A stretch of DNA of 64,000 nt from Bacilliculturomica massiliensis (GTDB lineage: Bacteria > Bacillota > Clostridia > Peptostreptococcales > Anaerovoracaceae), in NCBI RefSeq assembly GCF_900605495.1, contig NZ_LR027601.1, forward strand, positions 62,001-126,000. Reading direction: 5' to 3'. The notes under the pieces are model-generated. The model saw nothing but the letters and a program-made list of their open reading frames with translations. It did no database searches and had not been told where the DNA came from. This document shows positions 1 to 64,000 of the stretch, piece by piece; positions within the stretch are counted from its first letter, which is position 1, and every line of letters starts with the position of its first letter. A program made the translations under genes and the position numbers.

Positions 1-1143
1 GAGCAGACCTTCACTTCCTTTCTGGGAACCACGATCCACACGATCAGTTCTGAAATTCCCATACACGACGGCGGAAAGATGGTAGGGGTGGCGGATATCG
101 CCATCTATCTCGACAAGCCCATCGAGAAGAAGAATCTGAGCATCGAGTTTAACACGGATCAATATCTGAATCAAAACAACGGCTACGATCTGGAGGATAT
201 CATCACCCAGGATCCCAATTTGAATGATATAAAGGAAAAGATCCGTCTCAGCAGCGACAGCGACGCGCCGGTGCTGGTCTACGGAAAGACGGGGACGGGA
301 AAAGAGCTGATCGTGAACGCTGTCCACAAATGCAGTTCAAGGCACGACGGCCCTCTGATCGTGCAGAATTGCGCGGCCATACCGGCCACGCTGCTTGAAA
401 GCATACTCTTTGGAACGGTGCGGGGCAGCTTTACCGGAGCCAGCGACACCATGGGTCTGTTTGAGATGGCGGACAACGGAACCCTCTTTCTTGACGAGAT
501 CAACTCCATGGAGCTGGAAGCCCAGGCGAAGATCCTGCGGGCCATTGAAGAACAGAAAATACGCAGGATCGGCGATAAGAGAGTGCGCGATGTAAACGTG
601 CGGATCATCGCAGCCATGAATGAAGACCCTCTGGAGTGCGTGAAGCAGCGGAAGATACGGGAAGACCTGTACTACAGGCTCAGCGTCATACGCTATGATC
701 TGCCGGAGCTGAAAGAAAGGCGGCAGGATATTCCGCTTCTCATGGAGTATTTCCGAAAAGAGCTGAATCAGAAACTGAATAAAAACATCATCGAGTATTC
801 TGATCAGGTCAAACGGGTCTTTATGAACTACGACTGGCCCGGAAACGTCCGGGAGCTGAAAAACGTCATCGAAGGCGCTTACCATCTGAATTACGGCGCG
901 ACCATCGACGTTGAAAATATACCGAAGTATATGCTCGACAACATTGATATAGGGAAGATCGTTATAGAAGATACTTCGGATAAGTCGCTGGAGGAACTGG
1001 TGTCGGAATTTGAGAAGAAGCTCATCGAAACAAAGTACGTGGAGAATGACAGAAGATTATCAAGGACAGCCAAGGCGCTGCAGATATCCAAGCAGGGGCT
1101 CTGGTACAAGATCCGCAAATATAATATCGATCAGAAATATTAA
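1..1143 (+). CDS. Sigma-54-dependent transcriptional activator (5' end outside window)
   Basis: An enhancer-binding protein that would remodel sigma-54 RNA polymerase by ATP hydrolysis. The frame is open through the left edge, so the ATG at 79 is internal and the N-terminus (probably a PAS-type sensor; its last strands seem to lie in codons 1-40) is missing. Visible: Walker A GKTGTGKE (283-306, where GESGTGKE is common), the sigma-54-contacting loop as GSFTGA (424-441), Walker B GTLFLDEI, the arginine-rich sensor region, the WPGNVRELKN motif, and a C-terminal Fis-type helix-turn-helix (LSRTAKALQISKQGLWYKI). It lies about 0.9 kb upstream of a -24/-12 promoter on the same strand, so it is the likely activator of the downstream catabolic operon. 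The effector is unknown. Confidence 0.95.
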   Translation, partial: EQTFTSFLGTTIHTISSEIPIHDGGKMVGVADIAIYLDKPIEKKNLSIEFNTDQYLNQNNGYDLEDIITQDPNLNDIKEKIRLSSDSDAPVLVYGKTGTGKELIVNAVHKCSSRHDGPLIVQNCAAIPATLLESILFGTVRGSFTGASDTMGLFEMADNGTLFLDEINSMELEAQAKILRAIEEQKIRRIGDKRVRDVNVRIIAAMNEDPLECVKQRKIREDLYYRLSVIRYDLPELKERRQDIPLLMEYFRKELNQKLNKNIIEYSDQVKRVFMNYDWPGNVRELKNVIEGAYHLNYGATIDVENIPKYMLDNIDIGKIVIEDTSDKSLEELVSEFEKKLIETKYVENDRRLSRTAKALQISKQGLWYKIRKYNIDQKY

Positions 1144-1175
1144 AAGCTATCAATATTAAAAACAATCTTTCAGGA

Positions 1176-1213
1176 ACCGTCAATCGCACAGGCGATTGGC
1201 GGTATTATATTAT
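1176..1213 (+). terminator. Intrinsic terminator of the sigma-54 activator gene
   Basis: A 12-bp stem (ACCGTCAATCGC / GCGATTGGCGGT, one G-T wobble) with an ACAG loop lies 33 nt after the stop codon and is followed by an AT-rich stretch rather than a clean T-run. Termination is inferred. Confidence 0.6.
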
Positions 1214-1493
1214 GTGGATCGAATCATCCGTTGATCGAAAACACGAAAGGACCTGTTTTTTCTTTTTGCCTGCTATCAACACTCAAAAAAGAAAAAAACA
1301 GAGGACGCAGCAGGAACTTGAACGGTTTGCCTTGTCGATCTATGTCGCTTTTTTCTTTTTGTAAGCAATTCTGTGTTTAAAACGAAAAATATTTTCCATA
1401 TTTTTAATATTAGATATGTATTATCCATTTTATTTTCGTTTTTGGAGCTTTTGTGAGGGCAAAAAGAAAAAATCAAGAAAAGGACCCGCATTT

Positions 1494-1690
1494 TCCTTGG
1501 CTGGCCGGCTTTCGGTATTCAGGAACTGTTCCACCAGGCATCTGAAGGGTTCCCGGCATTGATCCCGGAGCTTTTGGGTACAGGAAGGAGGCACGAGACT
1601 TCATAATCTGCCCCCTCAGCGGGGAGACAGCGATACAGGCAGATGAGGAAAGTGTAAAGAGGAGGAGCGGAAAGGCTCCTCTTTTTATGC
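1494..1690 (+). ncRNA. Candidate structured non-coding RNA
   Basis: A GC-rich island of about 200 nt inside an AT-rich gene-free stretch. It holds nested inverted repeats: ATCTGCC / GGCAGAT enclosing CCCC-tcag-GGGG (about 1607-1644), and GGAAC / GTTCC near its start. It ends in a clear intrinsic terminator (1662-1686). No convincing coding frame crosses it. I could not match it to 6S RNA, SRP RNA, RNase P RNA or tmRNA. The composition change plus terminal hairpin suggest a small RNA gene, but the boundaries are guesses. Confidence 0.3.
1662..1686 (+). terminator. Intrinsic terminator after the candidate ncRNA
   Basis: GAGGAGC-ggaaag-GCTCCTC followed by TTTTT, a compact textbook rho-independent terminator. 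No protein gene lies immediately upstream, which is why a short transcript is proposed there. Confidence 0.75.
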
Positions 1691-1825
1691 GGTCAGAGAT
1701 CCCGCCCCCCTCTTTTTATAACATAGGAAAAACTTTTTCACAGCAGGGAGACGAAGCTGAGGAAAGGAAGGAGATGGGGAATGGCGGGGCGAAATTTGTC
1801 GAAATAGAAGGAATTAAGTGGAAAA

Positions 1826-1853
1826 CGTCAAAACATTTTTACGTTAATTGACG
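1826..1853 (+). promoter_or_regulatory. Possible upstream activator site (inverted repeat)
   Basis: CGTCAA (1826-1831) and TTGACG (1848-1853) form an inverted repeat in AT-rich DNA about 220-250 bp upstream of the -24/-12 promoter, a usual distance for an enhancer bound by a sigma-54 activator. Position and symmetry are the only evidence. Confidence 0.3.
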
Positions 1854-2072
1854 CTTTTTTAACGAGATTTTGAAAGGATAAAAGAAATTAAGGTGAAAAA
1901 TGTAAGAGAAACAAGGGTAAAACGTAAAAAAATTTAGACGGAAAAGAAGAAAAGATCAAAATAGTAAAAAAACTTTGACAAGCCGATCCTTATTATTGAA
2001 AAAGAGAGATAAAATCCACAGAAAAATGCGATATGATAGGGGAAATCGACGCAAATATGCTGTTTTTTTAAA

Positions 2073-2090
2073 TTGGCACACTATTTGCAA
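2073..2090 (+). promoter_or_regulatory. Sigma-54 (-24/-12) promoter
   Basis: TTGGCACACTATTTGCAA matches the sigma-54 consensus TGGCAC-N5-TTGCA, with the invariant GG (2075-2076) and GC (2087-2088) separated by exactly 10 nt. Transcription would begin near 2100, just before the decayed enolase-superfamily gene and the NhaC/CoA-transferase operon. A sigma-54 activator gene lies just upstream, which supports the call. Confidence 0.85.
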
Positions 2091-2139
2091 TTATATATAG
2101 ATATCCTAGGATGAAATAGTTACAGAAAGAGGTGGCTGT

Positions 2140-2645
2140 CTGAAAATTGTCGATGTAAGGTACGGCGGGTGGAAGTTCTTCTGAAGAAATCCTTTCCATC
2201 CTGCTGGAACTCGGGGAATCCCGAAAGGAACGTTTCGTTACTATTGCGGAAGTTATCACCGATGAGGGTATCCACGGCTATGGAGCCGTCTGTGATTCAA
2301 GCCGGCTGTCCGCCGGCGTGTGGGATTCGCAGATGGGCCCGCCGCTGATCGGGAAAGAGATCGAACAGCTGGAGGATATATTCACCAGCCTGGTCAACAC
2401 ATCCTTGTACGCATATGGTCCGTGGTGTGTTGAGGTCTTCCTGTGGGATGCTCTTGGAAAAGATGCGAATCGATCCGCCGCGCTGGGAAAACACGTGGGG
2501 AACATCATGACACGTGGGGAATATCATGCTGACCGGGTCTCTGGCGGTGGAATAAGACGGATACATAGACATACCGCAGAAGTCGGAGCTTAGCGCAGAG
2601 CTGTATCACGAACTGATGAATAAGTATACTGTCCTGAGAAGATAA
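2140..2645 (+). pseudogene. Decayed mandelate racemase/muconate lactonizing enzyme (enolase superfamily)
   Basis: Three reading frames hold pieces of one MR/MLE-family protein. Frame 1 gives LKIVDVRYGG after an RBS-like GAAAGAGGTGG, but the expected ATG is CTG (2140). The frame shifts near 2160-2170, and the N-terminal capping domain continues in frame 2 (VTIAEVITDEGIHGYG; GPPLIGKEIEQLEDIF; VEVFLWDALGKDA) to a stop at 2593. The family's C-terminal end then appears in frame 3 (DGYIDIPQKSELSAEL, stop TAA at 2643-2645). The catalytic barrel between them is missing: about 165 codons remain of a usual 360-400. It sits directly downstream of the sigma-54 promoter, so it was probably once the first gene of this operon. 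The original substrate is unknown. Confidence 0.75.
2491..2528. repeat. 19-bp tandem duplication
   Basis: Two adjacent copies of ACACGTGGGGAACATCATG, the second with one T for C change. It lies inside the enolase-superfamily pseudogene near the point where the conserved N-terminal domain stops, so it is probably a scar of decay by replication slippage. Confidence 0.8.
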
Positions 2646-2745
2646 CAGGGAAGTAGCATTTACAGATTCGCTTTTATCAAAATGAATTATTTTATAACTT
2701 CAGTTAGACCGCATAAGCGGCAGAAAATGAAACAGGAGGAATAAC

Positions 2746-4314
2746 ATGGAGACTGTAGGTGTATTAAGTTTATTGCCCCCTATACTCGCTATTGTTTTAG
2801 CTATTTTAACGAAACAGGTACTGATCTCACTGTTTGCAGGAATTTGGATCGGAGCAACGCTTCTCTGCGGCTTTAATCCTATCGACGGATTGATGGCTAC
2901 CTTTGGAGATTATATCTTCCCGTCCATGGGAGATCCCTCCAACGCGGCCGTTATCTTCATGGCCATGTTCTGCGGGTCCTTCGCCCTCCTTCTCGAAAAG
3001 GGCGGCGGCGCTCACGCATTTGCTGAGAGACTTACAAAGAAAGTAAAGACCAGCAAGCAGGCTCAGGTACTGGCGGCTGCCGGCGGAACCGCGATCTTCT
3101 TCAGCGACTCTTCCAACCCGGTACTCGTAGGACCGATCTTCAAGCCTATCACGGACGCTCTGAAGGTGTCCAGAGAAAAGCTGGCTTACATCTGCGACGC
3201 TACCACGGCGACCATGCCCAGCATGTTCCCCTTTACCGCCTGGGGCGCCTATATCATTTCGATCATCGCCCAGCAGTTTGAGCAGAACAATGTACAGGCC
3301 AACCCCATGGGCGAGTTTGTAAAGGCTGTTCCCTTCAGCTTCTACACCATCGGCGCCGTCATCATGGTATACATGATCGCGATCTCCGGATTCGACTTCG
3401 GACCCATGAAGAAAGCGGAAGACAGAGCCAGACTGACAGGCAAGCTGGTAGACGACGGCGACGCGTCCCCGGCCCTGATCCGTCAGGTGATCCTGCCTGA
3501 GGGATCGAAGCCGACAATGTCCAGCATGATCGTACCTCTGCTGGTACTGGTAGGCGTGATCTTTGCAGGATTCCTGTGGACCGGCGATTTCCCCAACGTG
3601 GGAGTTATGACGGCTCTGGCCAACGCCAGCACCACAAAGTGCCTGGTGGTCGGATTCTTCGTAGCCAGCATCGTAGCCGCAGTCTACACCGTAAGAAACA
3701 AAGTAATGACCCCGAAGGAAGCGGTAGATACCTTCTTCGAAGGAATCAGAATGATGATGGACGCCGTACTGATCCTGACTCTGTCCTGGGCTATCGGTTC
3801 TGTGTGTAAGGCAGTGGGAACCACCGCGTTTGTTATCGCACACACCGAGAATTTCCTGACGCCCACCGTCATGTACATCGCTGTTTTCGTGATCGCCGCG
3901 TTCACCGCGTTTACCACAGGAACCTCCTGGGGTACCTTCGCGATCTTCCTGCCCATTTCCATTCCGCTGGCCTTGGCCATCAACGCTCCTCTGGGAGCCG
4001 CCATCGGTACTGTAATCTCCGGCGGGATCTTCGGCGACCACTGCTCGCCGATCTCCGATACCACCGTACTGTCCTCCATGGGAGCAAGCTGTAATCACAT
4101 CGCTCACGTGAAGACGCAGCTGCCATACGCCCTGTGCGTGGCGGCGGCCGCAGCCGTGGCTTATCTGGCTACGGGCCTGATGTACAATACGCTGGGAGCT
4201 ACGGGAAGCGCCATTCTGGGAATCGCTATCACCGTGGGACTTTCCTTCGTGATCGCAGTTACGCTCTGCAAGATGGAAGGTGGAAGGATCAAAGACCAAA
4301 AGGCATCGGCTTAA
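2746..4314 (+). CDS. NhaC-family Na+/H+ antiporter-like transporter
   Basis: A 522-residue polytopic membrane protein of the NhaC/ArsB-GntP-like ion transporter group. Long hydrophobic segments span the whole length, and the conserved family block GTSWGTFAIFLPISIPLALA is followed by GDHCSPISDTT (about residues 429-439). RBS CAGGAGGAA precedes the ATG. It is the first intact gene after the sigma-54 promoter. Family members exchange Na+ for H+, or an organic acid or amino acid together with Na+/H+. In this context it may import the substrate, or export the product, of the catabolic enzymes that follow. The real substrate cannot be read from sequence. I leave the gene symbol blank because orthology to Bacillus nhaC is not certain. 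Confidence 0.85.
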   Translation: METVGVLSLLPPILAIVLAILTKQVLISLFAGIWIGATLLCGFNPIDGLMATFGDYIFPSMGDPSNAAVIFMAMFCGSFALLLEKGGGAHAFAERLTKKVKTSKQAQVLAAAGGTAIFFSDSSNPVLVGPIFKPITDALKVSREKLAYICDATTATMPSMFPFTAWGAYIISIIAQQFEQNNVQANPMGEFVKAVPFSFYTIGAVIMVYMIAISGFDFGPMKKAEDRARLTGKLVDDGDASPALIRQVILPEGSKPTMSSMIVPLLVLVGVIFAGFLWTGDFPNVGVMTALANASTTKCLVVGFFVASIVAAVYTVRNKVMTPKEAVDTFFEGIRMMMDAVLILTLSWAIGSVCKAVGTTAFVIAHTENFLTPTVMYIAVFVIAAFTAFTTGTSWGTFAIFLPISIPLALAINAPLGAAIGTVISGGIFGDHCSPISDTTVLSSMGASCNHIAHVKTQLPYALCVAAAAAVAYLATGLMYNTLGATGSAILGIAITVGLSFVIAVTLCKMEGGRIKDQKASA

Positions 4315-4404
4315 CGGAGGATGCCGGCACTTCAAGGCGTCAAACGTTATTTCAATGAATAAATAAAATATTTCAATTCAATCATTCATGGAGGGATTAT
4401 CATC

Positions 4405-4821
4405 ATGGAAGACAGAAAATTCGTCATCGACAATGCCAAAGGACCGGAATTAAAGGAAATGAGACTTCGCTATAAGACCAACTGCGAAAACAACCATTAT
4501 TCCGATTATATGCTGTCCGGCCCTCAGATTCTGCAGTATGCTATCGACGCGCTGACAGACTTCACAGTAAGACGCGATGACGGAGACGGTTCTCTGCTGG
4601 CCAATGTTAACGCCAACTTCCGCGCCGGACTGTTCGGCGGCGACACCATCGAAGTCATCATCTGGCTTGAAAGTGAAGGCAGCCGTTCCAGAACTTACGG
4701 CTATAGAATCTACAAGATCATCGAGAACCACAGAGAGCAGGATGTGTTCGAAGTACTCGACGAGCCTCAGCTGATCCTCGACGGCACAGGAGTTGCCGTG
4801 GTCAAGAAGCCGAGAGCATAA
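4405..4821 (+). CDS. Hotdog-fold protein, 3-aminobutyryl-CoA / beta-alanyl-CoA ammonia-lyase-like
   Basis: A 138-residue single-domain protein that resembles the small hotdog enzymes Kal (3-aminobutyryl-CoA ammonia-lyase of clostridial lysine fermentation) and Acl (beta-alanyl-CoA ammonia-lyase of Clostridium propionicum). Shared traits are the size, an N-terminal LRYKTNCENNHYSDYMLSG segment, the helix ILQYAIDALTDFTVRRDDGDGSLLANV and the strand pattern FRAGLFGGDTIEVIIWL. These enzymes remove ammonia from beta-aminoacyl-CoA esters to give enoyl-CoA. Neighbouring CoA-transferases could supply the CoA ester. RBS GGAGGG. A thioesterase-like role cannot be excluded; the family assignment is firmer than the substrate. 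Confidence 0.7.
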   Translation: MEDRKFVIDNAKGPELKEMRLRYKTNCENNHYSDYMLSGPQILQYAIDALTDFTVRRDDGDGSLLANVNANFRAGLFGGDTIEVIIWLESEGSRSRTYGYRIYKIIENHREQDVFEVLDEPQLILDGTGVAVVKKPRA

Positions 4822-4876
4822 ACAAGCGTACAAGTGCCCTTAATGCGATGAGGGTGAATTCCGTAATAGTCCAATT

Positions 4877-4914
4877 CCACAAGGGTGAACCCGTTTTCGG
4901 GTTCACTCTTGTGG
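4877..4914 (+). other. Strong intercistronic hairpin without T-run
   Basis: CCACAAGGGTGAACCC and GGGTTCACTCTTGTGG form a 16-bp stem with one wobble and a GTTTTC loop between the hotdog gene and the first CoA-transferase. No T-run follows (CAATAGGG), so it is more likely a transcript-stabilising or processing hairpin within the operon than a full terminator. Confidence 0.65.
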
Positions 4915-4943
4915 CAATAGGGAAAGGATAGGATGAATACAGC

Positions 4944-6176
4944 ATGAAGCCACTGGAAGGAATCAAAGTGTTGGATTTTTCACAGCTGCACGGGGCGGCC
5001 TACGCCACCATGCTGCTGGCTGACTTCGGAGCGGAGATCGTCAAGATCGAAAATGTAAAGGGAGGAGACAAACTCCGTGAGCTGGCGCCGAAGAACGGGA
5101 ACTACAGTGTTTACCACGGATATCTCAACAGAGGGAAAAAAAGCGTGGCCGTGGATCTGAAGACGGACGAAGGGAAAGCCATTGTAAAAGAACTGGTCAA
5201 AGACGCCGACGTGGTGTGCGAGAATTTCAAGTACGGCGCCATGGAAAAGCTGGGACTGGGATACGAGGAACTGCGCAGGATCAATCCGAAGCTGGTGTAC
5301 GCTTCGTTGACCGGGTACGGACGCAAGGGAGAAAATAAAAGCAAAGCCTGCTTTGACAATACAGCTCAGGCATACAGCGGCATGCTGGATATGTCGGGAT
5401 ATTTTAACGGTCCGCCCATCACCATGGGGGCTCAGTTGGGCAATCTCTACGGAGGGATGCACCTGGCGCTGGGGATCGTGCTGGCGGTGATCCATGTGAG
5501 AAAAGGCGGAGAAGGGCAGTTCGTGGACGTAGCGGCATCAGACTCTCTGTTCGCGGTGCTGGAGGACGGCATGGTGGACTGTTCTGTTCTGGGGCACAAG
5601 CATACCAGAAACGGCAACATGTCTCAGGCCATCGCGCCCTACGATACATACGAGACACTGGACGGATTTGTGTCCATCGGCGTATCCAGCGATTTTCAGT
5701 GGGAAAAATTCTGCCGTGTGATGGGTATGGAGGATCTGCTGGAGGATCCCAGATTTTCAAGCAACGCCAAGCGGGGCGAACATTATCTGGACGGCGGTCT
5801 CCGAGACCGGATCGAGAGTATCACAAGTACCATGAAGAAGTTCGAGATAGAGGCCATGCTGGAAAAGGAAAACATCCCCTGCGGGTCGGTGTGCACTGTT
5901 CTGGAGGCCATGCAGAGCGAACAGATCAGCCACAGGGAAATGGTCCTTACGGTGGAAGATCCGCAGGTGGGATCTGTCAGCATGCCGGGTATACCGGCAA
6001 AATTGGGAAAGACGCCGGGAAGCGTGGACCGGGGCGCGCCGCTGCTGGGAGAAGATACCGGCCGGTACCTGAAGAAGCTGGGATACGAAGATGAGGAGAT
6101 CCGTCGGCTGACCGCACAGGGGATCGTGACAGACGGGGAGCCGAAACAGCGTTGTGAAGAGGAGGCGAGAGGATGA
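4944..6176 (+). CDS. CaiB/BaiF family (class III) CoA-transferase, first of pair
   Basis: 410 residues, the usual length for class III CoA-transferases such as CaiB, formyl-CoA transferase and BbsE/BbsF. The N-terminal motif LEGIKVLDFSQLHGAAYATMLLADFGAEIVKIE is followed by FKYGAMEKLGLGYEELRRINPKLVYASLTGYG. GQFVDVAASDS carries the conserved Asp (about D200) expected to form the acyl-anhydride intermediate. It would move CoA between a donor acyl-CoA and a free acid in the cytoplasm. The last 4 nt overlap the next CoA-transferase (ATGA), indicating translational coupling and possibly a hetero-oligomer. It differs from its neighbour along most of its length, so it is not a recent duplicate. Confidence 0.92.
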   Translation: MKPLEGIKVLDFSQLHGAAYATMLLADFGAEIVKIENVKGGDKLRELAPKNGNYSVYHGYLNRGKKSVAVDLKTDEGKAIVKELVKDADVVCENFKYGAMEKLGLGYEELRRINPKLVYASLTGYGRKGENKSKACFDNTAQAYSGMLDMSGYFNGPPITMGAQLGNLYGGMHLALGIVLAVIHVRKGGEGQFVDVAASDSLFAVLEDGMVDCSVLGHKHTRNGNMSQAIAPYDTYETLDGFVSIGVSSDFQWEKFCRVMGMEDLLEDPRFSSNAKRGEHYLDGGLRDRIESITSTMKKFEIEAMLEKENIPCGSVCTVLEAMQSEQISHREMVLTVEDPQVGSVSMPGIPAKLGKTPGSVDRGAPLLGEDTGRYLKKLGYEDEEIRRLTAQGIVTDGEPKQRCEEEARG

Positions 6177-7390
6177 AACCACTTTCGGGCGTGACAGTCC
6201 TGGATTTTACACAGGCATTCAGCGGGCCCTACTGCACCTTGAACCTGGCCGACTACGGCGCGCGGGTCATCAAGGTAGAACGGACGGGGACGGGCGACCA
6301 GACCCGTGAATGGATGCCCCTGGCGGAAAACGGCGGCAGCGCCTATTTCGCTCTGTACAATAGAAATAAAGAAGGGATCGCTGTAGACCTGTCGAAGGAG
6401 GAGGGCAAGGAGCTGATCCGGCGGCTGGTGAAGAAGGCGGATATTGTGGTGAACAACTTCAAGGTGGGCACCATGGATAAGCTGGGAATCGGCTATGAGG
6501 AACTGAAAAAGATCAAGCCGGACCTGGTGTTTGCTTCCGTCACGGGCTACGGTCAGACCGGCCCGCTGGCGAAACTGGCGGCTTACGACAATATTATCGA
6601 GGCGACCTGCGGGCTCATGGGGCAGTCAGGGTTTCCCGACCGTCAGCCGGTCCGTTCAGGCTGTTCCATCGGGGACAGCTACACTGGACTGATGGCGGCC
6701 TTCGGGATCGCGGCGGCCTATTATCACAAACTGATGACCGGCGAGGGTCAGACGGTGGATGTGGCTATGCAGGACTCTCTGTTTGCCAGCATTGAAGACG
6801 CGATCCTGGAATACGGCGTCAGCGGGACTGTCATGGAGCGCAGCGGCAACAGCCGCAGCCACATGGTGGCGCCATACGATGTGATCCAGTGCAAAGACGG
6901 GTGGTATACGGTGGCCGCTGTCACGGAAAAAGGCTGGGCCGAATTCTGCCGGGAGGCGGATATGCCGGAGCTTTTGGAAGACCCCCGGTTTCAGGACAAC
7001 GAGCTGCGGTGCAGGCACAACGCTGAGCTGATCGGCGCCATGGAGCCCTTTTTCAGAGACAAGACCATGGAAGAGCTGAAGGCCATATTCAGCTGTGAGA
7101 ATTTTGCGGCGGCTCCGGTCATCGACGCGGGGCAGACCATGCGGGAGCCGCACATGCTGCAGAGGGATATGGTGGTGGAGATCGACGATCCCAACGTAGG
7201 CAAATACAAGGCCGTGGGAATCCCCATCAAATTTGAAAAGACGCCGGCGGAGGTGGTGAAAGCATCGCCCCTGCTGGGAGAAGATACGATGGGTATTCTC
7301 ATGGAGATCGGCTATACGGAAGAAGAGGTGAGAACGCTTGCGGCTGCAGGCGTAGTGGAACTGGCAGAGGGGGGCGACTGTGGAAGATAG
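6173..7390 (+). CDS. CaiB/BaiF family (class III) CoA-transferase, second of pair
   Basis: 405 residues with the same architecture as the preceding gene: LSGVTVLDFTQAFSGPYCTLNLADYGARVIKVE at the N-terminus, then FKVGTMDKLGIGYEELKKIKPDLVFASVTGYGQTGP, and GQTVDVAMQDS with the predicted catalytic Asp near D201. It begins in the ATGA overlap with the upstream gene, and its 3' end overlaps the following PLP-enzyme gene by 11 nt. Both members of the pair keep the catalytic Asp, so either each has its own substrate or they form a heteromer as in BbsEF-type transferases. The substrate is unknown; an amino-acid-derived carboxylate is a reasonable guess from the neighbours. Confidence 0.92.
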   Translation: MKPLSGVTVLDFTQAFSGPYCTLNLADYGARVIKVERTGTGDQTREWMPLAENGGSAYFALYNRNKEGIAVDLSKEEGKELIRRLVKKADIVVNNFKVGTMDKLGIGYEELKKIKPDLVFASVTGYGQTGPLAKLAAYDNIIEATCGLMGQSGFPDRQPVRSGCSIGDSYTGLMAAFGIAAAYYHKLMTGEGQTVDVAMQDSLFASIEDAILEYGVSGTVMERSGNSRSHMVAPYDVIQCKDGWYTVAAVTEKGWAEFCREADMPELLEDPRFQDNELRCRHNAELIGAMEPFFRDKTMEELKAIFSCENFAAAPVIDAGQTMREPHMLQRDMVVEIDDPNVGKYKAVGIPIKFEKTPAEVVKASPLLGEDTMGILMEIGYTEEEVRTLAAAGVVELAEGGDCGR

Positions 7391-8615
7391 AGAGCGCGAA
7401 AAGAAAGAAAACGTTTACGCAGGATTTGACCGGCAGATCGACCGGCGGGAGACCGGAGCGTACAAGTGGAGCGGCGGCAGATACGGGCTGGAAGAAGACC
7501 GGATCATTCCCATGTGGGTGGCGGATATGGACTTCGCCTGTCCGGAGCCGGTGGCAACGGCGGTAAAGGAGAGAGCGGCGCATCCGCTGTACGGCTATAC
7601 CGTCAGGGATCAGGGCTACGAAGCAGTCATCGCCGGCTGGATGAAACGCAGGTACGGTTTTGAGCCCAGGGAGGAATGGCTGGCTTTCGCCCCTCCGGGC
7701 GTGCTTTACGCGATCTATACCATGCTGCGCATATTGACGGAAAAGGGCGACGGGGTAATTGTGCTGATGCCCAACTACGATCCCCTGCACGAGGTAGTCA
7801 CAAAGAGCGGGCGCAGACTGGCGGAATCTCAGCTTTTGATCAAAGACGGGAAGATCGAAATTGATTTTGACGATCTGGAATCAAAACTGGCCGGGGACGT
7901 AAAAGTCATGATCATTTCCAACCCCCACAATCCTTCCGGACGGGTGTGGCGGCGGGAAGAACTGCAGCGGGCGGCGGAGCTCTGCAGAAGATACGGCGTC
8001 TTTGTGATCTCCGACGAGATCCACGCTGATTTTGTGTCTCAAAAGTATGGCCACACAGCCTTTCCCTCCCTGGGAGAGGAGGAGGCGTTAAACTGCATGG
8101 CCTGTTATTCCGCAAACAAAGGGTTCAATCTGGGCGGTCTGCAGACCTCGACTCTGGTCATCGCCGATCCGGAAAAGCGCCGTGCCTTCGATGAAGAAAT
8201 GGGCATCGGCCAGACCAGACTGGACAATATCTTCGGCATTACCGCCACCAGGGCCGCTTACAGCGATCCCCTGTGCGAGAAGTGGCTGGACGAAGCCATC
8301 GAGTATGTGGACGGAAACAAGGAGCTGGTGTACGACTATCTGAGACGGTATGTGCCGGAGATCAGGGCGGTCCGGTCTGAGGGGACCTATCTGATGTGGC
8401 TGGACTGCAGCGCTCTGGGGATGGACGGAAAAGAGCTGGAGCAATTTTTCCTGGAGTCCGCCAGGGTACAGCCCTGCATGGGCTACGAGTTCGGCGGCCA
8501 GGGAGGGTCCGGCGATCGATTTGTGCGGCTCAACGCGGCCTGTCCGCGGACCATCGTCATGGCTGCGCTTGACCGGATCAAAAACGCGGTGTCCGGTCTG
8601 CGGGGCGGCAGGTAA
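7380..8615 (+). CDS. MalY/PatB-family PLP-dependent C-S lyase or aminotransferase
   Basis: 411 residues, fold-type I PLP enzyme of the MalY/PatB group. The signature VIPMWVADMDF-type segment reads IIPMWVADMDFACPEPV; NPHNPSGRVW and DEIHADF follow, and the PLP lysine lies in SANKGFNLGGL (K247). The start is a GTG at 7380 that overlaps the upstream CoA-transferase by 11 nt. Family members are cystathionine beta-lyases, cysteine desulfhydrases or aminotransferases. In this operon an aminotransferase or beta-lyase step on an amino acid is plausible, but the family name does not settle the reaction. Confidence 0.88.
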   Translation: MEDREREKKENVYAGFDRQIDRRETGAYKWSGGRYGLEEDRIIPMWVADMDFACPEPVATAVKERAAHPLYGYTVRDQGYEAVIAGWMKRRYGFEPREEWLAFAPPGVLYAIYTMLRILTEKGDGVIVLMPNYDPLHEVVTKSGRRLAESQLLIKDGKIEIDFDDLESKLAGDVKVMIISNPHNPSGRVWRREELQRAAELCRRYGVFVISDEIHADFVSQKYGHTAFPSLGEEEALNCMACYSANKGFNLGGLQTSTLVIADPEKRRAFDEEMGIGQTRLDNIFGITATRAAYSDPLCEKWLDEAIEYVDGNKELVYDYLRRYVPEIRAVRSEGTYLMWLDCSALGMDGKELEQFFLESARVQPCMGYEFGGQGGSGDRFVRLNAACPRTIVMAALDRIKNAVSGLRGGR

Positions 8616-8677
8616 ACGCGGTCGGTGTACGAGAATAAAATATCGGTGCACGAGAGTGAGGAAAAGGAGGAGCTAAA

Positions 8678-9841
8678 ATGCTGAGACTGAAGAAATTGCT
8701 TGTTCTGGGCGGAGGCGGCCTGATCGGTTCGGAGGTGGTGAAAGATCTGTCGGCCACCAGCGAGTTCGACAGCGTCACGGTGGCGGACGGGAATCTGGAA
8801 AAGATCACGAAACTGGTGGAGTCCCTTTCAGATCCCAGGTTTTCAGCGGTACAGATCGAGATCGAGAACATGGACGAGGTAGTTGAACTGATGAAGCCCT
8901 TTGATCTGGTGTGCAACTGTCTGCCGTTTCAGTACGATACTTACATCAACCGCTGCTGCGTGGAAGCCGGCGTGACGGGAACGGATCTGGGGGCCACCAA
9001 GGATCAGCTGGCCATGAACGATCTGCTGGAGGAAAAAGGCCTGCTGTTCGTGGTCTGCGACGGTATCTCGCCCGGGACCTCCAACATGATCGCCTCTTTC
9101 GCCAACAGGAAGCTGGACCGACTGGACGAAGTACATATCGCCTTCGCTTCCTTCCGGGCTATCCAGACGGCGCCGGGGCTGGTGCGCACCACCCTGTGGG
9201 AGCTGGACCCCAACGAGACCATGCGCAGCTATTATGCCGACGGGGAGCAGCACTATGTGGGGCCCTTTACCGGCGAGAAGATCGTGAACTTCCCCGAGCC
9301 CTTCGGCCCTCAGCCGGCGTACTATGTGCCCCACAATGAGGTCTACACCATACCGGCCACTATGCCCACGGTGAAGACCTGTACCATCCGCGGAGCGTGG
9401 ACGCCGAGACAGCACCGGTTCTTGAAGTTCATGAATGATTACGGGTTCTTTACCACGCCCCCCGTCAAGGTGGGCGACACGGAGATCGCTCCCATCGAAT
9501 TTATAGAGAAATTCATCTTCGCGAATCCTGATCTGGCCAAGGAAGATGTGTGGGGATTCTGCCTGACCGTCGACTGCAAAGGCATTCTCGACGGCGAGGA
9601 GGTAGAACTGTCATTCTACACCACCACGCCCGGTCAGGACGAGTGGGGGATCCCCGCCTGTTACGCCAAGAGCACCGCCTGCTCCATGTCTGTGGGCGTC
9701 CAGCTGCTGGCCAGGGGCATCGACCAGGTGGGCATCCGCACTCCGGATCAGGTCTATGATCCGGAAGAATATCTGGAAGAATTGCGCAAGAGGAAAGTGA
9801 TCCTTCACGAACGCAGCGGACGGTTTGGGCTGCCACAATAA
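8678..9841 (+). CDS. Saccharopine dehydrogenase-like NAD(P)-binding protein
   Basis: 387 residues with an N-terminal Rossmann motif (LVLGGGGLIGSEVVKDL, residues about 8-24) and the saccharopine dehydrogenase-like middle (VCNCLPFQYDTYINRCCVEAGVTGTDLGA; GISPGTSNMIA). The C-terminal part matches the lysine/saccharopine dehydrogenase group in length. RBS AAGGAGG stands 8 nt before the ATG. As the last gene of the sigma-54 operon it probably carries out an NAD(P)-linked amino-acid or iminium oxidoreduction. A neighbour resembling clostridial lysine-fermentation ammonia-lyase makes a lysine-like or diamino substrate attractive but unproven. Confidence 0.85.
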   Translation: MLRLKKLLVLGGGGLIGSEVVKDLSATSEFDSVTVADGNLEKITKLVESLSDPRFSAVQIEIENMDEVVELMKPFDLVCNCLPFQYDTYINRCCVEAGVTGTDLGATKDQLAMNDLLEEKGLLFVVCDGISPGTSNMIASFANRKLDRLDEVHIAFASFRAIQTAPGLVRTTLWELDPNETMRSYYADGEQHYVGPFTGEKIVNFPEPFGPQPAYYVPHNEVYTIPATMPTVKTCTIRGAWTPRQHRFLKFMNDYGFFTTPPVKVGDTEIAPIEFIEKFIFANPDLAKEDVWGFCLTVDCKGILDGEEVELSFYTTTPGQDEWGIPACYAKSTACSMSVGVQLLARGIDQVGIRTPDQVYDPEEYLEELRKRKVILHERSGRFGLPQ

Positions 9842-9873
9842 TCGATCTCTTCTCATAAAAACCATATAACGCG

Positions 9874-9907
9874 AAAACAGCCGGAGAAACTCTCTCCGGC
9901 TGTTTTT
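9874..9907. terminator. Bidirectional intrinsic terminator
   Basis: AAAACAGCCGGAGA-AACTC-TCTCCGGCTGTTTTT is a 14-bp stem with A-run before and T-run after, between the convergent saccharopine-dehydrogenase-like and MATE genes. It can serve both strands. Confidence 0.9.
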
Positions 9908-9965
9908 GCAGGGATCGGTCTAGGCAGGACTGAGGGACGGCTGAACCAGCATGGGGCTGCGGGCC

Positions 9966-10025
9966 TGAGCTTGCGGGTCTGTGAGCTTGCGGGTTTGTGA
10001 GCTTGCGGGTTTGTGAGCTTGCGGG
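9966..10025. repeat. 16-bp tandem repeat, 3.75 copies
   Basis: Unit TGAGCTTGCGGGTTTG at 9966, 9982, 9998 and 10014 (the last partial), with one C/T difference in the first copy. It lies in the gap between convergent genes. The unit length is not a multiple of three and no gene is involved. Copy number is likely variable between strains (inference). Confidence 0.9.
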
Positions 10026-10064
10026 CGGGTCTGCAGAGGGAGCCTGCGCAGCCGCGGCCGCCGT

Positions 10065-11441
10065 CTAAGCAGCTTCTTCCACAAGCCCCTTTGATCTCCA
10101 TTTTCCGCTCTGGATGCGGAAGAAGGAGAAGAGGGAGCCGATCCCCCAGCCGATGGGTATGGACCACCAGATGGCGCTGGCGCCAATGAAATAGGCCAGA
10201 ACGTAGGCGATGACTACCCGGCAGATCAGGTTGGAGAAGGAGCTGAGCATGAAAGCGCCCATATCGCCGGCGCCCCGCAGAAGACCGTTGCCCACGAACA
10301 TGAAGCCCATGAGCACGTAGAAGAGGGAGACGGTCTTCATGTATTTCAGTCCATAGTTCATGGCGTGGCTGCCGGAACCGTTGTTCAGGAACCAGCCCAG
10401 CAGATGGGGCCCGAAGAGGTAGATGATCAGCGTGATGAGGGCGGAAAAGATAAGCACCATGAGAAGGCTGGCCCGGTATCCTTCTTTTACGCGATCGGCT
10501 TTTTTAGCCCCGATGTTCTGCGCCGTGTAGCTGGACATGGCGTTGGAGAAATTCATATTGGGCATCATGGCCAGCGTGTCGATCTTCGTGGCGGCCGTGT
10601 ATCCGGCGACGAATACTTTTCCGTAGGAGTTGACCAGTCCCTGCATGAACATCATGCTCAGGGAAACGATGGATTGCTGAAGCATGGAAGGAACGCCCAC
10701 TTTTGCAATGCGCCGGGCGGCCCGAAATTCGAAATAGCGGAACCGCTGGGAGGCGTCGGAGGGATCGAAGCCTTCCTCGTTAGGCATTTTTCTAAGACGC
10801 CTGATCAGCACGTAAAAGGAGATCACGGCGCACAGGCCCTGAGCTGCCAGGGTGGCCCAGGCCACGCCTGCCACGCCCATGTGGAAGTGGATCACGAAGA
10901 GCAGGTCCAGAACGATATTGGTCAGGGCCGATATCATTAAAAATTTCAGAGGAGTCTTGCTGTCTCCCAGGGCGTTGTAGATGCCGTTCAGGGAATTGTA
11001 AAGGAACAGGAAGATGGCTCCGCCGAAATAGATCCGCAGATAAGAAAGAGCGTCCAGTATGATGTCGGGGTCGGTTCCCAGCAGCCGAAGGAGGGGCAGG
11101 GCGGCCACCTCGCCCAGGGCCATGATCACCAGGCCCACCACGCCCAGAGCGACCAGAGCGGTGGACACGGTCACCTTCATCTCACGGATGTGGCCGGCGC
11201 CAAAGAGCTGTGAGATGACTACGGTGCAGCCCATGGACAGGCCGGCGGCGATGGCGATAGAGAGGAAGACCACGGGGAAGGAAGAACCCACGGCCGCCAG
11301 CGCGTCCTCGCCCACAAACTGGCCGACGACCACAGAATCCACCATATTATAGAGCTGTTGAAATAAGTTTCCCACCACCATGGGCAGTGCGAAAAAGAAG
11401 AGCAATCGCAGAGGATTTCCCTCTGTCAGATTTTTAATCAT
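10065..11441 (-). CDS. MATE family multidrug efflux transporter
   Basis: 458 residues with about 12 predicted membrane segments in two homologous halves. The N-terminus is typical (NLTEGNPLRLLFFFALPMVVGNLFQQLYNMVDSVVVGQFVG), and the second half begins RIAKVGVPSMLQQSIVSLSMMFMQGLVNSYG. MATE proteins export drugs or metabolites driven by Na+ or H+. Its start overlaps the end of the upstream MarR-family gene by 8 nt, so the two form one operon in which MarR probably represses both. The exported compound is unknown. Confidence 0.95.
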   Translation of the reverse strand: MIKNLTEGNPLRLLFFFALPMVVGNLFQQLYNMVDSVVVGQFVGEDALAAVGSSFPVVFLSIAIAAGLSMGCTVVISQLFGAGHIREMKVTVSTALVALGVVGLVIMALGEVAALPLLRLLGTDPDIILDALSYLRIYFGGAIFLFLYNSLNGIYNALGDSKTPLKFLMISALTNIVLDLLFVIHFHMGVAGVAWATLAAQGLCAVISFYVLIRRLRKMPNEEGFDPSDASQRFRYFEFRAARRIAKVGVPSMLQQSIVSLSMMFMQGLVNSYGKVFVAGYTAATKIDTLAMMPNMNFSNAMSSYTAQNIGAKKADRVKEGYRASLLMVLIFSALITLIIYLFGPHLLGWFLNNGSGSHAMNYGLKYMKTVSLFYVLMGFMFVGNGLLRGAGDMGAFMLSSFSNLICRVVIAYVLAYFIGASAIWWSIPIGWGIGSLFSFFRIQSGKWRSKGLVEEAA

Positions 11442-11922
11442 GTTTTACCTCCGTTTCAGCCGGCTGGGAAGTACTTGAACCTCCGCAGGGGCCGGTGTAT
11501 TTTTCCGCGTGACTGCGTCTGTATTCCACGGCGTTTTCCGCAATCCTGCTCAGAAATTCCTGATGCAGCCGTTTTTCTTCTTCTGTAAAACCAGAATAGC
11601 AGATATCGTCCCAGTCTTTGTAAACTTTACTGATCTGGGTGAGCATTTCCCGGCCTTTGTCTGAGAGAGAGACGAATTTCTGCCGCTTGTCTCTGGCGTT
11701 GGTCTCGCGCTGGATCAGTCCTTTATCTTCCAGCAGGGAGACGGATCTGGCGATGCGTCCCTTATCCAGATTCATCTGACAGCCCAGTTCATCCTGATGA
11801 TACCGTTTCTCTTTCAGCAGCATGAGCAGCTTGCTCTCCAGCGGGGAGAGACCGTACTTCTCCATTTTTGTGCGGATATAAAATGCTTCACAGCGGCGGA
11901 ATATCCCGATATTGGGGTTCAT
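11434..11922 (-). CDS. MarR-family transcriptional regulator of the MATE operon
   Basis: 162 residues from MNPNIGIFRRC; this ATG was chosen because AGGAG stands 7 nt upstream, while a longer in-frame reading to 12054 would run through the promoter. The winged helix covers about residues 30-110 (LSPLESKLLMLLKEKRYHQDELGCQMNLDKGRIARSVSLLEDKGLIQRE), with the wing DARDKRQKFVSLSDKG-like and dimerisation helices at both ends. It overlaps the MATE gene by 8 nt. MarR proteins release DNA on binding phenolic or drug ligands, so ligand-induced export is the likely logic. Confidence 0.9.
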   Translation of the reverse strand: MNPNIGIFRRCEAFYIRTKMEKYGLSPLESKLLMLLKEKRYHQDELGCQMNLDKGRIARSVSLLEDKGLIQRETNARDKRQKFVSLSDKGREMLTQISKVYKDWDDICYSGFTEEEKRLHQEFLSRIAENAVEYRRSHAEKYTGPCGGSSTSQPAETEVKHD

Positions 11923-12000
11923 GGTCAGGCTCCTTTTTCTCTTCATCATAGATCCCGGAAATACACCGATATAGTTGCACAGATCAACGGTTGGACAAAA

Positions 12001-12058
12001 CAACTGTTGAATTTCACAACTAATATCATATGACGGAGGAGTACCGTTTGTCAACTGT
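12001..12058 (-). promoter_or_regulatory. Candidate MarR operator region with repeated CAACTGTT
   Basis: CAACTGTTG (12001-12009, nearly self-complementary) and CAACTGTT (12052-12059) flank the -10 and overlap the -35 of the marR-MATE promoter, with CACAACT between. Repeated half-sites straddling a promoter are what MarR autorepression would need. Assignment rests on position only. Confidence 0.4.
12025..12054 (-). promoter_or_regulatory. Promoter of the marR-MATE operon
   Basis: On the minus strand TTGACA (12049-12054), 18-nt spacer, TATGAT (12025-12030). It lies about 100 nt upstream of the MarR start codon. Confidence 0.7.
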
Positions 12059-12071
12059 TATTTCCGTATGT

Positions 12072-12113
12072 TATTAAAAAGCCGGGGGCCGGATATTTAA
12101 ATCCGGCCCCCGG
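12072..12113 (-). terminator. Intrinsic terminator of cfa
   Basis: Read on the minus strand, GCCGGGGGCCGGA and TCCGGCCCCCGGC form a 13-bp GC stem followed by TTTTTAATAA. It lies about 42 nt past the cfa stop. Confidence 0.9.
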
Positions 12114-12154
12114 CCAGTGGTTCATGCCGCGACTATCGGAGGCGCTGTGCAGCG

Positions 12155-13312
12155 CTATACTGTCCGCAGCATAGGCAGGTCGTTGTTGACGCCCTTGGAC
12201 ATCAGGATCTGGTGCAGATCGATGATACCGTTTTTAAAGGTGGCTGCGCAGGCTGCCAGGTAGAGATCCCACATGCGTACAAACTCTTCGCCTCTGGCGG
12301 CGCGGATCTCGTCCACATGCTCCGTGAAGTTTTTCCGCCAGCACAGAAGGGTCCTGCTGTAGTGGCGGCGAAGGCTCTCCACGTCGAGAGTGTAGAAGTT
12401 ATAGTCCGCCATGAGGGCGATGATCTCCCGCAGGCTGGGGATGGTGCCGCCGGGGAAGATGTATTTTTTCATCCACGCGTCGCCGGGGTGTTCCTTCAGA
12501 GCGCTGATATAGTGGAGGAGGAACAGACCGCCGGGGGCGAGGACGGAATTTACGCAGTCCAGAAATTCGCCGTAGTTTCCGCGCCCCACGTGCTCCAGCA
12601 TACCTACGCTGACGGCCCGGTCGAAGGCGAGTCCCGTCTTTTTCAGATCTCGGTAATCCATGATCTCACAGGTAAGCCGGCCGCCCAGGCCTGCCGCCGC
12701 GATATCGGCGGCAAATTTATCGTGCTGTTCTTTGCTGAGCGTGATGCCAAAACCCTTCACACCTCTGGTCTCTGCGGCGCGGCGAAGGAGAAATCCCCAG
12801 CCGCAGCCGATGTCCAGCAGGGTCATCCCGGCCTTCAGCTGCAGTTTGTCCAGAATGTGATCCACCTTGTCGATCTGCGCCTGATCCAGGCTTTCGCCCT
12901 CTTCCTTAAAATAGGCGCAGGAGTAGCTCATGCTCTTGTCAAGCCACAGCGAATAAAAATCGTTGCCGATGTCGTAGTGGGAGGAGACCTCCACTTTTTG
13001 ATTCTTCTTTGACAGAGATGAATGGATCAGCTTTTTCAGGGCGTTTTCGTCTGTAGTGAATTTGCCCATGTTCCCCAGAAAGAGATCCAGTACTTCATAC
13101 AGATCTCTGTCCACTTGGATGTGGCCGCGCATGTAAGCCTCGCCCAGGGCGAGGGATGTGCTGGTCATCAGTTCTTTTTTGTCCAGATCTCCTTTCAGCG
13201 TGACCGTGAATTCCGGATGGCCGGAACCGATCTGCCGCTGGCCGTTTTCTGTTTTGATCAGAAAAGGTACGTCGATGATCTTTGAAAGGTAATCTGCCAG
13301 AAAATTGTTCAT
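12155..13312 (-). CDS. cfa: Cyclopropane-fatty-acyl-phospholipid synthase
   Basis: 385 residues, typical for Cfa. It transfers a methylene from S-adenosylmethionine to the double bond of unsaturated phospholipid acyl chains at the membrane. Seen: an N-terminal lipid-facing domain, SSHYDIGNDFYSLWLDKSMSYSCAYF (about residues 110-134), SAM motif I LLDIGCGWG (165-173), EHVGRGNYGEF and IFPGGTIPSL. An RBS (GGAGATG) precedes the ATG. A long leader with its own terminator lies upstream, so expression may be controlled by premature termination. It is the first of a run of lipid genes but is transcribed away from the fab cluster. Confidence 0.95.
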   Translation of the reverse strand: MNNFLADYLSKIIDVPFLIKTENGQRQIGSGHPEFTVTLKGDLDKKELMTSTSLALGEAYMRGHIQVDRDLYEVLDLFLGNMGKFTTDENALKKLIHSSLSKKNQKVEVSSHYDIGNDFYSLWLDKSMSYSCAYFKEEGESLDQAQIDKVDHILDKLQLKAGMTLLDIGCGWGFLLRRAAETRGVKGFGITLSKEQHDKFAADIAAAGLGGRLTCEIMDYRDLKKTGLAFDRAVSVGMLEHVGRGNYGEFLDCVNSVLAPGGLFLLHYISALKEHPGDAWMKKYIFPGGTIPSLREIIALMADYNFYTLDVESLRRHYSRTLLCWRKNFTEHVDEIRAARGEEFVRMWDLYLAACAATFKNGIIDLHQILMSKGVNNDLPMLRTV

Positions 13313-13315
13313 GTT

Positions 13316-13650
13316 GTTTCATCTCCTTTCCGCGGATTCAGGTCAGGACAGGCACAATGCGGCAGGATCAGAATGAAGAGTGAAACGAAAAAGAAAAAGG
13401 CAGTTGATTTGACAGAATCAGTCAATCAACTGCGTTGCCGGGCGTACTCATATTGGGTGCGTACTCGACTTCCGTGGCGTTCTCCATCACTGACAGCCAG
13501 CCGGTCTGCGGCGAGCCGTATGCCTGGCGCCGAACATCCGCCGATGGGGGGATCTGGGGGCGCCGCGGACTGCAAAAGGCTGGGGCAGCGGTCGTTGTGA
13601 CACTGAATTCTACGCGTTATGAATCATTTCTATAGTATACCTGTCGTTCT
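13316..13650 (-). promoter_or_regulatory. Long structured 5' leader of cfa, candidate attenuator or riboswitch
   Basis: About 335 nt separate the predicted cfa transcription start from the start codon. The middle (13435-13610) is GC-rich with many short complementary segments (for example GGCGCC, CGCCGCAG and GCCGG runs), and it ends in a perfect terminator-like hairpin with a T-tract (13385-13433) still about 70 nt upstream of the cfa RBS. That order, structured domain then terminator then RBS, is the layout of transcriptional riboswitches and attenuators. I could not match it to SAM, cobalamin, FMN, TPP, ZTP, glycine, preQ1 or c-di-GMP classes by eye. No leader peptide stands out. Confidence 0.5.
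13385..13433 (-). terminator. Intrinsic terminator inside the cfa leader
   Basis: On the minus strand GCAGTTGATTGAC and GTCAAATCAACTGC pair (one bulged base) around TGATTCT, followed by CTTTTTCTTTTTCG. It lies upstream of cfa on its coding strand and would stop transcription before the gene unless countered. Confidence 0.8.
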
Positions 13651-13658
13651 TTCTTAAT

Positions 13659-13686
13659 AGAATATTCTTTTTGCGACAAATGTCAA
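13659..13686 (-). promoter_or_regulatory. Promoter of cfa
   Basis: On the minus strand TTGACA (13681-13686), 16-nt spacer, TATTCT (13659-13664). A second -10-like TATACT follows at 13634-13639. Confidence 0.6.
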
Positions 13687-13783
13687 TAAGAAAGATTCCC
13701 TTTTCGACAAAATTCGAGGTGGGGGAAGGAAACGCCGGCGCGGGAGGAGATCTGGAAGAATGCCTTTCGCCCGTTGATTTTCC

Positions 13784-13812
13784 TTGCCTGCAGAGGAATT
13801 CTTACTTATAAT
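13784..13812 (+). promoter_or_regulatory. Promoter of yjdF
   Basis: TTGCCT (13784-13789), 17-nt spacer, TATAAT (13807-13812). The start would be near 13819, giving a leader of about 120 nt before the yjdF ATG. Confidence 0.75.
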
Positions 13813-13819
13813 GAAGGTA

Positions 13820-13938
13820 CAGAGATAAAAACACAGTCCGGTTGGTAGTCCGGACGCAGTCCACTGCAGAACCTGGACTGTCAGTAACCTGCCTCCTTTG
13901 GTTGTCCGTTCTCTGGGAATCATGAAAAGGAGGAACGG
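13820..13938 (+). promoter_or_regulatory. Probable yjdF riboswitch (azaaromatic-responsive)
   Basis: The approximately 120-nt leader of a YjdF-family gene is rich in paired segments (AGTCCGG / CCGGACG-type, CAGTCCA / TGGACTG). CCTCCTTT near 13891 is complementary to the ribosome binding site AAAGGAGG (about 13925-13933), and GTCCGTTC to GAACGGAT just after it. This fits translational control by hiding the RBS. The yjdF motif is known to precede yjdF genes in Firmicutes and to bind azaaromatic compounds. The class is inferred from the downstream gene and this pairing, not from a covariance search. Confidence 0.7.
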
Positions 13939-13940
13939 AT

Positions 13941-14369
13941 ATGGAAAAAGTGGTTTCGAGTTTTACCGTATTTTTTGAAGATCCCTTCTGGGTGGGCGTG
14001 TATGAGAGGGAGTGCGGCGGGAAGATCACCGCCTGCAAGATCACCTTCGGCCCGGAGCCGAAGGATTACACGGTCAGCGAGTATTTTCAGAAACACGGTG
14101 ACGAACTGCGGTTCAGCCCCGCTGTGGATGCGCGCGGAGGCGGGAGACCGAGGGGAACCGCCGTCAATCCGAAGCGGCTGCAAAGACAGATACGCAGGCA
14201 GCTTCAAGCATCGGGGACCGGTACGAAAGCTCAGCAGGCGCTTGCTCTCCAGCGGGAAGAAGGAAAGCTGGAGGGGAAGAAGACCGCCCGGAAGAATCGG
14301 GAACAGGAGCAGGAGCGGCGGTTTCAGATGAAGCAGGAGAAGAAGAAGCAGAAACACAAGGGAAGGTAA
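13941..14369 (+). CDS. yjdF: YjdF family protein
   Basis: 142 residues. The N-terminal half (VVSSFTVFFEDPFWVGVYER and KITACKITFGPEPKDYTVSEYF) is the conserved YjdF/DUF2992 domain. The C-terminal third is a highly charged Lys/Arg/Glu/Gln helix (KNREQEQERRFQMKQEKKKQKHKGR), also typical of the family. The biochemical role is unknown; control by azaaromatic-binding riboswitches suggests a part in handling toxic heteroaromatics. RBS AAAGGAGG. It is followed after about 23 nt by a lipoprotein gene that may be cotranscribed. Confidence 0.88.
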   Translation: MEKVVSSFTVFFEDPFWVGVYERECGGKITACKITFGPEPKDYTVSEYFQKHGDELRFSPAVDARGGGRPRGTAVNPKRLQRQIRRQLQASGTGTKAQQALALQREEGKLEGKKTARKNREQEQERRFQMKQEKKKQKHKGR

Positions 14370-14392
14370 AAGGCGAGAGGAGGGAGCATGCT

Positions 14393-16009
14393 GTGAAAAA
14401 GAAATTGGCGCTGCTGCTGGCGGCACTGCTGCTGACGGGAACGCTGGCCGGCTGCACATCGGCCGAGTTGGGTTATCTGGAGCTGGCCCGCAGAGCTAAT
14501 GGGGTGAGCGAAGGTGAAATTTCGGGTACGGCCCAGGTGGAGATCGACATGACCGCGCTGACAGGGTTGTTTTCCGGAGAGGAAGACCTGGCTGCCGCAC
14601 CGCCGGATGGAGGCTGGAAAAAGAAATTGTCCGTCTCCTGGCAGGGATCCTATTCCACAGTGAACGGACTCTGGGAAGAATTGAGTATTCAATGCGGCGC
14701 GGACGGAAAAGAGTGGGACCTGGGCACTGTGTTTTTTGACGGGATCTCCGGGGAAGTGACCATTTCCAGACAGACGCTGCTGGGGGCTATGGAGCTGATG
14801 CAGGCGCTGGATCCCGACCTGTCGCAGTGCTACGCCTATACGGAGGAGTACCGGAGAGATCTGAGCCTGGCTCTTGGGGACGCCGGCTATCTGTCGGTCA
14901 GCCTTTACGAAGATGAGCATACCGGAGCCCTCATGAGACAGTTCATGAAGGGGATGGCCGGATCAGACGGGGCCCAGGCCCGGATCCTGGACGCCGCGTT
15001 GACATTTCTCAGAGACGCTCACGCCGGATATGAGACGGGATTGGTAAAAAAGATCAGCGGGTCCTATCAGATGAAGATCACCCTGGCCCAGATACCACGT
15101 CTGCTGCGCGGGTACCTGACCTATATCGAGACGAATCCGGAGGAATACAGAGAAGCGCTGAACGTTTATCTGCGCGCCTGTGCGGATGAGTCCGGAGCCC
15201 TGCTGGGAGGCATGTTGGCGGATGAAGAGGAAAGCGGCGGCTCCGGGGCGGGTCTGGGAACGGATCTGTTTTCTGATGCCGTCCAGATCGGCGAAGAAGA
15301 TATGTCTGCCGTCACCGGTTGGTTTGACACGGCCAGATCTTTCATCGATCAGGCGGAAAAGAGCGAACCTTTCCGTGCGCTGAAGGATTCCTATTATGCG
15401 GTGGAGCTGTCTCAGCCGTCTGCAGGCGTCTTTGAGTATAAGGTGCGCATGGGACTGACAGCGGACGGCGCGGATCTGGCCGCGGTCACCGCCGAGGTGC
15501 GGACCAGAGAGACCGCGGCGTCGTTTGCTGCTCCCCAGGCTGCCATGACAGAGGAGCAGCTGGATGATACGCTTCTGGAACTGGCGAAGAAATACAATTC
15601 CGTCAGCACGGTATCCCTGCACTGGTACGATCCTGACGGCAGCGACGATTTGAGTTCCGACTGGGATCTCGGACTGAGACGGCGGGCCATGTCTTACTCC
15701 GAAACGGAGCTGCGGGAACCTCTGTGGGCGCAGCTGGGCGGCTACGGACGAGTGGAGTTCGAGATGCGCGGCGGCAGACTCTTTGTGAAACTTGAGGACA
15801 TCTGTTCCGCCCTGGGACTTTCGCCCCAGTGGAACAGCAACGTTCAGAGAGCGTACGTGCCGTGGGAGGGGACCTTTGTCTACCTGGACGGATACCAGAA
15901 GGATCAGCGCACCTGGATCCCAGTGCGGGAGCTGGAAAAGCTGGGATACGTGGTCTTCTACGAGGGGGACGAGTGGAGAGGCAATACGGTGACCATTCAC
16001 CTAATATAG
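14393..16009 (+). CDS. Putative lipoprotein with C-terminal copper amine oxidase-like (stalk) domain
   Basis: 538 residues starting at GTG 14393. A signal peptide (KKKLALLLAALLLTGTLAGC) ends in the lipobox LAGC, so the mature protein is anchored outside the membrane by lipid on that Cys. The middle is mostly unrecognised and helix-rich. The last 90 residues (GRVEFEMRGGRLFVKLEDICSALGL; WIPVRELEKLGYVV) resemble the short beta-rich copper amine oxidase N-terminal-like or stalk domain common on clostridial surface proteins. Function unknown. The RBS GAGGGAG lies 10 nt upstream. The gene ends in a long terminator hairpin. Confidence 0.7.
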   Translation: MKKKLALLLAALLLTGTLAGCTSAELGYLELARRANGVSEGEISGTAQVEIDMTALTGLFSGEEDLAAAPPDGGWKKKLSVSWQGSYSTVNGLWEELSIQCGADGKEWDLGTVFFDGISGEVTISRQTLLGAMELMQALDPDLSQCYAYTEEYRRDLSLALGDAGYLSVSLYEDEHTGALMRQFMKGMAGSDGAQARILDAALTFLRDAHAGYETGLVKKISGSYQMKITLAQIPRLLRGYLTYIETNPEEYREALNVYLRACADESGALLGGMLADEEESGGSGAGLGTDLFSDAVQIGEEDMSAVTGWFDTARSFIDQAEKSEPFRALKDSYYAVELSQPSAGVFEYKVRMGLTADGADLAAVTAEVRTRETAASFAAPQAAMTEEQLDDTLLELAKKYNSVSTVSLHWYDPDGSDDLSSDWDLGLRRRAMSYSETELREPLWAQLGGYGRVEFEMRGGRLFVKLEDICSALGLSPQWNSNVQRAYVPWEGTFVYLDGYQKDQRTWIPVRELEKLGYVVFYEGDEWRGNTVTIHLI

Positions 16010-16027
16010 AGGAAAAGCGGGATAGGG

Positions 16028-16069
16028 CGCGGCCCCTCTGACAGCCTTGGCGGCTGCAGAGGGGCCGCG
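16028..16069 (+). terminator. Terminator hairpin after the lipoprotein gene
   Basis: CGCGGCCCCTCTG and CAGAGGGGCCGCG are perfectly complementary, with an inner CAGCC / GGCTG pair. The T-tract is weak (TTCTGCG), but the stem is very stable and sits right after the stop codon. Confidence 0.7.
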
Positions 16070-16121
16070 TTCTGCGTAAATACCTCGGTGACGCCGGTCG
16101 TAATCTGTCAAAAAAAATGAA

Positions 16122-16150
16122 TTGACAAACCACAGACACAGCCATATAAT
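16122..16150 (+). promoter_or_regulatory. Promoter of the fatty acid synthesis cluster
   Basis: Perfect consensus TTGACA (16122-16127), 17-nt spacer, TATAAT (16145-16150). It drives fabT and, as no strong terminator is seen before accA, probably the whole cluster to about 28.1 kb. Confidence 0.9.
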
Positions 16151-16170
16151 TAGTTAGACAATCTAACTAA
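16150..16170 (+). promoter_or_regulatory. Palindromic operator for the FabT-like regulator
   Basis: TTAGTTAGA-N3-TCTAACTAA, a perfect 9-3-9 inverted repeat that begins on the last base of the -10 hexamer and covers the start region. Binding here would block transcription. The adjacent MarR-type gene is the obvious candidate repressor; autoregulation is inferred. Confidence 0.8.
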
Positions 16171-16214
16171 AGTTTGGCGCGGGATTTTCAGTACCGGCGC
16201 CATGGGGGTACAGA

Positions 16215-16700
16215 ATGGATCGCTTTGCAGAGGAATTGAATGAACTGATAGTTGAGACGTTCCGCTCTATCAACAAGATGGAGGAACAGACGATCCGCAG
16301 ATTTACGAAGATCAATCTTTCGATCAGCGAGCTGCATCTCATCGAGGCGGTGGCCAGAGGAGGAGAGCGGGGACGGACCATCAGCGACCTGGCCGTGGAT
16401 CAGGAGATCACGCTGCCTTCTGTGACGGTGGCGATCAACAAGCTGGTGCGGAAAGGTTACGTGGAAAAGGTGCGGTCGGAGTCCGATGGACGGGTGGTTT
16501 ATGTCAAACTGACCCGACAGGGCAGGAAAGTGAATTCAGGGCACCAGTATTTTCACAAGAATCTGGCCCGCGGAGTGGCGTCGGAGCTCTCAGACGAAGA
16601 GAAGCAGATCCTGATCAAGGGAGTGACGAAGATCAACGGGTACTTCGTGGACAGAAACGAAGCATTGGAAAAGAAGCTGGAGGAAAAAGGAATTCGATGA
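16215..16700 (+). CDS. fabT: MarR-family regulator of fatty acid synthesis (FabT-like)
   Basis: 161 residues with a winged helix-turn-helix (LSISELHLIEAVARGGERGRTISDLAVDQEITLPSVTVAINKLVRKGYVEKVRSESDGRVVYVKLTRQG in the middle) between dimerisation helices. It is the first gene of a complete fab/acc cluster and overlaps fabH by 4 nt (ATGA), the position FabT has in streptococci and clostridia. FabT-type proteins repress fab genes when bound to acyl-ACP. The palindrome on its promoter is the likely binding site. The name rests on family plus position. Confidence 0.85.
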   Translation: MDRFAEELNELIVETFRSINKMEEQTIRRFTKINLSISELHLIEAVARGGERGRTISDLAVDQEITLPSVTVAINKLVRKGYVEKVRSESDGRVVYVKLTRQGRKVNSGHQYFHKNLARGVASELSDEEKQILIKGVTKINGYFVDRNEALEKKLEEKGIR

Positions 16701-17716
16701 GTTTTACTATATTGGGAACAGGAAGCGCGGAGCCCTCTCTGTGCAAAACGAACGACGATCTGGCAAAAGTCATGGACACCAGTGACGAGTGGATCAGAAG
16801 CAGGACCGGCATCGAAAAGCGCCGGCTCTGCGGGGAGGAAACGGTGACGGATCTGGCCTGTGAAGCGGCGGAGCACGCAATGGAAGACGCAGGCGTTACG
16901 GCCAGAGATCTGGATCTGATCCTCTGCGCCACGGTGACGGGAGATTATATCACGCCGTCCATGGCCTGCCTGGTGCAGGAGCGGCTGGGAGCCAGCTGTC
17001 CGGCCTTCGATGTGAACGCGGCCTGCGCCGGATTTCTCTACGCGCTGGACGTGGCCGACGGCTACTTCGCAAGAGACCGCGTCAAACGGGTGCTGGTGAT
17101 CGGCGCGGAGGCCATCTCCAAGATCGCGGACTGGGAAGACAGGAGTACGGCGGTCATTTTCGCCGACGGAGCGGGGGCCGTGGTCCTCGGCGAGGGGGGG
17201 GACCTTCTCGCAGCCAGATTGACTACCAGAGGCAATCACGGCGCTCTCTACGCCGAGAATGTGAAGGGGAACTGCCCGTTCCGTTCCAACGGCACAAAGG
17301 CGGAGAACGTTTCGGAAACTTCGGACAGCGATGGCAGAGAGATAAAAAAGGCGAGGGAAAATTATCTCTACATGGATGGGCAGGAGGTATTCCGCTTTGC
17401 GGTGGCTTCCATGATCCGGGATCTGAAGCAGATCATGAAAGAAGCGGGACTGAGCTGCGGGGATGTGACCTACGTCATGCCTCATCAGGCCAACCGCAGG
17501 ATCATCGACTTCGCCGCCAGCAAGCTGGACATCGCCGATGAAAAGTTTCTGGTAAACATCGATCAGCGGGGCAATACATCGGCGGCAGCGATTCCGATCC
17601 TGCTGGACGAGACCAGGAGAAAGGGAATGCTGAAAAAAGGCGACGTTCTGCTGTTCACGTCCTTCGGGGCAGGGCTGACCACGGCGGCCTGCGCAGTGCG
17701 CTGGGGCCGGGAATGA
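16697..17716 (+). CDS. fabH: Beta-ketoacyl-ACP synthase III
   Basis: 339 residues. It condenses acetyl-CoA or another primer acyl-CoA with malonyl-ACP to start each fatty acid. The catalytic triad is visible: Cys in VNAACAGFLYAL (C110), His in MPHQANRRI and Asn in RGNTSAAAIP. GTGSAEPS and SDEWIRSRTGIEKRR mark the N-terminus. Start within the ATGA overlap with fabT. A short insert with GTKAENVSETSDSDGREIKKARENY before the second half is slightly longer than in many homologues. Confidence 0.97.
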   Translation: MSFTILGTGSAEPSLCKTNDDLAKVMDTSDEWIRSRTGIEKRRLCGEETVTDLACEAAEHAMEDAGVTARDLDLILCATVTGDYITPSMACLVQERLGASCPAFDVNAACAGFLYALDVADGYFARDRVKRVLVIGAEAISKIADWEDRSTAVIFADGAGAVVLGEGGDLLAARLTTRGNHGALYAENVKGNCPFRSNGTKAENVSETSDSDGREIKKARENYLYMDGQEVFRFAVASMIRDLKQIMKEAGLSCGDVTYVMPHQANRRIIDFAASKLDIADEKFLVNIDQRGNTSAAAIPILLDETRRKGMLKKGDVLLFTSFGAGLTTAACAVRWGRE

Positions 17717-17851
17717 TCAGGTTTAAAAATGAGGGCGGAGGATCTCATCAGAAGAAGACCGCCGCGTTCATTTCAAATAATATAAATAAAATCTAAGAAA
17801 AAGAGAGTCCGCGTGATCCGTGAGGAAACGCGGGAAATGGAGGAAACGAAA

Positions 17852-18082
17852 ATGAGCACATTTGAGAAAGTGGTAGAGTTACTGGTAGAGGCGAAAGACT
17901 GCGAGGCCGACAAGATCAAGATGGAGAGCACCTGGGCGGATCTGGAGCTGGATTCTCTGGACACCGTTGAGCTGGTGATGAACCTGGAGGACGAGTTCGG
18001 GATCCAGATGGAGATGAATGAGAGCCTGAAGACCGTGGGCGACGTGGTAAACGCCATCGACGAGAAGCTGGCTGCAAAATAG
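17852..18082 (+). CDS. acpP: Acyl carrier protein
   Basis: 76 residues, acidic, with the 4'-phosphopantetheine attachment Ser in DLELDSLDTVELVM. It carries growing acyl chains through the Fab enzymes. The ATG at 17852 was chosen over an in-frame GTG at 17813 because GGAGG stands 9 nt upstream and the length then matches other ACPs. It is preceded by a 135-nt gap after fabH that holds no recognisable gene. Confidence 0.95.
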   Translation: MSTFEKVVELLVEAKDCEADKIKMESTWADLELDSLDTVELVMNLEDEFGIQMEMNESLKTVGDVVNAIDEKLAAK

Positions 18083-18166
18083 AAACGGACCGGAACGAAC
18101 GGAACGCAGGCGCGCCGGAAGACGGGGCCGAAGGCGGTCCGGCAGCAGATCTGAAGGTGTGCAGAT

Positions 18167-18293
18167 ATAACAGTGCAGTAACATACACGACAACCGCGCT
18201 GTAAAAGAGGGCGGCGGAGACGCCGCCCGCAATCATATTTATATTTTATCCCGCAGGAAATATTGCCAATATGTTTCCAAAGGAGACTTTTTA
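18167..18293. repeat. 127-bp sequence, copy 1 (natural acpP-fabK intergenic DNA)
   Basis: Identical base for base to 23762-23888. This copy sits smoothly in the acpP-fabK gap and supplies the AAAGGAGA upstream of fabK, with no foreign sequence at its edges, so it is taken as the original. It includes a small GC hairpin (18209-18228) and the inverted repeat ATATTG-C-CAATAT (18260-18272). Confidence 0.95.
18209..18228 (+). other. GC-rich hairpin between acpP and fabK
   Basis: GGGCGGCG-GAGA-CGCCGCCC, a perfect 8-bp stem with a GNRA-type tetraloop and no clean T-run after it. It may stabilise the acpP message, which is needed at high level, or act as a partial terminator. Confidence 0.55.
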
Positions 18294-18327
18294 ATTGCAG
18301 CGTGAGATGCAGGGGGTTAGTGAGAAA

Positions 18328-19275
18328 ATGATAAAGACACCGATATGTGAACTTTTAGGGATCGAATATCCGATTTTTCAGGGAGGCATGGCGTGGATCG
18401 CGGATGCGAATCTGGCGGCGGCTGTGTCAAACGGCGGCGGCCTGGGGATCATTTCCGCCATGAACGCCGACGGAGAGTGGCTGAGAGCTGAGATCAAGAA
18501 GGCAAAGTCCATGACCGACAAGCCGTTCGGCGTGAATATCATGCTTATGAGCCCTCACGTAGAAGAAGTAGCAAAGATCGTGGCGGAGGAAAAGGTAGCG
18601 GTGGTCGCCACCGGAGCCGGCAATCCCACGAAATATATGAAGGACTGGATCGCCGCGGGGATCAAGGTGGTCCCGGTGGTGGCCTCAACGGCCATGGCCA
18701 AATTGGTGGCGAGAAACGGCGCTGCCGCGGTGATCGCCGAGGGCGGCGAGTCCGGCGGTCACGTAGGCGAGGTCACGACGATGGCTCTGGTGCCGCAGGT
18801 GTGCGACGCGGTGCAGATCCCGGTGATCGGAGCGGGAGGGATCGCAGACGGCAGAGGCGTGGCTGCGGTGTTCATGCTGGGAGCCTGCGGCGTTCAGCTG
18901 GGCACCCGGTTTCTGGTGGCGGAGGAATGCGGCGTGAGCCGTACCTATAAGGACAAGATCCTCAAGGCAAAGGATATCGATACCATGACCACGGGAAAGC
19001 GTCTGGGACACCCCGTGAGAACACTGAAGACTCCTTTCGCCAAGGAATTTCTGAAAAAAGAATTTGACAGCAGCGTCAGCGACGAGGAGCTGGAAGCCTT
19101 CGGGGCCGGTTCCCTGTATGCCGCGGCGGTGCTTGGAGACGAAAAGAAGGGCAGCTTCATGTCCGGTCAGATCGCGGCTATGGTCAAGAAAGAGCAGCCG
19201 GCGGCGGACATTATCAGAGAGATATTTGAAGAGGCGGAGCAGGTGCTCGCCGGAGGGATGAAATGGGTAAAATAG
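18328..19275 (+). CDS. fabK: Enoyl-ACP reductase, FabK type (FMN-dependent)
   Basis: About 315 residues from MIKTPICELLGIEYPIFQGGMAWIAD, the usual FabK start; in-frame starts at 18295 (TTG, good RBS AAGGAGA) and 18307 (ATG) would add 11 or 7 residues. TIM-barrel NMO/FabK fold with AAVIAEGGESGGHVGEVTTMALVPQV, VIGAGGIADGRGVAA and LGACGVQLGTRFLVAEEC binding FMN phosphate. It reduces the enoyl-ACP double bond in the last elongation step. No FabI is present in the cluster. The 3' end overlaps fabD by 13 nt. Confidence 0.95.
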   Translation: MIKTPICELLGIEYPIFQGGMAWIADANLAAAVSNGGGLGIISAMNADGEWLRAEIKKAKSMTDKPFGVNIMLMSPHVEEVAKIVAEEKVAVVATGAGNPTKYMKDWIAAGIKVVPVVASTAMAKLVARNGAAAVIAEGGESGGHVGEVTTMALVPQVCDAVQIPVIGAGGIADGRGVAAVFMLGACGVQLGTRFLVAEECGVSRTYKDKILKAKDIDTMTTGKRLGHPVRTLKTPFAKEFLKKEFDSSVSDEELEAFGAGSLYAAAVLGDEKKGSFMSGQIAAMVKKEQPAADIIREIFEEAEQVLAGGMKWVK

Positions 19276-20237
19276 CGTTTGTCTTCGCCGGCCAGGGAGC
19301 GCAGTACTCCGGAATGGGAAAAGATCTGTGCGGGGCCAGTCCGGCCGCGAAAGCTGTCTTTGAGGCGGCGGATGCGGTCAGGCCCAATACGTCGGAGCAG
19401 TGCTTCGGCGCGTCTAAAGAAGAACTTTCTATCACGGTGAACACGCAGCCCTGCCTGTTCGCGGCGGATCTGGCCGCGGCCTGCGCGCTGGCGGAGAAGC
19501 TGGCGGAAAAGGGTCTGCGCCCTGAGGGCGTGGCGGGCTTTTCGCTGGGAGAGATCCCGGCGCTGACTTTCGCAGGGGCATTCGACGGAACCTCCGGGGA
19601 CGGCCCGGCGGACAGAAAAGCAGGGCAGGAAGCGGGTTTTCGTCTGGTAGTCAAGCGGGGCGAGGCGATGAATCAGGCGGCCGAAGAACATCAGGGCGGC
19701 ATGGTGGCGGTGGTTAAGCTGCCGCCGGAAAAAGTGGAGGAGCTCTGTGCGGGACAGGAAGGCGTCTGGCCCGTAAACTACAACAGCCCGGCCCAGACAG
19801 TGGTCGCCGGAGAGAAGGACGTTTTGCCTGAGTTTTCGAAAAAAGTGAAGGAGGCCCGGGGGCTGGCTATGCCTCTGGCGGTGAGCGGGGCGTTTCACAG
19901 CCCGCATATGGCCGGGGCTTCAGAGGCGCTGACAGAAGCGCTGAACCATGTAAACTACAGAAAACCGGACATTGATGTGTACGCCAACATCAGCGCGGCG
20001 CCCTATCCCGAGGATGCGGCGGAAGGAAAGGCGCTGATCGCCGCACAGGTAAAGACCCCTGTGCAGTGGCAGAAGACCGTGGAGCGCATGACGGCGGACG
20101 GCTTCGACACCTTTGTGGAGGTGGGACCCGGAAAAACCCTTTCCGGACTCATTAAGAAGATCGCGCCCCAGGCGGCGGTCTACAATGTAGACAATGCGGA
20201 GGATCTGCAGAAGACTGCGGAGGCTCTTTTAAAATAG
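19263..20237 (+). CDS. fabD: Malonyl-CoA:ACP transacylase
   Basis: 324 residues. It moves malonyl from CoA to ACP. FAGQGAQYSGMGKDL stands at the N-terminus; the nucleophile Ser94 lies in GFSLGE, where the family normally has GHSLGE; the catalytic His lies in SGAFHSPHM. C-terminal VEVGPGKTLSGLIKKI is typical. A small insertion (GTSGDGPADRKAGQEAGFRLV) follows the nucleophile. The Phe for His change next to the nucleophile is the only oddity and is compatible with activity in some homologues. It overlaps fabK by 13 nt. Confidence 0.95.
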   Translation: MGKIAFVFAGQGAQYSGMGKDLCGASPAAKAVFEAADAVRPNTSEQCFGASKEELSITVNTQPCLFAADLAAACALAEKLAEKGLRPEGVAGFSLGEIPALTFAGAFDGTSGDGPADRKAGQEAGFRLVVKRGEAMNQAAEEHQGGMVAVVKLPPEKVEELCAGQEGVWPVNYNSPAQTVVAGEKDVLPEFSKKVKEARGLAMPLAVSGAFHSPHMAGASEALTEALNHVNYRKPDIDVYANISAAPYPEDAAEGKALIAAQVKTPVQWQKTVERMTADGFDTFVEVGPGKTLSGLIKKIAPQAAVYNVDNAEDLQKTAEALLK

Positions 20238-20380
20238 AATCCCCCGCCGGCGCTGCGGGCGGAATGGGGCCGACAGGATGCATGTGAAATGCCGACGGAC
20301 AGACCGGCATAGGGTCCGAACAACGCAGCGAAGGTATTTGCCGTCTGAAACGCGGCGGAATAATATGCGAGGATAGAAAA

Positions 20381-21130
20381 ATGAACGAGATGCTGAAAAA
20401 TAAAACTGCGCTGATCACCGGCGGGTCCAGAGGGATCGGCAAAGCCATCGCTTTGGCCATGGCGGCGCAGGGCGCGGATATCGCGCTGCTGTACGCCGGA
20501 AATACCGCGGCGGCGGAGGAGACCTGTTCCGAGATCAGGGCGCTGGGCGTGAAGGCGGAAAGCCGCCGCTGCGACATCGCGGATCCCGCAGATGCGGAAG
20601 CGGCGGTAAAGGAGATACTGGCCGCTTTCGGATCGGTGGATATTCTTGTAAACAATGCGGGTATCACCAGAGACGGCCTTCTCATGGCCATGAAAGAAGA
20701 AGATTTTACACAGGTCCTCAACACCAATCTGACAGGAGCCTTCCACATGATAAAGCTTCTGTGCAGATCCTTTATGAAGCAGAAAAGCGGAACGATCATC
20801 AATATCACCTCCGTGTCCGGCATGATGGGAAATCCCGGGCAGGCCAACTATTCTGCGGCCAAAGCCGGACTCATCGGGCTGACCAAAACGGTGGCAAAAG
20901 AACTGGCTCCCAGAGGGATCACCTGCAATGCCATCGCGCCGGGCTTCGTGGCCACGGCGATGACCGATCAGTTGCCCGAAGGGGCAAGGGAGGCCGCCGT
21001 TTCGGCGATCCCGCTGAAGCGGATGGGACGTCCGGAGGATATTGCCAACGCAGCGGTGTTTCTGGCCAGCGATATGGCAGCGTACATCACCGGTGAGATC
21101 ATAAAGGTAGACGGGGGCCTGTATATTTAG
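20381..21130 (+). CDS. fabG: 3-oxoacyl-ACP reductase
   Basis: 249 residues, short-chain dehydrogenase. NADPH motif TGGSRGIGKAIA, NNAGITRDGLLM, catalytic Ser in NITSVSGMMGNPGQ and Tyr/Lys in YSAAKAG, C-terminal ITGEIIKVDGGLYI. It reduces 3-ketoacyl-ACP to 3-hydroxyacyl-ACP. A 143-nt gap separates it from fabD and contains nothing recognisable. Confidence 0.96.
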   Translation: MNEMLKNKTALITGGSRGIGKAIALAMAAQGADIALLYAGNTAAAEETCSEIRALGVKAESRRCDIADPADAEAAVKEILAAFGSVDILVNNAGITRDGLLMAMKEEDFTQVLNTNLTGAFHMIKLLCRSFMKQKSGTIINITSVSGMMGNPGQANYSAAKAGLIGLTKTVAKELAPRGITCNAIAPGFVATAMTDQLPEGAREAAVSAIPLKRMGRPEDIANAAVFLASDMAAYITGEIIKVDGGLYI

Positions 21131-21202
21131 ATATTGTGACAATGAATGGCCGGGGAGACGAGGCCGCAGTTCATCTGTTGTCACGAAGGAGGAACAAAAA
21201 GT

Positions 21203-22333
21203 ATGTTTGACTGGCATGGAAAAGGTCTGAAATTGGGAGATTTGAAGTTGCCGACGCCCATTGTACAGGGCGGCATGGGGATCGGAGTTTCCGGAAAAAG
21301 ACTGGCCGCTGCGGTGGCCGATCAGGGAGGGATCGGCGTGATCTCAGCTGTTGGACTGGGCTTCATGGGAACCCCTCTCACTGATACGGATGTGATCGCA
21401 CAGGCGGAGAAAAACGGAGAGACCAGAAATATTTCCGTTCTGCGCCAGGAGATCCGCAAGGCGAAGCAGATGACGACAGGTGTGCTGGGCGTGAATATCA
21501 TGGTGGCCATCTCCGAATTTGCCCAGACGGCGAAAGCCGCTGTGGAAGAGGGGATCGACGTCATTTTCGCGGGAGCGGGGCTTCCGCTGGATCTGCCGGA
21601 ATGCCTGAAAGAGGGCGGGCGGACGAAGCTGGTGCCCATCATCTCGTCGGCTAAAGGGGCCAAACTCATCGCAAAGCGATGGATCAGCCGCCACAACTAC
21701 GTGCCTGACGCCTTCGTGGTAGAGGGACCTATGGCGGGCGGCCATCTGGGCTTTTCCAAAGAACAGATCGAGGATCCGGCATACCGGCTGGAGGCGCTGG
21801 TGCCCCAGGTGGTGGAGGAGGTCGGAAAGATCGAAGAGCAGACGGGGAAAACCATTCCGGTCATAGCCGGCGGCGGCGTTTACACCGGAGCGGATATTTA
21901 CAGGATCCTGAGTCTGGGCGCCTCGGGCGTTCAGATGGCCACCCGGTTTGTGGCCACGGAAGAGTGCGACGCGGATATCGCCTTCAAGCAGGCTTATGTG
22001 AACTGTACGAAGGAGGATATTGGAATCATCGAAAGCCCCGTGGGGCTTCCGGGGCGGGCGCTGATGAACGGTTTTCTCAGCGAAGCGAAACAGGGGCTGA
22101 GACATCCCAAGGTCTGCCCGCGCCACTGCATCATCACCTGCGGGGAAGAAAATGCGCCCTACTGCATTTCCTCGGCGCTGATCAGCGCATATTACGGGAA
22201 GCTGGATAACGGTTTCGCGTTTATCGGGGCAAACGGTTACAGGATAAAGGAGATCACCACCGTGGAGAAGCTGTTTTCAGAGCTTGCGGCGGAGTTTGAC
22301 GAGGAATTTGCACAGAACGAACGAGTGAGGTAA
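21203..22333 (+). CDS. Nitronate monooxygenase/FabK-family flavoprotein within the fab operon
   Basis: 376 residues from MFDWHGKGLKL; this ATG has AAGGAGG 11 nt upstream, so a longer reading from 21146 is unlikely. Same NMO/FabK barrel as the true FabK: PIVQGGMGIGVSGKRLAAAVAD, FVVEGPMAGGHLGF, VIAGGGVYTGADIYR, LGASGVQMATRFVATEEC. It is longer and has a C-terminal Cys-containing segment CPRHCIITCGEENAPYC absent from FabK. Conserved position between fabG and fabF suggests a job in lipid synthesis, perhaps a second enoyl reductase, an isomerase-like step toward unsaturated chains, or detoxification. The reaction is not known. Confidence 0.8.
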   Translation: MFDWHGKGLKLGDLKLPTPIVQGGMGIGVSGKRLAAAVADQGGIGVISAVGLGFMGTPLTDTDVIAQAEKNGETRNISVLRQEIRKAKQMTTGVLGVNIMVAISEFAQTAKAAVEEGIDVIFAGAGLPLDLPECLKEGGRTKLVPIISSAKGAKLIAKRWISRHNYVPDAFVVEGPMAGGHLGFSKEQIEDPAYRLEALVPQVVEEVGKIEEQTGKTIPVIAGGGVYTGADIYRILSLGASGVQMATRFVATEECDADIAFKQAYVNCTKEDIGIIESPVGLPGRALMNGFLSEAKQGLRHPKVCPRHCIITCGEENAPYCISSALISAYYGKLDNGFAFIGANGYRIKEITTVEKLFSELAAEFDEEFAQNERVR

Positions 22334-22339
22334 AAAGCC

Positions 22340-23641
22340 ATGAAAAGAGTAGTAGTAACGGGCCTTGGAGCGGTCTCGCCGGTGGGGAACAGCGTCCCCG
22401 CCTTCTGGGACAGCCTTCTGGCAGGGAAAAACGGCATCGGGTTTATCACTAAATTTGACACCACAGATTATAAAGTAAAGATCGCAGCGGAGGTAAAGGA
22501 TTTTAATCCGCTGGATTTCATGGATAAGGGCGAGTCCCGGCGGGAGGACGCATTCTCTCAGTACGCCATCGCCGCGGCGCTGGAAGCCGTGGCCGACAGC
22601 GGGATCTCCGCTTCCGGTGAAACGCCCAACGTGGATCCGGAACGGCTGGGCGTTTACGTGGGTTCCGGCACGGGCGGCATGACCACTTTTATGGACGAGG
22701 CGAAAAAGATCATCGCCTCCGGACCGAGAAAGACTTCGCCTTTCTTCATTCCCATGATGATCGGCAACATGGCGGCGGGAAACATCGCCATCCGGTTCAA
22801 CGCCCAGGGGCCGTCCCTGCCGGTGGTCACAGCCTGCGCCACTTCGACCAACGCCGTGGGAGAGGCCTTCCGGGCTATCCGCTACGGATTTGCCGACGCG
22901 ATTATCGCCGGAGGCAGCGAGGCCACAGTAGTGGAGCTGGCTGTAGCCGGTTTTACAAACTGCATGGCGCTGACCACAAGAAACGAGCCCGAGGCGTGTT
23001 CGGTGCCCTTCGACAAGAGAAGGGACGGATTTGTCATGGGAGAGGGCGCTGGGATCCTTGTTCTGGAAGAATATGAGCACGCCGTAAAGCGCGGCGCAAA
23101 GATCTACGCGGAGGTCACCGGGTATGGAAATACTTGCGACGCTCACCACGTGACCGCTCCGCGGCCCGACGCGCTGGGAGGCGCCCGGGCCATCTGTCAG
23201 GCTATGGCGGAATCCGGTTTTGCCGCCGCCAGACCGGCGGAAGCTCCCTTTAACGAAAACGCGCTGACGGAGATCGACGGAAGTTCGATCTACCTGAACG
23301 CTCACGGCACCAGCACCCCGATGAACGATAAGACGGAAACGCTGGCGATCAAGACGGCTCTTGGCGAGGAGAAGGCGCGGAAGATCCATATGAGCTCCAC
23401 CAAGTCCATGACGGGCCATATGCTGGGAGCGGCCGGCGCAATTGAAGCCATCGCAACGGTCCTGGCTCTGCGGGATGGGAAGATCCCGCCGACGATCGGC
23501 TATGCCGAGCCGGATCCCGAATGCGATCTGGACTGCACGCCCAACAAGAGCGTGGACGCAGACGTAAAACTGGGACTTTCCGTGTCGCTGGGTTTTGGCG
23601 GCCACAACGGATGTCTGGCTTTTAAAAAGTATGAAGGCTGA
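22340..23641 (+). CDS. fabF: Beta-ketoacyl-ACP synthase II
   Basis: 433 residues. It elongates acyl-ACP with malonyl-ACP. Seen: RVVVTGLGAVSPVGNSV; nucleophile Cys166 in VTACATSTNA; His in NAHGTSTPMNDKTE and in STKSMTGHMLGAAGAIE; the C-terminal SVSLGFGGHNGCLAFKKYE. Starts 7 nt after the NMO-like gene with a weak RBS, consistent with coupled translation. With FabH being the only other condensing enzyme, FabF must do all elongation cycles here. Confidence 0.97.
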   Translation: MKRVVVTGLGAVSPVGNSVPAFWDSLLAGKNGIGFITKFDTTDYKVKIAAEVKDFNPLDFMDKGESRREDAFSQYAIAAALEAVADSGISASGETPNVDPERLGVYVGSGTGGMTTFMDEAKKIIASGPRKTSPFFIPMMIGNMAAGNIAIRFNAQGPSLPVVTACATSTNAVGEAFRAIRYGFADAIIAGGSEATVVELAVAGFTNCMALTTRNEPEACSVPFDKRRDGFVMGEGAGILVLEEYEHAVKRGAKIYAEVTGYGNTCDAHHVTAPRPDALGGARAICQAMAESGFAAARPAEAPFNENALTEIDGSSIYLNAHGTSTPMNDKTETLAIKTALGEEKARKIHMSSTKSMTGHMLGAAGAIEAIATVLALRDGKIPPTIGYAEPDPECDLDCTPNKSVDADVKLGLSVSLGFGGHNGCLAFKKYEG

Positions 23642-23746
23642 TAAATTCACTTTCGGCCGCGGTTTTTCGAAGCCGCGGCCGCAGGTATGGAGGCGAAGAT
23701 GAAAATAGATGAAATCAGAGAGCTGGTCTCTCTCCTGGAACAGTCG

Positions 23747-23763
23747 CTGTCTCTTATACACAT
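23747..23763 (+). other. Tn5 mosaic-end / Nextera adapter sequence
   Basis: CTGTCTCTTATACACAT matches the first 17 of 19 bases of the Tn5 mosaic end used in transposase-based library kits. Translations crossing it give the contamination signatures LSLIHI (plus strand) and MCIRDS or VYKRQ (minus strand). No transposase or partner end is nearby. Confidence 0.93.
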
Positions 23764-23888
23764 AACAGTGCAGTAACATACACGACAACCGCGCTGTAAA
23801 AGAGGGCGGCGGAGACGCCGCCCGCAATCATATTTATATTTTATCCCGCAGGAAATATTGCCAATATGTTTCCAAAGGAGACTTTTTA
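23762..23888. repeat. 127-bp sequence, copy 2 (ectopic, inside accB)
   Basis: Exact copy of 18167-18293 in the same orientation, joined to adapter sequence on its left (sharing only AT) and to accB linker sequence on its right. It brings stop codons into accB. Confidence 0.95.
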
Positions 23889-24218
23889 CGGGGGCTGAAG
23901 GCGCTGGAGCCACATGCGGCGCAGAGCCTGCGGGCAAGGCTGTGAGATCGCCTATGGTGGGCGTGTTTTACGGCAGACCCAGCCCTGGGGAGGAACCGTT
24001 TATCTCTGTGGGCAGCCGGGTGGAAAAGGGCGACGTGGTCTGCATTGTGGAAGCCATGAAGCTGATGAATGAGATCACGGCGGAAGTCGGCGGTGTGGTG
24101 ACGGAGATCTGCGCAGCCGACGGCGACGTGGTAGAATACGGACAGCCGCTGTTTTATTTAAAATAAAGCTGGACCGCAAAAGGATGCCGGGACCGCGCGG
24201 CGGCACGGCCGCGTCGCG

Positions 24219-24294
24219 GCCTTTGGGTCGGCAAGCAGCCTTTGGGTCGGCAAGCAGCCTTTGGGCCGGCAAGCGGCCTCTGGGCCTGAAAGCG
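24219..24294. repeat. 19-bp tandem repeat, four copies
   Basis: Unit GCCTTTGGGTCGGCAAGCA at 24219 and 24238 (identical), then 24257 and 24276 with increasing divergence. It fills the accB-fabZ gap, which is otherwise empty. Confidence 0.9.
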
Positions 24295-24326
24295 GAACTG
24301 ACGGCGGACGAAGGAGAGCGAAGGAT

Positions 24327-24779
24327 ATGAATAAAGAGGAGATCAAGAAGATCCTGCCCCACAGGGAACCCATGCTTCTGGTGGAAGAGGCGGAGCTGGC
24401 GGACATTCCCGAGGCGGAGGGCCAGGGGAAAAAAGCCGTGGGCAGATATACGGTCAAAGGGGACGAGTGGTTCCTGCAGGGCCACTTTCCGGGAAACCCT
24501 GTGGTCCCCGGCGTAATACTGTGCGAGATGATGGCGCAGACCTGCTGCGTGCTGCTGTCGGAGAGCCCCATGGGGGACGGCGCAGACAGCGCGGCTCTGC
24601 CCATGTTTACGGGACTGACCAACGTAAAATTCAAGCGGCCCGTAAAGCCGGGAGACGTTCTGACGCTGGAATGCACCATCGAGCGGGTGAAAGAGCCTTT
24701 TTACTTTGCGAAGGGAAAAGGAAGCGTGGACGGAAAGCTCTGTGTCAGCGGAGAGTTCTCTTTCGCGCTGGTGAAATAA
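24327..24779 (+). CDS. fabZ: 3-hydroxyacyl-ACP dehydratase
   Basis: 150 residues from MNKEEIKKILPHREPMLLVEEA; the earlier in-frame start at 24261 lies within the tandem repeat and is rejected. Hotdog fold with catalytic His in LQGHFPGNPVVPGVI and Glu in LCEMMAQ. It dehydrates 3-hydroxyacyl-ACP to trans-2-enoyl-ACP. No FabA or FabM is seen, so if this cell makes unsaturated fatty acids for Cfa, FabZ/FabF or the NMO-like protein may be involved (inference). Confidence 0.96.
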   Translation: MNKEEIKKILPHREPMLLVEEAELADIPEAEGQGKKAVGRYTVKGDEWFLQGHFPGNPVVPGVILCEMMAQTCCVLLSESPMGDGADSAALPMFTGLTNVKFKRPVKPGDVLTLECTIERVKEPFYFAKGKGSVDGKLCVSGEFSFALVK

Positions 24780-24855
24780 GACCGGAGAGCGGAGGCGCAG
24801 CCGGCTCGTCAGGTATTTACTGTAAACTTAGGGTAAGAAAGACCGGGGTAACGTA

Positions 24856-26199
24856 ATGTTTTCAAAAATATTGATCGCGAACAGGGGAGAGATCGCCGTG
24901 CGGATCATCCGGGCCTGTAAGGAGATGGGGATCGCAACGGTCGCCGTCTTTTCCGAGGCCGACAGGGACGCGCTGCACGTGAGTCTGGCGGACGAGAGCG
25001 TCTGCATCGGAGGACCTTCTCCCAAGGACAGCTATCTGAATATGAACGCGGTTCTGTCCGCGGCGGTGGTGACGGGAGCGGAAGCGATCCATCCCGGCTA
25101 CGGTCTGCTGTCGGAAAATCCGAAGTTTGCCAGGCTATGCGAGGAATGCAGGATCGCGTTTATCGGGCCAAAGTCGGAAGTCATCGAACTGCTGGGCGAT
25201 AAGGATCAGGCCAGAAAGACCATGCAGAAGGCCGGGGTAACGGTAATTCCCGGCTGCGACGTGGTAGCCAGCCTGGAGGAGGCAAAGCGTGAGGCGGAAC
25301 GCATCGGCTTTCCGCTGCTGGTGAAAGCCAGAGCCGGCGGCGGCGGACGGGGGATCCGTCTGGTCAGGGAGGCGTCCGAACTGGAGATGGCCTATCAGAC
25401 CGCCACGGCGGAGGCCCAGGGCGCTTTTGGAGACGGAGCCGTCTACATGGAGCGTTTTCTGTCGCCTTCCAAGCACATCGAAATGCAGATCCTGTGCGAC
25501 AGGGCGGGAAATGTAGTCTGCCTGGGAGAACGGGAGTGTTCCATCCAGCGGAAGAATCAGAAGCTGCTGGAGGAGAGTCCTTCCCCTTCTATGGACGAGG
25601 AGACGCGGAGAAAGATGATGGATCAGGCGGTGAGAGCCGCTAAGGCTTCTCATTATGAGAATGCGGGGACCATCGAGTTTCTCATGGACGAGGACCGCAA
25701 TTTTTATTTTATGGAGATGAATACCCGACTGCAGGTGGAACACACGGTCACGGAGATGGTGACCGGCGTGGACCTGGTGAAATGGCAGATCCGCGTGGCC
25801 TCCGGGCTGGAGCTGGATTTCACCCAGGAGGATGTACAGATCTCGGGGAGCGCCATCGAGTGCCGGATCAACGCGGAGGATCCCCGACAGGATTTCCGCC
25901 CTCAGGCAGGCCGCATCACGCTGCTCCACGTGCCGGGAGGACCCTGGGTACGCTTCGATACCGCCATCTATCAGGACTATACGGTGCCGCCCTTCTACGA
26001 TTCCATGATCGGGAAGCTGGTGGTCTACGCCAAGACCAGGGAAGAAGCGATCAGAAAGATGAAGGCGGCCCTCTGCGAACTGGTCATCGAAGGGATCACC
26101 GTGAACAGCGAACTGCAGCTGGCGATCTTGTCCGACGAGCGGTTCGAAGTGGGAAATTACAATACGGATTTTATCAAAAGTCTGGATATGAATTTTTAG
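24856..26199 (+). CDS. accC: Acetyl-CoA carboxylase, biotin carboxylase subunit
   Basis: 447 residues, full length. ATP-grasp enzyme that carboxylates the biotin on AccB with bicarbonate. N-terminal FSKILIANRGEIAVRIIRACKEMGI, GYGLLSENPKFA, the glycine-rich loop KARAGGGGRGIRLV, EFLMDEDRNFYFMEMNTRLQVEHTVTEMVTGVDLV and a C-terminal domain ending near SDERFEVGNYNTDFI. It sits 76 nt after fabZ. An unusually weak RBS region (GGGGTAACGTA) precedes the ATG. Confidence 0.97.
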   Translation: MFSKILIANRGEIAVRIIRACKEMGIATVAVFSEADRDALHVSLADESVCIGGPSPKDSYLNMNAVLSAAVVTGAEAIHPGYGLLSENPKFARLCEECRIAFIGPKSEVIELLGDKDQARKTMQKAGVTVIPGCDVVASLEEAKREAERIGFPLLVKARAGGGGRGIRLVREASELEMAYQTATAEAQGAFGDGAVYMERFLSPSKHIEMQILCDRAGNVVCLGERECSIQRKNQKLLEESPSPSMDEETRRKMMDQAVRAAKASHYENAGTIEFLMDEDRNFYFMEMNTRLQVEHTVTEMVTGVDLVKWQIRVASGLELDFTQEDVQISGSAIECRINAEDPRQDFRPQAGRITLLHVPGGPWVRFDTAIYQDYTVPPFYDSMIGKLVVYAKTREEAIRKMKAALCELVIEGITVNSELQLAILSDERFEVGNYNTDFIKSLDMNF

Positions 26200-26301
26200 A
26201 GACGGGACGCAGGCAGCGGCTGCACCAGAGGGCCGGGCCGTACCGCCGGCCTGCATACAGACAAGGCGGCGGTCAAATGAAGTTTGCAAGAGGTTATTGA
26301 T

Positions 26302-27183
26302 ATGTTAAAAAAAGGGTTGTTTCGGAAACCGAAAAATCAGCTGGAGGATTACGGAAAGACGTCAGTCAGAGAGATGCGCGAGCAGCATCCGGAGGTCCCC
26401 GACGATATGTTCCTCAGCTGTCCCGCCTGCAAGGGCACAATGCTTGCGGAGGATGTGAATCAGAACTGCGGAGTATGTCCCAAGTGCGGGCACCATTTTA
26501 AGATCAAGGTCAGAGAGCGTATGGAGATCCTGTTGGATCCGGGCTCCTTTGCCGAACTGGACGCGGAAATGACCTCGCGCAATCTCATCGAATTTCCGGG
26601 GTATGACAAAAAGCTGCAGAGCGCCAGAAATGTCAGCGGCGAGAAAGAAGGCGTGGTCTGCGGCACCGCTGCCATAGGCGGATTTCCCTGCGCCGTATTT
26701 TTCATGAACGGAGATTTCATGATGGGGAGCATGGGGACCGTGGTAGGCGAAAAGATCGCGCGTATCTTTGAATACGCGGCGGAGCGCCAACTTCCTGTGA
26801 TCGGCTGGACCGTGTCCGGCGGCGCGCGGATGCAGGAGGGGATCCTCTCCCTGATGCAGATGGCAAAGACCAGCGGAGCCGTCAAACGGCACAGCGACAG
26901 AGGACTGCTGTACGTTACGGTGCTCACCGATCCCACTACCGGGGGCGTGACCGCCAGCTTCGCCATGGAGGGGGACGTGATCCTGGCGGAACCGGGAGCC
27001 CTCATCGGCTTTGCGGGACCGCGGGTCATAGAGCAGACTATAAGGCAGAAGCTGCCGGAGGGCTTTCAGAGAGCGGAGTTCCTGCTGGAAAAGGGCTTTG
27101 TGGACGCCATCGTAAAGCGGCAGGACCAGCGGGAATATCTCAGGTCTCTGCTGGCTCTTCACAGTAAGGAGGTGCTGGTCTGA
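26302..27183 (+). CDS. accD: Acetyl-CoA carboxylase carboxyltransferase subunit beta
   Basis: 293 residues from MLKKGLFRKPKNQ; an upstream TTG at 26284 is possible but less likely. The four-Cys zinc ribbon CPACKGTMLAED...CGVCPKCGHHF covers about residues 36-60, followed by the crotonase-fold carboxyltransferase domain (GGARMQEGILSLMQMAKTS; PTTGGVTASFAMEGDVILAEP; GFAGPRVIEQTIRQKLPEGFQ). With AccA it transfers carboxyl from biotin to acetyl-CoA. The stop codon overlaps the accA ATG by 1 nt. Confidence 0.97.
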   Translation: MLKKGLFRKPKNQLEDYGKTSVREMREQHPEVPDDMFLSCPACKGTMLAEDVNQNCGVCPKCGHHFKIKVRERMEILLDPGSFAELDAEMTSRNLIEFPGYDKKLQSARNVSGEKEGVVCGTAAIGGFPCAVFFMNGDFMMGSMGTVVGEKIARIFEYAAERQLPVIGWTVSGGARMQEGILSLMQMAKTSGAVKRHSDRGLLYVTVLTDPTTGGVTASFAMEGDVILAEPGALIGFAGPRVIEQTIRQKLPEGFQRAEFLLEKGFVDAIVKRQDQREYLRSLLALHSKEVLV

Positions 27184-28034
27184 TGGAATTGATCAAAAAT
27201 CTGCCGGAGATGGACGAGGGGGACGATGCGCGCAGAATGGACGCGTATAAGCGGGTGGCGGCATCCAGAGCCAAGGGCCGTCCCACGGGCATGGATTTTA
27301 TTGAAAATCTGATCATCGATTTTATGGAATTTCACGGGGACCGGCGCTACGGAGACGATCCGGCGTTGGTGGCCGGCGTGGGAAAGCTGAAGAACATGCC
27401 GGTGACGGTCATCGCTATGGAAAAAGGCCATTCCACCAAGGAGAAAGTGAAGCGCAATTTCGGCTCCATGCATCCGGAGGGCTATCGAAAAGCGCTGAGG
27501 CAGATGAAGCTGGCGGAGAAATTCGGCCGGCCGGTCATCTGCATCGTGGACACTTCGGGAGCTTACTGCGGGATCCAGGCAGAGGAGAGGGGACAGGGCC
27601 AGGCCATCGCTGAAAACCTGATGGAGATGATGACGCTGCGCACGCCGATCATCACGCTGTTTATCGGAGAAGGCGGCAGCGGCGGCGCGCTGGGCATGGC
27701 TGTGGCGGATCAGGTCTGGATGCTGGAAAACTCCTTTTATTCCGTGATCTCTCCGGAGGGCTGCGCCAGCATTCTGTGGAAGGACGCTTCTAAAATGAAA
27801 GAGGCTGCGGAGAGTCTGCGGCTGACAGCCCGGGATCTGAAAGAACTGGGCGTGGCCGAAAAGGTCATCCGCGAGCCGGAGATGGAAAAAGATTTTAAGA
27901 AGGTCTACTATCTTCTCGAAGATCTGCTGTACGACGCCTTTCAGAAGAGCAAAAAGCTTCCGGTGGAGGAACTGCTGGAACAGCGGTATGAGAAGTTCAG
28001 AAAAATCGGCAGACAGCAGGCAGACGGGCGGTAA
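27183..28034 (+). CDS. accA: Acetyl-CoA carboxylase carboxyltransferase subunit alpha
   Basis: 283 residues, the short form typical of Firmicutes. DEGDDARRMDAYKRVAASRAKGRPTG, GDRRYGDDPALVAGVGKL, the family block FGSMHPEGYRKALRQMKLAEKF, DTSGAYCGIQAEERGQGQAIAENL and GEGGSGGALGMAVADQVWMLENSFYSVISPEGCASILWKD. It shares 1 nt with accD and closes the fatty acid cluster, followed by a terminator. Confidence 0.97.
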   Translation: MELIKNLPEMDEGDDARRMDAYKRVAASRAKGRPTGMDFIENLIIDFMEFHGDRRYGDDPALVAGVGKLKNMPVTVIAMEKGHSTKEKVKRNFGSMHPEGYRKALRQMKLAEKFGRPVICIVDTSGAYCGIQAEERGQGQAIAENLMEMMTLRTPIITLFIGEGGSGGALGMAVADQVWMLENSFYSVISPEGCASILWKDASKMKEAAESLRLTARDLKELGVAEKVIREPEMEKDFKKVYYLLEDLLYDAFQKSKKLPVEELLEQRYEKFRKIGRQQADGR

Positions 28035-28093
28035 AGAGCCGGTGTGAGACGGGAAAAAGAGAGATATGCTTCCTGTGAAGAATAACAATAGAT

Positions 28094-28133
28094 GGAGCGC
28101 CGCGGCGGGGAACGCTGGGGGCGCTCCTTTTTT
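28094..28133 (+). terminator. Terminator of the fatty acid cluster
   Basis: GGAGCGCC (28094-28101) pairs with GGCGCTCC (28120-28127), followed by TTTTTT, 60 nt after accA. Confidence 0.9.
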
Positions 28134-28383
28134 ACGTCTTTGACGCCGTCTGCAGTTTTTTTGGAATCCGGGAATTCCGTCAGGATCTCGGGGCGGACCG
28201 AAGGTCTCATCCTGGAGCTATGGGCGGCCGGAAATTTCGCTGTGCCGGGCGGGCCGACGGCGCTTTCGGAAGCTGTCTGCCCCGCTGGCGCGTCACCCTG
28301 CGGGGAGGGGGCGGTGGCGGGTCCGTCGGATTTTGATGTTTGGAATGGGCGAGGGGACTGAGTACGGCCTGGATTATTTAATA
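28134..28383. other. Gene-free spacer
   Basis: GC-rich DNA between the accA terminator and the next promoter. An 89-codon frame at 28092-28361 overlaps the terminator, has no RBS and resembles nothing known. I see no RNA motif. Confidence 0.5.
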
Positions 28384-28412
28384 TTGACAATATTTTGCGG
28401 CGGGACTACAAT
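28384..28412 (+). promoter_or_regulatory. Promoter of the hydroxyacid dehydrogenase gene
   Basis: TTGACA (28384-28389), 17-nt spacer, TACAAT (28407-28412), followed by an AT-rich start region. Confidence 0.8.
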
Positions 28413-28524
28413 TAAATTATAAATAATCGGAATATTTTATTCCGCAATGTGGAATCGAGGTAGATCGAAAAAGATCTTTGGCTGGCGCGGAAACGCTGCG
28501 GGCGGAGCAGGTAACGGAGGAGGA

Positions 28525-29430
28525 ATGACTTTGTTTAAGAAATTAGTAGCCATCGAGCCGGTGAATATCACCCCCGAATGCAAGAGCGAACTGGCAGATT
28601 ATGCGGAAGAACTGACATTTTACGACGATATGCCCAAGGACAACGGGGAGATCATCCGGCGCATCGGCGATGCGGATGCGGTGCTGGTGAGCTACACCAG
28701 CCGCATTGACGGGGAAGTCCTGAAGGCCTGTCCCGGCGTTCGCTATGTGGGCATGTGCTGCAGCCTTTACGCCCCGGAGGCCGCTAATGTGGACATACGC
28801 ACGGCGGACAGTCTGGGGATCGTGGTGAAGGGCGTCAGGGACTACGGCGACGAGGGCGTGCCGGAGTATGTGGTCAGCGAACTGGTACGGCTGCTCCACG
28901 GATTCGGCGGCGTCATGTGGAAAGACGCGCCCATGGAACTGACCGGCGTCAATATCGGCGTGATGGGGCTGGGGACCAGCGGGACCTTCGTGGCCAGAGC
29001 GCTGCGGTTCTTCGGCGCCAACGTCTATTATTATACGCGGACGAGAAAGGAAGATCTGGAGAAGGAGCTGGGGCTGGTCTACCTGTCTAAGGAAGAGCTG
29101 CTGAAGAAGGTGGATATTCTCTGCACCTGTCTCAACAAGAACGTGATCCTGCTGGACGAGGAGGCGTTCAAAACGTTCGGAGACGGAAAGATCCTCGTAA
29201 ACACGTCCATCGCTCCGTCCCACGAGATCGGCGCGCTGAAGAAGTGGCTGAAGAACCCGGGCAATTTCGCGCTCTGCGATACGGTGGGCGGTCTGGGGGA
29301 TCCGGAACTGGCTTCCTTCCCCAACGTCTTCTGCGGCGGCGGTCCGGCGGCGGGCACCACCTCGCTGGCCAAAGTACGGCTCAGCCGGAAGGTGATCGAC
29401 AATATAAAGAACTTCCTGGAAAACAGATAG
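28525..29430 (+). CDS. D-isomer-specific 2-hydroxyacid dehydrogenase family protein
   Basis: 301 residues from MTLFKKLVAIEPVNITPEC (RBS GGAGGAGG immediately upstream; the earlier in-frame ATG at 28447 has none). The NAD-binding domain has the motif GVNIGVMGLGTSGTFVARALRFFGANVYYY. The family's catalytic Arg/Glu/His are not all obvious: VNTSIAPSHEIGALKKWL replaces the usual ARG-type segment, and CDTVGG stands where D.E.P. is common. It may be a divergent dehydrogenase or a non-catalytic family member. It is monocistronic between its own promoter and terminator. Confidence 0.8.
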   Translation: MTLFKKLVAIEPVNITPECKSELADYAEELTFYDDMPKDNGEIIRRIGDADAVLVSYTSRIDGEVLKACPGVRYVGMCCSLYAPEAANVDIRTADSLGIVVKGVRDYGDEGVPEYVVSELVRLLHGFGGVMWKDAPMELTGVNIGVMGLGTSGTFVARALRFFGANVYYYTRTRKEDLEKELGLVYLSKEELLKKVDILCTCLNKNVILLDEEAFKTFGDGKILVNTSIAPSHEIGALKKWLKNPGNFALCDTVGGLGDPELASFPNVFCGGGPAAGTTSLAKVRLSRKVIDNIKNFLENR

Positions 29431-29455
29431 CCCCCGGCTGTAACATGCGGATCAT

Positions 29456-29495
29456 AAAAAAACCCCTGCCAACTCATTGGATGGCAGGGGTTTTA
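29456..29495. terminator. Bidirectional terminator
   Basis: AAAACCCCTGCCA and TGGCAGGGGTTTT form a 13-bp stem with A-run and T-run on either side, between the convergent dehydrogenase and SLH genes. It serves both. Confidence 0.92.
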
Positions 29496-29504
29496 TCTTT
29501 ACGC

Positions 29505-32210
29505 TTATTCTGTGGTCCACGTCACGGAGCTCGTGGGGATGGTGTGCTCGCCGGATCTGGTCCGGAAGCGTTTGTTCCTCACCGTGATGGTGTATTTGGT
29601 ATCGGAGGACAGTCTCTCCGTGGGCTTGAGAGTGATCTCGTAGTTGCTGGTGTCGTAGTACGCTTTGAATTCCACATCGTCGCCGTCCTCGTCCTCGAAG
29701 GTGATGCAGTCTTCGACGTCGCGGTTTCTCCCGCTGGAGATGGAGTCGCCGTTATAGAATTCCACCCGCTGGGAGAAGGTGATGACCGGTTCTTCATAGC
29801 GGTCTACATTCTTCTTTCCATCCCGGGGATAGAAGCTTACGTAATCGCTGGATTCCTTCTTGTCGCCGGTGGTCCAGGTGACGGACACGCCGGGGACCTT
29901 GTCGCCTTTTTTCGCTGTGCGGATCGACTTGGAGGCGATGCCCAGATAGTACACGGTCTCCTCCTTCAGATCGTCTTCCGGAGTGACGGTGATGACCTTT
30001 TTGGCGCTGTCGATGGAGGCGCTGAAGTCCACGTCCTTGCCGCTGGAGCTTTTCAGGCGCAGGATGACGATATCCTGCAGGTCCTTGTTAGTGATCTCGG
30101 AACCGTCGTAGCATTCCATCTTCTCGGAGAATGTGATCTGCGGCTGGATATCCAGCGCGATGCTCTTCTTGTTGTTCTTCGGCGAGAAGGAGACGTAATC
30201 GCTGGCGTCTACATCGTCGTCGCCGTTGCCGGTGGTCCAGGTGACGGAGGCCGCCGGGACCACGGTGCCCTTGGAGGCGGTCTTCAGAGCTTTGGAATCC
30301 ACTGCCAGATAATACTTGGTGTCCTCATCCAGCTTTTCGTCGGGCACGATGGTGACGGTCTCTTTATCGCTGCTGATGGTGGCCTCAAATTTTACGTTGG
30401 CGCCGCCGGAGCTGCCTTCCCGGAAGATGATGATGTCCTCCAGGTCCCGGTCTTTGACCGAGGTGCCGTCATAGCACAGCATGGCTTCGGTGAACTCGAT
30501 CTTCGGTTCCACGCTGGTGGAAACGTTTTTCGCCCCGTCCTTGGGGGTGAAGATCATATAATCGCTGACGCTGCTGCTTCCGCCGCTGGCGTCGCCGGTG
30601 GTGAACCAGGAAGTAAACGCGTTGTTGGCGTTGCCGTTTGCGTCGGCCAGTTCCGCCTTGTCGATGGAGATATAGTATTTGGTATCGTCGTCCAATTCTT
30701 CATCCGGCGTGATGGTGATGACTTTCTTGTCGGAATCGATGGTACCGGTAAATTCCACTTTGCCGCCGTTGGAACTGTTTTTGCGCAGCTCTACAAAATC
30801 CTGAATGTCGGACCGGGAAATGGTGCTGCCGCTGTACAGCTTCATGGGGCTGCTGAAAGTGAGCGTAATGATCGCGTCCACTTTTACTTCCGTCTTGCCG
30901 TTGGTGGGGCTCACCTTGATGGTAGTGCGGGCGTCGGACTTCGTGGGAGCCGTTACATTAGCGCCCAGCGTGATGGTGCCGGGTTTTGTCTCGTAGGTAA
31001 TGCCGCTGGCGTTGGCCGTCAGCTTGGAGATCTTGCCGGTTCCGTAGAAGGAGACTGCCGAGGCCGCTGTGGCCTGAGAGACCGTGGTCCCGCTTTCCGC
31101 AGTGAAGGCGGAGCCGGCCGCGCTGCTCCCCGCCGTCAGCGCTGTCACAGTGCCGGAAGCCAGGGTGACGTCGGAGGAGGACCCGTCAAGGGAGACCTTG
31201 GGGAAGGTTCCGTTCAAAGTCACCTGCGCATTTTTGACGATGCTCACATTGGCGAAGCCGGAGCCGTAGGTGGCGTCTCCTGAAAGCGAGGAGGTCTGCA
31301 GCGCCGTTGTGTTGGCAACGGAAGCGTTTTTCACGTACGTTTCTCCCTTGGCTACCACGGATACGTTCTCGTCGTTGTTTTGTATGGTGGCCTGAGAGAC
31401 GCGGCTGTTGGTCAGGGTGATGGTGTCGCCGCCGTTTACGGACAGCGTGCCCAGGACCACGCATTTATTGAGCTCCAGTTTTCCTGAACCGGAGGATTTG
31501 GTCACTGTGACCCCGTTGGAATAGATCGTGTTGGAGAGAGAACTGCCGTTGGCCAGGGAATTGGTGGGCGATTTTACGATGTTCTCCTTTTCCAGCAGAT
31601 TTACAATGACGGTGGCCGCCTGGGCCCGTGTCATATTGTCCTTCGGGTGAAGTTTCTTATCGTTGGTATACACGTTGATATAGCCTTTGCTCACCATGCG
31701 GCTCATGGCCGATCTGGCCCAGGTGGATATATTGTTGTAATCCGGATAGCCGGTGAGCGTGGCGCTGTTGCCGTAGGTGGGCACTACCAGAGAAAGCATG
31801 ATGGCCGCTTCCTGGCGGGTGATCTTCCGGTTGGGCCCGAAGGTTCCGTCGTCATAGCCGTTGGTGTAGCCTGCAGCAACCGCTTTGGATACGTCGCTGT
31901 AATACCAGCCGTCCTTGGCCACGTCTTTGAAGCTCACCGAAGCGGTGGCGGTATTGCCCAGAGCCTCGTTGAGCATGTGGCAGAACTCTGCTCTGGTAAC
32001 GGGATTTTCGGGGCGAAACTCCCCGTTGGAATAGCCGTTTACAATGCCGGCTGCGATGGCTTTTTCTATGTACTTCTGAGCCCAGTGGCCCTTCACGTCT
32101 TTTGGCGTGTCCGCCGCGTAAGACGCGGAACTCGGCGGCAGCGCCGCGGCAAACACCATAACTGCAGCCAGCAGCCCGGTGCACGCTCTTCTGATAAACT
32201 GTTTCCTCAT
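29505..32210 (-). CDS. SLH-domain surface protein with four Ig-like repeats
   Basis: 901 residues from MRKQFIRRACTG (RBS AAGGGGGA). A signal peptide (LLAAVMVFAAALPPSSASYAA) is followed by three SLH modules (about residues 40-220; DVKGHWAQKYIEKAIAAGIVNGYSNGEFRPENPVTRAEF is the first), which bind cell-wall polysaccharide. Next comes a beta-rich Ser/Thr/Gly/Val stretch (about 230-430) and then four SbsA-type Ig-like repeats of about 115 residues, each with a PxxGxKxV...ITLTFSxxM...KVITITPDEELDxxTKYY pattern. It is a predicted cell-surface or S-layer protein. A paralogue lies directly upstream with the same plan and a matching promoter. Confidence 0.93.
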   Translation of the reverse strand: MRKQFIRRACTGLLAAVMVFAAALPPSSASYAADTPKDVKGHWAQKYIEKAIAAGIVNGYSNGEFRPENPVTRAEFCHMLNEALGNTATASVSFKDVAKDGWYYSDVSKAVAAGYTNGYDDGTFGPNRKITRQEAAIMLSLVVPTYGNSATLTGYPDYNNISTWARSAMSRMVSKGYINVYTNDKKLHPKDNMTRAQAATVIVNLLEKENIVKSPTNSLANGSSLSNTIYSNGVTVTKSSGSGKLELNKCVVLGTLSVNGGDTITLTNSRVSQATIQNNDENVSVVAKGETYVKNASVANTTALQTSSLSGDATYGSGFANVSIVKNAQVTLNGTFPKVSLDGSSSDVTLASGTVTALTAGSSAAGSAFTAESGTTVSQATAASAVSFYGTGKISKLTANASGITYETKPGTITLGANVTAPTKSDARTTIKVSPTNGKTEVKVDAIITLTFSSPMKLYSGSTISRSDIQDFVELRKNSSNGGKVEFTGTIDSDKKVITITPDEELDDDTKYYISIDKAELADANGNANNAFTSWFTTGDASGGSSSVSDYMIFTPKDGAKNVSTSVEPKIEFTEAMLCYDGTSVKDRDLEDIIIFREGSSGGANVKFEATISSDKETVTIVPDEKLDEDTKYYLAVDSKALKTASKGTVVPAASVTWTTGNGDDDVDASDYVSFSPKNNKKSIALDIQPQITFSEKMECYDGSEITNKDLQDIVILRLKSSSGKDVDFSASIDSAKKVITVTPEDDLKEETVYYLGIASKSIRTAKKGDKVPGVSVTWTTGDKKESSDYVSFYPRDGKKNVDRYEEPVITFSQRVEFYNGDSISSGRNRDVEDCITFEDEDGDDVEFKAYYDTSNYEITLKPTERLSSDTKYTITVRNKRFRTRSGEHTIPTSSVTWTTE

Positions 32211-32346
32211 ATCTGTCCGTCCCCCTTGCAATGAAAGTCTGAGTCAACTTAACAGGTTTTCACTTTTATTTGACATCTCAAACCATACGTCAGCGCCCGC
32301 GTCCGTAGTCAGAGGACGCAGGATATCATCAAACGTATTATTTTTT

Positions 32347-32398
32347 ACTATATCATTTAGGTGGTGCAAATACAACGAATGTAATGGGAATGTAATGT
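32347..32398 (-). promoter_or_regulatory. Promoter and tandem operator of the first SLH gene
   Basis: On the minus strand TTGTAT (32370-32375), 17-nt spacer, TATAGT (32347-32352). Just upstream of the -35 lie two 11-bp direct repeats (plus-strand GAATGTAATGG 32377-32387 and GAATGTAATGT 32388-32398). TTACAT repeated every 11 bp next to a poor -35 is the layout used by OmpR/PhoB-type response regulators. The same arrangement occurs before the second SLH gene. Confidence 0.7.
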
Positions 32399-32467
32399 TA
32401 CAATTGTTGGACAGGATTCGACGAAAAAACTGTGGGAAGCGAGGAAAAAGCGAGGAAAAAAGGGCGG

Positions 32468-32511
32468 AAAAAACGGCGGAAGATCCGGCCGCCGCGCCGC
32501 ATTTCCGCCGT
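32468..32511 (-). terminator. Terminator of the second SLH gene
   Basis: On the minus strand ACGGCGGAA and TTCCGCCGT pair around a GC-rich loop and are followed by TTTTTT. It lies about 107 nt after the stop of the SLH gene at 32618. Confidence 0.8.
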
Positions 32512-32617
32512 CTTTGTTTTGTTTATTTCTGTCTTTCGATCCGGTGCCGCTGCCGCCCGCCCGGGGAAGGGTCTTCGGACCTCAGGCCCGCCGGACCGCC
32601 CGCATCCAGAACCGGGA

Positions 32618-35575
32618 TCATACCATAGAAGGATCGATGGCGCCGCCGGATGGAACGCCGGGATCGGGCACATCGGGATCGGTCACGCCGGGATCCGGCG
32701 GAGTCTCCGCTTTGGTAATTTTAAGGGTATAGGTCTTCGAGTCGCCGTTTGAGGTGACCGTGAAGGGAATGTCGCCGGCCTGAGTGATCTTGAGCGGCAG
32801 GGAACCGCTTCCGTGGAGCGGTCCGGCCGCCAGATCGGCGCTTGGATCCACAGATTCGATGTAGACGTCCACATCTCCCGCGTCGGCGGGTATCTCGTAG
32901 CTGTAGCTGGAACTGCCCTTGAGGATCGTTCCGCCGGCGACCACGGATTTCAGATCCGTGTTGCCCGCGACTTTGATCGTCAGCTTGTAGGTGGTGTCCA
33001 GAGCGCCGCTTTTGCTGGAGACGATGGTGCAGGTAGTCTCCGATCTGCTAAGTCTGACGGTATTCTGAGCCGTGCCGTCGCTGAGAACGCCGTTTACCGT
33101 AGTGCGTCCGCCGGAGGTGGAGGCGGAGACCACCGCTTCCTCCGATCCGAAGGGTACGGTCAGAGTGTAGGAGGTATCGCCGGTCTTGAGAGGCACCGGA
33201 TAGTTTTTGCCGCCGCTGAACACTGTCAGATCGGAAAGGGCGGAGGCCGGAGTGCCGGAGTTGGTGGAGGCGGTCTTCACTGCCACAGCCGAATTATTGT
33301 AGGCGGAGGAAGAAGGCGCCAAAACTGCGCATACCTTGTAAGACGTATTCACGCTGAGCCCCGTAAATCTGCCGATCTCCTTGGCGGTGTTGGCCGACAC
33401 GGCGGCGCTGATCTTGCTGATGGCCGGATTGCCCGAGGAATCCTTGCCGCTGATGATCTGAGCCGCTGTGGGCGTGCCCGCGCCGGAGGAGAGGAGCACT
33501 GCGTGGATGGTGCCGGCTACGCTTCCGGAAGCCGACACGGTGATGCTGTTGTCTCCGCCGCTGGCCGTCAGGCTGATGGAAGGCGTGTTGGAGAGCGAAG
33601 CGGTGGTAAAGGTCACGGAGGAAGCAGGCACCGCCGTCTCGTTGCTGCCGGTCCGCAGCGACTTGGAATTCACCCCCAGGTAATACTTCGTGCCGGGATC
33701 CAGGTTAGAGGATGGATCGATAGTAATGACCTTCTTTGCGCTGTCGATGCTGCCGGAGAAGGCCACCTTCGTGCCGGAGCTGTTGTTTTTGCGCAGCGTG
33801 ATAATGTCGGAGATGTCGCTGTTTTTGATGGTCGTCCGGTCGTAGGTGATCATCTTTTCGGAAAAACGGACGGTCAGATTGCTGCCGACGGCCACATTGG
33901 TAGCCCCGTTCTTGGGCGTGTAGCTGGCGTATCCCTCGTAACTGTCCCCGGTGGTGAAGTAGGTGGAAAACGCGTCGTTTCCGTCGCCGTCCTCATCCTT
34001 GAATTCATTTTTATCTATGACCACGTAGTACTTGGTGTCCGTGTCAAGATCGCTGTCCGGCGTTATGGTGATGACTTTTTTCGCCGAATTGATAGAGGCG
34101 GTAAAAGCTACGCTGGAGCCGGATTCCGTCTTCCTGCGCAGTTCAATGATGTTTTTTAGATCGCTGCTGCCGATGGCGCCGCCTTTATAGAGCTTCAGCG
34201 CGCTGTTGAAGGTGAGGGTGATCTTTTTGTCCACCGCTACTCCCGTAGCGCCTTTTTTGGGGTCGGGGGTGACGGAAAGGGTCTCGTCCGCCAGAGCCGG
34301 GGATCTGGTAACGCCGGAACTGACGGTGACAGAGCCCGGCTTCTTTTCGTAGGTGACGTCGTTGGCGCTGACATGCATTTTCGTTACGGCGCCGGAACCG
34401 TGGAAGCTGGACTGAGCGGCCACGTCGGCCAGGGCGATGGTCGCGCCGCTGTCCACCGTGATATCCGCCTCCCGGGCGGAGGAACTGACGGTGAGCGTGT
34501 CGATCCTGCCGGAGGCCAGACGCACGTCGCAGGAGGCGCCGTCCGCCGTGACGGAAGGAAAGCTGCCTTTCAGCGTAATATCGGCGTTCTTTACGACAGT
34601 GATATTCTGGAATCCAGCGCCGTAGGTCTCGTCGCCGGAAAGACTGGAAGTCTCCAGCGTAGCGCTGTTGGCGGCGGAGAGAGATTTGACCGAGGTGACG
34701 CCTTTGGCCAGAACGCGGACCGCTCCCGACGACTTCTGAACGACGGCCTGCGCCACGCGGCTGTCGGAAAGGGTGACGGTGCTCGTGCCGCCGCCTTCTA
34801 CGTTGAGCGTGCCCAGCACCACGCAGCCGGAGAGGGACGCGTCGCCGTCGCCAACATTCCTGCTGATGGTCACCCCGTTGGAGTAGATCGCATTGGACAG
34901 TTTCGTTCCGCTTTTCGTCACGTCGGGGTCTTTGGTCACGATGTTCTCCTTATCAAGGATCTTTGCGATAAGGGTGGCCGCCATGGCGCGGGTCATGGTG
35001 TCCTGCGGATGGAGCGCGCCGTCGGAGTAAGTAGTGATATACCCCTTGCCCACGATGTACTCCATGGCGGATTTCGCCCAGCTGTCCACGGACTTGTAGT
35101 CCGGATAACCTGACAGAGATCTGTTGTAACCTGCCACGGGAACGACCAGAGAGAGCATGATGGCCGCCTCCTGTCTGGATATGCTCTTGTCCGGGCCGAA
35201 GGTGCCGTTGGAATAACCGGATACGTATCCGGCCGCCACAGCCCGGGTGATGTCCCCGTAGAACCAGTCGTTTCTGTTCACATCGCTGAAGGACACGGAG
35301 GCGGTGCCTGTATTTCCGAGAGCCTGATTGAGCATGTGGCTGAATTCTGCCCTGGTAACGGGATTGTCAGGACGGAATTCACCGTTTTCATAACCGCTGA
35401 CGATGCCGGCGCCAATGGCCTTTTCTATGTAGGACTGGGCCCAGTGTCCCTTGACGTCCCGCGGTGTTCCGGCCGCAAAGACCGCGGAGCCTGAAAGTCC
35501 TGCCGCCCCCGCCGACAGAACCAGCGCCGCTGTCAGCAGAGCGCAGCACGAACTTCGGATTCGATTCCTCTTCAT
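32618..35575 (-). CDS. SLH-domain surface protein with Ig-like and cadherin-like domains
   Basis: 985 residues with a signal peptide (SSCCALLTAALVLSAGAAGL), three SLH modules (about residues 38-220; DVKGHWAQSYIEKAIGAGIV), the same beta-rich middle region as its paralogue (SNAIYSNGVTISRNV and following), two SbsA-type Ig-like repeats, then modules of the cadherin-like beta-sandwich type (LSDLTVFSGGKNYPVPL; TYKLTIKVAG; TYTLKITKAE). It ends in a Pro-rich tail (PDPGVTDPDVPDPGVPSGG). RBS AAGGGGG. The two SLH genes clearly share ancestry in the first 430 residues and differ after that, suggesting duplication followed by domain replacement. Confidence 0.93.
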   Translation of the reverse strand: MKRNRIRSSCCALLTAALVLSAGAAGLSGSAVFAAGTPRDVKGHWAQSYIEKAIGAGIVSGYENGEFRPDNPVTRAEFSHMLNQALGNTGTASVSFSDVNRNDWFYGDITRAVAAGYVSGYSNGTFGPDKSISRQEAAIMLSLVVPVAGYNRSLSGYPDYKSVDSWAKSAMEYIVGKGYITTYSDGALHPQDTMTRAMAATLIAKILDKENIVTKDPDVTKSGTKLSNAIYSNGVTISRNVGDGDASLSGCVVLGTLNVEGGGTSTVTLSDSRVAQAVVQKSSGAVRVLAKGVTSVKSLSAANSATLETSSLSGDETYGAGFQNITVVKNADITLKGSFPSVTADGASCDVRLASGRIDTLTVSSSAREADITVDSGATIALADVAAQSSFHGSGAVTKMHVSANDVTYEKKPGSVTVSSGVTRSPALADETLSVTPDPKKGATGVAVDKKITLTFNSALKLYKGGAIGSSDLKNIIELRRKTESGSSVAFTASINSAKKVITITPDSDLDTDTKYYVVIDKNEFKDEDGDGNDAFSTYFTTGDSYEGYASYTPKNGATNVAVGSNLTVRFSEKMITYDRTTIKNSDISDIITLRKNNSSGTKVAFSGSIDSAKKVITIDPSSNLDPGTKYYLGVNSKSLRTGSNETAVPASSVTFTTASLSNTPSISLTASGGDNSITVSASGSVAGTIHAVLLSSGAGTPTAAQIISGKDSSGNPAISKISAAVSANTAKEIGRFTGLSVNTSYKVCAVLAPSSSAYNNSAVAVKTASTNSGTPASALSDLTVFSGGKNYPVPLKTGDTSYTLTVPFGSEEAVVSASTSGGRTTVNGVLSDGTAQNTVRLSRSETTCTIVSSKSGALDTTYKLTIKVAGNTDLKSVVAGGTILKGSSSYSYEIPADAGDVDVYIESVDPSADLAAGPLHGSGSLPLKITQAGDIPFTVTSNGDSKTYTLKITKAETPPDPGVTDPDVPDPGVPSGGAIDPSMV

Positions 35576-35721
35576 ATGTGTTTTCCCCCTTCTTACACTG
35601 CACGGCCGGCGCCGTGCCTGTCTTAACCGTTATAGATCCACTTTATTTCTGATGCGTTTGCCGCATCCATTTCTCAGATCTGCACAGAATGTACGGTGCA
35701 GATCCCATCCCTGTTACCATC

Positions 35722-35773
35722 AATATAACATCGGCGGCAGGAGAATACAATCGCTGTAACCGGAATGTAATGT
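35722..35773 (-). promoter_or_regulatory. Promoter and tandem operator of the second SLH gene
   Basis: On the minus strand TTGTAT (35745-35750), 17-nt spacer, TATATT (35722-35727). TGTAA cores at 35755-35759 and 35766-35770 (11-bp period) stand 5 nt from the -35, exactly as before the other SLH gene, and GGAATGTAATGT is shared. One regulator probably controls both surface proteins. Confidence 0.72.
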
Positions 35774-35802
35774 TGCAAAGAACGCTGTTTTTAATGTATA
35801 AT
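35773..35802 (+). promoter_or_regulatory. Promoter of the lipoprotein-ECF operon
   Basis: TTGCAA (35773-35778), 18-nt spacer, TATAAT (35797-35802). Its -35 abuts the tandem operator of the divergent SLH gene, so a regulator bound there could affect both directions. About 200 nt of leader follow in which I see no feature. Confidence 0.65.
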
Positions 35803-36006
35803 GAGAAAGCAGGTCTGTTGCCGGTGCTGGGGCCTTGTCCCCACAGGGCCTGGACACGGCAGAGGACGGCGCCGGCGGAAAAGGGCCGGAGCCGGAGACA
35901 GGCGGGGAGAGACAGGTGAAGGCTGATGGGGCCGATCGACGGAACGAAACTGACTGTACAGTAACGACAGAATAAAATCGAGATAAACAGATAGGGAGGT
36001 CTGCGG

Positions 36007-36957
36007 ATGGACAGTCTGAAAAAGACACTGCTGCTGGTGCTGGCGCTTCTCATCGCGGCGGGACTGTTTTATGGATGCGGGAAACGGCCGGAGGCCATTG
36101 AAGCTGAATTTGCGGAAATGATCGGCGCGGAAAAGGTAACGCCGGAGGGCATGAGCGAGGCCGCCGAATATATGGAGAAGTATCTGCATAAACTGGATCG
36201 GGAAAAGGCCGGTCACATGCTTGTGGCCTACGAAGAATTTGCCACCAGATATATCAACACGGACTCTGATCAGACGCAGGTGCAGTCGCTGCTGCCCTTT
36301 GCGGACGGGAAGACGGGACTGATCACCGTGGACAAGATCAAGAAGGACCAGAAAGCGAAGGCGTATTTCGACAGGCTCACCGACTCTTATGTGCGGGTCT
36401 GTTCGTACGAGGGGAAAATCGTGCTGCAGGTGGACTATGAGCGTCTGGGCGACGAGTTCGGCGGGGACGTTCTGCCGGCGGTGCGGGATCTTTACGGGAT
36501 CAAAGCCGTGATCAACAAAAAACCTGCCACGGTCAACGCCACCCTGCAGATTACATACGAGGAACTGCTGCGGCGCGCGGCCGCCGTGGAGGCGCTCATC
36601 GTGGACAACAGGGAAGAGGAACTGATCGCGGAGGACGCCCGGTGGCTGTATTCCAGCTATCTGAACATGATATTGGCGGGAACCACCAATTCGCCGGTGT
36701 TCAGCTATGAGACGGGAGAATTTTCAGAGAAGGCGCGGACGGCATATTCCAATTTCGTAAAAGAGAATCCCGATCTGACGCTCACCTGGGCCATCAGCGA
36801 GTATTTCCGTTATTTAAATCAGATCGATTTTACGATGAATTATAAGGACAGCGAAATGAGCAAGGCGTTTTTCGACAACTGCGCGCGCATTGTGTCCGAA
36901 ACAGAAAAGAGAGTATATCAAACAGATGGAACCGAAGCGGATGGAACCGATAATTAA
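36007..36957 (+). CDS. Putative lipoprotein of unknown function
   Basis: 316 residues with a signal peptide (LKKTLLLVLALLIAAGLFYGC) ending in a lipobox Cys, so it is predicted on the outer face of the membrane. The mature part is acidic and mostly helical (EAEFAEMIGAEKVTPEGMSEAAEYMEKYL; ITYEELLRRAAAVEALIVDN). No family recognised. RBS GGGAGG. Its 3' end overlaps the ecfA1 coding region by about 30 nt in another frame, so it is translationally coupled to the ECF transporter genes and could be an accessory extracytoplasmic component. Confidence 0.7.
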   Translation: MDSLKKTLLLVLALLIAAGLFYGCGKRPEAIEAEFAEMIGAEKVTPEGMSEAAEYMEKYLHKLDREKAGHMLVAYEEFATRYINTDSDQTQVQSLLPFADGKTGLITVDKIKKDQKAKAYFDRLTDSYVRVCSYEGKIVLQVDYERLGDEFGGDVLPAVRDLYGIKAVINKKPATVNATLQITYEELLRRAAAVEALIVDNREEELIAEDARWLYSSYLNMILAGTTNSPVFSYETGEFSEKARTAYSNFVKENPDLTLTWAISEYFRYLNQIDFTMNYKDSEMSKAFFDNCARIVSETEKRVYQTDGTEADGTDN

Positions 36958-37777
36958 GATAGAGGATCTGGTATTTGATTATCAGAGCGACGAGGACGGA
37001 GGAACGGTAACGGCGGTAGATCACGTGAGTCTGGATGTGGAGCGGGGAAGCTTCACGGCGGTGATCGGCCGGAACGGTTCGGGAAAGTCCACCCTGGCAA
37101 AGAACGTGAACGCGCTGCTGCTGCCCAGCGGCGGGGCGGTGTACGTGAACGGATACAGTACTGCTGATGAAGACAAGCTGTGGGAGATCCGCCGGACGGC
37201 GGGTATGGTTTTTCAAAACCCGGATAACCAGCTTGTCTCTTCCATTGTGGAGGACGATGTGGCTTTCGGGCCGGAAAACCTGGGAGTGGAGCCGGCGGAG
37301 ATCCGTCTGCGGGTGGATGAGGCTCTGCGGGCGGTGAACATGTACCAGTACAGGAAAAAGGCGCCCCACCTTCTCTCAGGCGGACAGAAGCAGCGGGTAG
37401 CCATCGCCGGCGTGGCGGCCATGCGGCCGGAATGCATCATTCTGGACGAACCCACGGCCATGCTGGATCCTCTGGGGCGGAAGGAAGTGATGGATATCAT
37501 CCGGAAGCTGCACGCCGAGGGGATCACGATCCTTCTGATCACGCATTTCATGGAAGAAGCCGCCCAGGCGGACCGGGTGGTCATCATGGACCGGGGAAGG
37601 CTGGCGCTTTCCGGCACGCCGGAAGAGGTCTTCTCTCATCGGGAAGAGATCCGGGATATGAGCCTGGACGTTCCGTTTGCCGTGGAGTTGGCGGATCGTC
37701 TGAGAAAGAAAGGCGCGGCGCTTCCGGAGGGGATCATCTGTGAGGAAGGGCTGGTAAACTGCTTATGCCGATTGTAA
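36926..37777 (+). CDS. ecfA1: Energy-coupling factor transporter ATPase 1
   Basis: 283 residues from [19 protein letters not shown] (alternative ATG at 36941; the start lies inside the preceding gene). Walker [17 protein letters not shown]-loop [27 protein letters not shown] (diagnostic of EcfA), signature [15 protein letters not shown], Walker [14 protein letters not shown] and switch His in [10 protein letters not shown]. It pairs with EcfA2 to power vitamin uptake through EcfT and exchangeable S components. It overlaps ecfA2 by 13 nt. Confidence 0.94.
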
Positions 37778-38649
37778 TAGAAGTAAAAAATCTGACGCAT
37801 ATCTACGGGGCAGGCATGCCCTTTGAGACCGTGGCGCTGGACGATATCAGCTTTTCTATCGAAACGGGGGAGTTCGTGGCGCTGATCGGCCACACCGGTT
37901 CGGGGAAATCGACGCTGATCCAGCATCTGAACGGACTTTTGCCGCCTTCCTCGGGAAAGATCTTTGTGGAGGACAGGGATATTACGGAAAAGGGCGTCCG
38001 CATGTGGGATATCCGCAGAAAGATCGGCCTGGTGTTTCAGTATCCGGAGTATCAGCTTTTCGAGGAGACTGTGGCGAAAGACGTAATGTTCGGTCCGAAA
38101 AACCTGGGACTTTCGGAGGAAGAGGCGGAGGAACGGGCCCGGGCGGCCGTGGAGCTGGTGGGTCTGCCCTGGGACGAGATCAGGGAACGGTCTCCCTTCG
38201 CGCTGTCGGGTGGACAGCGGCGGCGGGTGGCCATCGCCGGCGTCATCGCCATGGAGCCGGCGGTGCTCATTCTGGATGAACCCACGGCGGGGCTGGACCC
38301 CAAGGCTCACAGCGATATTCTGCATATGGTGGAGACCATACGGGCGGAGCGGGGGATCACGATCATTCTGGTCTCACATAATATGGAAGATGTGGCCCGC
38401 CTGGCAGACAAGGTCCTGGTCATGGACAGCGGACGGCTGGCCATGTGCGGGACGCCTGCGGAGGTCTTCTCCCGGGCGGAAGAACTGTCGGAGCTGGGGC
38501 TCTCGCTGCCTGCGCCGGCGGAGTTCATGAACCGGCTGGCCGCGGCGGCGGCAGAACGGGGAATGGAGCCGCCCCAATGCGGCGCGCTCACCGCCGATCA
38601 GGCGGAGGAGGCCGTGCTGGCCTGGCTCAGAGAGACTGGCCGCCTGTGA
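37765..38649 (+). CDS. ecfA2: Energy-coupling factor transporter ATPase 2
   Basis: 294 residues. Walker [20 protein letters not shown]-loop [27 protein letters not shown], signature [18 protein letters not shown], Walker [14 protein letters not shown] and switch His [13 protein letters not shown]. The Tyr-rich Q-loop ([11 protein letters not shown]) distinguishes EcfA2 from EcfA1. It overlaps ecfA1 by 13 nt. Confidence 0.94.
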
Positions 38650-38713
38650 GCAGACGGCGTGACCCATTCATACAGTTGCAACGATTCGTTATAAAGAATA
38701 GATTGGAAGTAAC

Positions 38714-39547
38714 ATGCTGAGAGATATTACGCTGGGCCAGTACTATCCGGGAGAATCCTGGATCCACAGGCTGGATCCAAGGGTGAAGATTTTAGGGACG
38801 TTCGTCTATCTCATCTCCCTGTTTCTGGTGAAAGATTTCTGGGGATTCCTGTTTTCGGTGATCTGTCTGGGAGTCTGTATCAAAGTTTCCCGGGTACCGC
38901 TGAAATTTATGCTCCGGGGACTGAAACCCATTTTTTTCATCATACTGTTTACCTTCGTCATCAACATGTTTATGACGCGGGGGACCACGCTGTGGGAACT
39001 GGGATTTCTGAAAATTACCAGGGAAGGGCTGTACAACGCCTTTTTCATGGCAGCCAGACTGATCCTGCTGATCATCGGCTCGTCCCTGCTGACGCTGACC
39101 ACAAAGCCCATCAGTCTCACAGACGGAGTGGAAAAGCTGCTCTCGCCGCTGAGGCGTTTCGGCGTACCTGCCCATGAGCTGGCCATGATGATGACCATCG
39201 CGCTGCGGTTCATACCCACGCTGCTTGAAGAGACGGACAAGATCATGAAAGCGCAGATGGCCAGGGGAGCGGATTTTGAGAGCGGAAACCTGTTCCATCG
39301 GGCAAAGAGCCTGATCCCTCTGCTGGTGCCGCTGTTTATCAGCGCTTTTCGCATCGCCACCGATCTGGCCATGGCCATGGAGGCCCGGTGTTATCGGGGA
39401 GGAGATCAGCGCACGCGCATGCACGGCATGAGACTGGGAGGAAGGGACGCCGCGGCAGGGACGCTGCTGACTCTCTATCTTGCCGCGATCGTCTTTCAGG
39501 CGTACGCCTGGCCGCTGATCGCCCCTGTGGTCCGGCAGGCGGTCTGA
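38714..39547 (+). CDS. ecfT: Energy-coupling factor transporter transmembrane protein EcfT
   Basis: 277 residues. N-terminal LGQYYPGESWIHRLDPRVKILGTFVYLISLFLV, several membrane segments and the cytoplasmic coupling helices with Ala-Arg-Gly motifs (MKAQMARGADFES; AMEARCYRGGDQRTR). It links the two ATPases to S components. It starts 64 nt after ecfA2 with only a weak RBS. Confidence 0.94.
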   Translation: MLRDITLGQYYPGESWIHRLDPRVKILGTFVYLISLFLVKDFWGFLFSVICLGVCIKVSRVPLKFMLRGLKPIFFIILFTFVINMFMTRGTTLWELGFLKITREGLYNAFFMAARLILLIIGSSLLTLTTKPISLTDGVEKLLSPLRRFGVPAHELAMMMTIALRFIPTLLEETDKIMKAQMARGADFESGNLFHRAKSLIPLLVPLFISAFRIATDLAMAMEARCYRGGDQRTRMHGMRLGGRDAAAGTLLTLYLAAIVFQAYAWPLIAPVVRQAV

Positions 39548-39662
39548 CAGACGGAGACGGCGGCGGCAGGAGCCGCCCTGCAAATTTAATATGAAGCAAA
39601 CCGGAAAAGTAGAGGTGACATTATACTGATCCTGTTTGGAATAAAGAAAGGAGTGTACCTTA

Positions 39663-40139
39663 ATGAAAGAAAAAGGGACAAATTTTTTAATCCAATCAGC
39701 AGTGATCGCCGCCCTCTACGCGGCGCTTACACTGGCGCTGGCGCCGTTCTCTTACGGCGTAATGCAGGTGAGAATATCGGAGGCGCTGACGGTGCTTCCG
39801 TTTTTTACACCGGCGGCGGTGCCGGGGCTGTTCGTGGGATGTCTGCTGGCCAATATCATCGGGCCTTACGGATTGGCCGATGTGATCGGGGGCAGCCTGA
39901 CAACGCTGATCGCGGCGTTCCTGTCCTACAAGCTGCGCGGCAGACCGCTGCTGGTACCCCTGCCGCCCGTGGCCGCAAACGGTCTGATCATGGGCTGCAT
40001 GCTGCATTATGTCTTCGGCGTTCCAGTGGCTCTGTGGGCCTGTATTCTGGGAGTTGCCCTGGGGGAACTGATCGCCTGCTACGGGATCGGCTATCCCCTT
40101 CTGAAATATTTGACCAGGTATCCGAATATATTTAGATAG
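39663..40139 (+). CDS. queT: QueT family ECF substrate-specificity (S) component
   Basis: 158 residues, about five to six membrane helices: FLIQSAVIAALYAALTLALAPFSYGVMQVRISEALTVLPFF is the hallmark N-terminus of the QueT family, followed by GLFVGCLLANIIGPYGLADVIGGSLTTLIAA. Predicted to bind a queuosine precursor (preQ0/preQ1 or queuine) for the ECF module encoded just upstream. RBS AAAGGAG. The 115-nt gap before it was checked for a preQ1 riboswitch and none was recognised. Confidence 0.9.
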   Translation: MKEKGTNFLIQSAVIAALYAALTLALAPFSYGVMQVRISEALTVLPFFTPAAVPGLFVGCLLANIIGPYGLADVIGGSLTTLIAAFLSYKLRGRPLLVPLPPVAANGLIMGCMLHYVFGVPVALWACILGVALGELIACYGIGYPLLKYLTRYPNIFR

Positions 40140-40251
40140 CGCGCCGCAGACCCGCGGCACAGGACGTAAACGCGTCCGGGGCGCATGGATTTGGCCTGGA
40201 CCGCCGGCCGGAGCGGCCGGCGGTCCGCGCCGGAAAATGGGGGAATCGAGT

Positions 40252-41622
40252 ATGAAAAACAGGACGCTGTTGACGCTGGTTCTTTTTCTTACGGCAGTGA
40301 TGCTGTTTTTTGTCATACTGCACGGGGGAAGGGACACTCTGCTTCAGCGGGAAAATGTGCTTACCGCTTCCGCCGGATTTCCCGCTACGGAGATGGGAGA
40401 GACGATCGCGGCGGTGGACGACGAGATCATGGACCCGAAGACTCCCATTCAGCTGAAATACAGCCGTTATCCCATCACTTACGTATATTTTGTCGTCGAT
40501 GAAGAGTCGATCCCTGTCTATTCATCGCCAAATAACGATAAACGTGTCGTGCGGCAGGCCGCTCAAATGGAGAAACTTTCCTATGTAGAGACCGTCACGC
40601 TGGAGCAGGACGGCGGTCAGGAAGTCTGGTATCACGTGTTCTGGTATGAGAACGGAGGGGGAGAAGTTCTGCCGGACGGCAGCGCGGAGGCGGCGGAGAA
40701 GCGCTTTGGATTTATTCCTGAGGGGAGCGCGGAAAAGCGCCGGCTGCGGGTGGATCTGATGGCGGAATATGTGAAAAAGGCAGAGACCTTCGCCTCCGGG
40801 GGCGGGATCACGCACATCTCAAATTATAAAAACGGCCACGGCAGGCCGCCCCAGTACAGGGGCGGGGATCAGGACGCACTGGGAAATCAGCGCAGCCAGA
40901 GCGCGCCGGGGTACGCGGATCCCACGGACAAAAGCGAGTTTGTCTATCTGGCCGACGGCACTCTGGTCCGGGTGTTGGAACCGGCGGTGGGGGCGGATGG
41001 AAGGCCTGTTTCCGGAGGGGAAGATCCACAGTTTCGCAAGGTGCTCAGCGCCAACGACGGAAAAACGTATTATGTTCCTCTGGCGTATCTGCCGGATACG
41101 GAAGCTCTTACAGAGCTGAAGAAAGTGGTGGTCATCGACCGGAACAACCAGAACGAGGCCGCCTTTGAAAAAGTCGGCGGAGCGGGTCCGGCAGACGGGA
41201 CCGGACTGGAGGGTGAAGCTGCGCCAATGGATGAGAACGGGCCGGCAGACGGGTGGGTCTGCGTGTCCCACACGCTGGCCACCACGGGAAAAAGCAGCCA
41301 GTACGCTGTTCCCACGCCGCTGGGCTTCTATATGATGATGGAGAAAAGGCCCCAATTTTACTACTACAAGGACGGCACCACACAGATCCAGGGCTACGCG
41401 CCCTATGTGCTGCGTTTCTGCGGCGGGGCCTACATACACGGCGTCCCCGTATCCTACGAATATAAAAACGGAAAGCGGATCACGCCGCCCATAAAGGAAT
41501 TTTCACCTACCATGGGCACCGTGCCGCTTTCCCACAAGTGCGTGAGGAACTACACGTCTCACGCGGAATTTCTCAGCAGCTGGTATGAGCCGGGGAAGAC
41601 CGCAGTGATCGTCATCGAATAG
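40252..41622 (+). CDS. L,D-transpeptidase (YkuD domain) with signal anchor
   Basis: 456 residues from MKNRTLLTLVLFLTAVMLFFVIL (N-terminal membrane anchor; RBS GGGGGAA). The long middle resembles an SH3-like wall-associated region (IPVYSSPNN...). The C-terminal YkuD domain has the His of GGAYIHGVPVSY and the nucleophile Cys430 in the motif SHKCVRN, where the canonical form is SHGC[IV]R. It would make 3-3 peptidoglycan cross-links outside the membrane. The Lys for Gly change just before the Cys is unusual but keeps His, Ser, Cys and Arg. Confidence 0.88.
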   Translation: MKNRTLLTLVLFLTAVMLFFVILHGGRDTLLQRENVLTASAGFPATEMGETIAAVDDEIMDPKTPIQLKYSRYPITYVYFVVDEESIPVYSSPNNDKRVVRQAAQMEKLSYVETVTLEQDGGQEVWYHVFWYENGGGEVLPDGSAEAAEKRFGFIPEGSAEKRRLRVDLMAEYVKKAETFASGGGITHISNYKNGHGRPPQYRGGDQDALGNQRSQSAPGYADPTDKSEFVYLADGTLVRVLEPAVGADGRPVSGGEDPQFRKVLSANDGKTYYVPLAYLPDTEALTELKKVVVIDRNNQNEAAFEKVGGAGPADGTGLEGEAAPMDENGPADGWVCVSHTLATTGKSSQYAVPTPLGFYMMMEKRPQFYYYKDGTTQIQGYAPYVLRFCGGAYIHGVPVSYEYKNGKRITPPIKEFSPTMGTVPLSHKCVRNYTSHAEFLSSWYEPGKTAVIVIE

Positions 41623-41653
41623 ACGGCCGCCCGCCGCAGACGGGACGCGGGAT

Positions 41654-42340
41654 CTACGTCTCGATGCTCTCGATCTCCGGTATATCTTCCAGAAGCCCCG
41701 TCATATCCGATGTGTCGAAGAGCTTGGGACATTTGACCAACAGCCGGACCTCCAGCACGCCGTCGCTCTGGCGGCTGATGCGCAGGCTGGTCACATCCAC
41801 TCCGTGTACCGAGGATATTTTGGACACCAGGGCCTCCGCGTGTTTCGGGTCGGACGCGTGCAGCACCACCACGCCGGACACTGGTTCGCGCACCAGTCTG
41901 GTGTTTTTGTGCAGCAGGATCTGAAACAGCAGGATCAGCAGCGTGACGCCGATGCCGGTGAGGTACATGCCTGCGCCGATGGCCACGCCGATGCCCACCG
42001 TCGCCCAGAGTCCCGCGGCGGTGGTGATGCCGCTGACGCTCTGTTTATTGCGGATAAAGATAACGCCGGCGCCCAGAAAACCGATGGAAGTGACTACGCC
42101 CGCCGCGATACGGGAGGGGTCAAGACCCACGCCCGGCATGGACAGCATGTCGGCGAAACCGTATTTTGAGACGATCATCATCAGCGCGGCGCCGATGGCC
42201 ACGATGAGATGGGTGCGGATCCCCGCCATCTTTAAGCGGTTTTCTCTTTCGTAACCGATGGCTGCACCGCAGATAGCCGCCAGAAACACGCGGCCGAAAT
42301 ATTCAAGCTGCAGCAGAACTGCCACATCGATCAGTTTCAT
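41654..42340 (-). CDS. MgtC/SapB family membrane protein
   Basis: 228 residues from MKLIDVAVLLQLEYFGRVFLAAICGAAIGYERENRLKMAGIRTHL (RBS GGGAGG). Four to five membrane segments with the family block GVVTSIGFLGAGVIFI and GLWATVGIGVAIGAG, followed by a cytoplasmic ACT-like C-terminal domain of about 80 residues (VVVLHASDPKHAEALVSKI; LEVRLLVKCPK). MgtC-like proteins affect Mg2+ or phosphate homeostasis. It converges on the L,D-transpeptidase gene with only 31 nt between and no clear terminator. Confidence 0.9.
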   Translation of the reverse strand: MKLIDVAVLLQLEYFGRVFLAAICGAAIGYERENRLKMAGIRTHLIVAIGAALMMIVSKYGFADMLSMPGVGLDPSRIAAGVVTSIGFLGAGVIFIRNKQSVSGITTAAGLWATVGIGVAIGAGMYLTGIGVTLLILLFQILLHKNTRLVREPVSGVVVLHASDPKHAEALVSKISSVHGVDVTSLRISRQSDGVLEVRLLVKCPKLFDTSDMTGLLEDIPEIESIET

Positions 42341-42547
42341 GGTCTGCCTCCCCTCTATAAAGAATGGATTTATTTGAACAATCCGGAAAAATTTTCTCAA
42401 AGACGCGGGACAAAAAGCCGCGCCCTCCCGAGCCTTAAAAAATTTGTTGTTATATTATATACCCTAAAACCCCGATATGCAAACGCCGCGGGGAATTTGG
42501 GGACGGGCGCCGGGGCCTTAACAGGGGTGTTACGGAGAAATAAACTG

Positions 42548-42582
42548 TTGCGCAATGTCCCCCTTTCATATACTATATATAG
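42548..42582 (+). promoter_or_regulatory. nrdD promoter with overlapping palindrome (possible NrdR box)
   Basis: TTGCGC (42548-42553), 17-nt spacer, TACTAT (42571-42576). The perfect palindrome CTATATATAG (42573-42582) overlaps the -10, similar to the AT-rich core of NrdR boxes that repress ribonucleotide reductase genes. A second box at the usual spacing is not clear. Confidence 0.45.
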
Positions 42583-42644
42583 GGAATGATGAAAAGGAAA
42601 CAACGATAGAGAGTATGAGCGCAATGGATCAGAGGAGCTGGAAA

Positions 42645-44885
42645 ATGAGTATTACAAAGGTTCAGAAACGGAACGGAGAGATCGTGGATTTTGATCTGGG
42701 CAAGATCAAAAATGCGATCTTTGCCGCGGCTAAAGCCGTGGGGGGACAGGATGAAGTGGAAGCCCGCAGGCTGGCGGGGCTGGTAGTATCGGTGATCGAG
42801 GAGAGTCACGGGGCCAGCATTCCTTCGGTGGAGGATATACAGGACATCGTGGAAAAGATCCTCATCGAAGAGGGACACGCAAAAACTGCGAAGGCGTACA
42901 TATTGTACCGCCGCGAGCGGGAGGAGCTGCGCACATCCAACAATCTTTTCATGGACGCGGAGCAGATCATCGAGGAATATGTGTCGCTGGACGACTGGCG
43001 GGTCAATGAGAATTCCAACATGGGCTATTCGCTGCAGGGTCTGAACAACCATATCGTGGAAGGCATCACAAAGAAATACTGGCTCAATAAAATATACAGC
43101 AAAGAGCTGAGAGACGCGCATCTCCGCGGAGATCTGCACATTCACGATCTGGGCCTGCTGGCGCCCTACTGCTGCGGCTGGGATCTGGAAGCGTTTCTGC
43201 TGAAGGGATTCAAGGGAGCCAAGGGAAAGATCGAGTCTCTTCCGCCCAGGCATTTTGAATCCGCGCTGATGCAGCTGGTCAATCTGCTTTTCACCCTGCA
43301 GGGTGAGGCGGCCGGCGCGCAGGCTGTCTCCAGCATCGATACATACCTTGCGCCTTTCATTTATTATGACGAGCTGAATTACGAGCAGGTGAAGAAGGCC
43401 GTACAGCGGTTCGTCTACAATCTGAACGTGCCGACCAGGGTGGGATTCCAGACGCCCTTCACGAATATAACGCTGGATATCGCGCCCCATCCTCTGCTGA
43501 AAAACCAGGGAGCGATCATCGGCGGCAAGATGATGGATAAGACCTACGGAGAGTTCCAGAAGGAAATGGATATGTTCAACCGCGCTTACTGCGAGGTGAT
43601 GATGGAGGGCGACGGAGCGGGCAGAGCGTTCAGCTTCCCCATTCCCACGGTCAACATCACCAAAGACTTCCCCTGGGATTCCCCGGCGGCTAACGCTATC
43701 ATGGAGATGACGAGAAAATTCGGCACGCCGTATTTCGCCAATTTCCTGAATTCAGATCTGTCTCCGGAGGATATCCGGTCCATGTGCTGCCGGCTGCGGC
43801 TGGACAACAGAGAGCTGCGCCACAGGGGAGGCGGTCTGTTCGGAGCCAATCCGCTGACCGGTTCCATCAACGTGGTGACGCTGAACATGGCCCGTATCGG
43901 TTACACATCAAAAGATGTGTCTGAATTCAAAAAACAGGTGCGCAAGCTGATGGAATACGCCAGGGAGATCTGCGATCTGAAGCGGGCGGCGCTGGAACGG
44001 TATATGGAGATCGGACTTTATCCCTACTCGAAGTTCTATCTGTCCGGTGTGAAGGCCGCCACCGGGGAGTATTTCAAGAATCACTTTTCCACCATCGGAC
44101 TGAACGGCATGAACGAAGCCTGTCTGAATCTGCTGGGCGTGGATCTGACCACGGAAGAGGGCAACGAGTTCGCCGTGGATATCATGAATTTCATGAACCG
44201 GGTCATTCAGCTGTTCCAGGAAGAATCGGGAAGCCTGTGGAACCTGGAAGCGTCCCCGGCGGAGGGGACCAGCTACCGTTTCGCCCGGCTGGATAAGAAG
44301 CTGTACCCCAACATTGTGACCCAGGGACATGACGAACCCTATTACACCAATTCGACCCAGCTTCCGGTGGGCGCTACGGACGACATTTTCGAGGCCATCG
44401 AGCTGCAGGAGGATCTGCAGACTGCCTATACGGGCGGAACTGTTCTGCACGGCTTCATCGGGGAGCAGATCGACGACGTGGAGACGTGCAAGACCTTTAT
44501 CCGCAAGATCATGGAGAACACGGCCATCCCCTATGTGACGGTCACGCCAACCTTCTCCATCTGCCCGGATCACGGCTATATCGCCGGCGAGCATTTCGAA
44601 TGCCCCGACTGCGGCAAAGAGGCTGAAGTCTGGACGCGGGTGGTGGGATTCCACCGTCCGGTACAGGCGTGGAACAAGGGCAAGAAAGAGGAATACAGGG
44701 ACAGAAAGGAATTCTCCGTTTCCAGCAGCCTGCATTCCAAAACTCTGATGAACGGCAGGACGGCGGCCGCCGGATCTTCCGTCAAAGATCAGACCGAAGG
44801 CGAGGGGCTGAAGGTGGTAGGCGGCGTCTCTGCGCGGAACGCCTCCGGCGAAGGATCCGCGGAAAACGCTATGGGCGCCAAATAG
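42645..44885 (+). CDS. nrdD: Anaerobic ribonucleoside-triphosphate reductase (class III)
   Basis: 746 residues from MSITKVQKRNGEIVDFDLGKIKNAI (RBS GAGGAG). The N-terminal ATP-cone (about 3-95) is followed by the glycyl-radical barrel and a zinc ribbon CPDHGYIAGEHFECPDCGKE. The radical-bearing Gly is probably G668 in WTRVVGF. It reduces NTPs to dNTPs without oxygen, after activation by the radical-SAM protein encoded next. The last 60 residues (SSVKDQTEGEGLKVVGGVSARNASG and on) are a low-complexity tail not usual in the family. Confidence 0.96.
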   Translation: MSITKVQKRNGEIVDFDLGKIKNAIFAAAKAVGGQDEVEARRLAGLVVSVIEESHGASIPSVEDIQDIVEKILIEEGHAKTAKAYILYRREREELRTSNNLFMDAEQIIEEYVSLDDWRVNENSNMGYSLQGLNNHIVEGITKKYWLNKIYSKELRDAHLRGDLHIHDLGLLAPYCCGWDLEAFLLKGFKGAKGKIESLPPRHFESALMQLVNLLFTLQGEAAGAQAVSSIDTYLAPFIYYDELNYEQVKKAVQRFVYNLNVPTRVGFQTPFTNITLDIAPHPLLKNQGAIIGGKMMDKTYGEFQKEMDMFNRAYCEVMMEGDGAGRAFSFPIPTVNITKDFPWDSPAANAIMEMTRKFGTPYFANFLNSDLSPEDIRSMCCRLRLDNRELRHRGGGLFGANPLTGSINVVTLNMARIGYTSKDVSEFKKQVRKLMEYAREICDLKRAALERYMEIGLYPYSKFYLSGVKAATGEYFKNHFSTIGLNGMNEACLNLLGVDLTTEEGNEFAVDIMNFMNRVIQLFQEESGSLWNLEASPAEGTSYRFARLDKKLYPNIVTQGHDEPYYTNSTQLPVGATDDIFEAIELQEDLQTAYTGGTVLHGFIGEQIDDVETCKTFIRKIMENTAIPYVTVTPTFSICPDHGYIAGEHFECPDCGKEAEVWTRVVGFHRPVQAWNKGKKEEYRDRKEFSVSSSLHSKTLMNGRTAAAGSSVKDQTEGEGLKVVGGVSARNASGEGSAENAMGAK

Positions 44886-44979
44886 CCCGGGACCAGTCCG
44901 GGCCGGCGTCGGATCAGGCGCGGTTTTCCGCCGGCTGCAGGACATGCAGCAAAGATAGAACGGGGTAAATAAAACGATG

Positions 44980-45027
44980 AAACGCAGTGAAAAGCAGGCT
45001 CGTTTGAGCGCTGGATTTGCTGCGTTT
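44980..45027 (+). other. Hairpin between nrdD and nrdG
   Basis: AAACGCAG (44980-44987) pairs with CTGCGTTT (45020-45027), with an intervening loop and only a short T-run. It may lower read-through to nrdG, setting the ratio of enzyme to activase. Confidence 0.45.
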
Positions 45028-45059
45028 TCCATGTAAAGAGGGGAGGGGGCAGAACGCAA

Positions 45060-45773
45060 ATGAAGATCGCCGGAATTATAAAATCGTCCTTTATCGACTA
45101 TCCGGGCAGCGCCGCTGTGGTGATTTTTCTCGGCGGCTGCAATTTCAGCTGCGGCTACTGCCACAATCCGGAGATCGTGCGGGGAAGTGAAGCGGAAATT
45201 GAAGTGCCGGATTTTCTTGAATTTCTGAAGAAACGGCGGCGGTTCGTGGACGCGGTCTGCATTTCTGGGGGAGAGCCCACCCTCTATGGGGAAGAGCTTT
45301 ATGAGCTGATCGCCCGGATCCGGGAACTGGGATATCGGATCAAACTGGATACTAACGGCACGGCCCCAGTGCTTCTTCGGCGGCTTCTGGAAGCGGGAAT
45401 GGTGGAGCACGCGGCCATGGACGTGAAGGGCCCCTGGGAGAAATACGCGCAGATCGTCCGGGAGGGAGGCGCCATGGTATCCCGTGTACAGGAGAGTCTG
45501 GCCCTGCTCATGGAGCAGGCTGAAGCATCGGAGGGAGCCTTCACCTTTGAACTGCGCACTACCGTGTGCAGGGAACTGCTGGACGCGGCGGACATCGAAA
45601 ACATGGCCCGGCAGCTTTCGGGAGCCTCCTGCTGGTATCTGCAGACTTTTAAGCGGCAGGGAGCGCTGCTTGACGAAGCAGGGGCATACAGCGCCTACAG
45701 CCCTGAGGAGATGGAAAGGCTGCGGGCCGCCGCGGAGGCGGCAGGCACAGTAAAATCGGTGAGGGTCCGGTAG
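45060..45773 (+). CDS. nrdG: Anaerobic ribonucleoside-triphosphate reductase activating protein
   Basis: 237 residues, radical SAM. The cluster motif is CNFSCGYC; ISGGEPTLYGEELYELI and IKLDTNGTAP follow. The fold matches the NrdG2-type activases common in Clostridia. It uses a 4Fe-4S cluster and SAM to create the glycyl radical on NrdD. The RBS GAGGGGAGGG precedes an ATG 174 nt downstream of nrdD. Confidence 0.93.
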   Translation: MKIAGIIKSSFIDYPGSAAVVIFLGGCNFSCGYCHNPEIVRGSEAEIEVPDFLEFLKKRRRFVDAVCISGGEPTLYGEELYELIARIRELGYRIKLDTNGTAPVLLRRLLEAGMVEHAAMDVKGPWEKYAQIVREGGAMVSRVQESLALLMEQAEASEGAFTFELRTTVCRELLDAADIENMARQLSGASCWYLQTFKRQGALLDEAGAYSAYSPEEMERLRAAAEAAGTVKSVRVR

Positions 45774-45807
45774 CGGGCGGTAATAGAAAAGATGTGCGGA
45801 GGGAAAG

Positions 45808-46482
45808 ATGCGGCAGCGCAGAATTAAAAATTTAGAGGAAAAGACGGCGGCTTTCGCCTCTTATATCGCGGAGTCTCCGGCTGAGGCCAAGGGCAGATGG
45901 GCGGAAGTGTTTGCAGAGCGGGCTGCGGAGCGCGGGGCTTCCGGCAGCGCCGGCGCCGGGGAGATATATCTGGAGATCGGCAGCGGCAAGGGCCGTTTCA
46001 TCACCACGCTGGCGGAGCGGTATCCGGACAGGCTGTTCATCGGCGTGGAGGGGGCGGAGAGCGTGGTTCTGCGGGCTCTGGAGAAGGCGGCGGAAAAAGA
46101 ACTGCAGAACGTGCTGTTCATCACCGATTATATCCACAGCCTGTCGGAGTTTTTTGAGAGAGGAGAGCTGAATGGGCTCTATCTGAATTTCAGCGATCCC
46201 TGGCCCAAGGACCGGCACGCAAAGCGGAGGCTGACCCACAGAAGATATCTGGAAAGCTATAAGGAGGTCCTGCCGCCGGGCAGCTTTATCGAATTCAAGA
46301 CGGACAACGACGGACTGTTTGCTTTCTCGCTGCCGGAGTTCGAGGCCTGCGGCCTGACGGTGGAACAGAAGACCGACGATCTGCACAGATCGGAGTACTC
46401 ATCCAGGGAGATCGAGACAGAATATGAGCACAAGTTTCGTCTGCTGGGAAATAAGATCCACTACTGCAGAGTGCGGATCTGA
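45808..46482 (+). CDS. trmB: tRNA (guanine-N7-)-methyltransferase
   Basis: 224 residues. SAM motif IYLEIGSGKGRFITTLA, GVEGAESVVLRALEKA, and the TrmB hallmark YLNFSDPWPKDRHAKRRLTHRRYLESY. It methylates G46 in the variable loop of tRNAs. RBS CGGAGGG; 34 nt after nrdG, so likely cotranscribed. Ends in a terminator. Confidence 0.96.
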   Translation: MRQRRIKNLEEKTAAFASYIAESPAEAKGRWAEVFAERAAERGASGSAGAGEIYLEIGSGKGRFITTLAERYPDRLFIGVEGAESVVLRALEKAAEKELQNVLFITDYIHSLSEFFERGELNGLYLNFSDPWPKDRHAKRRLTHRRYLESYKEVLPPGSFIEFKTDNDGLFAFSLPEFEACGLTVEQKTDDLHRSEYSSREIETEYEHKFRLLGNKIHYCRVRI

Positions 46483-46486
46483 TCAT

Positions 46487-46544
46487 AAAAGGACTGCGGG
46501 ATCGGGAAGCCGCCGAAAGGCGGCTGCGATGCGCAGTCCTTTTT
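46487..46544 (+). terminator. Terminator after trmB
   Basis: AAAAGGACTGCG pairs with CGCAGTCCTTTTT; an inner stem GCCGCC / GGCGGC makes a long bipartite hairpin. The A/T-runs on both sides could also serve the convergent aminotransferase gene. Confidence 0.88.
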
Positions 46545-46563
46545 CTGTCTGTTCTTATGCCGC

Positions 46564-47817
46564 TTACTTAGCCTGATCTACCGCGTTCATAGCGGCCACC
46601 ATCTTCTCCGGTATCATCCGGCACTTTTCCTCCGAGATGGCGCAGATGGCAATTCGGATACCTCCGCCGATGGGAACGGCAAAGATGTCGTACTTCTGCA
46701 GCTCCACGCTCACGGCGTCTGCGTCCCGGCAGGGGATGGTGACGAAGAATCCGGAATCATAGGGGCACATGGAAAGGCCGGCTGATCTGGCGGCGTCCAT
46801 GAACGCGGTCCCCCGGCGGATGAGCACATCCAGATAGTGCTCCCTCTCCCGCGTGACTTTATCGAGAAGCTCCTTGTCGTTGAAGATGCGCGCGATGGTC
46901 TCCATGGCGGCGCGGTTTCCGTTGGACCAGGAGGCCCGGCTGGCCACGGAAGACGCCGCCTTGAACTCGTCTGCGATCTCCGGCGTGGGAGCGAGACAGA
47001 GCAAAGCGCCGCAGCGCATGCCGTACATGGTAAAGCCTTTGGAGGCGCTGAACGCGATCAGAGGCAGTATATTCTCCGGCAGCCCCGACAGCTTCGGAAG
47101 GAAGGCGCGGTACTCCTCCGCGTCGCCGGAGAAATCCAGATAGGCGATGTCCGCCAGAAGGACGATCTTCTTCGTATCTCCTGCAGCCTCCTTCAGGGAC
47201 GTAATGACCTGATCCCAGTCGGAGAGCGTGAAGGTATATCCGGTGGGGTTGTGGGCCGGAGTGTTGATGATGACTACGGTCTCGTCCTGCCGGCTGAGTA
47301 TGCTCTTCAGCTTTTCATCAAAGCTTCCGGCGTTGAATCGGTGGTTCTCATCAAAGAGCGTGTAAGTTTCCAGACTGCGGCCCTGCTCGGTCATGATCGT
47401 CCGGTAAGGGCTCCAGTGCCAGTCGGATGTGAGGACCGCGTCGCCGGGCCTGGTGTAGCAGGAGACGGCGTTGCGGATGGCTCCGGTCCCGCCCGGTGTA
47501 AAGCAGGCCTCCACATAGCCCTGCGGAATATTCTTTCCGAACACGGCGGTCTTCACCGCCTCCAGATAGGAGGGGATGCCCGCGATGGGAGCGTACTCCG
47601 CGTAATCGACGGGACTTAGATTTTTCAGAACGTCCACCACAGAAGAAAGGACGATGAGCTCGCCGTCGTCGTCCAGAAGGGCGCCGATGGTGGAATTGAC
47701 CACGTTCTCCCTGCCGATCTGGGCGATGCGGGCTTTTGCCAGATTGCTCACTCCGAATATTTTATCGGGACCGCCGATGGTCCTGCCGTTTGCCTGTGCC
47801 ATGATTAATTGTGCCAT
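46564..47817 (-). CDS. Class I/II PLP-dependent aminotransferase
   Basis: 417 residues. Fold-type I features: ACFTPGGTGAIRNAVSCY (cofactor phosphate loop), NTPAHNPTGYTF, DIAYLDFSG, PLP Lys in FSASKGFTMYGMRCGALL, and the C-terminal Arg in GGGIRIAICAI. The family is the aspartate/aromatic aminotransferase group of anaerobes that often begins with an unusual IGGPDKIFGVSNLAK segment. The amino-acid substrate is unknown. It has its own promoter and is divergent from the diguanylate cyclase gene. Confidence 0.9.
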   Translation of the reverse strand: MAQLIMAQANGRTIGGPDKIFGVSNLAKARIAQIGRENVVNSTIGALLDDDGELIVLSSVVDVLKNLSPVDYAEYAPIAGIPSYLEAVKTAVFGKNIPQGYVEACFTPGGTGAIRNAVSCYTRPGDAVLTSDWHWSPYRTIMTEQGRSLETYTLFDENHRFNAGSFDEKLKSILSRQDETVVIINTPAHNPTGYTFTLSDWDQVITSLKEAAGDTKKIVLLADIAYLDFSGDAEEYRAFLPKLSGLPENILPLIAFSASKGFTMYGMRCGALLCLAPTPEIADEFKAASSVASRASWSNGNRAAMETIARIFNDKELLDKVTREREHYLDVLIRRGTAFMDAARSAGLSMCPYDSGFFVTIPCRDADAVSVELQKYDIFAVPIGGGIRIAICAISEEKCRMIPEKMVAAMNAVDQAK

Positions 47818-47901
47818 AATTACATATCACCTCATTTATTCTGCTTCCATATTGTATGCCGCCGCGGCGACGACGTTCCTTTGCCGCATTTCATGCCATT
47901 C

Positions 47902-47930
47902 ATTATAGTAGGAAAAAGCGGCGGATGCAA
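47902..47930 (-). promoter_or_regulatory. Promoter of the aminotransferase gene
   Basis: On the minus strand TTGCAT (47925-47930), 17-nt spacer, TATAAT (47902-47907). Confidence 0.75.
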
Positions 47931-48019
47931 GGAAATTGTTGCGTCTGTACCGGAAGAGGGGCCTGGAAGTCTGTCCCGGCGCGATTTCCCCATTCGTCCT
48001 CGATATGCGTGCCGAGCCG

Positions 48020-48048
48020 TAGACAAAACGGCGGAAACGGCGTATACT
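48020..48048 (+). promoter_or_regulatory. Promoter of the diguanylate cyclase gene
   Basis: TAGACA (48020-48025), 17-nt spacer, TATACT (48043-48048). The start would be near 48056, so an ATG at 48058 would be essentially leaderless, which favours the TTG at 48106 as translation start. Confidence 0.65.
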
Positions 48049-48105
48049 TAATAGATCATGGACGGGGCTGTCCGGAAGGATGGACTGTGTGGGGGAGGTC
48101 CGATA

Positions 48106-50049
48106 TTGAAGAAAAATATCTTGTTTCGCACGAATGCGCTCATATGCCTGATCATCATAGCGGGTTTTCTGGTCACGGCGGTGCTCAGCTATCGTGCGAA
48201 TTACAGCGCTTCGCTGGAAAATATCGAGCAGGTATCGGTGCTGACCTCGGAGGGGATCTATCATCAGATGGCGTCTGTCTTTACAAAGCCGGTGAATGTG
48301 TCGCTGACCATGGCCAACGACAGCCTGCTGAAGGAGTACCTGATGGAGGAACCGGATCATCTGGAAGATCAGTCCTATACGGATACCATCAGCGGGTATC
48401 TGATGGCATACAAGGTGAAATACGGCTATGATTCCGTATTCCTGGTATCCACAGGGTCCCACAGGTATTACAATTTTAACGGCGTGGATCGGATCATCGC
48501 CAGGGAGGGCGGCGTAGACGACAACTGGTACTACAATATGCTGGCCGCAGAGGAAGAGTATTTGCTGAATGTGGATACGGACAAGGTGGCCGGAGTAAAT
48601 AATGAGATCACAGTGTTCGTGGACTGCAAGATCCGGGGGGACGACGGCGCAGTCCTGGGCATTGTGGGCGTGGGTCTTCAGATCGATCATCTGCAGGCGC
48701 TGCTCAAAGAATATGTGGATAAGTTTGGCGTAAACGCTTTCCTTGTGGATGAAAGCGGAGATATACAGATCTCGTCGGATCATACCGGATATGAAAAGGA
48801 GAATTTCTTTGCGCTCTGTCAGTTTGACGACGAGGTAAAGAACGCGGTCCTTGACTGGAAAGAGGAAGAGAGGACCTTGAATCTGTGGGTGGCCGGGGGA
48901 TCCATCGCGGCGAAAAAAGATTATGAGGATTACGTGGTGACCCGCTTTATTCCGGAGCTTTCCTGGCACCTGATCGTGGAGCGGGATACGAAAGCGCTGG
49001 TGGGTCAGCTCCAAAAACAGCTCTATGAGACCGTGGCGGTGATATTCGGCATCATTGTTCTCATTCTCATCGTCATCACGCACATGATAAAAGGCTTCAA
49101 CCGCCAGATCACCAGACTGACGGAAGAACAGCAGGAGAGCTTCCGCAGGGTGACCGAGCAGATGTACGACAATATCTATGAGCTGAATATCACGGAAAAC
49201 CGCGCCGCAGGCCCCAGCACGGAGCGGTATTTTGAGAGCATGGGCGCGCCGAAAGACATGCCCTTTGATCAGGCTCTGAAAGTGATCGCGGAAAAGCAGA
49301 TACGGGAAGATTTCCGAGAGGGCTATATATCTACCTTCACTCCCGAAAATGTAATGCGGGAATATCAGAACGGAAACAACCATCTCAGCTATGACTTCGT
49401 GATGACGGAGAACGGCTCCGACTATTACTGGCTGCGGATCGACGCCTATATCTATTATCTGGAAAGAGACCATTCGGTGCGGATGTTCGTCTACCGCAAA
49501 AATGTCGATGCGGAGAAGCGTCAGGAGATCCTGATGAACCAGCGGCTGCAGATCGACGAGATGACGGGAATGTACAACAAGATGGCCACCGAAAGACACA
49601 TGATGGAAAAGCTGCAGAAAGAAGAGGGCGCCGTTTTCGCCTTTTACATTCTGGACATCGACAGCTTTAAACAGGCCAACGATCTGAACGGCCATGCCTT
49701 CGGGGATCAGGTCATCGTATCGTTTACAGAGACCGTCCGGGGACATTTTGGCGCCGGGGACGTTCTGGGCCGCATCGGCGGGGATGAGTTCGCCGTTTTA
49801 GCGGAAGTGAGGGACAGGGACGAGGCGGTGAAAAAGGCCGGCGGTCTGTGCCGGGCGCTGGATCAGGACTTTGTCTCTGGAAAGATGAGCTGGCACATGA
49901 CCGCCAGCATCGGCGTGGCCCTGTATCCGGATGACGCGGAGGATTTTGAACAGCTTTACAGACGGGCGGACGAAGCGCTGTACCAGACGAAGAAGAAGGG
50001 AAAGAACGGCTTTACGGTGTACGGTCAGGCTGCCGGCGGGCGGCGATGA
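48106..50049 (+). CDS. Membrane diguanylate cyclase with extracellular sensor domain
   Basis: About 647 residues. The start is taken as TTG 48106 because GGGGGAGG lies 7 nt upstream; an ATG at 48058 is possible. A membrane helix (NALICLIIIAGFLVTAVLSY), an extracellular double-Cache-like sensor (about 45-310), a second helix (TVAVIFGIIVLILIVITHMI), a PAS-like region and a C-terminal GGDEF domain with the intact motif RIGGDEFAVL follow. It should make cyclic di-GMP in response to an external ligand. The inhibitory RxxD site five residues before GGDEF is absent (GAGD), so product feedback is probably missing. Confidence 0.93.
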   Translation: MKKNILFRTNALICLIIIAGFLVTAVLSYRANYSASLENIEQVSVLTSEGIYHQMASVFTKPVNVSLTMANDSLLKEYLMEEPDHLEDQSYTDTISGYLMAYKVKYGYDSVFLVSTGSHRYYNFNGVDRIIAREGGVDDNWYYNMLAAEEEYLLNVDTDKVAGVNNEITVFVDCKIRGDDGAVLGIVGVGLQIDHLQALLKEYVDKFGVNAFLVDESGDIQISSDHTGYEKENFFALCQFDDEVKNAVLDWKEEERTLNLWVAGGSIAAKKDYEDYVVTRFIPELSWHLIVERDTKALVGQLQKQLYETVAVIFGIIVLILIVITHMIKGFNRQITRLTEEQQESFRRVTEQMYDNIYELNITENRAAGPSTERYFESMGAPKDMPFDQALKVIAEKQIREDFREGYISTFTPENVMREYQNGNNHLSYDFVMTENGSDYYWLRIDAYIYYLERDHSVRMFVYRKNVDAEKRQEILMNQRLQIDEMTGMYNKMATERHMMEKLQKEEGAVFAFYILDIDSFKQANDLNGHAFGDQVIVSFTETVRGHFGAGDVLGRIGGDEFAVLAEVRDRDEAVKKAGGLCRALDQDFVSGKMSWHMTASIGVALYPDDAEDFEQLYRRADEALYQTKKKGKNGFTVYGQAAGGRR

Positions 50050-50090
50050 TAAATCGATCATCGAATGAAACGCAGCAAATGAAAAAACAG

Positions 50091-50147
50091 ACGCGCGCCT
50101 GAAGGCGGTCCGTTATGATCGGATCAGCCCCGGGCGCGTTTTTTTTT
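50091..50147 (+). terminator. Terminator after the diguanylate cyclase gene
   Basis: ACGCGC (50091-50096) pairs with GCGCGT (50134-50139), with further pairing inside, followed by a run of nine T. The 219 nt from here to the next gene show nothing recognisable. Confidence 0.75.
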
Positions 50148-50366
50148 GTGCGGCAAAGACTCCGGATCCGCGCCTGCGCCGGGCATCTTCTTTAAAGATC
50201 TGTGCATAAAGGCGGCGGATCGGGACCATACTAGACGTAAAAGCAGCCTGTACGGGCGCCGTGTGCCGCATACCGCACGGAATCGGCAGAACGGAAGTGT
50301 TTCCCATTCGGATCACGGACGAAGGCGGAGGCGCGAAGCAGGATGAGAGAGTATGGAGGAATGGAT

Positions 50367-51074
50367 ATGCGTTCAGAAAGATATGAACAGGAACAGACGA
50401 AAAAACAGAATTTCCGCTACACAATGATCGCAGTTTTCTGTGCCCTGGTGGTGCTGGCCGGCGCGGTGTATACCGTGAGAGCCAATCCGCAGTGGATCGC
50501 CAAATGGGATGGCAGAACACTGGACATCAATAACGAAAATGAAAATCGCCGGACGGAAGATCTGCAGACCACGCCCATCAAGACGCAGGACGTGTCTAAA
50601 CCGGTGCCCACCGTGGACAGCAAGGACGACAAAGGCACGGGAACTGCCCGGCAGAATACGGCCGGCGGGGCCGTCATGGTCCAGCCGGTAAAAGGGGAGA
50701 TCAGTAAAAAGTTTTCCCCGGAAGCGCCGGTCTATTCCGCCACGCTGGATCAGTACACCGTTCACAACGGCGTGGACATCGACGCGGAGCTGTCGGCGCA
50801 GGTGTGCGCCGCGGCGGAAGGAACCGTTACAAAAGTTTATAACGACGACAAGCTGGGACTCACCATCGAGATCACGCACGCCGACGGCCTGATCACAAAA
50901 TACAGCAATCTGAGCACCGATAAGATGGTAGGTGAGGGCGATGTGGTGACAAAAGGCCAGGTGATCAGCGGGATCGGCGACACAGCGCTCTTTGAGAGCA
51001 TCGAACCCACCCATCTCCACTTTGAAGTGTGGAAGGACGGAGCGCCGGTGGATCCGGAAAAGTACTTTAAATAG
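50367..51074 (+). CDS. M23 (LytM) family metallopeptidase, SpoIIQ-like
   Basis: 235 residues; ATG 50367 was chosen because GGAGG lies 7 nt upstream (ATGs at 50343 and 50361 are less well placed). A short cytoplasmic N-terminus and one membrane helix (FRYTMIAVFCALVVLAGAVYTV) lead to a linker and a C-terminal LytM domain. Zinc ligands are present: HxxxD in VHNGVDIDA and HxH in THLHFEVW. Size, topology and domain match SpoIIQ, the forespore channel partner of SpoIIIAH, which in clostridia keeps its zinc site. If so, the organism forms spores. A general wall-hydrolase role is the alternative. Confidence 0.75.
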   Translation: MRSERYEQEQTKKQNFRYTMIAVFCALVVLAGAVYTVRANPQWIAKWDGRTLDINNENENRRTEDLQTTPIKTQDVSKPVPTVDSKDDKGTGTARQNTAGGAVMVQPVKGEISKKFSPEAPVYSATLDQYTVHNGVDIDAELSAQVCAAAEGTVTKVYNDDKLGLTIEITHADGLITKYSNLSTDKMVGEGDVVTKGQVISGIGDTALFESIEPTHLHFEVWKDGAPVDPEKYFK

Positions 51075-51113
51075 AAAAGCGAGGGCGAAAAGAATATTCT
51101 TGCACTCAACAGG

Positions 51114-51143
51114 GAGAACGGTGATCAAGCCGTTCTCTTTTTT
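51114..51143 (+). terminator. Terminator after the M23 peptidase gene
   Basis: GAGAACGG-tgatcaag-CCGTTCTC followed by TTTTTT. Confidence 0.92.
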
Positions 51144-51273
51144 ACGTTGACAGAATAGAAAAAGCCCGCGTATGCATCCGTTTTACATAGAAAACATCAA
51201 TTGGACAGTCCTGGGATCGATACATTAACATAAAAATATACGTCATTGGTACAGGAAGGAAATTGAGAGGACG

Positions 51274-52056
51274 ATGAAGGATAGGGTGAAAAGCGCCTGC
51301 GACTGTTTGAAGGCGGCTCTCGGGCTGGAAAGAAGTCCGGTGGGCGTGAAATTTTTATACACACAGGAAGAATATCTGGCGGCCGGCGCGCCGGTTCTGA
51401 AAGCGCGGACGCCATACTGCGTAATGGTTCGTCAGGCTTCCGGGGGTAGGGCTTTTAAGACGGACCTCAGTCATTCAAAGTGCGGCGGAGGGACCAGAGC
51501 GCTGGGACTGACAGTTCCCGGAGAACGCTTTCTGACGGGAGAAGAGTTTGACGGCTTCGGATTGTACCGGGACCGGGAGGTATCCCGAGGGGTCGCCGGC
51601 GATCTGACATTCTGCAGCAGACCGGCCTGGGGCGTCATGACCAGACCTCTGGAGCAATATGATGAGATGCCGGATGTGGTCATACTCATCGTGAGACCCT
51701 ATGAGGCCATGCGGATCTTACAAGGCTATACCTACCAGTACGGTGTCTGCGGCAGCTTTAAGCTGGCGGGGAACCAGGCTGTCTGTGCGGAGTGCACAGC
51801 CTATCCCTTTGAGACGAAGGGAATCAATTTGTCGCTGTTCTGTTCGGGGACCCGGTATCTGGTGGGGTGGAAAGAAGAGGAGATGGCCGTGGGAATATGC
51901 GGGGAACGCTTTGCGGCGGCAGCCGAAGGCGTGTACCGCACTGTCAACGGGGCGGAGACCAACGGGGCAAAGGATATGATACTGGCACGGGCTGCGGAGC
52001 TTGGGCTGGAGGATCCAGGAATCAAACGGGACGACGCTTATTTTATGAAGGAATAG
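51274..52056 (+). CDS. DUF169 family protein
   Basis: 260 residues. Conserved DUF169 pieces: LGLERSPVGVKF, the Cys/Gly motif HSKCGGGTRALGL, PDVVILIVRPYEAMRILQGYTY and CGSFKLAGNQAVCAECTAYPF. It carries about ten cysteines, several in places suited to bind metal or a cofactor; no signal peptide, so it is cytoplasmic. It is the first gene of a four-gene operon with an ABC importer (3 nt gap to the permease). Function unknown; binding or processing of the imported compound is the simplest hypothesis. Confidence 0.85.
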   Translation: MKDRVKSACDCLKAALGLERSPVGVKFLYTQEEYLAAGAPVLKARTPYCVMVRQASGGRAFKTDLSHSKCGGGTRALGLTVPGERFLTGEEFDGFGLYRDREVSRGVAGDLTFCSRPAWGVMTRPLEQYDEMPDVVILIVRPYEAMRILQGYTYQYGVCGSFKLAGNQAVCAECTAYPFETKGINLSLFCSGTRYLVGWKEEEMAVGICGERFAAAAEGVYRTVNGAETNGAKDMILARAAELGLEDPGIKRDDAYFMKE

Positions 52057-52059
52057 GAC

Positions 52060-52857
52060 ATGAGAGAAAAGACAGAATTCAGTCTGCTGCTCGTACGGGC
52101 CGCGTTGATCGCCGCTGCTCTGGCCTTCTGGCAGTACGCTGCCGTCAGCGGTATGGTCAGCGCGTATTACACAAGTTATCCCACTGAGATCCTGCTGGAT
52201 CTGATAGACTTCGCACAGAGCGGAGCTCTGTGGAAACACGCTTCCGTGACGCTGTCGGAAGCTCTGATGGGATTGTTCTACGGGACTGTCACAGGAATTT
52301 TCACAGGCGTGCTGTTTGGGCAGTTCAAACGTCTTGGAAAGGTGTTCCTCCCTATTGTGACCGCCATTCACGGCGTACCGCAGCTGACGCTGGCTCCCGT
52401 TTATATCCTTTGGTTTGGTCTTGGATTTACGTCCAAGGTCTTTCTGGCGTCGTTAATGGTATTTTTTAATGTGTTCTTTGCCACCTTCGGAGCGGTGAAC
52501 AGCATGGAAAAGAAGCTGGTAGAGTCGGCGACCCTTCTGGGAGCGGGTAAGGTACAGACGCTTTGGCACGTGGTTCTGCCCAGTTGTTCTCCCTGGATCC
52601 TGACAGGGATCAGGAACGGGCTGGGATCCAGTCTGGTGGGAGCCATTATCGGGGAATACATGGGAGCTGCGGCCGGCTTTGGCTGGATGATCGCCTACGC
52701 TACCAGTTATTTTAATATCAAGCGCGTTATGTCCTGCATCGTCATACTTTTGCTGGTGGGAGTGATCATGAATTTCAGTCTTGACAAGGCGGAGCAGCGG
52801 CTTTTCATCTGGAGACCCAAAGGTGCGCTTGACATAGGACCAAAGTCAAATTCGTAG
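52060..52857 (+). CDS. ABC transporter permease (SsuC/TauC type)
   Basis: 265 residues, about six membrane helices. The EAA loop reads ESATLLGAGKVQTLWHVVLPSCSPWILTGIRNGLGSS, typical of BPD-type permeases for nitrate, taurine, sulfonate or thiamine-precursor importers. It starts 3 nt after the DUF169 gene and ends 20 nt before the binding-protein gene. Confidence 0.93.
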   Translation: MREKTEFSLLLVRAALIAAALAFWQYAAVSGMVSAYYTSYPTEILLDLIDFAQSGALWKHASVTLSEALMGLFYGTVTGIFTGVLFGQFKRLGKVFLPIVTAIHGVPQLTLAPVYILWFGLGFTSKVFLASLMVFFNVFFATFGAVNSMEKKLVESATLLGAGKVQTLWHVVLPSCSPWILTGIRNGLGSSLVGAIIGEYMGAAAGFGWMIAYATSYFNIKRVMSCIVILLLVGVIMNFSLDKAEQRLFIWRPKGALDIGPKSNS

Positions 52858-52877
52858 CAATGAAAAAGGAGAAAACA

Positions 52878-53906
52878 ATGAGGAAAGTATGGAGTATTCT
52901 ATTGATCACCGCAATGATCGCAGGAGTGGCACTGCTGTCCGCCTGCAGCGGGCAGAACGACGGCGACGGCGGAGACGGCGTGTCAGGCGCGGAACTGACT
53001 GAGATAACCGTGTCAGAGATCAGGGGGATCAGCTGGGCGTCTGCCTACGTGGCCCAATCCCTCGGTTACTTTGAGGACGAGGGCCTGGACGTGGAGTTCG
53101 TGATCTACAAAGACGGACCTGTAGCGTTTCAGGGAATGCATGCGGGAGATTCCCAATTCTGCATGCTTTCCGCAGAGCCGGTCATGAGAGCGTACGACGA
53201 GGGAATGGAATCCTATATGATCATGACCAACAGCAACAATCGAATCTACGCATTCGCCGCCCGGCCGGAGATCAAAAGTGCGGCGGATCTGAAGGGCAAG
53301 ACGGTATTTGCAGGAATGCCGGGGTCGGCGCCTTATTCTTTCGTGTTATCGCTGCTCAGCGAGGCGGGTCTCTCTGAGAATGATGTGAACTTCCTGAACA
53401 TGGAATACGGAGCGGCCGTCGTGAGTCTGTCGGAAGGCGTAGTGGACGGCACTTTCTTTGACATTTACAATAAGTCTGAACTGCTGGCGGCAGTCCCGGA
53501 GGCGAATATCCTGGTGGACACCACGGACCCGGCCACCCACGAAAAGCTGTATGGGTCTCAGTTCTGCGATACCACCATCGTCACCTGCACGAAGAAGTTC
53601 GCCGACGAAAATCCGGAGACAGTTCAGGCCTTTGTCAACGCTTCGGTGAAGGGGCTTAAGTGGATCGGGGAGCATTCTTCGGCGGAGATCGCCGAGCTTT
53701 TGATACCGATGTTCGAGGGCATGACGGAGCAGCAGCTGGCCGACAAGCTGGAGACGATCAAGAGCTCCTTCTCAGCCACGGGCGCGATCACAGAGGAAGG
53801 CTATCAGACCGTAGAAAATTTCTGCCTGGAGCAGGGTCTCATTCAGAAGCCCATCGGCTATGAAAATATCATTCCGGCTCAATTCGTGGAAAACGCTCTG
53901 AAATAG
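52878..53906 (+). CDS. ABC transporter substrate-binding lipoprotein (NMT1/SsuA-like)
   Basis: 342 residues from MRKVWSILLITAMIAGVALLSAC; start 52878 has AAGGAG 8 nt upstream, unlike the ATG at 52860. The lipobox LSAC anchors it outside. The fold resembles NMT1/SsuA periplasmic binding proteins (EIRGISWASAYVAQSLGYFEDEGLDVEF; GKTVFAGMPGSAPYSFVLSLL). NMT1-like proteins bind small aromatic, sulfonate or pyrimidine ligands; the ligand here is unknown. Confidence 0.92.
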   Translation: MRKVWSILLITAMIAGVALLSACSGQNDGDGGDGVSGAELTEITVSEIRGISWASAYVAQSLGYFEDEGLDVEFVIYKDGPVAFQGMHAGDSQFCMLSAEPVMRAYDEGMESYMIMTNSNNRIYAFAARPEIKSAADLKGKTVFAGMPGSAPYSFVLSLLSEAGLSENDVNFLNMEYGAAVVSLSEGVVDGTFFDIYNKSELLAAVPEANILVDTTDPATHEKLYGSQFCDTTIVTCTKKFADENPETVQAFVNASVKGLKWIGEHSSAEIAELLIPMFEGMTEQQLADKLETIKSSFSATGAITEEGYQTVENFCLEQGLIQKPIGYENIIPAQFVENALK

Positions 53907-53908
53907 AT

Positions 53909-54916
53909 ATGACGATGGCATATATTGAATTCAGGGAGATCGATAAATATTACGGGAGTCAGCACGTCCTGAAAAAACTGAGTCTCTCTGTGGAGAAGGG
54001 ACAGCTGGCAACGCTGCTGGGCGCCTCAGGATGCGGCAAAAGTACGCTGCTTCGGTGCCTGGCCGGCTTTGAGGGAATGCAGAGCGGACGTATTTTTCTG
54101 GATGGGGAGGATATCTCGCAGAAAGATCCCCGTGAGAGATGCATCGGAATGATCTTTCAGCAGTACAGCCTGTTTCCCACCATGACTGTGGGGGCCAATG
54201 TGGAGTTTGGCCTGAGAATGCGGCGGACCCCGCGGGAGGAACGAAAAAAGCTGACCGGAGAAGCGCTGCGCATGGTAGACCTTCATGGGATGGAGAACAA
54301 ATATCCTTCCCAGCTTTCCGGGGGCGAACAGCAGAGGGTGGCGCTGGCCCGCAGCCTGGTCACAAAGCCGAAGGTACTGCTGCTGGACGAGCCCTTCAGC
54401 GCCATCGACGCCAAGCTGCGCAAAGAATTGCAGTCCAGGGTCAAATCAATTCAGAGAGAGACCGGCGCCACCTGCATATTTGTCACGCACGATCAGGACG
54501 AGGCCATGCGCATGTCCGACGTGATCCATCTGATGAAAGACGGTGTGATCGAACAATCGGGAAGGCCGGAGGAATTGTACGCCTCGCCCAGAACCGTTTA
54601 CGCCGCGGGATTTATCGGCAATTATAACCTGCTGTCTCCGGAGGACTGCGCCAGGCTGGGTCTGTCTCATTCCGAAGGAGCCTGGGCGGCCATACGGCCG
54701 GAGACCATTAAGCTTTGCGGCGTCCGGGAGGGAGATGTGACGGGCAAGATCAGGGAAGTACTGCCCCAGGGAAATATCGTTCGTTACTTTGTGGACTGCG
54801 GCGGCGTGATACTGGAGGCGGATACCCTGTTTGACAGCGCCGTGGAACTTAGAAAGGGAGATCTGGCGGGGCTTCTGCTGGATCAGTCTCAGATCGTGCA
54901 CCCGGCATGGGAGTAA
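53909..54916 (+). CDS. ABC transporter ATP-binding protein with C-terminal TOBE-like domain
   Basis: 335 residues. Walker A LLGASGCGKSTLLRCLAGF, Q-loop MIFQQYSLFPTMTV, signature QLSGGEQQRVALARSL, Walker B VLLLDEPFSAIDA, switch His in FVTHDQDEAMRMSD. About 85 residues beyond the ATPase core (LCGVREGDVTGKIREVLPQGNIVRYFVDCGG) look like a TOBE domain, more often found with Fe3+, molybdate, sugar or aminoethylphosphonate importers than with SsuB-type ATPases. It begins 2 nt after the binding-protein gene. Confidence 0.92.
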   Translation: MTMAYIEFREIDKYYGSQHVLKKLSLSVEKGQLATLLGASGCGKSTLLRCLAGFEGMQSGRIFLDGEDISQKDPRERCIGMIFQQYSLFPTMTVGANVEFGLRMRRTPREERKKLTGEALRMVDLHGMENKYPSQLSGGEQQRVALARSLVTKPKVLLLDEPFSAIDAKLRKELQSRVKSIQRETGATCIFVTHDQDEAMRMSDVIHLMKDGVIEQSGRPEELYASPRTVYAAGFIGNYNLLSPEDCARLGLSHSEGAWAAIRPETIKLCGVREGDVTGKIREVLPQGNIVRYFVDCGGVILEADTLFDSAVELRKGDLAGLLLDQSQIVHPAWE

Positions 54917-54948
54917 CAGGAAACAGGAGCGGAAAAGCAAGAGAGCCG

Positions 54949-55007
54949 GCGCTTCTGCCGGCGCGCCGCTGCGTTCAGAGCGGCGCCTGGCGGAAGCGCT
55001 GTTTTTT
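54949..55007 (+). terminator. Cruciform-type terminator of the DUF169-ABC operon
   Basis: An outer stem GCGCTTCTGCC / GGCGGAAGCGC encloses an inner perfect stem GCGCCGCT / AGCGGCGC; a run of six T follows. Confidence 0.85.
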
Positions 55008-55147
55008 ATGGGCGTACAGCGGCATTCTCTGATCTCTCTGATCGGAAAAAATATAAAAGTTACGGGCGGCGGGTTGATTTTCTCCTGAATATGTGCTACT
55101 ATAACTTCATTGCTTTATTGCGTTAAAACAATATAGTGAGAAAGCGC

Positions 55148-55176
55148 GTGACAGCGGCAGGAATTGGGATTATACT
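55148..55176 (+). promoter_or_regulatory. Promoter of the histidine operon
   Basis: GTGACA (55148-55153), 17-nt spacer, TATACT (55171-55176). Another weaker candidate lies near 55110-55137. No T-box, His-rich leader peptide or attenuator was seen in the about 95-nt leader. Confidence 0.55.
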
Positions 55177-55275
55177 AGTAACAGTTAGGATCGCAGCCGG
55201 CCGGCGCGGTCCGGAGGATGGAATCTCCTGTACGGAATGAATGGAATGAGTGCTGAAATTGGAAAGAGGAAAAGT

Positions 55276-56445
55276 ATGAAACTGCAGATCAAGACGTTGA
55301 GGCCGGAGGAACAGGCAACCTTGCAGCTGCGAGGGCTTTACGAGCAATACGGCTATAAGAAGTACCGCATGGGGCGGTTTGAAGAATACAGTCTATACGC
55401 GGCGAACAAACGATTTCTGCCCAGTGAAAACGTGATCACCTTCACGGATCTGGACGGAAAGCTGCTGGCGCTGAAACCTGATGTGACCCTGGGGATCGTG
55501 AAAAATACCAAGGCCACCAGAGAGAGCACAGAAAAGCTCTATTACACGGAAAACGTCTATCGCGAGAGCAAGGAGAGCCACACTTACAGAGAGATCAGCC
55601 AGATGGGACTGGAATGTATCGGAACGGTGGACCTGTACGCCGTGATCGAGGTCCTGTCCCTGGCGGAACACAGTTTATCGGTGTTCGGTCCTGATTTCGT
55701 GCTGGTCGTATCCCATATGGGGCTGGTCGTGGGGCTGCTTGAGAGCCTGGGCGTGGACGAGGACATGGAAAAGCGCATGCTGGCCTGCATCCGAAGCAAA
55801 AATGCAGGAGAGCTGAAGCTGGTGGCCGAGGAGGCGAAGCTGTCGCGGATCCAGGTGGAAACGCTGTGCCAGCTGCCCACGCTGTACGGAGATTTTCCGG
55901 CCACGATCAAGAAGGCGAGAAAAATCGCCATCAACAAGACCATGGAGGAGGCGGCGGATCAGCTGGAAGCGGTCTACCGCTCCATGCGGGCCGTGGGACT
56001 GGCAAAGAAGATGAGGCTGGATTTTTCCATGATCAACGACATCGAGTATTATAATGGAATCATTTTTCAGGGTTACCTGGAGGGCCTGCCCCGCAATGTG
56101 CTCTCGGGAGGGCAGTACGACGGCATGATGGCCAAGATGGGCAAGGATCTTGAGGCCATCGGGTTTGCCCTGTATATCAGCGAGCTGCGCCGTCTCCCCG
56201 GAACCGGCCCGGCCTGTGATGTGGAAGCGCTGGTGCTCTACGACGGCGGCGCGGATTACGGAAAGCTGGCGGCGGCGGTGAAAAAGCTGGTAAAAGACGG
56301 TATGCGGGTGCGCACGGAACGCGCCGTCCCCGCGGGACTGCGCTTTGAGCGTCTCTACCGATTTGAGGACGGAAGCCTGCGGGAAGAGCAGGCGGGATCC
56401 CCGGGACGCTGGGCCGGAGAGAAGGAGGCGAAGGGACAATGCTGA
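55276..56445 (+). CDS. hisZ: ATP phosphoribosyltransferase regulatory subunit
   Basis: 389 residues from MKLQIKTLRPEEQATLQLRGLYEQYGYKKYRMGRFEEYSLY (RBS AGAGG). A histidyl-tRNA synthetase-like fold lacking synthetase activity: ALKPDVTLGIVKNT, HTYREISQMGLECIG and FSMINDIEYYNGIIFQGYL are family motifs. It associates with the short-form HisG and gives feedback control by histidine. It overlaps hisG by 7 nt. The first gene of the operon. Confidence 0.93.
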   Translation: MKLQIKTLRPEEQATLQLRGLYEQYGYKKYRMGRFEEYSLYAANKRFLPSENVITFTDLDGKLLALKPDVTLGIVKNTKATRESTEKLYYTENVYRESKESHTYREISQMGLECIGTVDLYAVIEVLSLAEHSLSVFGPDFVLVVSHMGLVVGLLESLGVDEDMEKRMLACIRSKNAGELKLVAEEAKLSRIQVETLCQLPTLYGDFPATIKKARKIAINKTMEEAADQLEAVYRSMRAVGLAKKMRLDFSMINDIEYYNGIIFQGYLEGLPRNVLSGGQYDGMMAKMGKDLEAIGFALYISELRRLPGTGPACDVEALVLYDGGADYGKLAAAVKKLVKDGMRVRTERAVPAGLRFERLYRFEDGSLREEQAGSPGRWAGEKEAKGQC

Positions 56446-57089
56446 ATATCGCGCTGCCGAAGGGCAGACTGGGGGATCAGGTCTACGAGCTGCTGGCCTC
56501 CATCGGGTACGACTGTAAAAGTATATATGAGGAAAACAGGAAGCTGGTATTTGAAAACCAGGAGAACGGAGTGCGTTATCTTCTGGTCAAGCCCAGCGAC
56601 GTGGCTATCTATGTGGAACACCACGCGGCGGACGTGGGCATCGTGGGAAAGGACATTCTTCTGGAAAGCAGACCTGACGTTTATGAACTGCTGGACCTGA
56701 AGCTGGGCAAATGCCGCATGGCGGTGGCCGCCTGCGAGGATTTTGCCGAAGATACGGACCGTCCTCTCCGGGTAGCTACCAAGTTTGTCAATATCGCCAA
56801 GGATTATTATACCGGGCTCAACAGGGAGATCGAGATCATCAAGCTGAACGGCAGCATCGAGCTGGCTCCCATTCTGGGACTTTCCGACGTTATCGTGGAC
56901 ATTGTGGAGTCGGGAAATACGATCCGGGAGAATCACCTGCGGGTGGTGGAGGAATTCCGGCAGATCAGCGCCCGTTTTATAGCCAATAAGAGCAGCTTTG
57001 AATTTAAGAACGACGTCATCGGCGAGATGGTCCGGAAGCTGTCCGCGGCAGTGGCGCAGAAGGAACTGGCTGTCTCCGGCGGAAAATAG
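56439..57089 (+). CDS. hisG: ATP phosphoribosyltransferase, short form
   Basis: 216 residues, short form without the C-terminal regulatory domain, so it needs HisZ. LNIALPKGRLGDQVYELL at the start, then DVAIYVEHHAADVGIVGKDIL, RVATKFVNIAKDYY and the PRPP-loop IVDIVESGNTIRENHL. First committed step: ATP plus PRPP to phosphoribosyl-ATP. The following hisD starts 31 nt downstream. Confidence 0.96.
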   Translation: MLNIALPKGRLGDQVYELLASIGYDCKSIYEENRKLVFENQENGVRYLLVKPSDVAIYVEHHAADVGIVGKDILLESRPDVYELLDLKLGKCRMAVAACEDFAEDTDRPLRVATKFVNIAKDYYTGLNREIEIIKLNGSIELAPILGLSDVIVDIVESGNTIRENHLRVVEEFRQISARFIANKSSFEFKNDVIGEMVRKLSAAVAQKELAVSGGK

Positions 57090-57119
57090 AAAAGAGCCGG
57101 CGTGAAGAGAGGAGAAAAG

Positions 57120-58394
57120 ATGATAAAGATATACGATATGAAGGAGATCACACTGGCGGAGATCCTGGATCGGGAGGAACAGCTGCAGACGGACGTGTCG
57201 GAGACGGTGGAAGAGATCATAGCCGCGGTAAAGAGAGACGGCGACCGGGCGCTCCTGCGCTATGAAGAGAAATTTGATCAGGCGAAACTGACGTCGCTGG
57301 AGGTGACGGAAGCGGAGGTCCAGGAAGCTCTGGACGAGACGGACCCGGACTTTCTCAGGACGCTGGAAATGGCCAGAGACAACATCGCGGCCTTTCACGA
57401 GAAGCAGGTGAGAAAAGACTTCGTCATCACGGAGAAGGAGGGAGTGATCCTGGGACAGAAGATCACCCCCATCGAGAGGGCGGGGATCTACGTGCCCGGA
57501 GGTACGGCCAGCTATCCCAGCAGCGTGCTCATGAACGCCATTCCGGCCAGGCTGGCGGGGGTGAAGGAGATCGTCATGGTGACGCCTCCGGACAGAGACG
57601 GACGGATCAGCAGCGTGATCCTGGCGGCGGCGAGGACGGCGGGCGTGACGCGGATCTTCAAGATCGGCGGCGCTCAGGCGGTGGCGGCTCTGGCATACGG
57701 AACAGAGAGCGTGCCCCGGGTAGATAAGATCACGGGGCCGGGCAACGTTTACGTGGCCACAGCCAAGAGCAAGGTGTACGGCATGGTGGATATCGATATG
57801 ATCGCCGGTCCCAGCGAGATCCTGGTGCTGGCGGACGGCACCTGCGATCCCCGGTATGTGGCGGCGGATATGCTCTCTCAGGCGGAACACGACCGGCTGG
57901 CCAGTCCGGTGCTGGTCACAGACAGCAGAGACCTGGCTCTGGCGGTGCAGAAGGAGCTGGAAGTACAGCTTCCCCAGCTGCCCAGAGAGGAGATCGCCCG
58001 GGCCAGCGTGGATGACCGGGGCAAGATCATACTGGCCGAGAGCATGAAGCAGGCGGTGGAAGCAGCCAACGCCATCGCGCCGGAACATCTGGAGGTGTGT
58101 GTGGACGATCCCTTCGCCCTTCTGGCGGAGATCAGGAACGCAGGGTCCATCTTCCTGGGCAAAAATACGCCGGAGGCCATGGGAGATTATTTCGCGGGAC
58201 CCAATCACGTGCTGCCCACCGGCGGCACGGCGCGGTTTTCCAGCCCGCTGTCCGTGGACGACTTCATCAAGAAATCCAGCTTTATCTACTACACGAAGGA
58301 AGCGCTGGGCCAGGTGAAGGACAGAGTGGCGGATTTTGCCCGGCGCGAGGGCCTGCACGGCCACGGCAAGAGCGTGACCATCCGTTTTGAATAG
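57120..58394 (+). CDS. hisD: Histidinol dehydrogenase
   Basis: 424 residues from MIKIYDMKEITLAEI (RBS GAGAGGAG; a GTG at 57102 is less likely). GIYVPGGTASYPSSVLMNAIPARLAGVKE, KIGGAQAVAALAYGTESVPRVDKITGPGNVYVA, DMIAGPSEILVLAD, AEHDRLA and PNHVLPTGGTARFSSPLSVDDFIK carry the zinc and catalytic residues. It oxidises histidinol to histidine, the last two steps. Confidence 0.97.
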   Translation: MIKIYDMKEITLAEILDREEQLQTDVSETVEEIIAAVKRDGDRALLRYEEKFDQAKLTSLEVTEAEVQEALDETDPDFLRTLEMARDNIAAFHEKQVRKDFVITEKEGVILGQKITPIERAGIYVPGGTASYPSSVLMNAIPARLAGVKEIVMVTPPDRDGRISSVILAAARTAGVTRIFKIGGAQAVAALAYGTESVPRVDKITGPGNVYVATAKSKVYGMVDIDMIAGPSEILVLADGTCDPRYVAADMLSQAEHDRLASPVLVTDSRDLALAVQKELEVQLPQLPREEIARASVDDRGKIILAESMKQAVEAANAIAPEHLEVCVDDPFALLAEIRNAGSIFLGKNTPEAMGDYFAGPNHVLPTGGTARFSSPLSVDDFIKKSSFIYYTKEALGQVKDRVADFARREGLHGHGKSVTIRFE

Positions 58395-58445
58395 GCGGGC
58401 GTTTGCTGGTCCGCGCAGGAGACCATTGAAAGGAAGGAAGACAGG

Positions 58446-59552
58446 ATGAGCCGATTTTTGTCCGGAAAGTTCGCGGCCATCGAGCCGTATACGCCTGGGG
58501 AGCAGCCTCAGGACCGGAGCTATATTAAACTGAATACCAATGAAAACCCGTATCCGCCCAGCCCGAAGGTATTCGAGGCTATCTTCGGCGGAAACGGCGG
58601 GGGGGAAAAGCGCCTGGCGGAGCCTGGGGCGGAGATCGATAAACTGCGTCTCTATTCTGATCCTGAGGTCCGGGAACTGAGCGAGGCCATCGCCGGTTTT
58701 TATCATATCAGTCCGGAGCAGGTGCTGGTGGGAAACGGATCCGACGAGATCCTGGCCTTTGCGTTTCTGGCCTTTGGAGACGACACGAAGCCGGTGCGGT
58801 TTCCAGCTGTGAGCTACGGCTTTTATCCGGTATTCGCCCGGCTCTTTGGCATATCGGCGGAGCCGGCGGCGCTGAGGGAGGATTTCACCATTGATCCGGC
58901 CGATTACATAGGCTGCGGCAGGAACGTGGTCATCGCAAATCCCAACGCGCCCACGGGGATCGCGCTGGAGCCTGCGCAGATCGAGGCCATCGTGAAGAGC
59001 AATCCGGATCATCTGGTGATCATCGACGAGGCGTATGTGGATTTCGGCGGAGAGTCGGTCATCCCGCTGATCGACCGGTACGATAATCTCATGGTGGTGC
59101 AGACATTTTCCAAGTCCAGAAGTCTGGCGGGCGCGCGGCTGGGGTTTGCCGCCGCCTGCAGAGAAATTATCAGCGACATGAATAAAATGAAGTTCAGCTT
59201 CAATCCCTATAATGTGAACCGGCTCTCCATTCTGGCAGGGACCGCCGCCATGAAGGACCGACCGTATTTTGAGCGCTGCACAGCGGCCATACGGGAGACC
59301 AGAGAGGAAACGGCGGCGGAACTTCGGCGCATGGGGTTTACGGTGCTGCCGTCCAAGGCCAATTTCCTCTTCGCCAAAAGCGACCGCATCGGAGGGGGAG
59401 AATACTTTCGGCAGCTGAAGGAGCGGGGCATTCTGGTGAGACACTGGGACAAACCGGAGATCAGGGATTACGTGCGGATTACCGTGGGTACGCCTCAGGA
59501 TATGAAGACGCTGTGCCGGGTCACGGAAGAATTGCTGGCGGAACGGATATGA
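58446..59552 (+). CDS. hisC: Histidinol-phosphate aminotransferase
   Basis: 368 residues. SYIKLNTNENPYPPSP, the phosphate loop VLVGNGSDEILAFAF, ANPNAPTGIAL, DEAYVDFGGES, PLP Lys in TFSKSRSLAGARLGF and the C-terminal Arg in YVRITVGTPQDM. It converts imidazole-acetol phosphate to histidinol phosphate. RBS AAGGAAGG; 12 nt before hisB. Confidence 0.96.
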   Translation: MSRFLSGKFAAIEPYTPGEQPQDRSYIKLNTNENPYPPSPKVFEAIFGGNGGGEKRLAEPGAEIDKLRLYSDPEVRELSEAIAGFYHISPEQVLVGNGSDEILAFAFLAFGDDTKPVRFPAVSYGFYPVFARLFGISAEPAALREDFTIDPADYIGCGRNVVIANPNAPTGIALEPAQIEAIVKSNPDHLVIIDEAYVDFGGESVIPLIDRYDNLMVVQTFSKSRSLAGARLGFAAACREIISDMNKMKFSFNPYNVNRLSILAGTAAMKDRPYFERCTAAIRETREETAAELRRMGFTVLPSKANFLFAKSDRIGGGEYFRQLKERGILVRHWDKPEIRDYVRITVGTPQDMKTLCRVTEELLAERI

Positions 59553-59564
59553 GCGGAGGGTAAA

Positions 59565-60152
59565 ATGAGAAATATTGAGATCACAAGGAATACGGCGGAG
59601 ACGCAGATCGGGCTGGCGCTGAATCTGGACGGATCGGGCAAATATCAAAACGACACGGGCTGCGGATTTCTCGATCACATGCTGGATCTGTTCAGCCGCC
59701 ACGGCCGTTTCGATCTGGCCGTCACCTGCAAGGGCGACACGGAGGTGGACTTCCACCACACGGCGGAGGACATCGGCATCGTTTTGGGAGACGCTTTCGC
59801 CAGAGCCCTGGGAGATAAAAAGGGGATCAACCGCTACGGCAGCTTTCTGCTTCCCATGGACGAGGCGCTGGTACTGTGCGCCGTGGATATCAGCGGCAGA
59901 GCGTGTCTGTCCTATGAGGCTTCCATACCTTCCCAGAAGGTGGGCGATTTTGATACGGAACTGGTGAAGGAATTTTTCCTGGCGTTCACCCGCAGCCTGG
60001 GTCTGACGCTTCACATCCGACAGCTGGCGGGAGAGAACAGCCACCACATCATCGAGGCCATGTTCAAGGGGCTGGGTCGGGCCATGGCGCAGGCTGCGGC
60101 CATCGATCCGCGCTACGCCGACGAGATACCGTCCACGAAGGGCGTGCTGTAA
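59565..60152 (+). CDS. hisB: Imidazoleglycerol-phosphate dehydratase
   Basis: 195 residues: only the dehydratase, without the phosphatase domain of the bifunctional enterobacterial HisB. The metal-binding motifs are GFLDHMLDLFSRH, FHHTAEDIGI, DEALVLCAVDISGR, and HHIIEAMFKGLGRAM. The separate histidinol phosphatase is therefore expected elsewhere, and a PHP-type gene ends this operon. Confidence 0.96.
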   Translation: MRNIEITRNTAETQIGLALNLDGSGKYQNDTGCGFLDHMLDLFSRHGRFDLAVTCKGDTEVDFHHTAEDIGIVLGDAFARALGDKKGINRYGSFLLPMDEALVLCAVDISGRACLSYEASIPSQKVGDFDTELVKEFFLAFTRSLGLTLHIRQLAGENSHHIIEAMFKGLGRAMAQAAAIDPRYADEIPSTKGVL

Positions 60153-60237
60153 TGCGCGAACGTTAGAAAACAGCGGAATCTGACACAGAGCGTGAAACGG
60201 TTCCGCCCAGTCAATTGACTGCAGAGGGAGGACGCCA

Positions 60238-60870
60238 ATGATAGCGATAATTGATTACGGAGTGGGAAATCTCTTTTCCCTCAGCTCATCGCTGAGATAT
60301 CTGGGATTGGAGAACAAGCTTACCAATAAAAGAGAAGATATTCAGGCCGCGGACCGGATCATTCTGCCCGGGGTGGGCGCGTTCGCCGACGCCGCAGAGA
60401 AGCTGAGACAGACCGGTCTTGTGGATACCATAAAGGAGGAGACGGCGGCAGGAAAACCCCTTCTGGGTATCTGCCTGGGCATGCAGCTGCTCTTTGAGAA
60501 AAGTCTGGAATACGGCGAGCACCAGGGGCTGGGGCTGATCCCCGGAGAGATCTGCCCCATACAGCCGGATCTGAGACAGCCGCTGAAGGTACCGCATATC
60601 GGCTGGAACAGCCTGCGGTTTACGGAAAAAGCATACGATGAAGGCAAAAGGGTCCATCCGCTGCTGAAATACAGCCGGAATGGGGATTACGTCTACTATG
60701 TGCACAGCTTCTACGCGAAAAACTGCGGAGAGAATACGCTGGCTGTCTCGGAATACGACGTGGAGATACCTGGCGCGGTGGCAAACGGCAGCGTTTTGGG
60801 CACGCAGTTTCATCCGGAGAAAAGCGGTTCCGCAGGTCTGGCTATGCTGAAAGCTTTTTCAGAATTGTAG
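60238..60870 (+). CDS. hisH: Imidazole glycerol phosphate synthase glutamine amidotransferase subunit
   Basis: 210 residues. Class I glutamine amidotransferase: nucleophile Cys in LLGICLGMQLLFEKS, His and Glu in GTQFHPEKSG, start AIIDYGVGNLFSLSSSLRYLG. It feeds ammonia to HisF. Separated from hisA by about 166 nt that hold tandem repeats. Confidence 0.96.
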   Translation: MIAIIDYGVGNLFSLSSSLRYLGLENKLTNKREDIQAADRIILPGVGAFADAAEKLRQTGLVDTIKEETAAGKPLLGICLGMQLLFEKSLEYGEHQGLGLIPGEICPIQPDLRQPLKVPHIGWNSLRFTEKAYDEGKRVHPLLKYSRNGDYVYYVHSFYAKNCGENTLAVSEYDVEIPGAVANGSVLGTQFHPEKSGSAGLAMLKAFSEL

Positions 60871-60922
60871 GCGGCAGGAAAGAAAGCATGGGAAAAGGGA
60901 AGAGAGAAAGAATAACAGTCAG

Positions 60923-61029
60923 AACAACAGACGGAACAACAGACGGAACAACAGACAGAAGCAGGAATGAGCAGGATTGAGAAGGAATGAGCGAGCAGGA
61001 TTGAAAAGGAATGAGCGAGCAGGAGGAAA
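60923..61029. repeat. Two tandem repeat arrays in the hisH-hisA gap
   Basis: Three copies of a 12-bp unit (AACAACAGACGG at 60923, 60935 and 60947, the last with one change) followed by about 2.8 copies of a 24-bp unit AAGGAATGAGCGAGCAGGATTGAA (60982 and 61006, plus an incomplete earlier copy). The last copy runs into the hisA RBS. Confidence 0.88.
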
Positions 61030-61036
61030 CAGCGAG

Positions 61037-61747
61037 ATGAAAATATTTCCCGCCATTGATCTGAGAGACGGAAAGGCCGTGCGGCTGTTCCAGGGCGATT
61101 ATGATCAGATGACAGTTTACAATGACGATCCCGCGTCGGTGGCCCGGGAGTTTCGCGCAAAAGGCGCGGAATATCTGCACGTGGTGGATCTGGACGGCGC
61201 CAAAGACGGAAAGCTGGTCAATTTCGCCACGATCCGAACGATCGTGGAGGAAGGCGGCATGTTCGTGGAGGTAGGCGGAGGGATCCGGGACGAAGAGAGG
61301 ATCCGGCAGTATCTGGATCTGGGGGTAGGCCGGGTGATACTGGGAACGGCTGCCGTCACCAACCTGCCTTTTCTGCAGGATATGGTGGATAAGTACGGAG
61401 AAAAGATCGCGGTGGGCGTGGATGCAAAGGACGGTCTGGTGGCCATCAACGGGTGGAAGGAGATCACGCAGACACGGGGTCTGGACTTCTGCGCGCAGCT
61501 GCGGGGCATGGGAGTGAACACGGTGATCTACACGGATATTTCCAGAGACGGCGGGCTGCAGGGCACCAATATGGAAGTGTACGAAGAACTGTCCGGGATC
61601 GAGGGACTGAATATCGTGGCCTCAGGGGGCATCAGCTTTCTCAGCGAGATCCAGGCGCTGCGGGGCAAGGTGGACGCGGCGATCCTGGGCAAGGCGATCT
61701 ATACGGGAGCGCTGGATCTGGCGGAAGCTATAAGACTGGCGCGATAG
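61037..61747 (+). CDS. hisA: Phosphoribosylformimino-5-aminoimidazole carboxamide ribotide isomerase
   Basis: 236 residues from MKIFPAIDLRDGKAVRLFQGD; an in-frame start at 60977 lies in the tandem repeat and is rejected. TIM barrel with duplicated half-barrels: catalytic Asp in AIDLRDG, EVGGGIRDEERI, VGVDAKDGLVAINGW, and Asp/Thr in IYTDISRDGGLQGTN. RBS AGGAGG. Confidence 0.95.
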   Translation: MKIFPAIDLRDGKAVRLFQGDYDQMTVYNDDPASVAREFRAKGAEYLHVVDLDGAKDGKLVNFATIRTIVEEGGMFVEVGGGIRDEERIRQYLDLGVGRVILGTAAVTNLPFLQDMVDKYGEKIAVGVDAKDGLVAINGWKEITQTRGLDFCAQLRGMGVNTVIYTDISRDGGLQGTNMEVYEELSGIEGLNIVASGGISFLSEIQALRGKVDAAILGKAIYTGALDLAEAIRLAR

Positions 61748-61753
61748 ATGTTG

Positions 61754-61938
61754 GGCGCAGCGGGGCGGAGACGGTTGGTTGAACAGGCTAGGCGCTGCGG
61801 GGCGGAGACGGTTGGTTGAACAGGCCGGGCGCAGCGGGGCGGAGGCAGCTGGATGAACAGGCCGGGGCTGGCGGGGCAAAGGTAGCTGGCTGAACAGGCC
61901 GGACACAGCGGGGCAGAGACAGCTGGCAGGAATAGGGC
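61754..61938. repeat. 37-bp tandem repeat, five copies, between hisA and hisF
   Basis: Units begin at 61754, 61791, 61828, 61865 and 61902. The shared core is GGCGCAGCGGGGCGGAGAC with GAACAGGCC near the end; the first two copies are nearly identical and divergence increases to the right. There are no spacers, so this is not a CRISPR array. The unit length is not a multiple of three and no gene covers it. Confidence 0.92.
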
Positions 61939-62007
61939 GGCGGCCGCCGGCCGGAACTGGTCAAGTCAGGTATGCCGCCGGCGCGGCGGGAAAACAGGAG
62001 GTAGTCT

Positions 62008-62763
62008 ATGATAACAAAGAGGATCATTCCCTGTCTGGACGTGAGGAACGGCCGGGTAGTCAAGGGAGTGAATTTTGAAGGGATACAGGACGTGGCCAGT
62101 CCGGTGGAGATGGCGCGGTTCTACAACGAGAGCGGCGCGGATGAACTGGTCTTTTACGATATTACCGCCAGCGTGGAAGAACGGAAGCTGTTCACGGATA
62201 TTCTGACCGAGGTGGCGCAGGAGATATTTATCCCGCTCACAGTGGGAGGAGGGATCAACACGCTGGAGGATTTTGACCGCGTGCTGAAATGCGGTGCGGA
62301 TAAGGTCAGCGTAAACAGCGGTGCGATCCGCGATCAGGGACTGATCCCGGCGGCGGCGAAAAAATACGGCGATCAGTGCGTGGTGCTCTCCATGGATGTG
62401 AAGCGCGTAGACGGACGCTTTATGCTGTTTGCCAGGGGAGGCCGGGAAAACACAGGCATCGACGCGCTGGAATGGGCGGAGAGAGGCGTAAAAAACGGCG
62501 CCGGCGAGCTGGTGGTGAACAGCATCGATACCGACGGCGTAAAGAAGGGGTTTGACATCGAGATGCTTAAGGCCGTGGCGGACCGGGTGAACGTGCCGAT
62601 CATCGCTTCCGGCGGCGCAGGCTGCATGGAGGATTTCAGAGAGCTGTTCCAGGATCCCCGGATCGACGCCGGACTGGCAGCCAGCATATTCCATTTTAAG
62701 GAGATCCAGATCGGAGATCTGAAGCGGTATCTCAGAGAAAATGGGATAGAGATGCGGATTTGA
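62008..62763 (+). CDS. hisF: Imidazole glycerol phosphate synthase cyclase subunit
   Basis: 251 residues. Catalytic Asp in IIPCLDVRNGRVVKGVNF and in LVVNSIDTDGVKKGFD; phosphate loops VGGGINTLED and ASGGAGCMEDF. With HisH it makes imidazole glycerol phosphate and AICAR. RBS AGGAGGT. A 169-nt gap to hisIE shows nothing clear. Confidence 0.97.
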   Translation: MITKRIIPCLDVRNGRVVKGVNFEGIQDVASPVEMARFYNESGADELVFYDITASVEERKLFTDILTEVAQEIFIPLTVGGGINTLEDFDRVLKCGADKVSVNSGAIRDQGLIPAAAKKYGDQCVVLSMDVKRVDGRFMLFARGGRENTGIDALEWAERGVKNGAGELVVNSIDTDGVKKGFDIEMLKAVADRVNVPIIASGGAGCMEDFRELFQDPRIDAGLAASIFHFKEIQIGDLKRYLRENGIEMRI

Positions 62764-62932
62764 GTTGCAGGAAATTTGGAATGGTGTTATAATGAGGGCA
62801 CAAACAAATATAAAATAGTTTGTTGTGTGCGAACAATAAAGGGAGCCGCTGAGGAATAAAACGCCGGCTGCCGGCGACAGAAGCCGGGAGGACGGCGCGG
62901 ATCTGTCTCAGCCAAAGCGAGGAGAGAGAAAG

Positions 62933-63577
62933 ATGGAACAACCGACCCTGAAGTTCGACGAAAAAGGTCTGATTCCCGCCATCGTGCAGGACTATTATAC
63001 AAAACAGGTGCTGACCCTGGCCTACATGAACCGGGAGAGTCTGGAGATCAGCATCCGCGAGCGCAAGACGTGTTTCTTCAGCCGCAGCCGTCAGGAACTG
63101 TGGAGAAAGGGAGAGACCAGCGGCAACAGGCAGCACATAGCGAGCATCTATGCGGACTGCGACGGGGATGCGCTGGTGGTGGAGGTCGTCAAGGACGGTC
63201 CTGCCTGCCACACGGGCAGCGAGAGCTGTTTTTTCCAGCCGCTGTACATAAGCGAGGAGATCACACCTTTTTCTTATGACGGGTTATACGAGCTGATCAG
63301 AGGCAGAAAGACAGAGCCGAAGGAAGGCAGCTACACCACTTACCTCTTTGAGAAGGGTCTTGACAAGATCCTGAAAAAGGTAGGAGAAGAATGTACCGAG
63401 GTCATTATCGGAGGCGCAAAGCGGGATAAGGAAGAAACGGTCTACGAGATCGCTGATCTGGCTTATCACGTTATGGTGCTCATGGTAGAGGCCGGGATCG
63501 GTATGAAAGACGTCACCGCGGAGCTGGCCAGGCGCCACGTGGTGGATCACAAGGTAAAACAGGAGCGAATGAAATAA
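62933..63577 (+). CDS. hisIE: Bifunctional phosphoribosyl-AMP cyclohydrolase / phosphoribosyl-ATP pyrophosphatase
   Basis: 214 residues in two domains. HisI (1-115): [45 protein letters not shown], and the zinc site [11 protein letters not shown]...[13 protein letters not shown]. HisE (about 120-214): [47 protein letters not shown]. It performs the second and third steps of the pathway. Its stop overlaps the next ATG by 1 nt. Confidence 0.97.
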
Positions 63578-64000
63578 TGACGATCTTATCGAATGCACAT
63601 ACCCATACAACGTACTGCGACGGCAAAAACAGCGCGGAGGAAATGGTTGAGGCGGCCATTGCCAGGGGGTTTCAGTGCCTGGGCTTCAGCTGCCACGGCT
63701 ACACTCCCTTTGACGAGAGCTATTGCCTGACTCCCGGGGCTACCGGCCGCTATATCCGGGAGATCCGGGCGCTGCAGGAAAAGTATCGCGGTACCATCGA
63801 CATCGTTCTGGGAACGGAATGGGATTATTATGGGCAGATCGACAGAGAGGATTACGACTATATTATCGGAAGCGTGCATTACATCCAGAGTCCGCTGACG
63901 GGGAAATTCTATACAGTGGACAGCACGCCGGAGGAGCTGGACGAGTGCCTGGAAGTAGGCTTTCACGGAAATGTGATGGCCATGCTCACCACTTACTATA
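63577..64000 (+). CDS. PHP-domain histidinol-phosphatase (3' end outside window)
   Basis: About 141 codons visible. The PHP metal motif AHTHTTYCDGKNSAEEMV is at the N-terminus, then GFSCHGYTPFDESYCLTPGA and VLGTEWDYYG, DYIIGSVHYI, characteristic of HisK/HisJ-type histidinol phosphatases. It starts 1 nt inside the hisIE stop, so it belongs to the operon. It supplies the phosphatase missing from the monofunctional HisB. The right end is cut by the window edge. Confidence 0.9.
   Translation, partial: MTILSNAHTHTTYCDGKNSAEEMVEAAIARGFQCLGFSCHGYTPFDESYCLTPGATGRYIREIRALQEKYRGTIDIVLGTEWDYYGQIDREDYDYIIGSVHYIQSPLTGKFYTVDSTPEELDECLEVGFHGNVMAMLTTYY

Follow-up and report, generated by a model that had tools for sequence, protein, structure and literature searches.

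A candidate sigma-54-controlled operon for catabolism of a small beta-amino acid, or of a compound yielding one, in Bacilliculturomica massiliensis

Which compound is broken down by an operon that combines an NhaC-family transporter, a hotdog protein, two class III CoA-transferase homologues (CaiB1 and CaiB2), a PatB/MalY-family PLP enzyme (PatB) and a saccharopine-dehydrogenase-like oxidoreductase (SDH)? These genes lie together in Bacilliculturomica massiliensis, within a stretch of 64,000 nucleotides that we call the window. Every gene that an earlier note on this DNA had named is an intact open reading frame with the position and strand that it gave, and domain searches agree with its gene families, including its two overlapping CoA-transferases (Table 1). 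Our analysis was computational throughout: gene content and order, the promoter, conservation and the loss of an aspartate in CaiB1 are read from the sequence, and we infer the enzymatic steps.

Table 1. Features of the locus, numbered from the first base of the window.
Feature	Position	Strand	Evidence
Sigma-54 activator (enhancer-binding protein), 3' part; gene starts before the window	1..1143	+	Sigma54_activat E=3e-60; HTH_8
Terminator-like hairpin 3' of the activator gene	1176..1203	+	hairpin scan
Sigma-54 (-24/-12) promoter TGGCACACTATTTGCA	2074..2089	+	exact-match counts; G417 counterpart
Broken remnant of an enolase-superfamily (MR_MLE_N, mandelate-racemase-type) gene	2099..2578	+	PF02746 E=4e-5 across interrupted frames
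NhaC-family transporter	2746..4314	+	PF03553 189.8 bits; 63% identity to G417 counterpart
Hotdog protein of a new clade, predicted to be a beta-aminoacyl-CoA ammonia-lyase	4405..4821	+	profile, residue and tree comparison
Strong intercistronic hairpin without U-run, hotdog/CaiB1 gap	4874..4918	+	-32.2 kcal/mol, z -7.6
CaiB1, class III CoA-transferase homologue, Asn167 for catalytic Asp; probable non-catalytic subunit	4944..6176	+	
CaiB2, class III CoA-transferase, catalytic Asp168 present	6173..7390	+	PF02515 420 bits, full-length match
PatB/MalY-family PLP enzyme, GTG start	7380..8615	+	TIGR04350 392 bits, cutoff 340
SDH, saccharopine-dehydrogenase-like oxidoreductase	8678..9841	+	PF03435 70.3 and PF16653 49.5 bits, both above cutoff
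Strong hairpin, gap between SDH and convergent MATE-type gene	9871..9909	.	-30.8 kcal/mol, z -8.5

CaiB1 and CaiB2 overlap by 4 bases and CaiB2 and PatB by 11, and the layout suggests that the genes from NhaC to SDH form one transcription unit, which the last hairpin of Table 1 probably closes as a (bidirectional) terminator. No Rfam families were found in positions 1-12500. A separate observation concerns the leader region, where the MR_MLE_N remnant, absent from the earlier note, has the promoter on one side and NhaC on the other.

The promoter is more than a chance match and is typical of the genome, because a site of the TGGCACACTATTTGCA type occurs once in the 64-kb window (0.08 expected), exact matches in the organism's own genome number 30 (0 for the reversed control), and the cluster in genome G417 carries TGGCACATTTTTTGC at the same place (L077:15510). 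The G417 cluster is also headed by an activator homologue with 60% identity. In the present genome, the full activator reading frame (L009:11488-13143) ends at window position 1143, and the locus has both a -24/-12 promoter and an adjacent AAA+ sigma-54 activator, as a sigma-54 operon should. This activator is probably the regulator of the unit, control of the promoter being suggested by adjacency. The earlier note had placed promoter and activator in one unit; the promoter belongs there, whereas the activator stands beside it, since its gene starts upstream of the window and a terminator-like hairpin lies 3' of it; the hairpin is weak evidence on its own, because the scan found such sites no more commonly than in shuffled sequences.

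This gene order is present in 3 of 350 genomes of the family. It occurs in three species of two genera (this one and two species of another genus), so the arrangement, which the earlier note had proposed to look for elsewhere, is not unique here. SDH is 78-80% identical in the two further species. In both related clusters, genes for an acyl-CoA dehydrogenase (ACAD), EtfB and EtfA follow the conserved genes; each also has a divergent enolase and a gene resembling glycerate kinase. The model nearest to the related clusters' ACAD is acryloyl-CoA reductase AcrC, although the score lies below its cutoff (451.7 bits, cutoff 640). No ACAD or Etf genes adjoin the unit in the window; an ACAD homologue with 72% identity is encoded elsewhere in the same genome (G000:C17). 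For the hotdog protein alone, a pattern scan of 84,980 named genomes gave no match. A scan based on the SDH alignment found two named loci; it relied on a pair of short patterns, and loci further removed would escape it.

The profile of the hotdog protein matches beta-alanyl-CoA:ammonia lyase (Acl) with E=5.8e-15, versus 0.44 for the best thioesterase, and seven residues (Y32, G39, D48, E83, G92, S95 and K104) are common to Acl, the 3-aminobutyryl-CoA ammonia lyases (Kals) and the module proteins. The protein is thus a relative of the CoA ammonia-lyases, as the earlier note had supposed when it proposed this comparison, and the thioesterase reading can be discarded. The match to the Kal model (NF052388) is below its cutoff (56.9 bits versus 160, E=2.4e-15). 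In a tree that is small, includes a partial Acl sequence and has long branches, the protein falls into a separate group of six (support 100/99) outside both the Kal and the Acl clades, and this group appears to be a third clade, fully supported. An AlphaFold model of the protein (mean pLDDT 45.5) was too poor for a fold search. In four genomes (G065, G122, G101 and G118), further members of this clade stand together with genes for ACAD, Etf and CoA-transferase, and sigma-54 sites accompany the modules of G101 and G118. The simpler G122 module lacks PatB and SDH but has a pair of CoA-transferases, the hotdog protein, ACAD and Etf. Another genome (G651) has Acl-like hotdog proteins and an AcrC-like ACAD next to genes that lead from uracil to beta-alanine.

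The two CoA-transferase homologues probably constitute one heteromeric enzyme, because CaiB1 carries Asn where the catalytic Asp is expected, in each of the three clusters; CaiB2 retains the Asp. The loss weakens the alternative of two independent transferases. A two-chain entry (PDB 9fn0) is among the structure matches, and the two-chain benzylsuccinate CoA-transferase BbsEF may be a parallel.

The likely class of substrate is suggested by SDH, in which both the NADP-binding and the C-terminal domains of its superfamily are recognized. In a tree, SDH is sister (100/99) to proteins encoded within operons for 2-aminoethylphosphonate (AEP), for example at L083:3351-4523; some of these operons are without the transaminase PhnW. 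Identity to this clade is approximately 30%, and carboxyspermidine dehydrogenase is about equally far. SDH differs from the latter in its catabolic setting and in a score far below cutoff (32 versus 800 bits, carboxynorspermidine model). AEP is the phosphonate analogue of beta-alanine. The sister relationship and this analogy together make a short beta-amino acid the leading substrate class, and suggest that SDH acts on a short amine of this type. The AlphaFold model of SDH (mean pLDDT 44.6) is confident in its Rossmann part alone and was too poor for a fold search. Other candidate relatives were set aside: PbfF, which is NAD-dependent and comes from phosphonate clusters, belongs to family PF02826 (PMC12366243), and the FAD enzymes described in PMC10590968 are unrelated as well.

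We give an even chance to the reading that the locus is a catabolic operon, controlled by sigma-54 and its enhancer-binding protein, for a small beta-amino acid or a compound yielding one. NhaC would bring the substrate into the cell; CaiB2 (catalytic) and CaiB1 (structural) would move CoA onto the beta-amino acid by exchange; and the hotdog enzyme would remove ammonia from the CoA ester to give a 2-enoyl-CoA. ACAD with Etf would then reduce this product and dispose of electrons, a step included on account of the presence of these genes in both related clusters. SDH may oxidatively deaminate or cleave the same amine or a precursor, yielding NAD(P)H for a Stickland-type balance, and PatB may alter or split a precursor. 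The core of this route, uptake followed by CoA transfer and loss of ammonia from the CoA ester, agrees with the logic of the earlier note, which had counted two transferases and lacked the reductive step. The substrate is most likely a C3-C4 compound (beta-alanine, 3-aminobutyrate or a close analogue), the class of chemistry being more secure than the chain length; beta-alanine itself is merely a favourite and would more probably prove wrong than right. Several findings fit this scheme poorly. PatB has no explained place in it, SDH is only distantly related to its AEP-operon sister clade, the unit in the window has no adjoining ACAD or Etf genes, the relatives' glycerate-kinase-like gene and divergent enolase find no use, and the low score against the Kal model implies that the hotdog substrate may differ from that of Kal.

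The unexplained PatB would find a role if the operon degraded a conjugate. PatB would beta-eliminate a C-S or C-N bond, or SDH would cleave a secondary amine, or both, and the freed C3-C4 beta-amino (or beta-thio) acid would undergo CoA exchange, elimination and reduction. PatB exceeds the cutoff of its C-S lyase subfamily model, and the solved proteins closest to it are likewise C-S lyases. The homology of SDH to carboxyspermidine dehydrogenase (E=4.5e-20) spans the whole protein, and all three clusters keep both PatB and SDH, which the simpler G122 module lacks. Yet the neighbouring genes point to no candidate conjugate, and the closest SDH clade accompanies a primary amine (AEP). We consider a conjugate unlikely.

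It is less probable still that the hotdog enzyme eliminates water, a thiol or a substituted amine, in an operon for a hydroxy, thio or betaine acid. Its clade is distinct from both characterized ammonia-lyase groups, enzymes for oxalate, carnitine and mesaconate are also found among class III CoA-transferases, and the relatives' glycerate-kinase-like and enolase-like genes hint at hydroxy acids. However, the protein keeps the alignment positions that do not vary among Kals and module proteins, NhaC, SDH and PatB belong to amino-acid-type families, and several members of the class occur in beta-alanine-like contexts. A variant of the known lysine fermentation, in which the hotdog protein would serve as a second Kal and SDH would resemble 3,5-diaminohexanoate dehydrogenase, is highly improbable: despite the weak Kal match, the common hotdog family and the occurrence of both systems in Clostridia, we reject it on the hotdog protein's position outside the Kal clade and on a separate canonical Kal in the same genome, in another operon with its own upstream sigma-54 site, and none of the three clusters has a cleavage-enzyme or aminomutase gene. 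The carnitine/gamma-butyrobetaine (gbu) pathway, considered on account of CaiB, ACAD and Etf, is neither favoured nor disfavoured by these data.

Several known systems resemble the operon in part; none of the described pathways or sigma-54 regulons compared has this gene set, in agreement with the earlier note. Beta-alanine fermentation in Clostridium propionicum (Acl, and AcrC with Etf) resembles the operon in the homology of the hotdog ammonia-lyase, in CoA exchange and, for both related clusters, in an AcrC-like ACAD with Etf. The operon differs in its separate hotdog clade, two class III CoA-transferase genes, PatB, SDH and sigma-54 control, and in the window it is not adjacent to ACAD and Etf genes. 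Sigma-54 regulons for amino acids in Clostridiales, such as OrdR ord-ortBA-oraSEF-orr-nhaC, YctR crt-gntT-caiB-bcd-etfAB and XcyR malY-pepT (PMC6615313), share the activator, the -24/-12 promoter and, as single elements, NhaC, CaiB/Bcd/Etf or MalY; the hotdog lyase, CaiB pair, PatB and SDH occur together in 0 of the 39 regulon groups listed there. The beta-valine pathway of Pseudomonas SBV1 also activates a beta-amino acid with CoA and then eliminates ammonia from the ester, but uses an ATP-dependent ligase and a crotonase-fold lyase (PMC4619459) where CoA transfer and a hotdog enzyme are predicted here.

We thus view this rare operon as a variant of CoA-dependent beta-amino acid fermentation, which is itself known. 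With somewhat less than even confidence, we propose that it represents an undescribed fermentation in Clostridia of a short beta-amino acid or a conjugate, using a third clade of hotdog CoA ammonia-lyases, a class III CoA-transferase with a pseudoenzyme subunit and a new amine dehydrogenase of the saccharopine-dehydrogenase family, whose sister clade would replace PhnW in some AEP operons. If true, the CoA-dependent fermentations of amino acids would gain a member whose gene set is small, defined and testable, and the few known hotdog ammonia-lyases would gain a new branch. The relationship between SDH and the AEP-operon proteins would also suggest which class of substrates to test on oxidoreductases that are named only to the superfamily level.

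The genes named by the earlier note are all present, intact and correctly placed. The -24/-12 site that it had proposed as their promoter is one of 30 exact matches in the 4.5-Mb genome, compared with none for the reversed pattern, and is the only such site in the 64-kb window. Downstream of this promoter lies a broken remnant of an MR_MLE-type gene, and a hairpin of -30.8 kcal/mol separates the saccharopine-dehydrogenase-like gene (SDH) from a convergent gene that looks like a MATE transporter. This layout supports a single sigma-54-driven unit. The activator, which had been counted within it, is better placed outside: its ORF starts upstream of the window, and a terminator-like hairpin comes after it. 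Another hairpin, between the hotdog gene and CaiB1, could be a processing or stability element or a partial terminator, and could give the two halves of the unit different levels.

Locations and annotations of the window unit and related loci
Feature	Location	Annotation
Window	G000:C19:62001-126000	
Putative sigma-54-driven unit	window 2074 to ~9909	
-24/-12 site	window 2074-2089	
NhaC-type transporter	window unit	PF03553
Hotdog protein	window unit	weak 4HBT match; Kal-model match, E=2.4e-15
CaiB1 and CaiB2	window unit	both CoA_transf_3
PatB-family PLP enzyme	window unit	scores over curated cutoff
SDH	window unit	saccharopine dehydrogenase NADP-binding and C-terminal domains
Hotdog/CaiB1 gap hairpin	window 4874-4918	near-perfect, without U-run
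Second sigma-54 module	L105:8068-15425 (G000:C19, ~196-203 kb)	
Divergent enolase	L077:2765-4090	conserved
Divergent enolase	L096:9340-10623	conserved
Divergent enolase	L105:12885-14168	conserved
Tandem enolase paralogues	G000:C14:34120-36696	with Tct-type transporter
Canonical Kal operon	L046:9738 (G000:C20:475737)	exact -24/-12 site upstream; activator gene adjacent
Transporter/aldolase operon	L090:9861-18330 (G000:C17)	
Three tandem hotdog genes and neighbors	L133:770-9850 (G651)	

The same gene order was found in an uncultured Clostridia MAG (G417, contig CALWNX010000052.1) and, from CaiB1 on, in a goat-rectum MAG (JAFSHN010000074.1). The G417 cluster opens with an activator, a LUD-domain gene and a sigma-54 site, followed by NhaC, hotdog, CaiB1, CaiB2, PatB, SDH, acyl-CoA dehydrogenase (ACAD), EtfB, EtfA, glycerate-kinase-like gene and divergent enolase; the goat-rectum contig starts at CaiB1 and keeps this order through to the enolase. 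Identities between the window and G417 are 63% (NhaC), 72% (hotdog), 72% (CaiB1), 67% (CaiB2), 59% (PatB) and 80% (SDH). Among 350 family genomes, SDH orthologues (78-80% identity) are confined to three, which belong to two genera; the next matches drop to 27-30%. ACAD and Etf genes are absent from the window's own locus; a 72% ACAD homologue lies in a different operon of this genome (contig C17).

As the earlier note supposed, the hotdog protein groups with ammonia-lyases and not thioesterases : a profile built from six module proteins hits beta-alanyl-CoA:ammonia lyase (Acl) at E=5.8e-15, versus 0.44 for the first thioesterase. Nine columns, including Y32, D48, E83, S95 and K104, are invariant in module proteins and 3-aminobutyryl-CoA ammonia lyases (Kals). 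In a maximum-likelihood tree, albeit small and with long branches, the hotdogs of the window, G417, G065, G122, G101 and G118 form one group (support 100/99), separate from Acl and from Kals adjoining 3-keto-5-aminohexanoate cleavage enzymes. Similar partner genes recur across these genomes: an AcrC (acryloyl-CoA reductase)-like ACAD, EtfBA, a class I CoA-transferase and a 2-hydroxyacyl-CoA dehydratase activase in G065; ACAD, EtfBA, two CaiB (44% to CaiB1, 54% to CaiB2) and an activator in G122; and ACAD, CaiB, an enoyl-CoA-hydratase-like gene and an activator in G101 and G118, both with upstream sigma-54 sites. The G651 hotdogs fall on the Acl side and, with an AcrC-like ACAD, adjoin genes for PreA, dihydropyrimidinase and an amidase of the carbamoylase family, an apparent route from uracil through beta-alanine to propionate. 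Because of these recurrent partners and the G651 context, we prefer a C3-C4 beta-amino acid as substrate. At roughly even confidence, we propose that the unit ferments a short beta-amino acid, which would be processed as its CoA ester.

The catalytic Asp position of the CoA-TRANSFERASES (CaiB1/CaiB2), which we take to be Asp169 of formyl-CoA transferase, was found by alignment to YfdW. It is Asn in CaiB1 of all three clusters and Asp in CaiB2; the G122 pair has Asp in both. This pattern, together with the overlapping genes, suggests that the two proteins form a single heteromer in which one subunit would be a pseudoenzyme.

SDH is homologous across its full length to carboxyspermidine dehydrogenase. 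Its sister clade in a 27-protein tree has six members (support 100/99), four of which (L078, L079, L081 and L083) adjoin a gene for a 2-aminoethylphosphonate (AEP)-binding protein scoring over the curated cutoff. L082 has the same layout, judged by eye, and L080 has nearby only a PhnX-like gene, below cutoff. PhnX was confirmed at L079 and L083, and the AEP transaminase PhnW was seen at L079 alone among these loci. Because of this neighborhood, a reasonable guess for the clade is an amine dehydrogenase acting on AEP-like substrates, and the SDHs in AEP uptake operons (L078, L079, L081, L082 and L083) are candidate AEP dehydrogenases. AEP is the phosphonate analogue of beta-alanine. With only ~30% identity between this clade and the window SDH, the link may serve as a lead, not a test.

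PatB scores above the C-S lyase cutoff, and the main rival, possible but doubtful, is that PatB and SDH release a short beta-amino acid from a conjugate. Less supported than either this or direct beta-amino acid fermentation are a hydroxy-, thio- or betaine-acid substrate, which is unlikely, and a lysine-pathway variant, which is highly improbable.

A second sigma-54 module on the same contig (L105) shares with the window an activator (58% identical) and NhaC (48%), and has its own sigma-54 site with one mismatch. It carries the glycerate-kinase-like and divergent enolase pair that ends the hotdog operon in two relatives. It also encodes a nickel-pincer-cofactor isomerase, group 22 (NF052515, 488.8 bits). 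A glycerate-kinase-like gene precedes each tabulated divergent enolase; these keep both lysine motifs and have altered canonical GGSH, DEGGF and SHRSGE motifs. Their substrate is perhaps not 2-phosphoglycerate. Elsewhere in the genome, the L090 operon (gene names assigned by reading sequences) encodes a DAACS-type transporter, aminotransferase, HpcH-type aldolase, iron alcohol dehydrogenase, enoyl-CoA hydratase, class I CoA-transferase and AcrC-like ACAD. It could yield propionyl-CoA from a hydroxy amino acid, with malonate semialdehyde and 3-hydroxypropionate as intermediates.

A published reconstruction of Clostridiales sigma-54 regulation (PMC6615313) lists 39 activator groups, none with the gene set of the window unit, and a full-text search of open-access literature found no match for this combination. 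The beta-valine pathway has the same chemistry as proposed here, but its enzymes are unrelated (PMC4619459). Judged from its sequence, the window unit appears to be a sound, conserved and testable lead.
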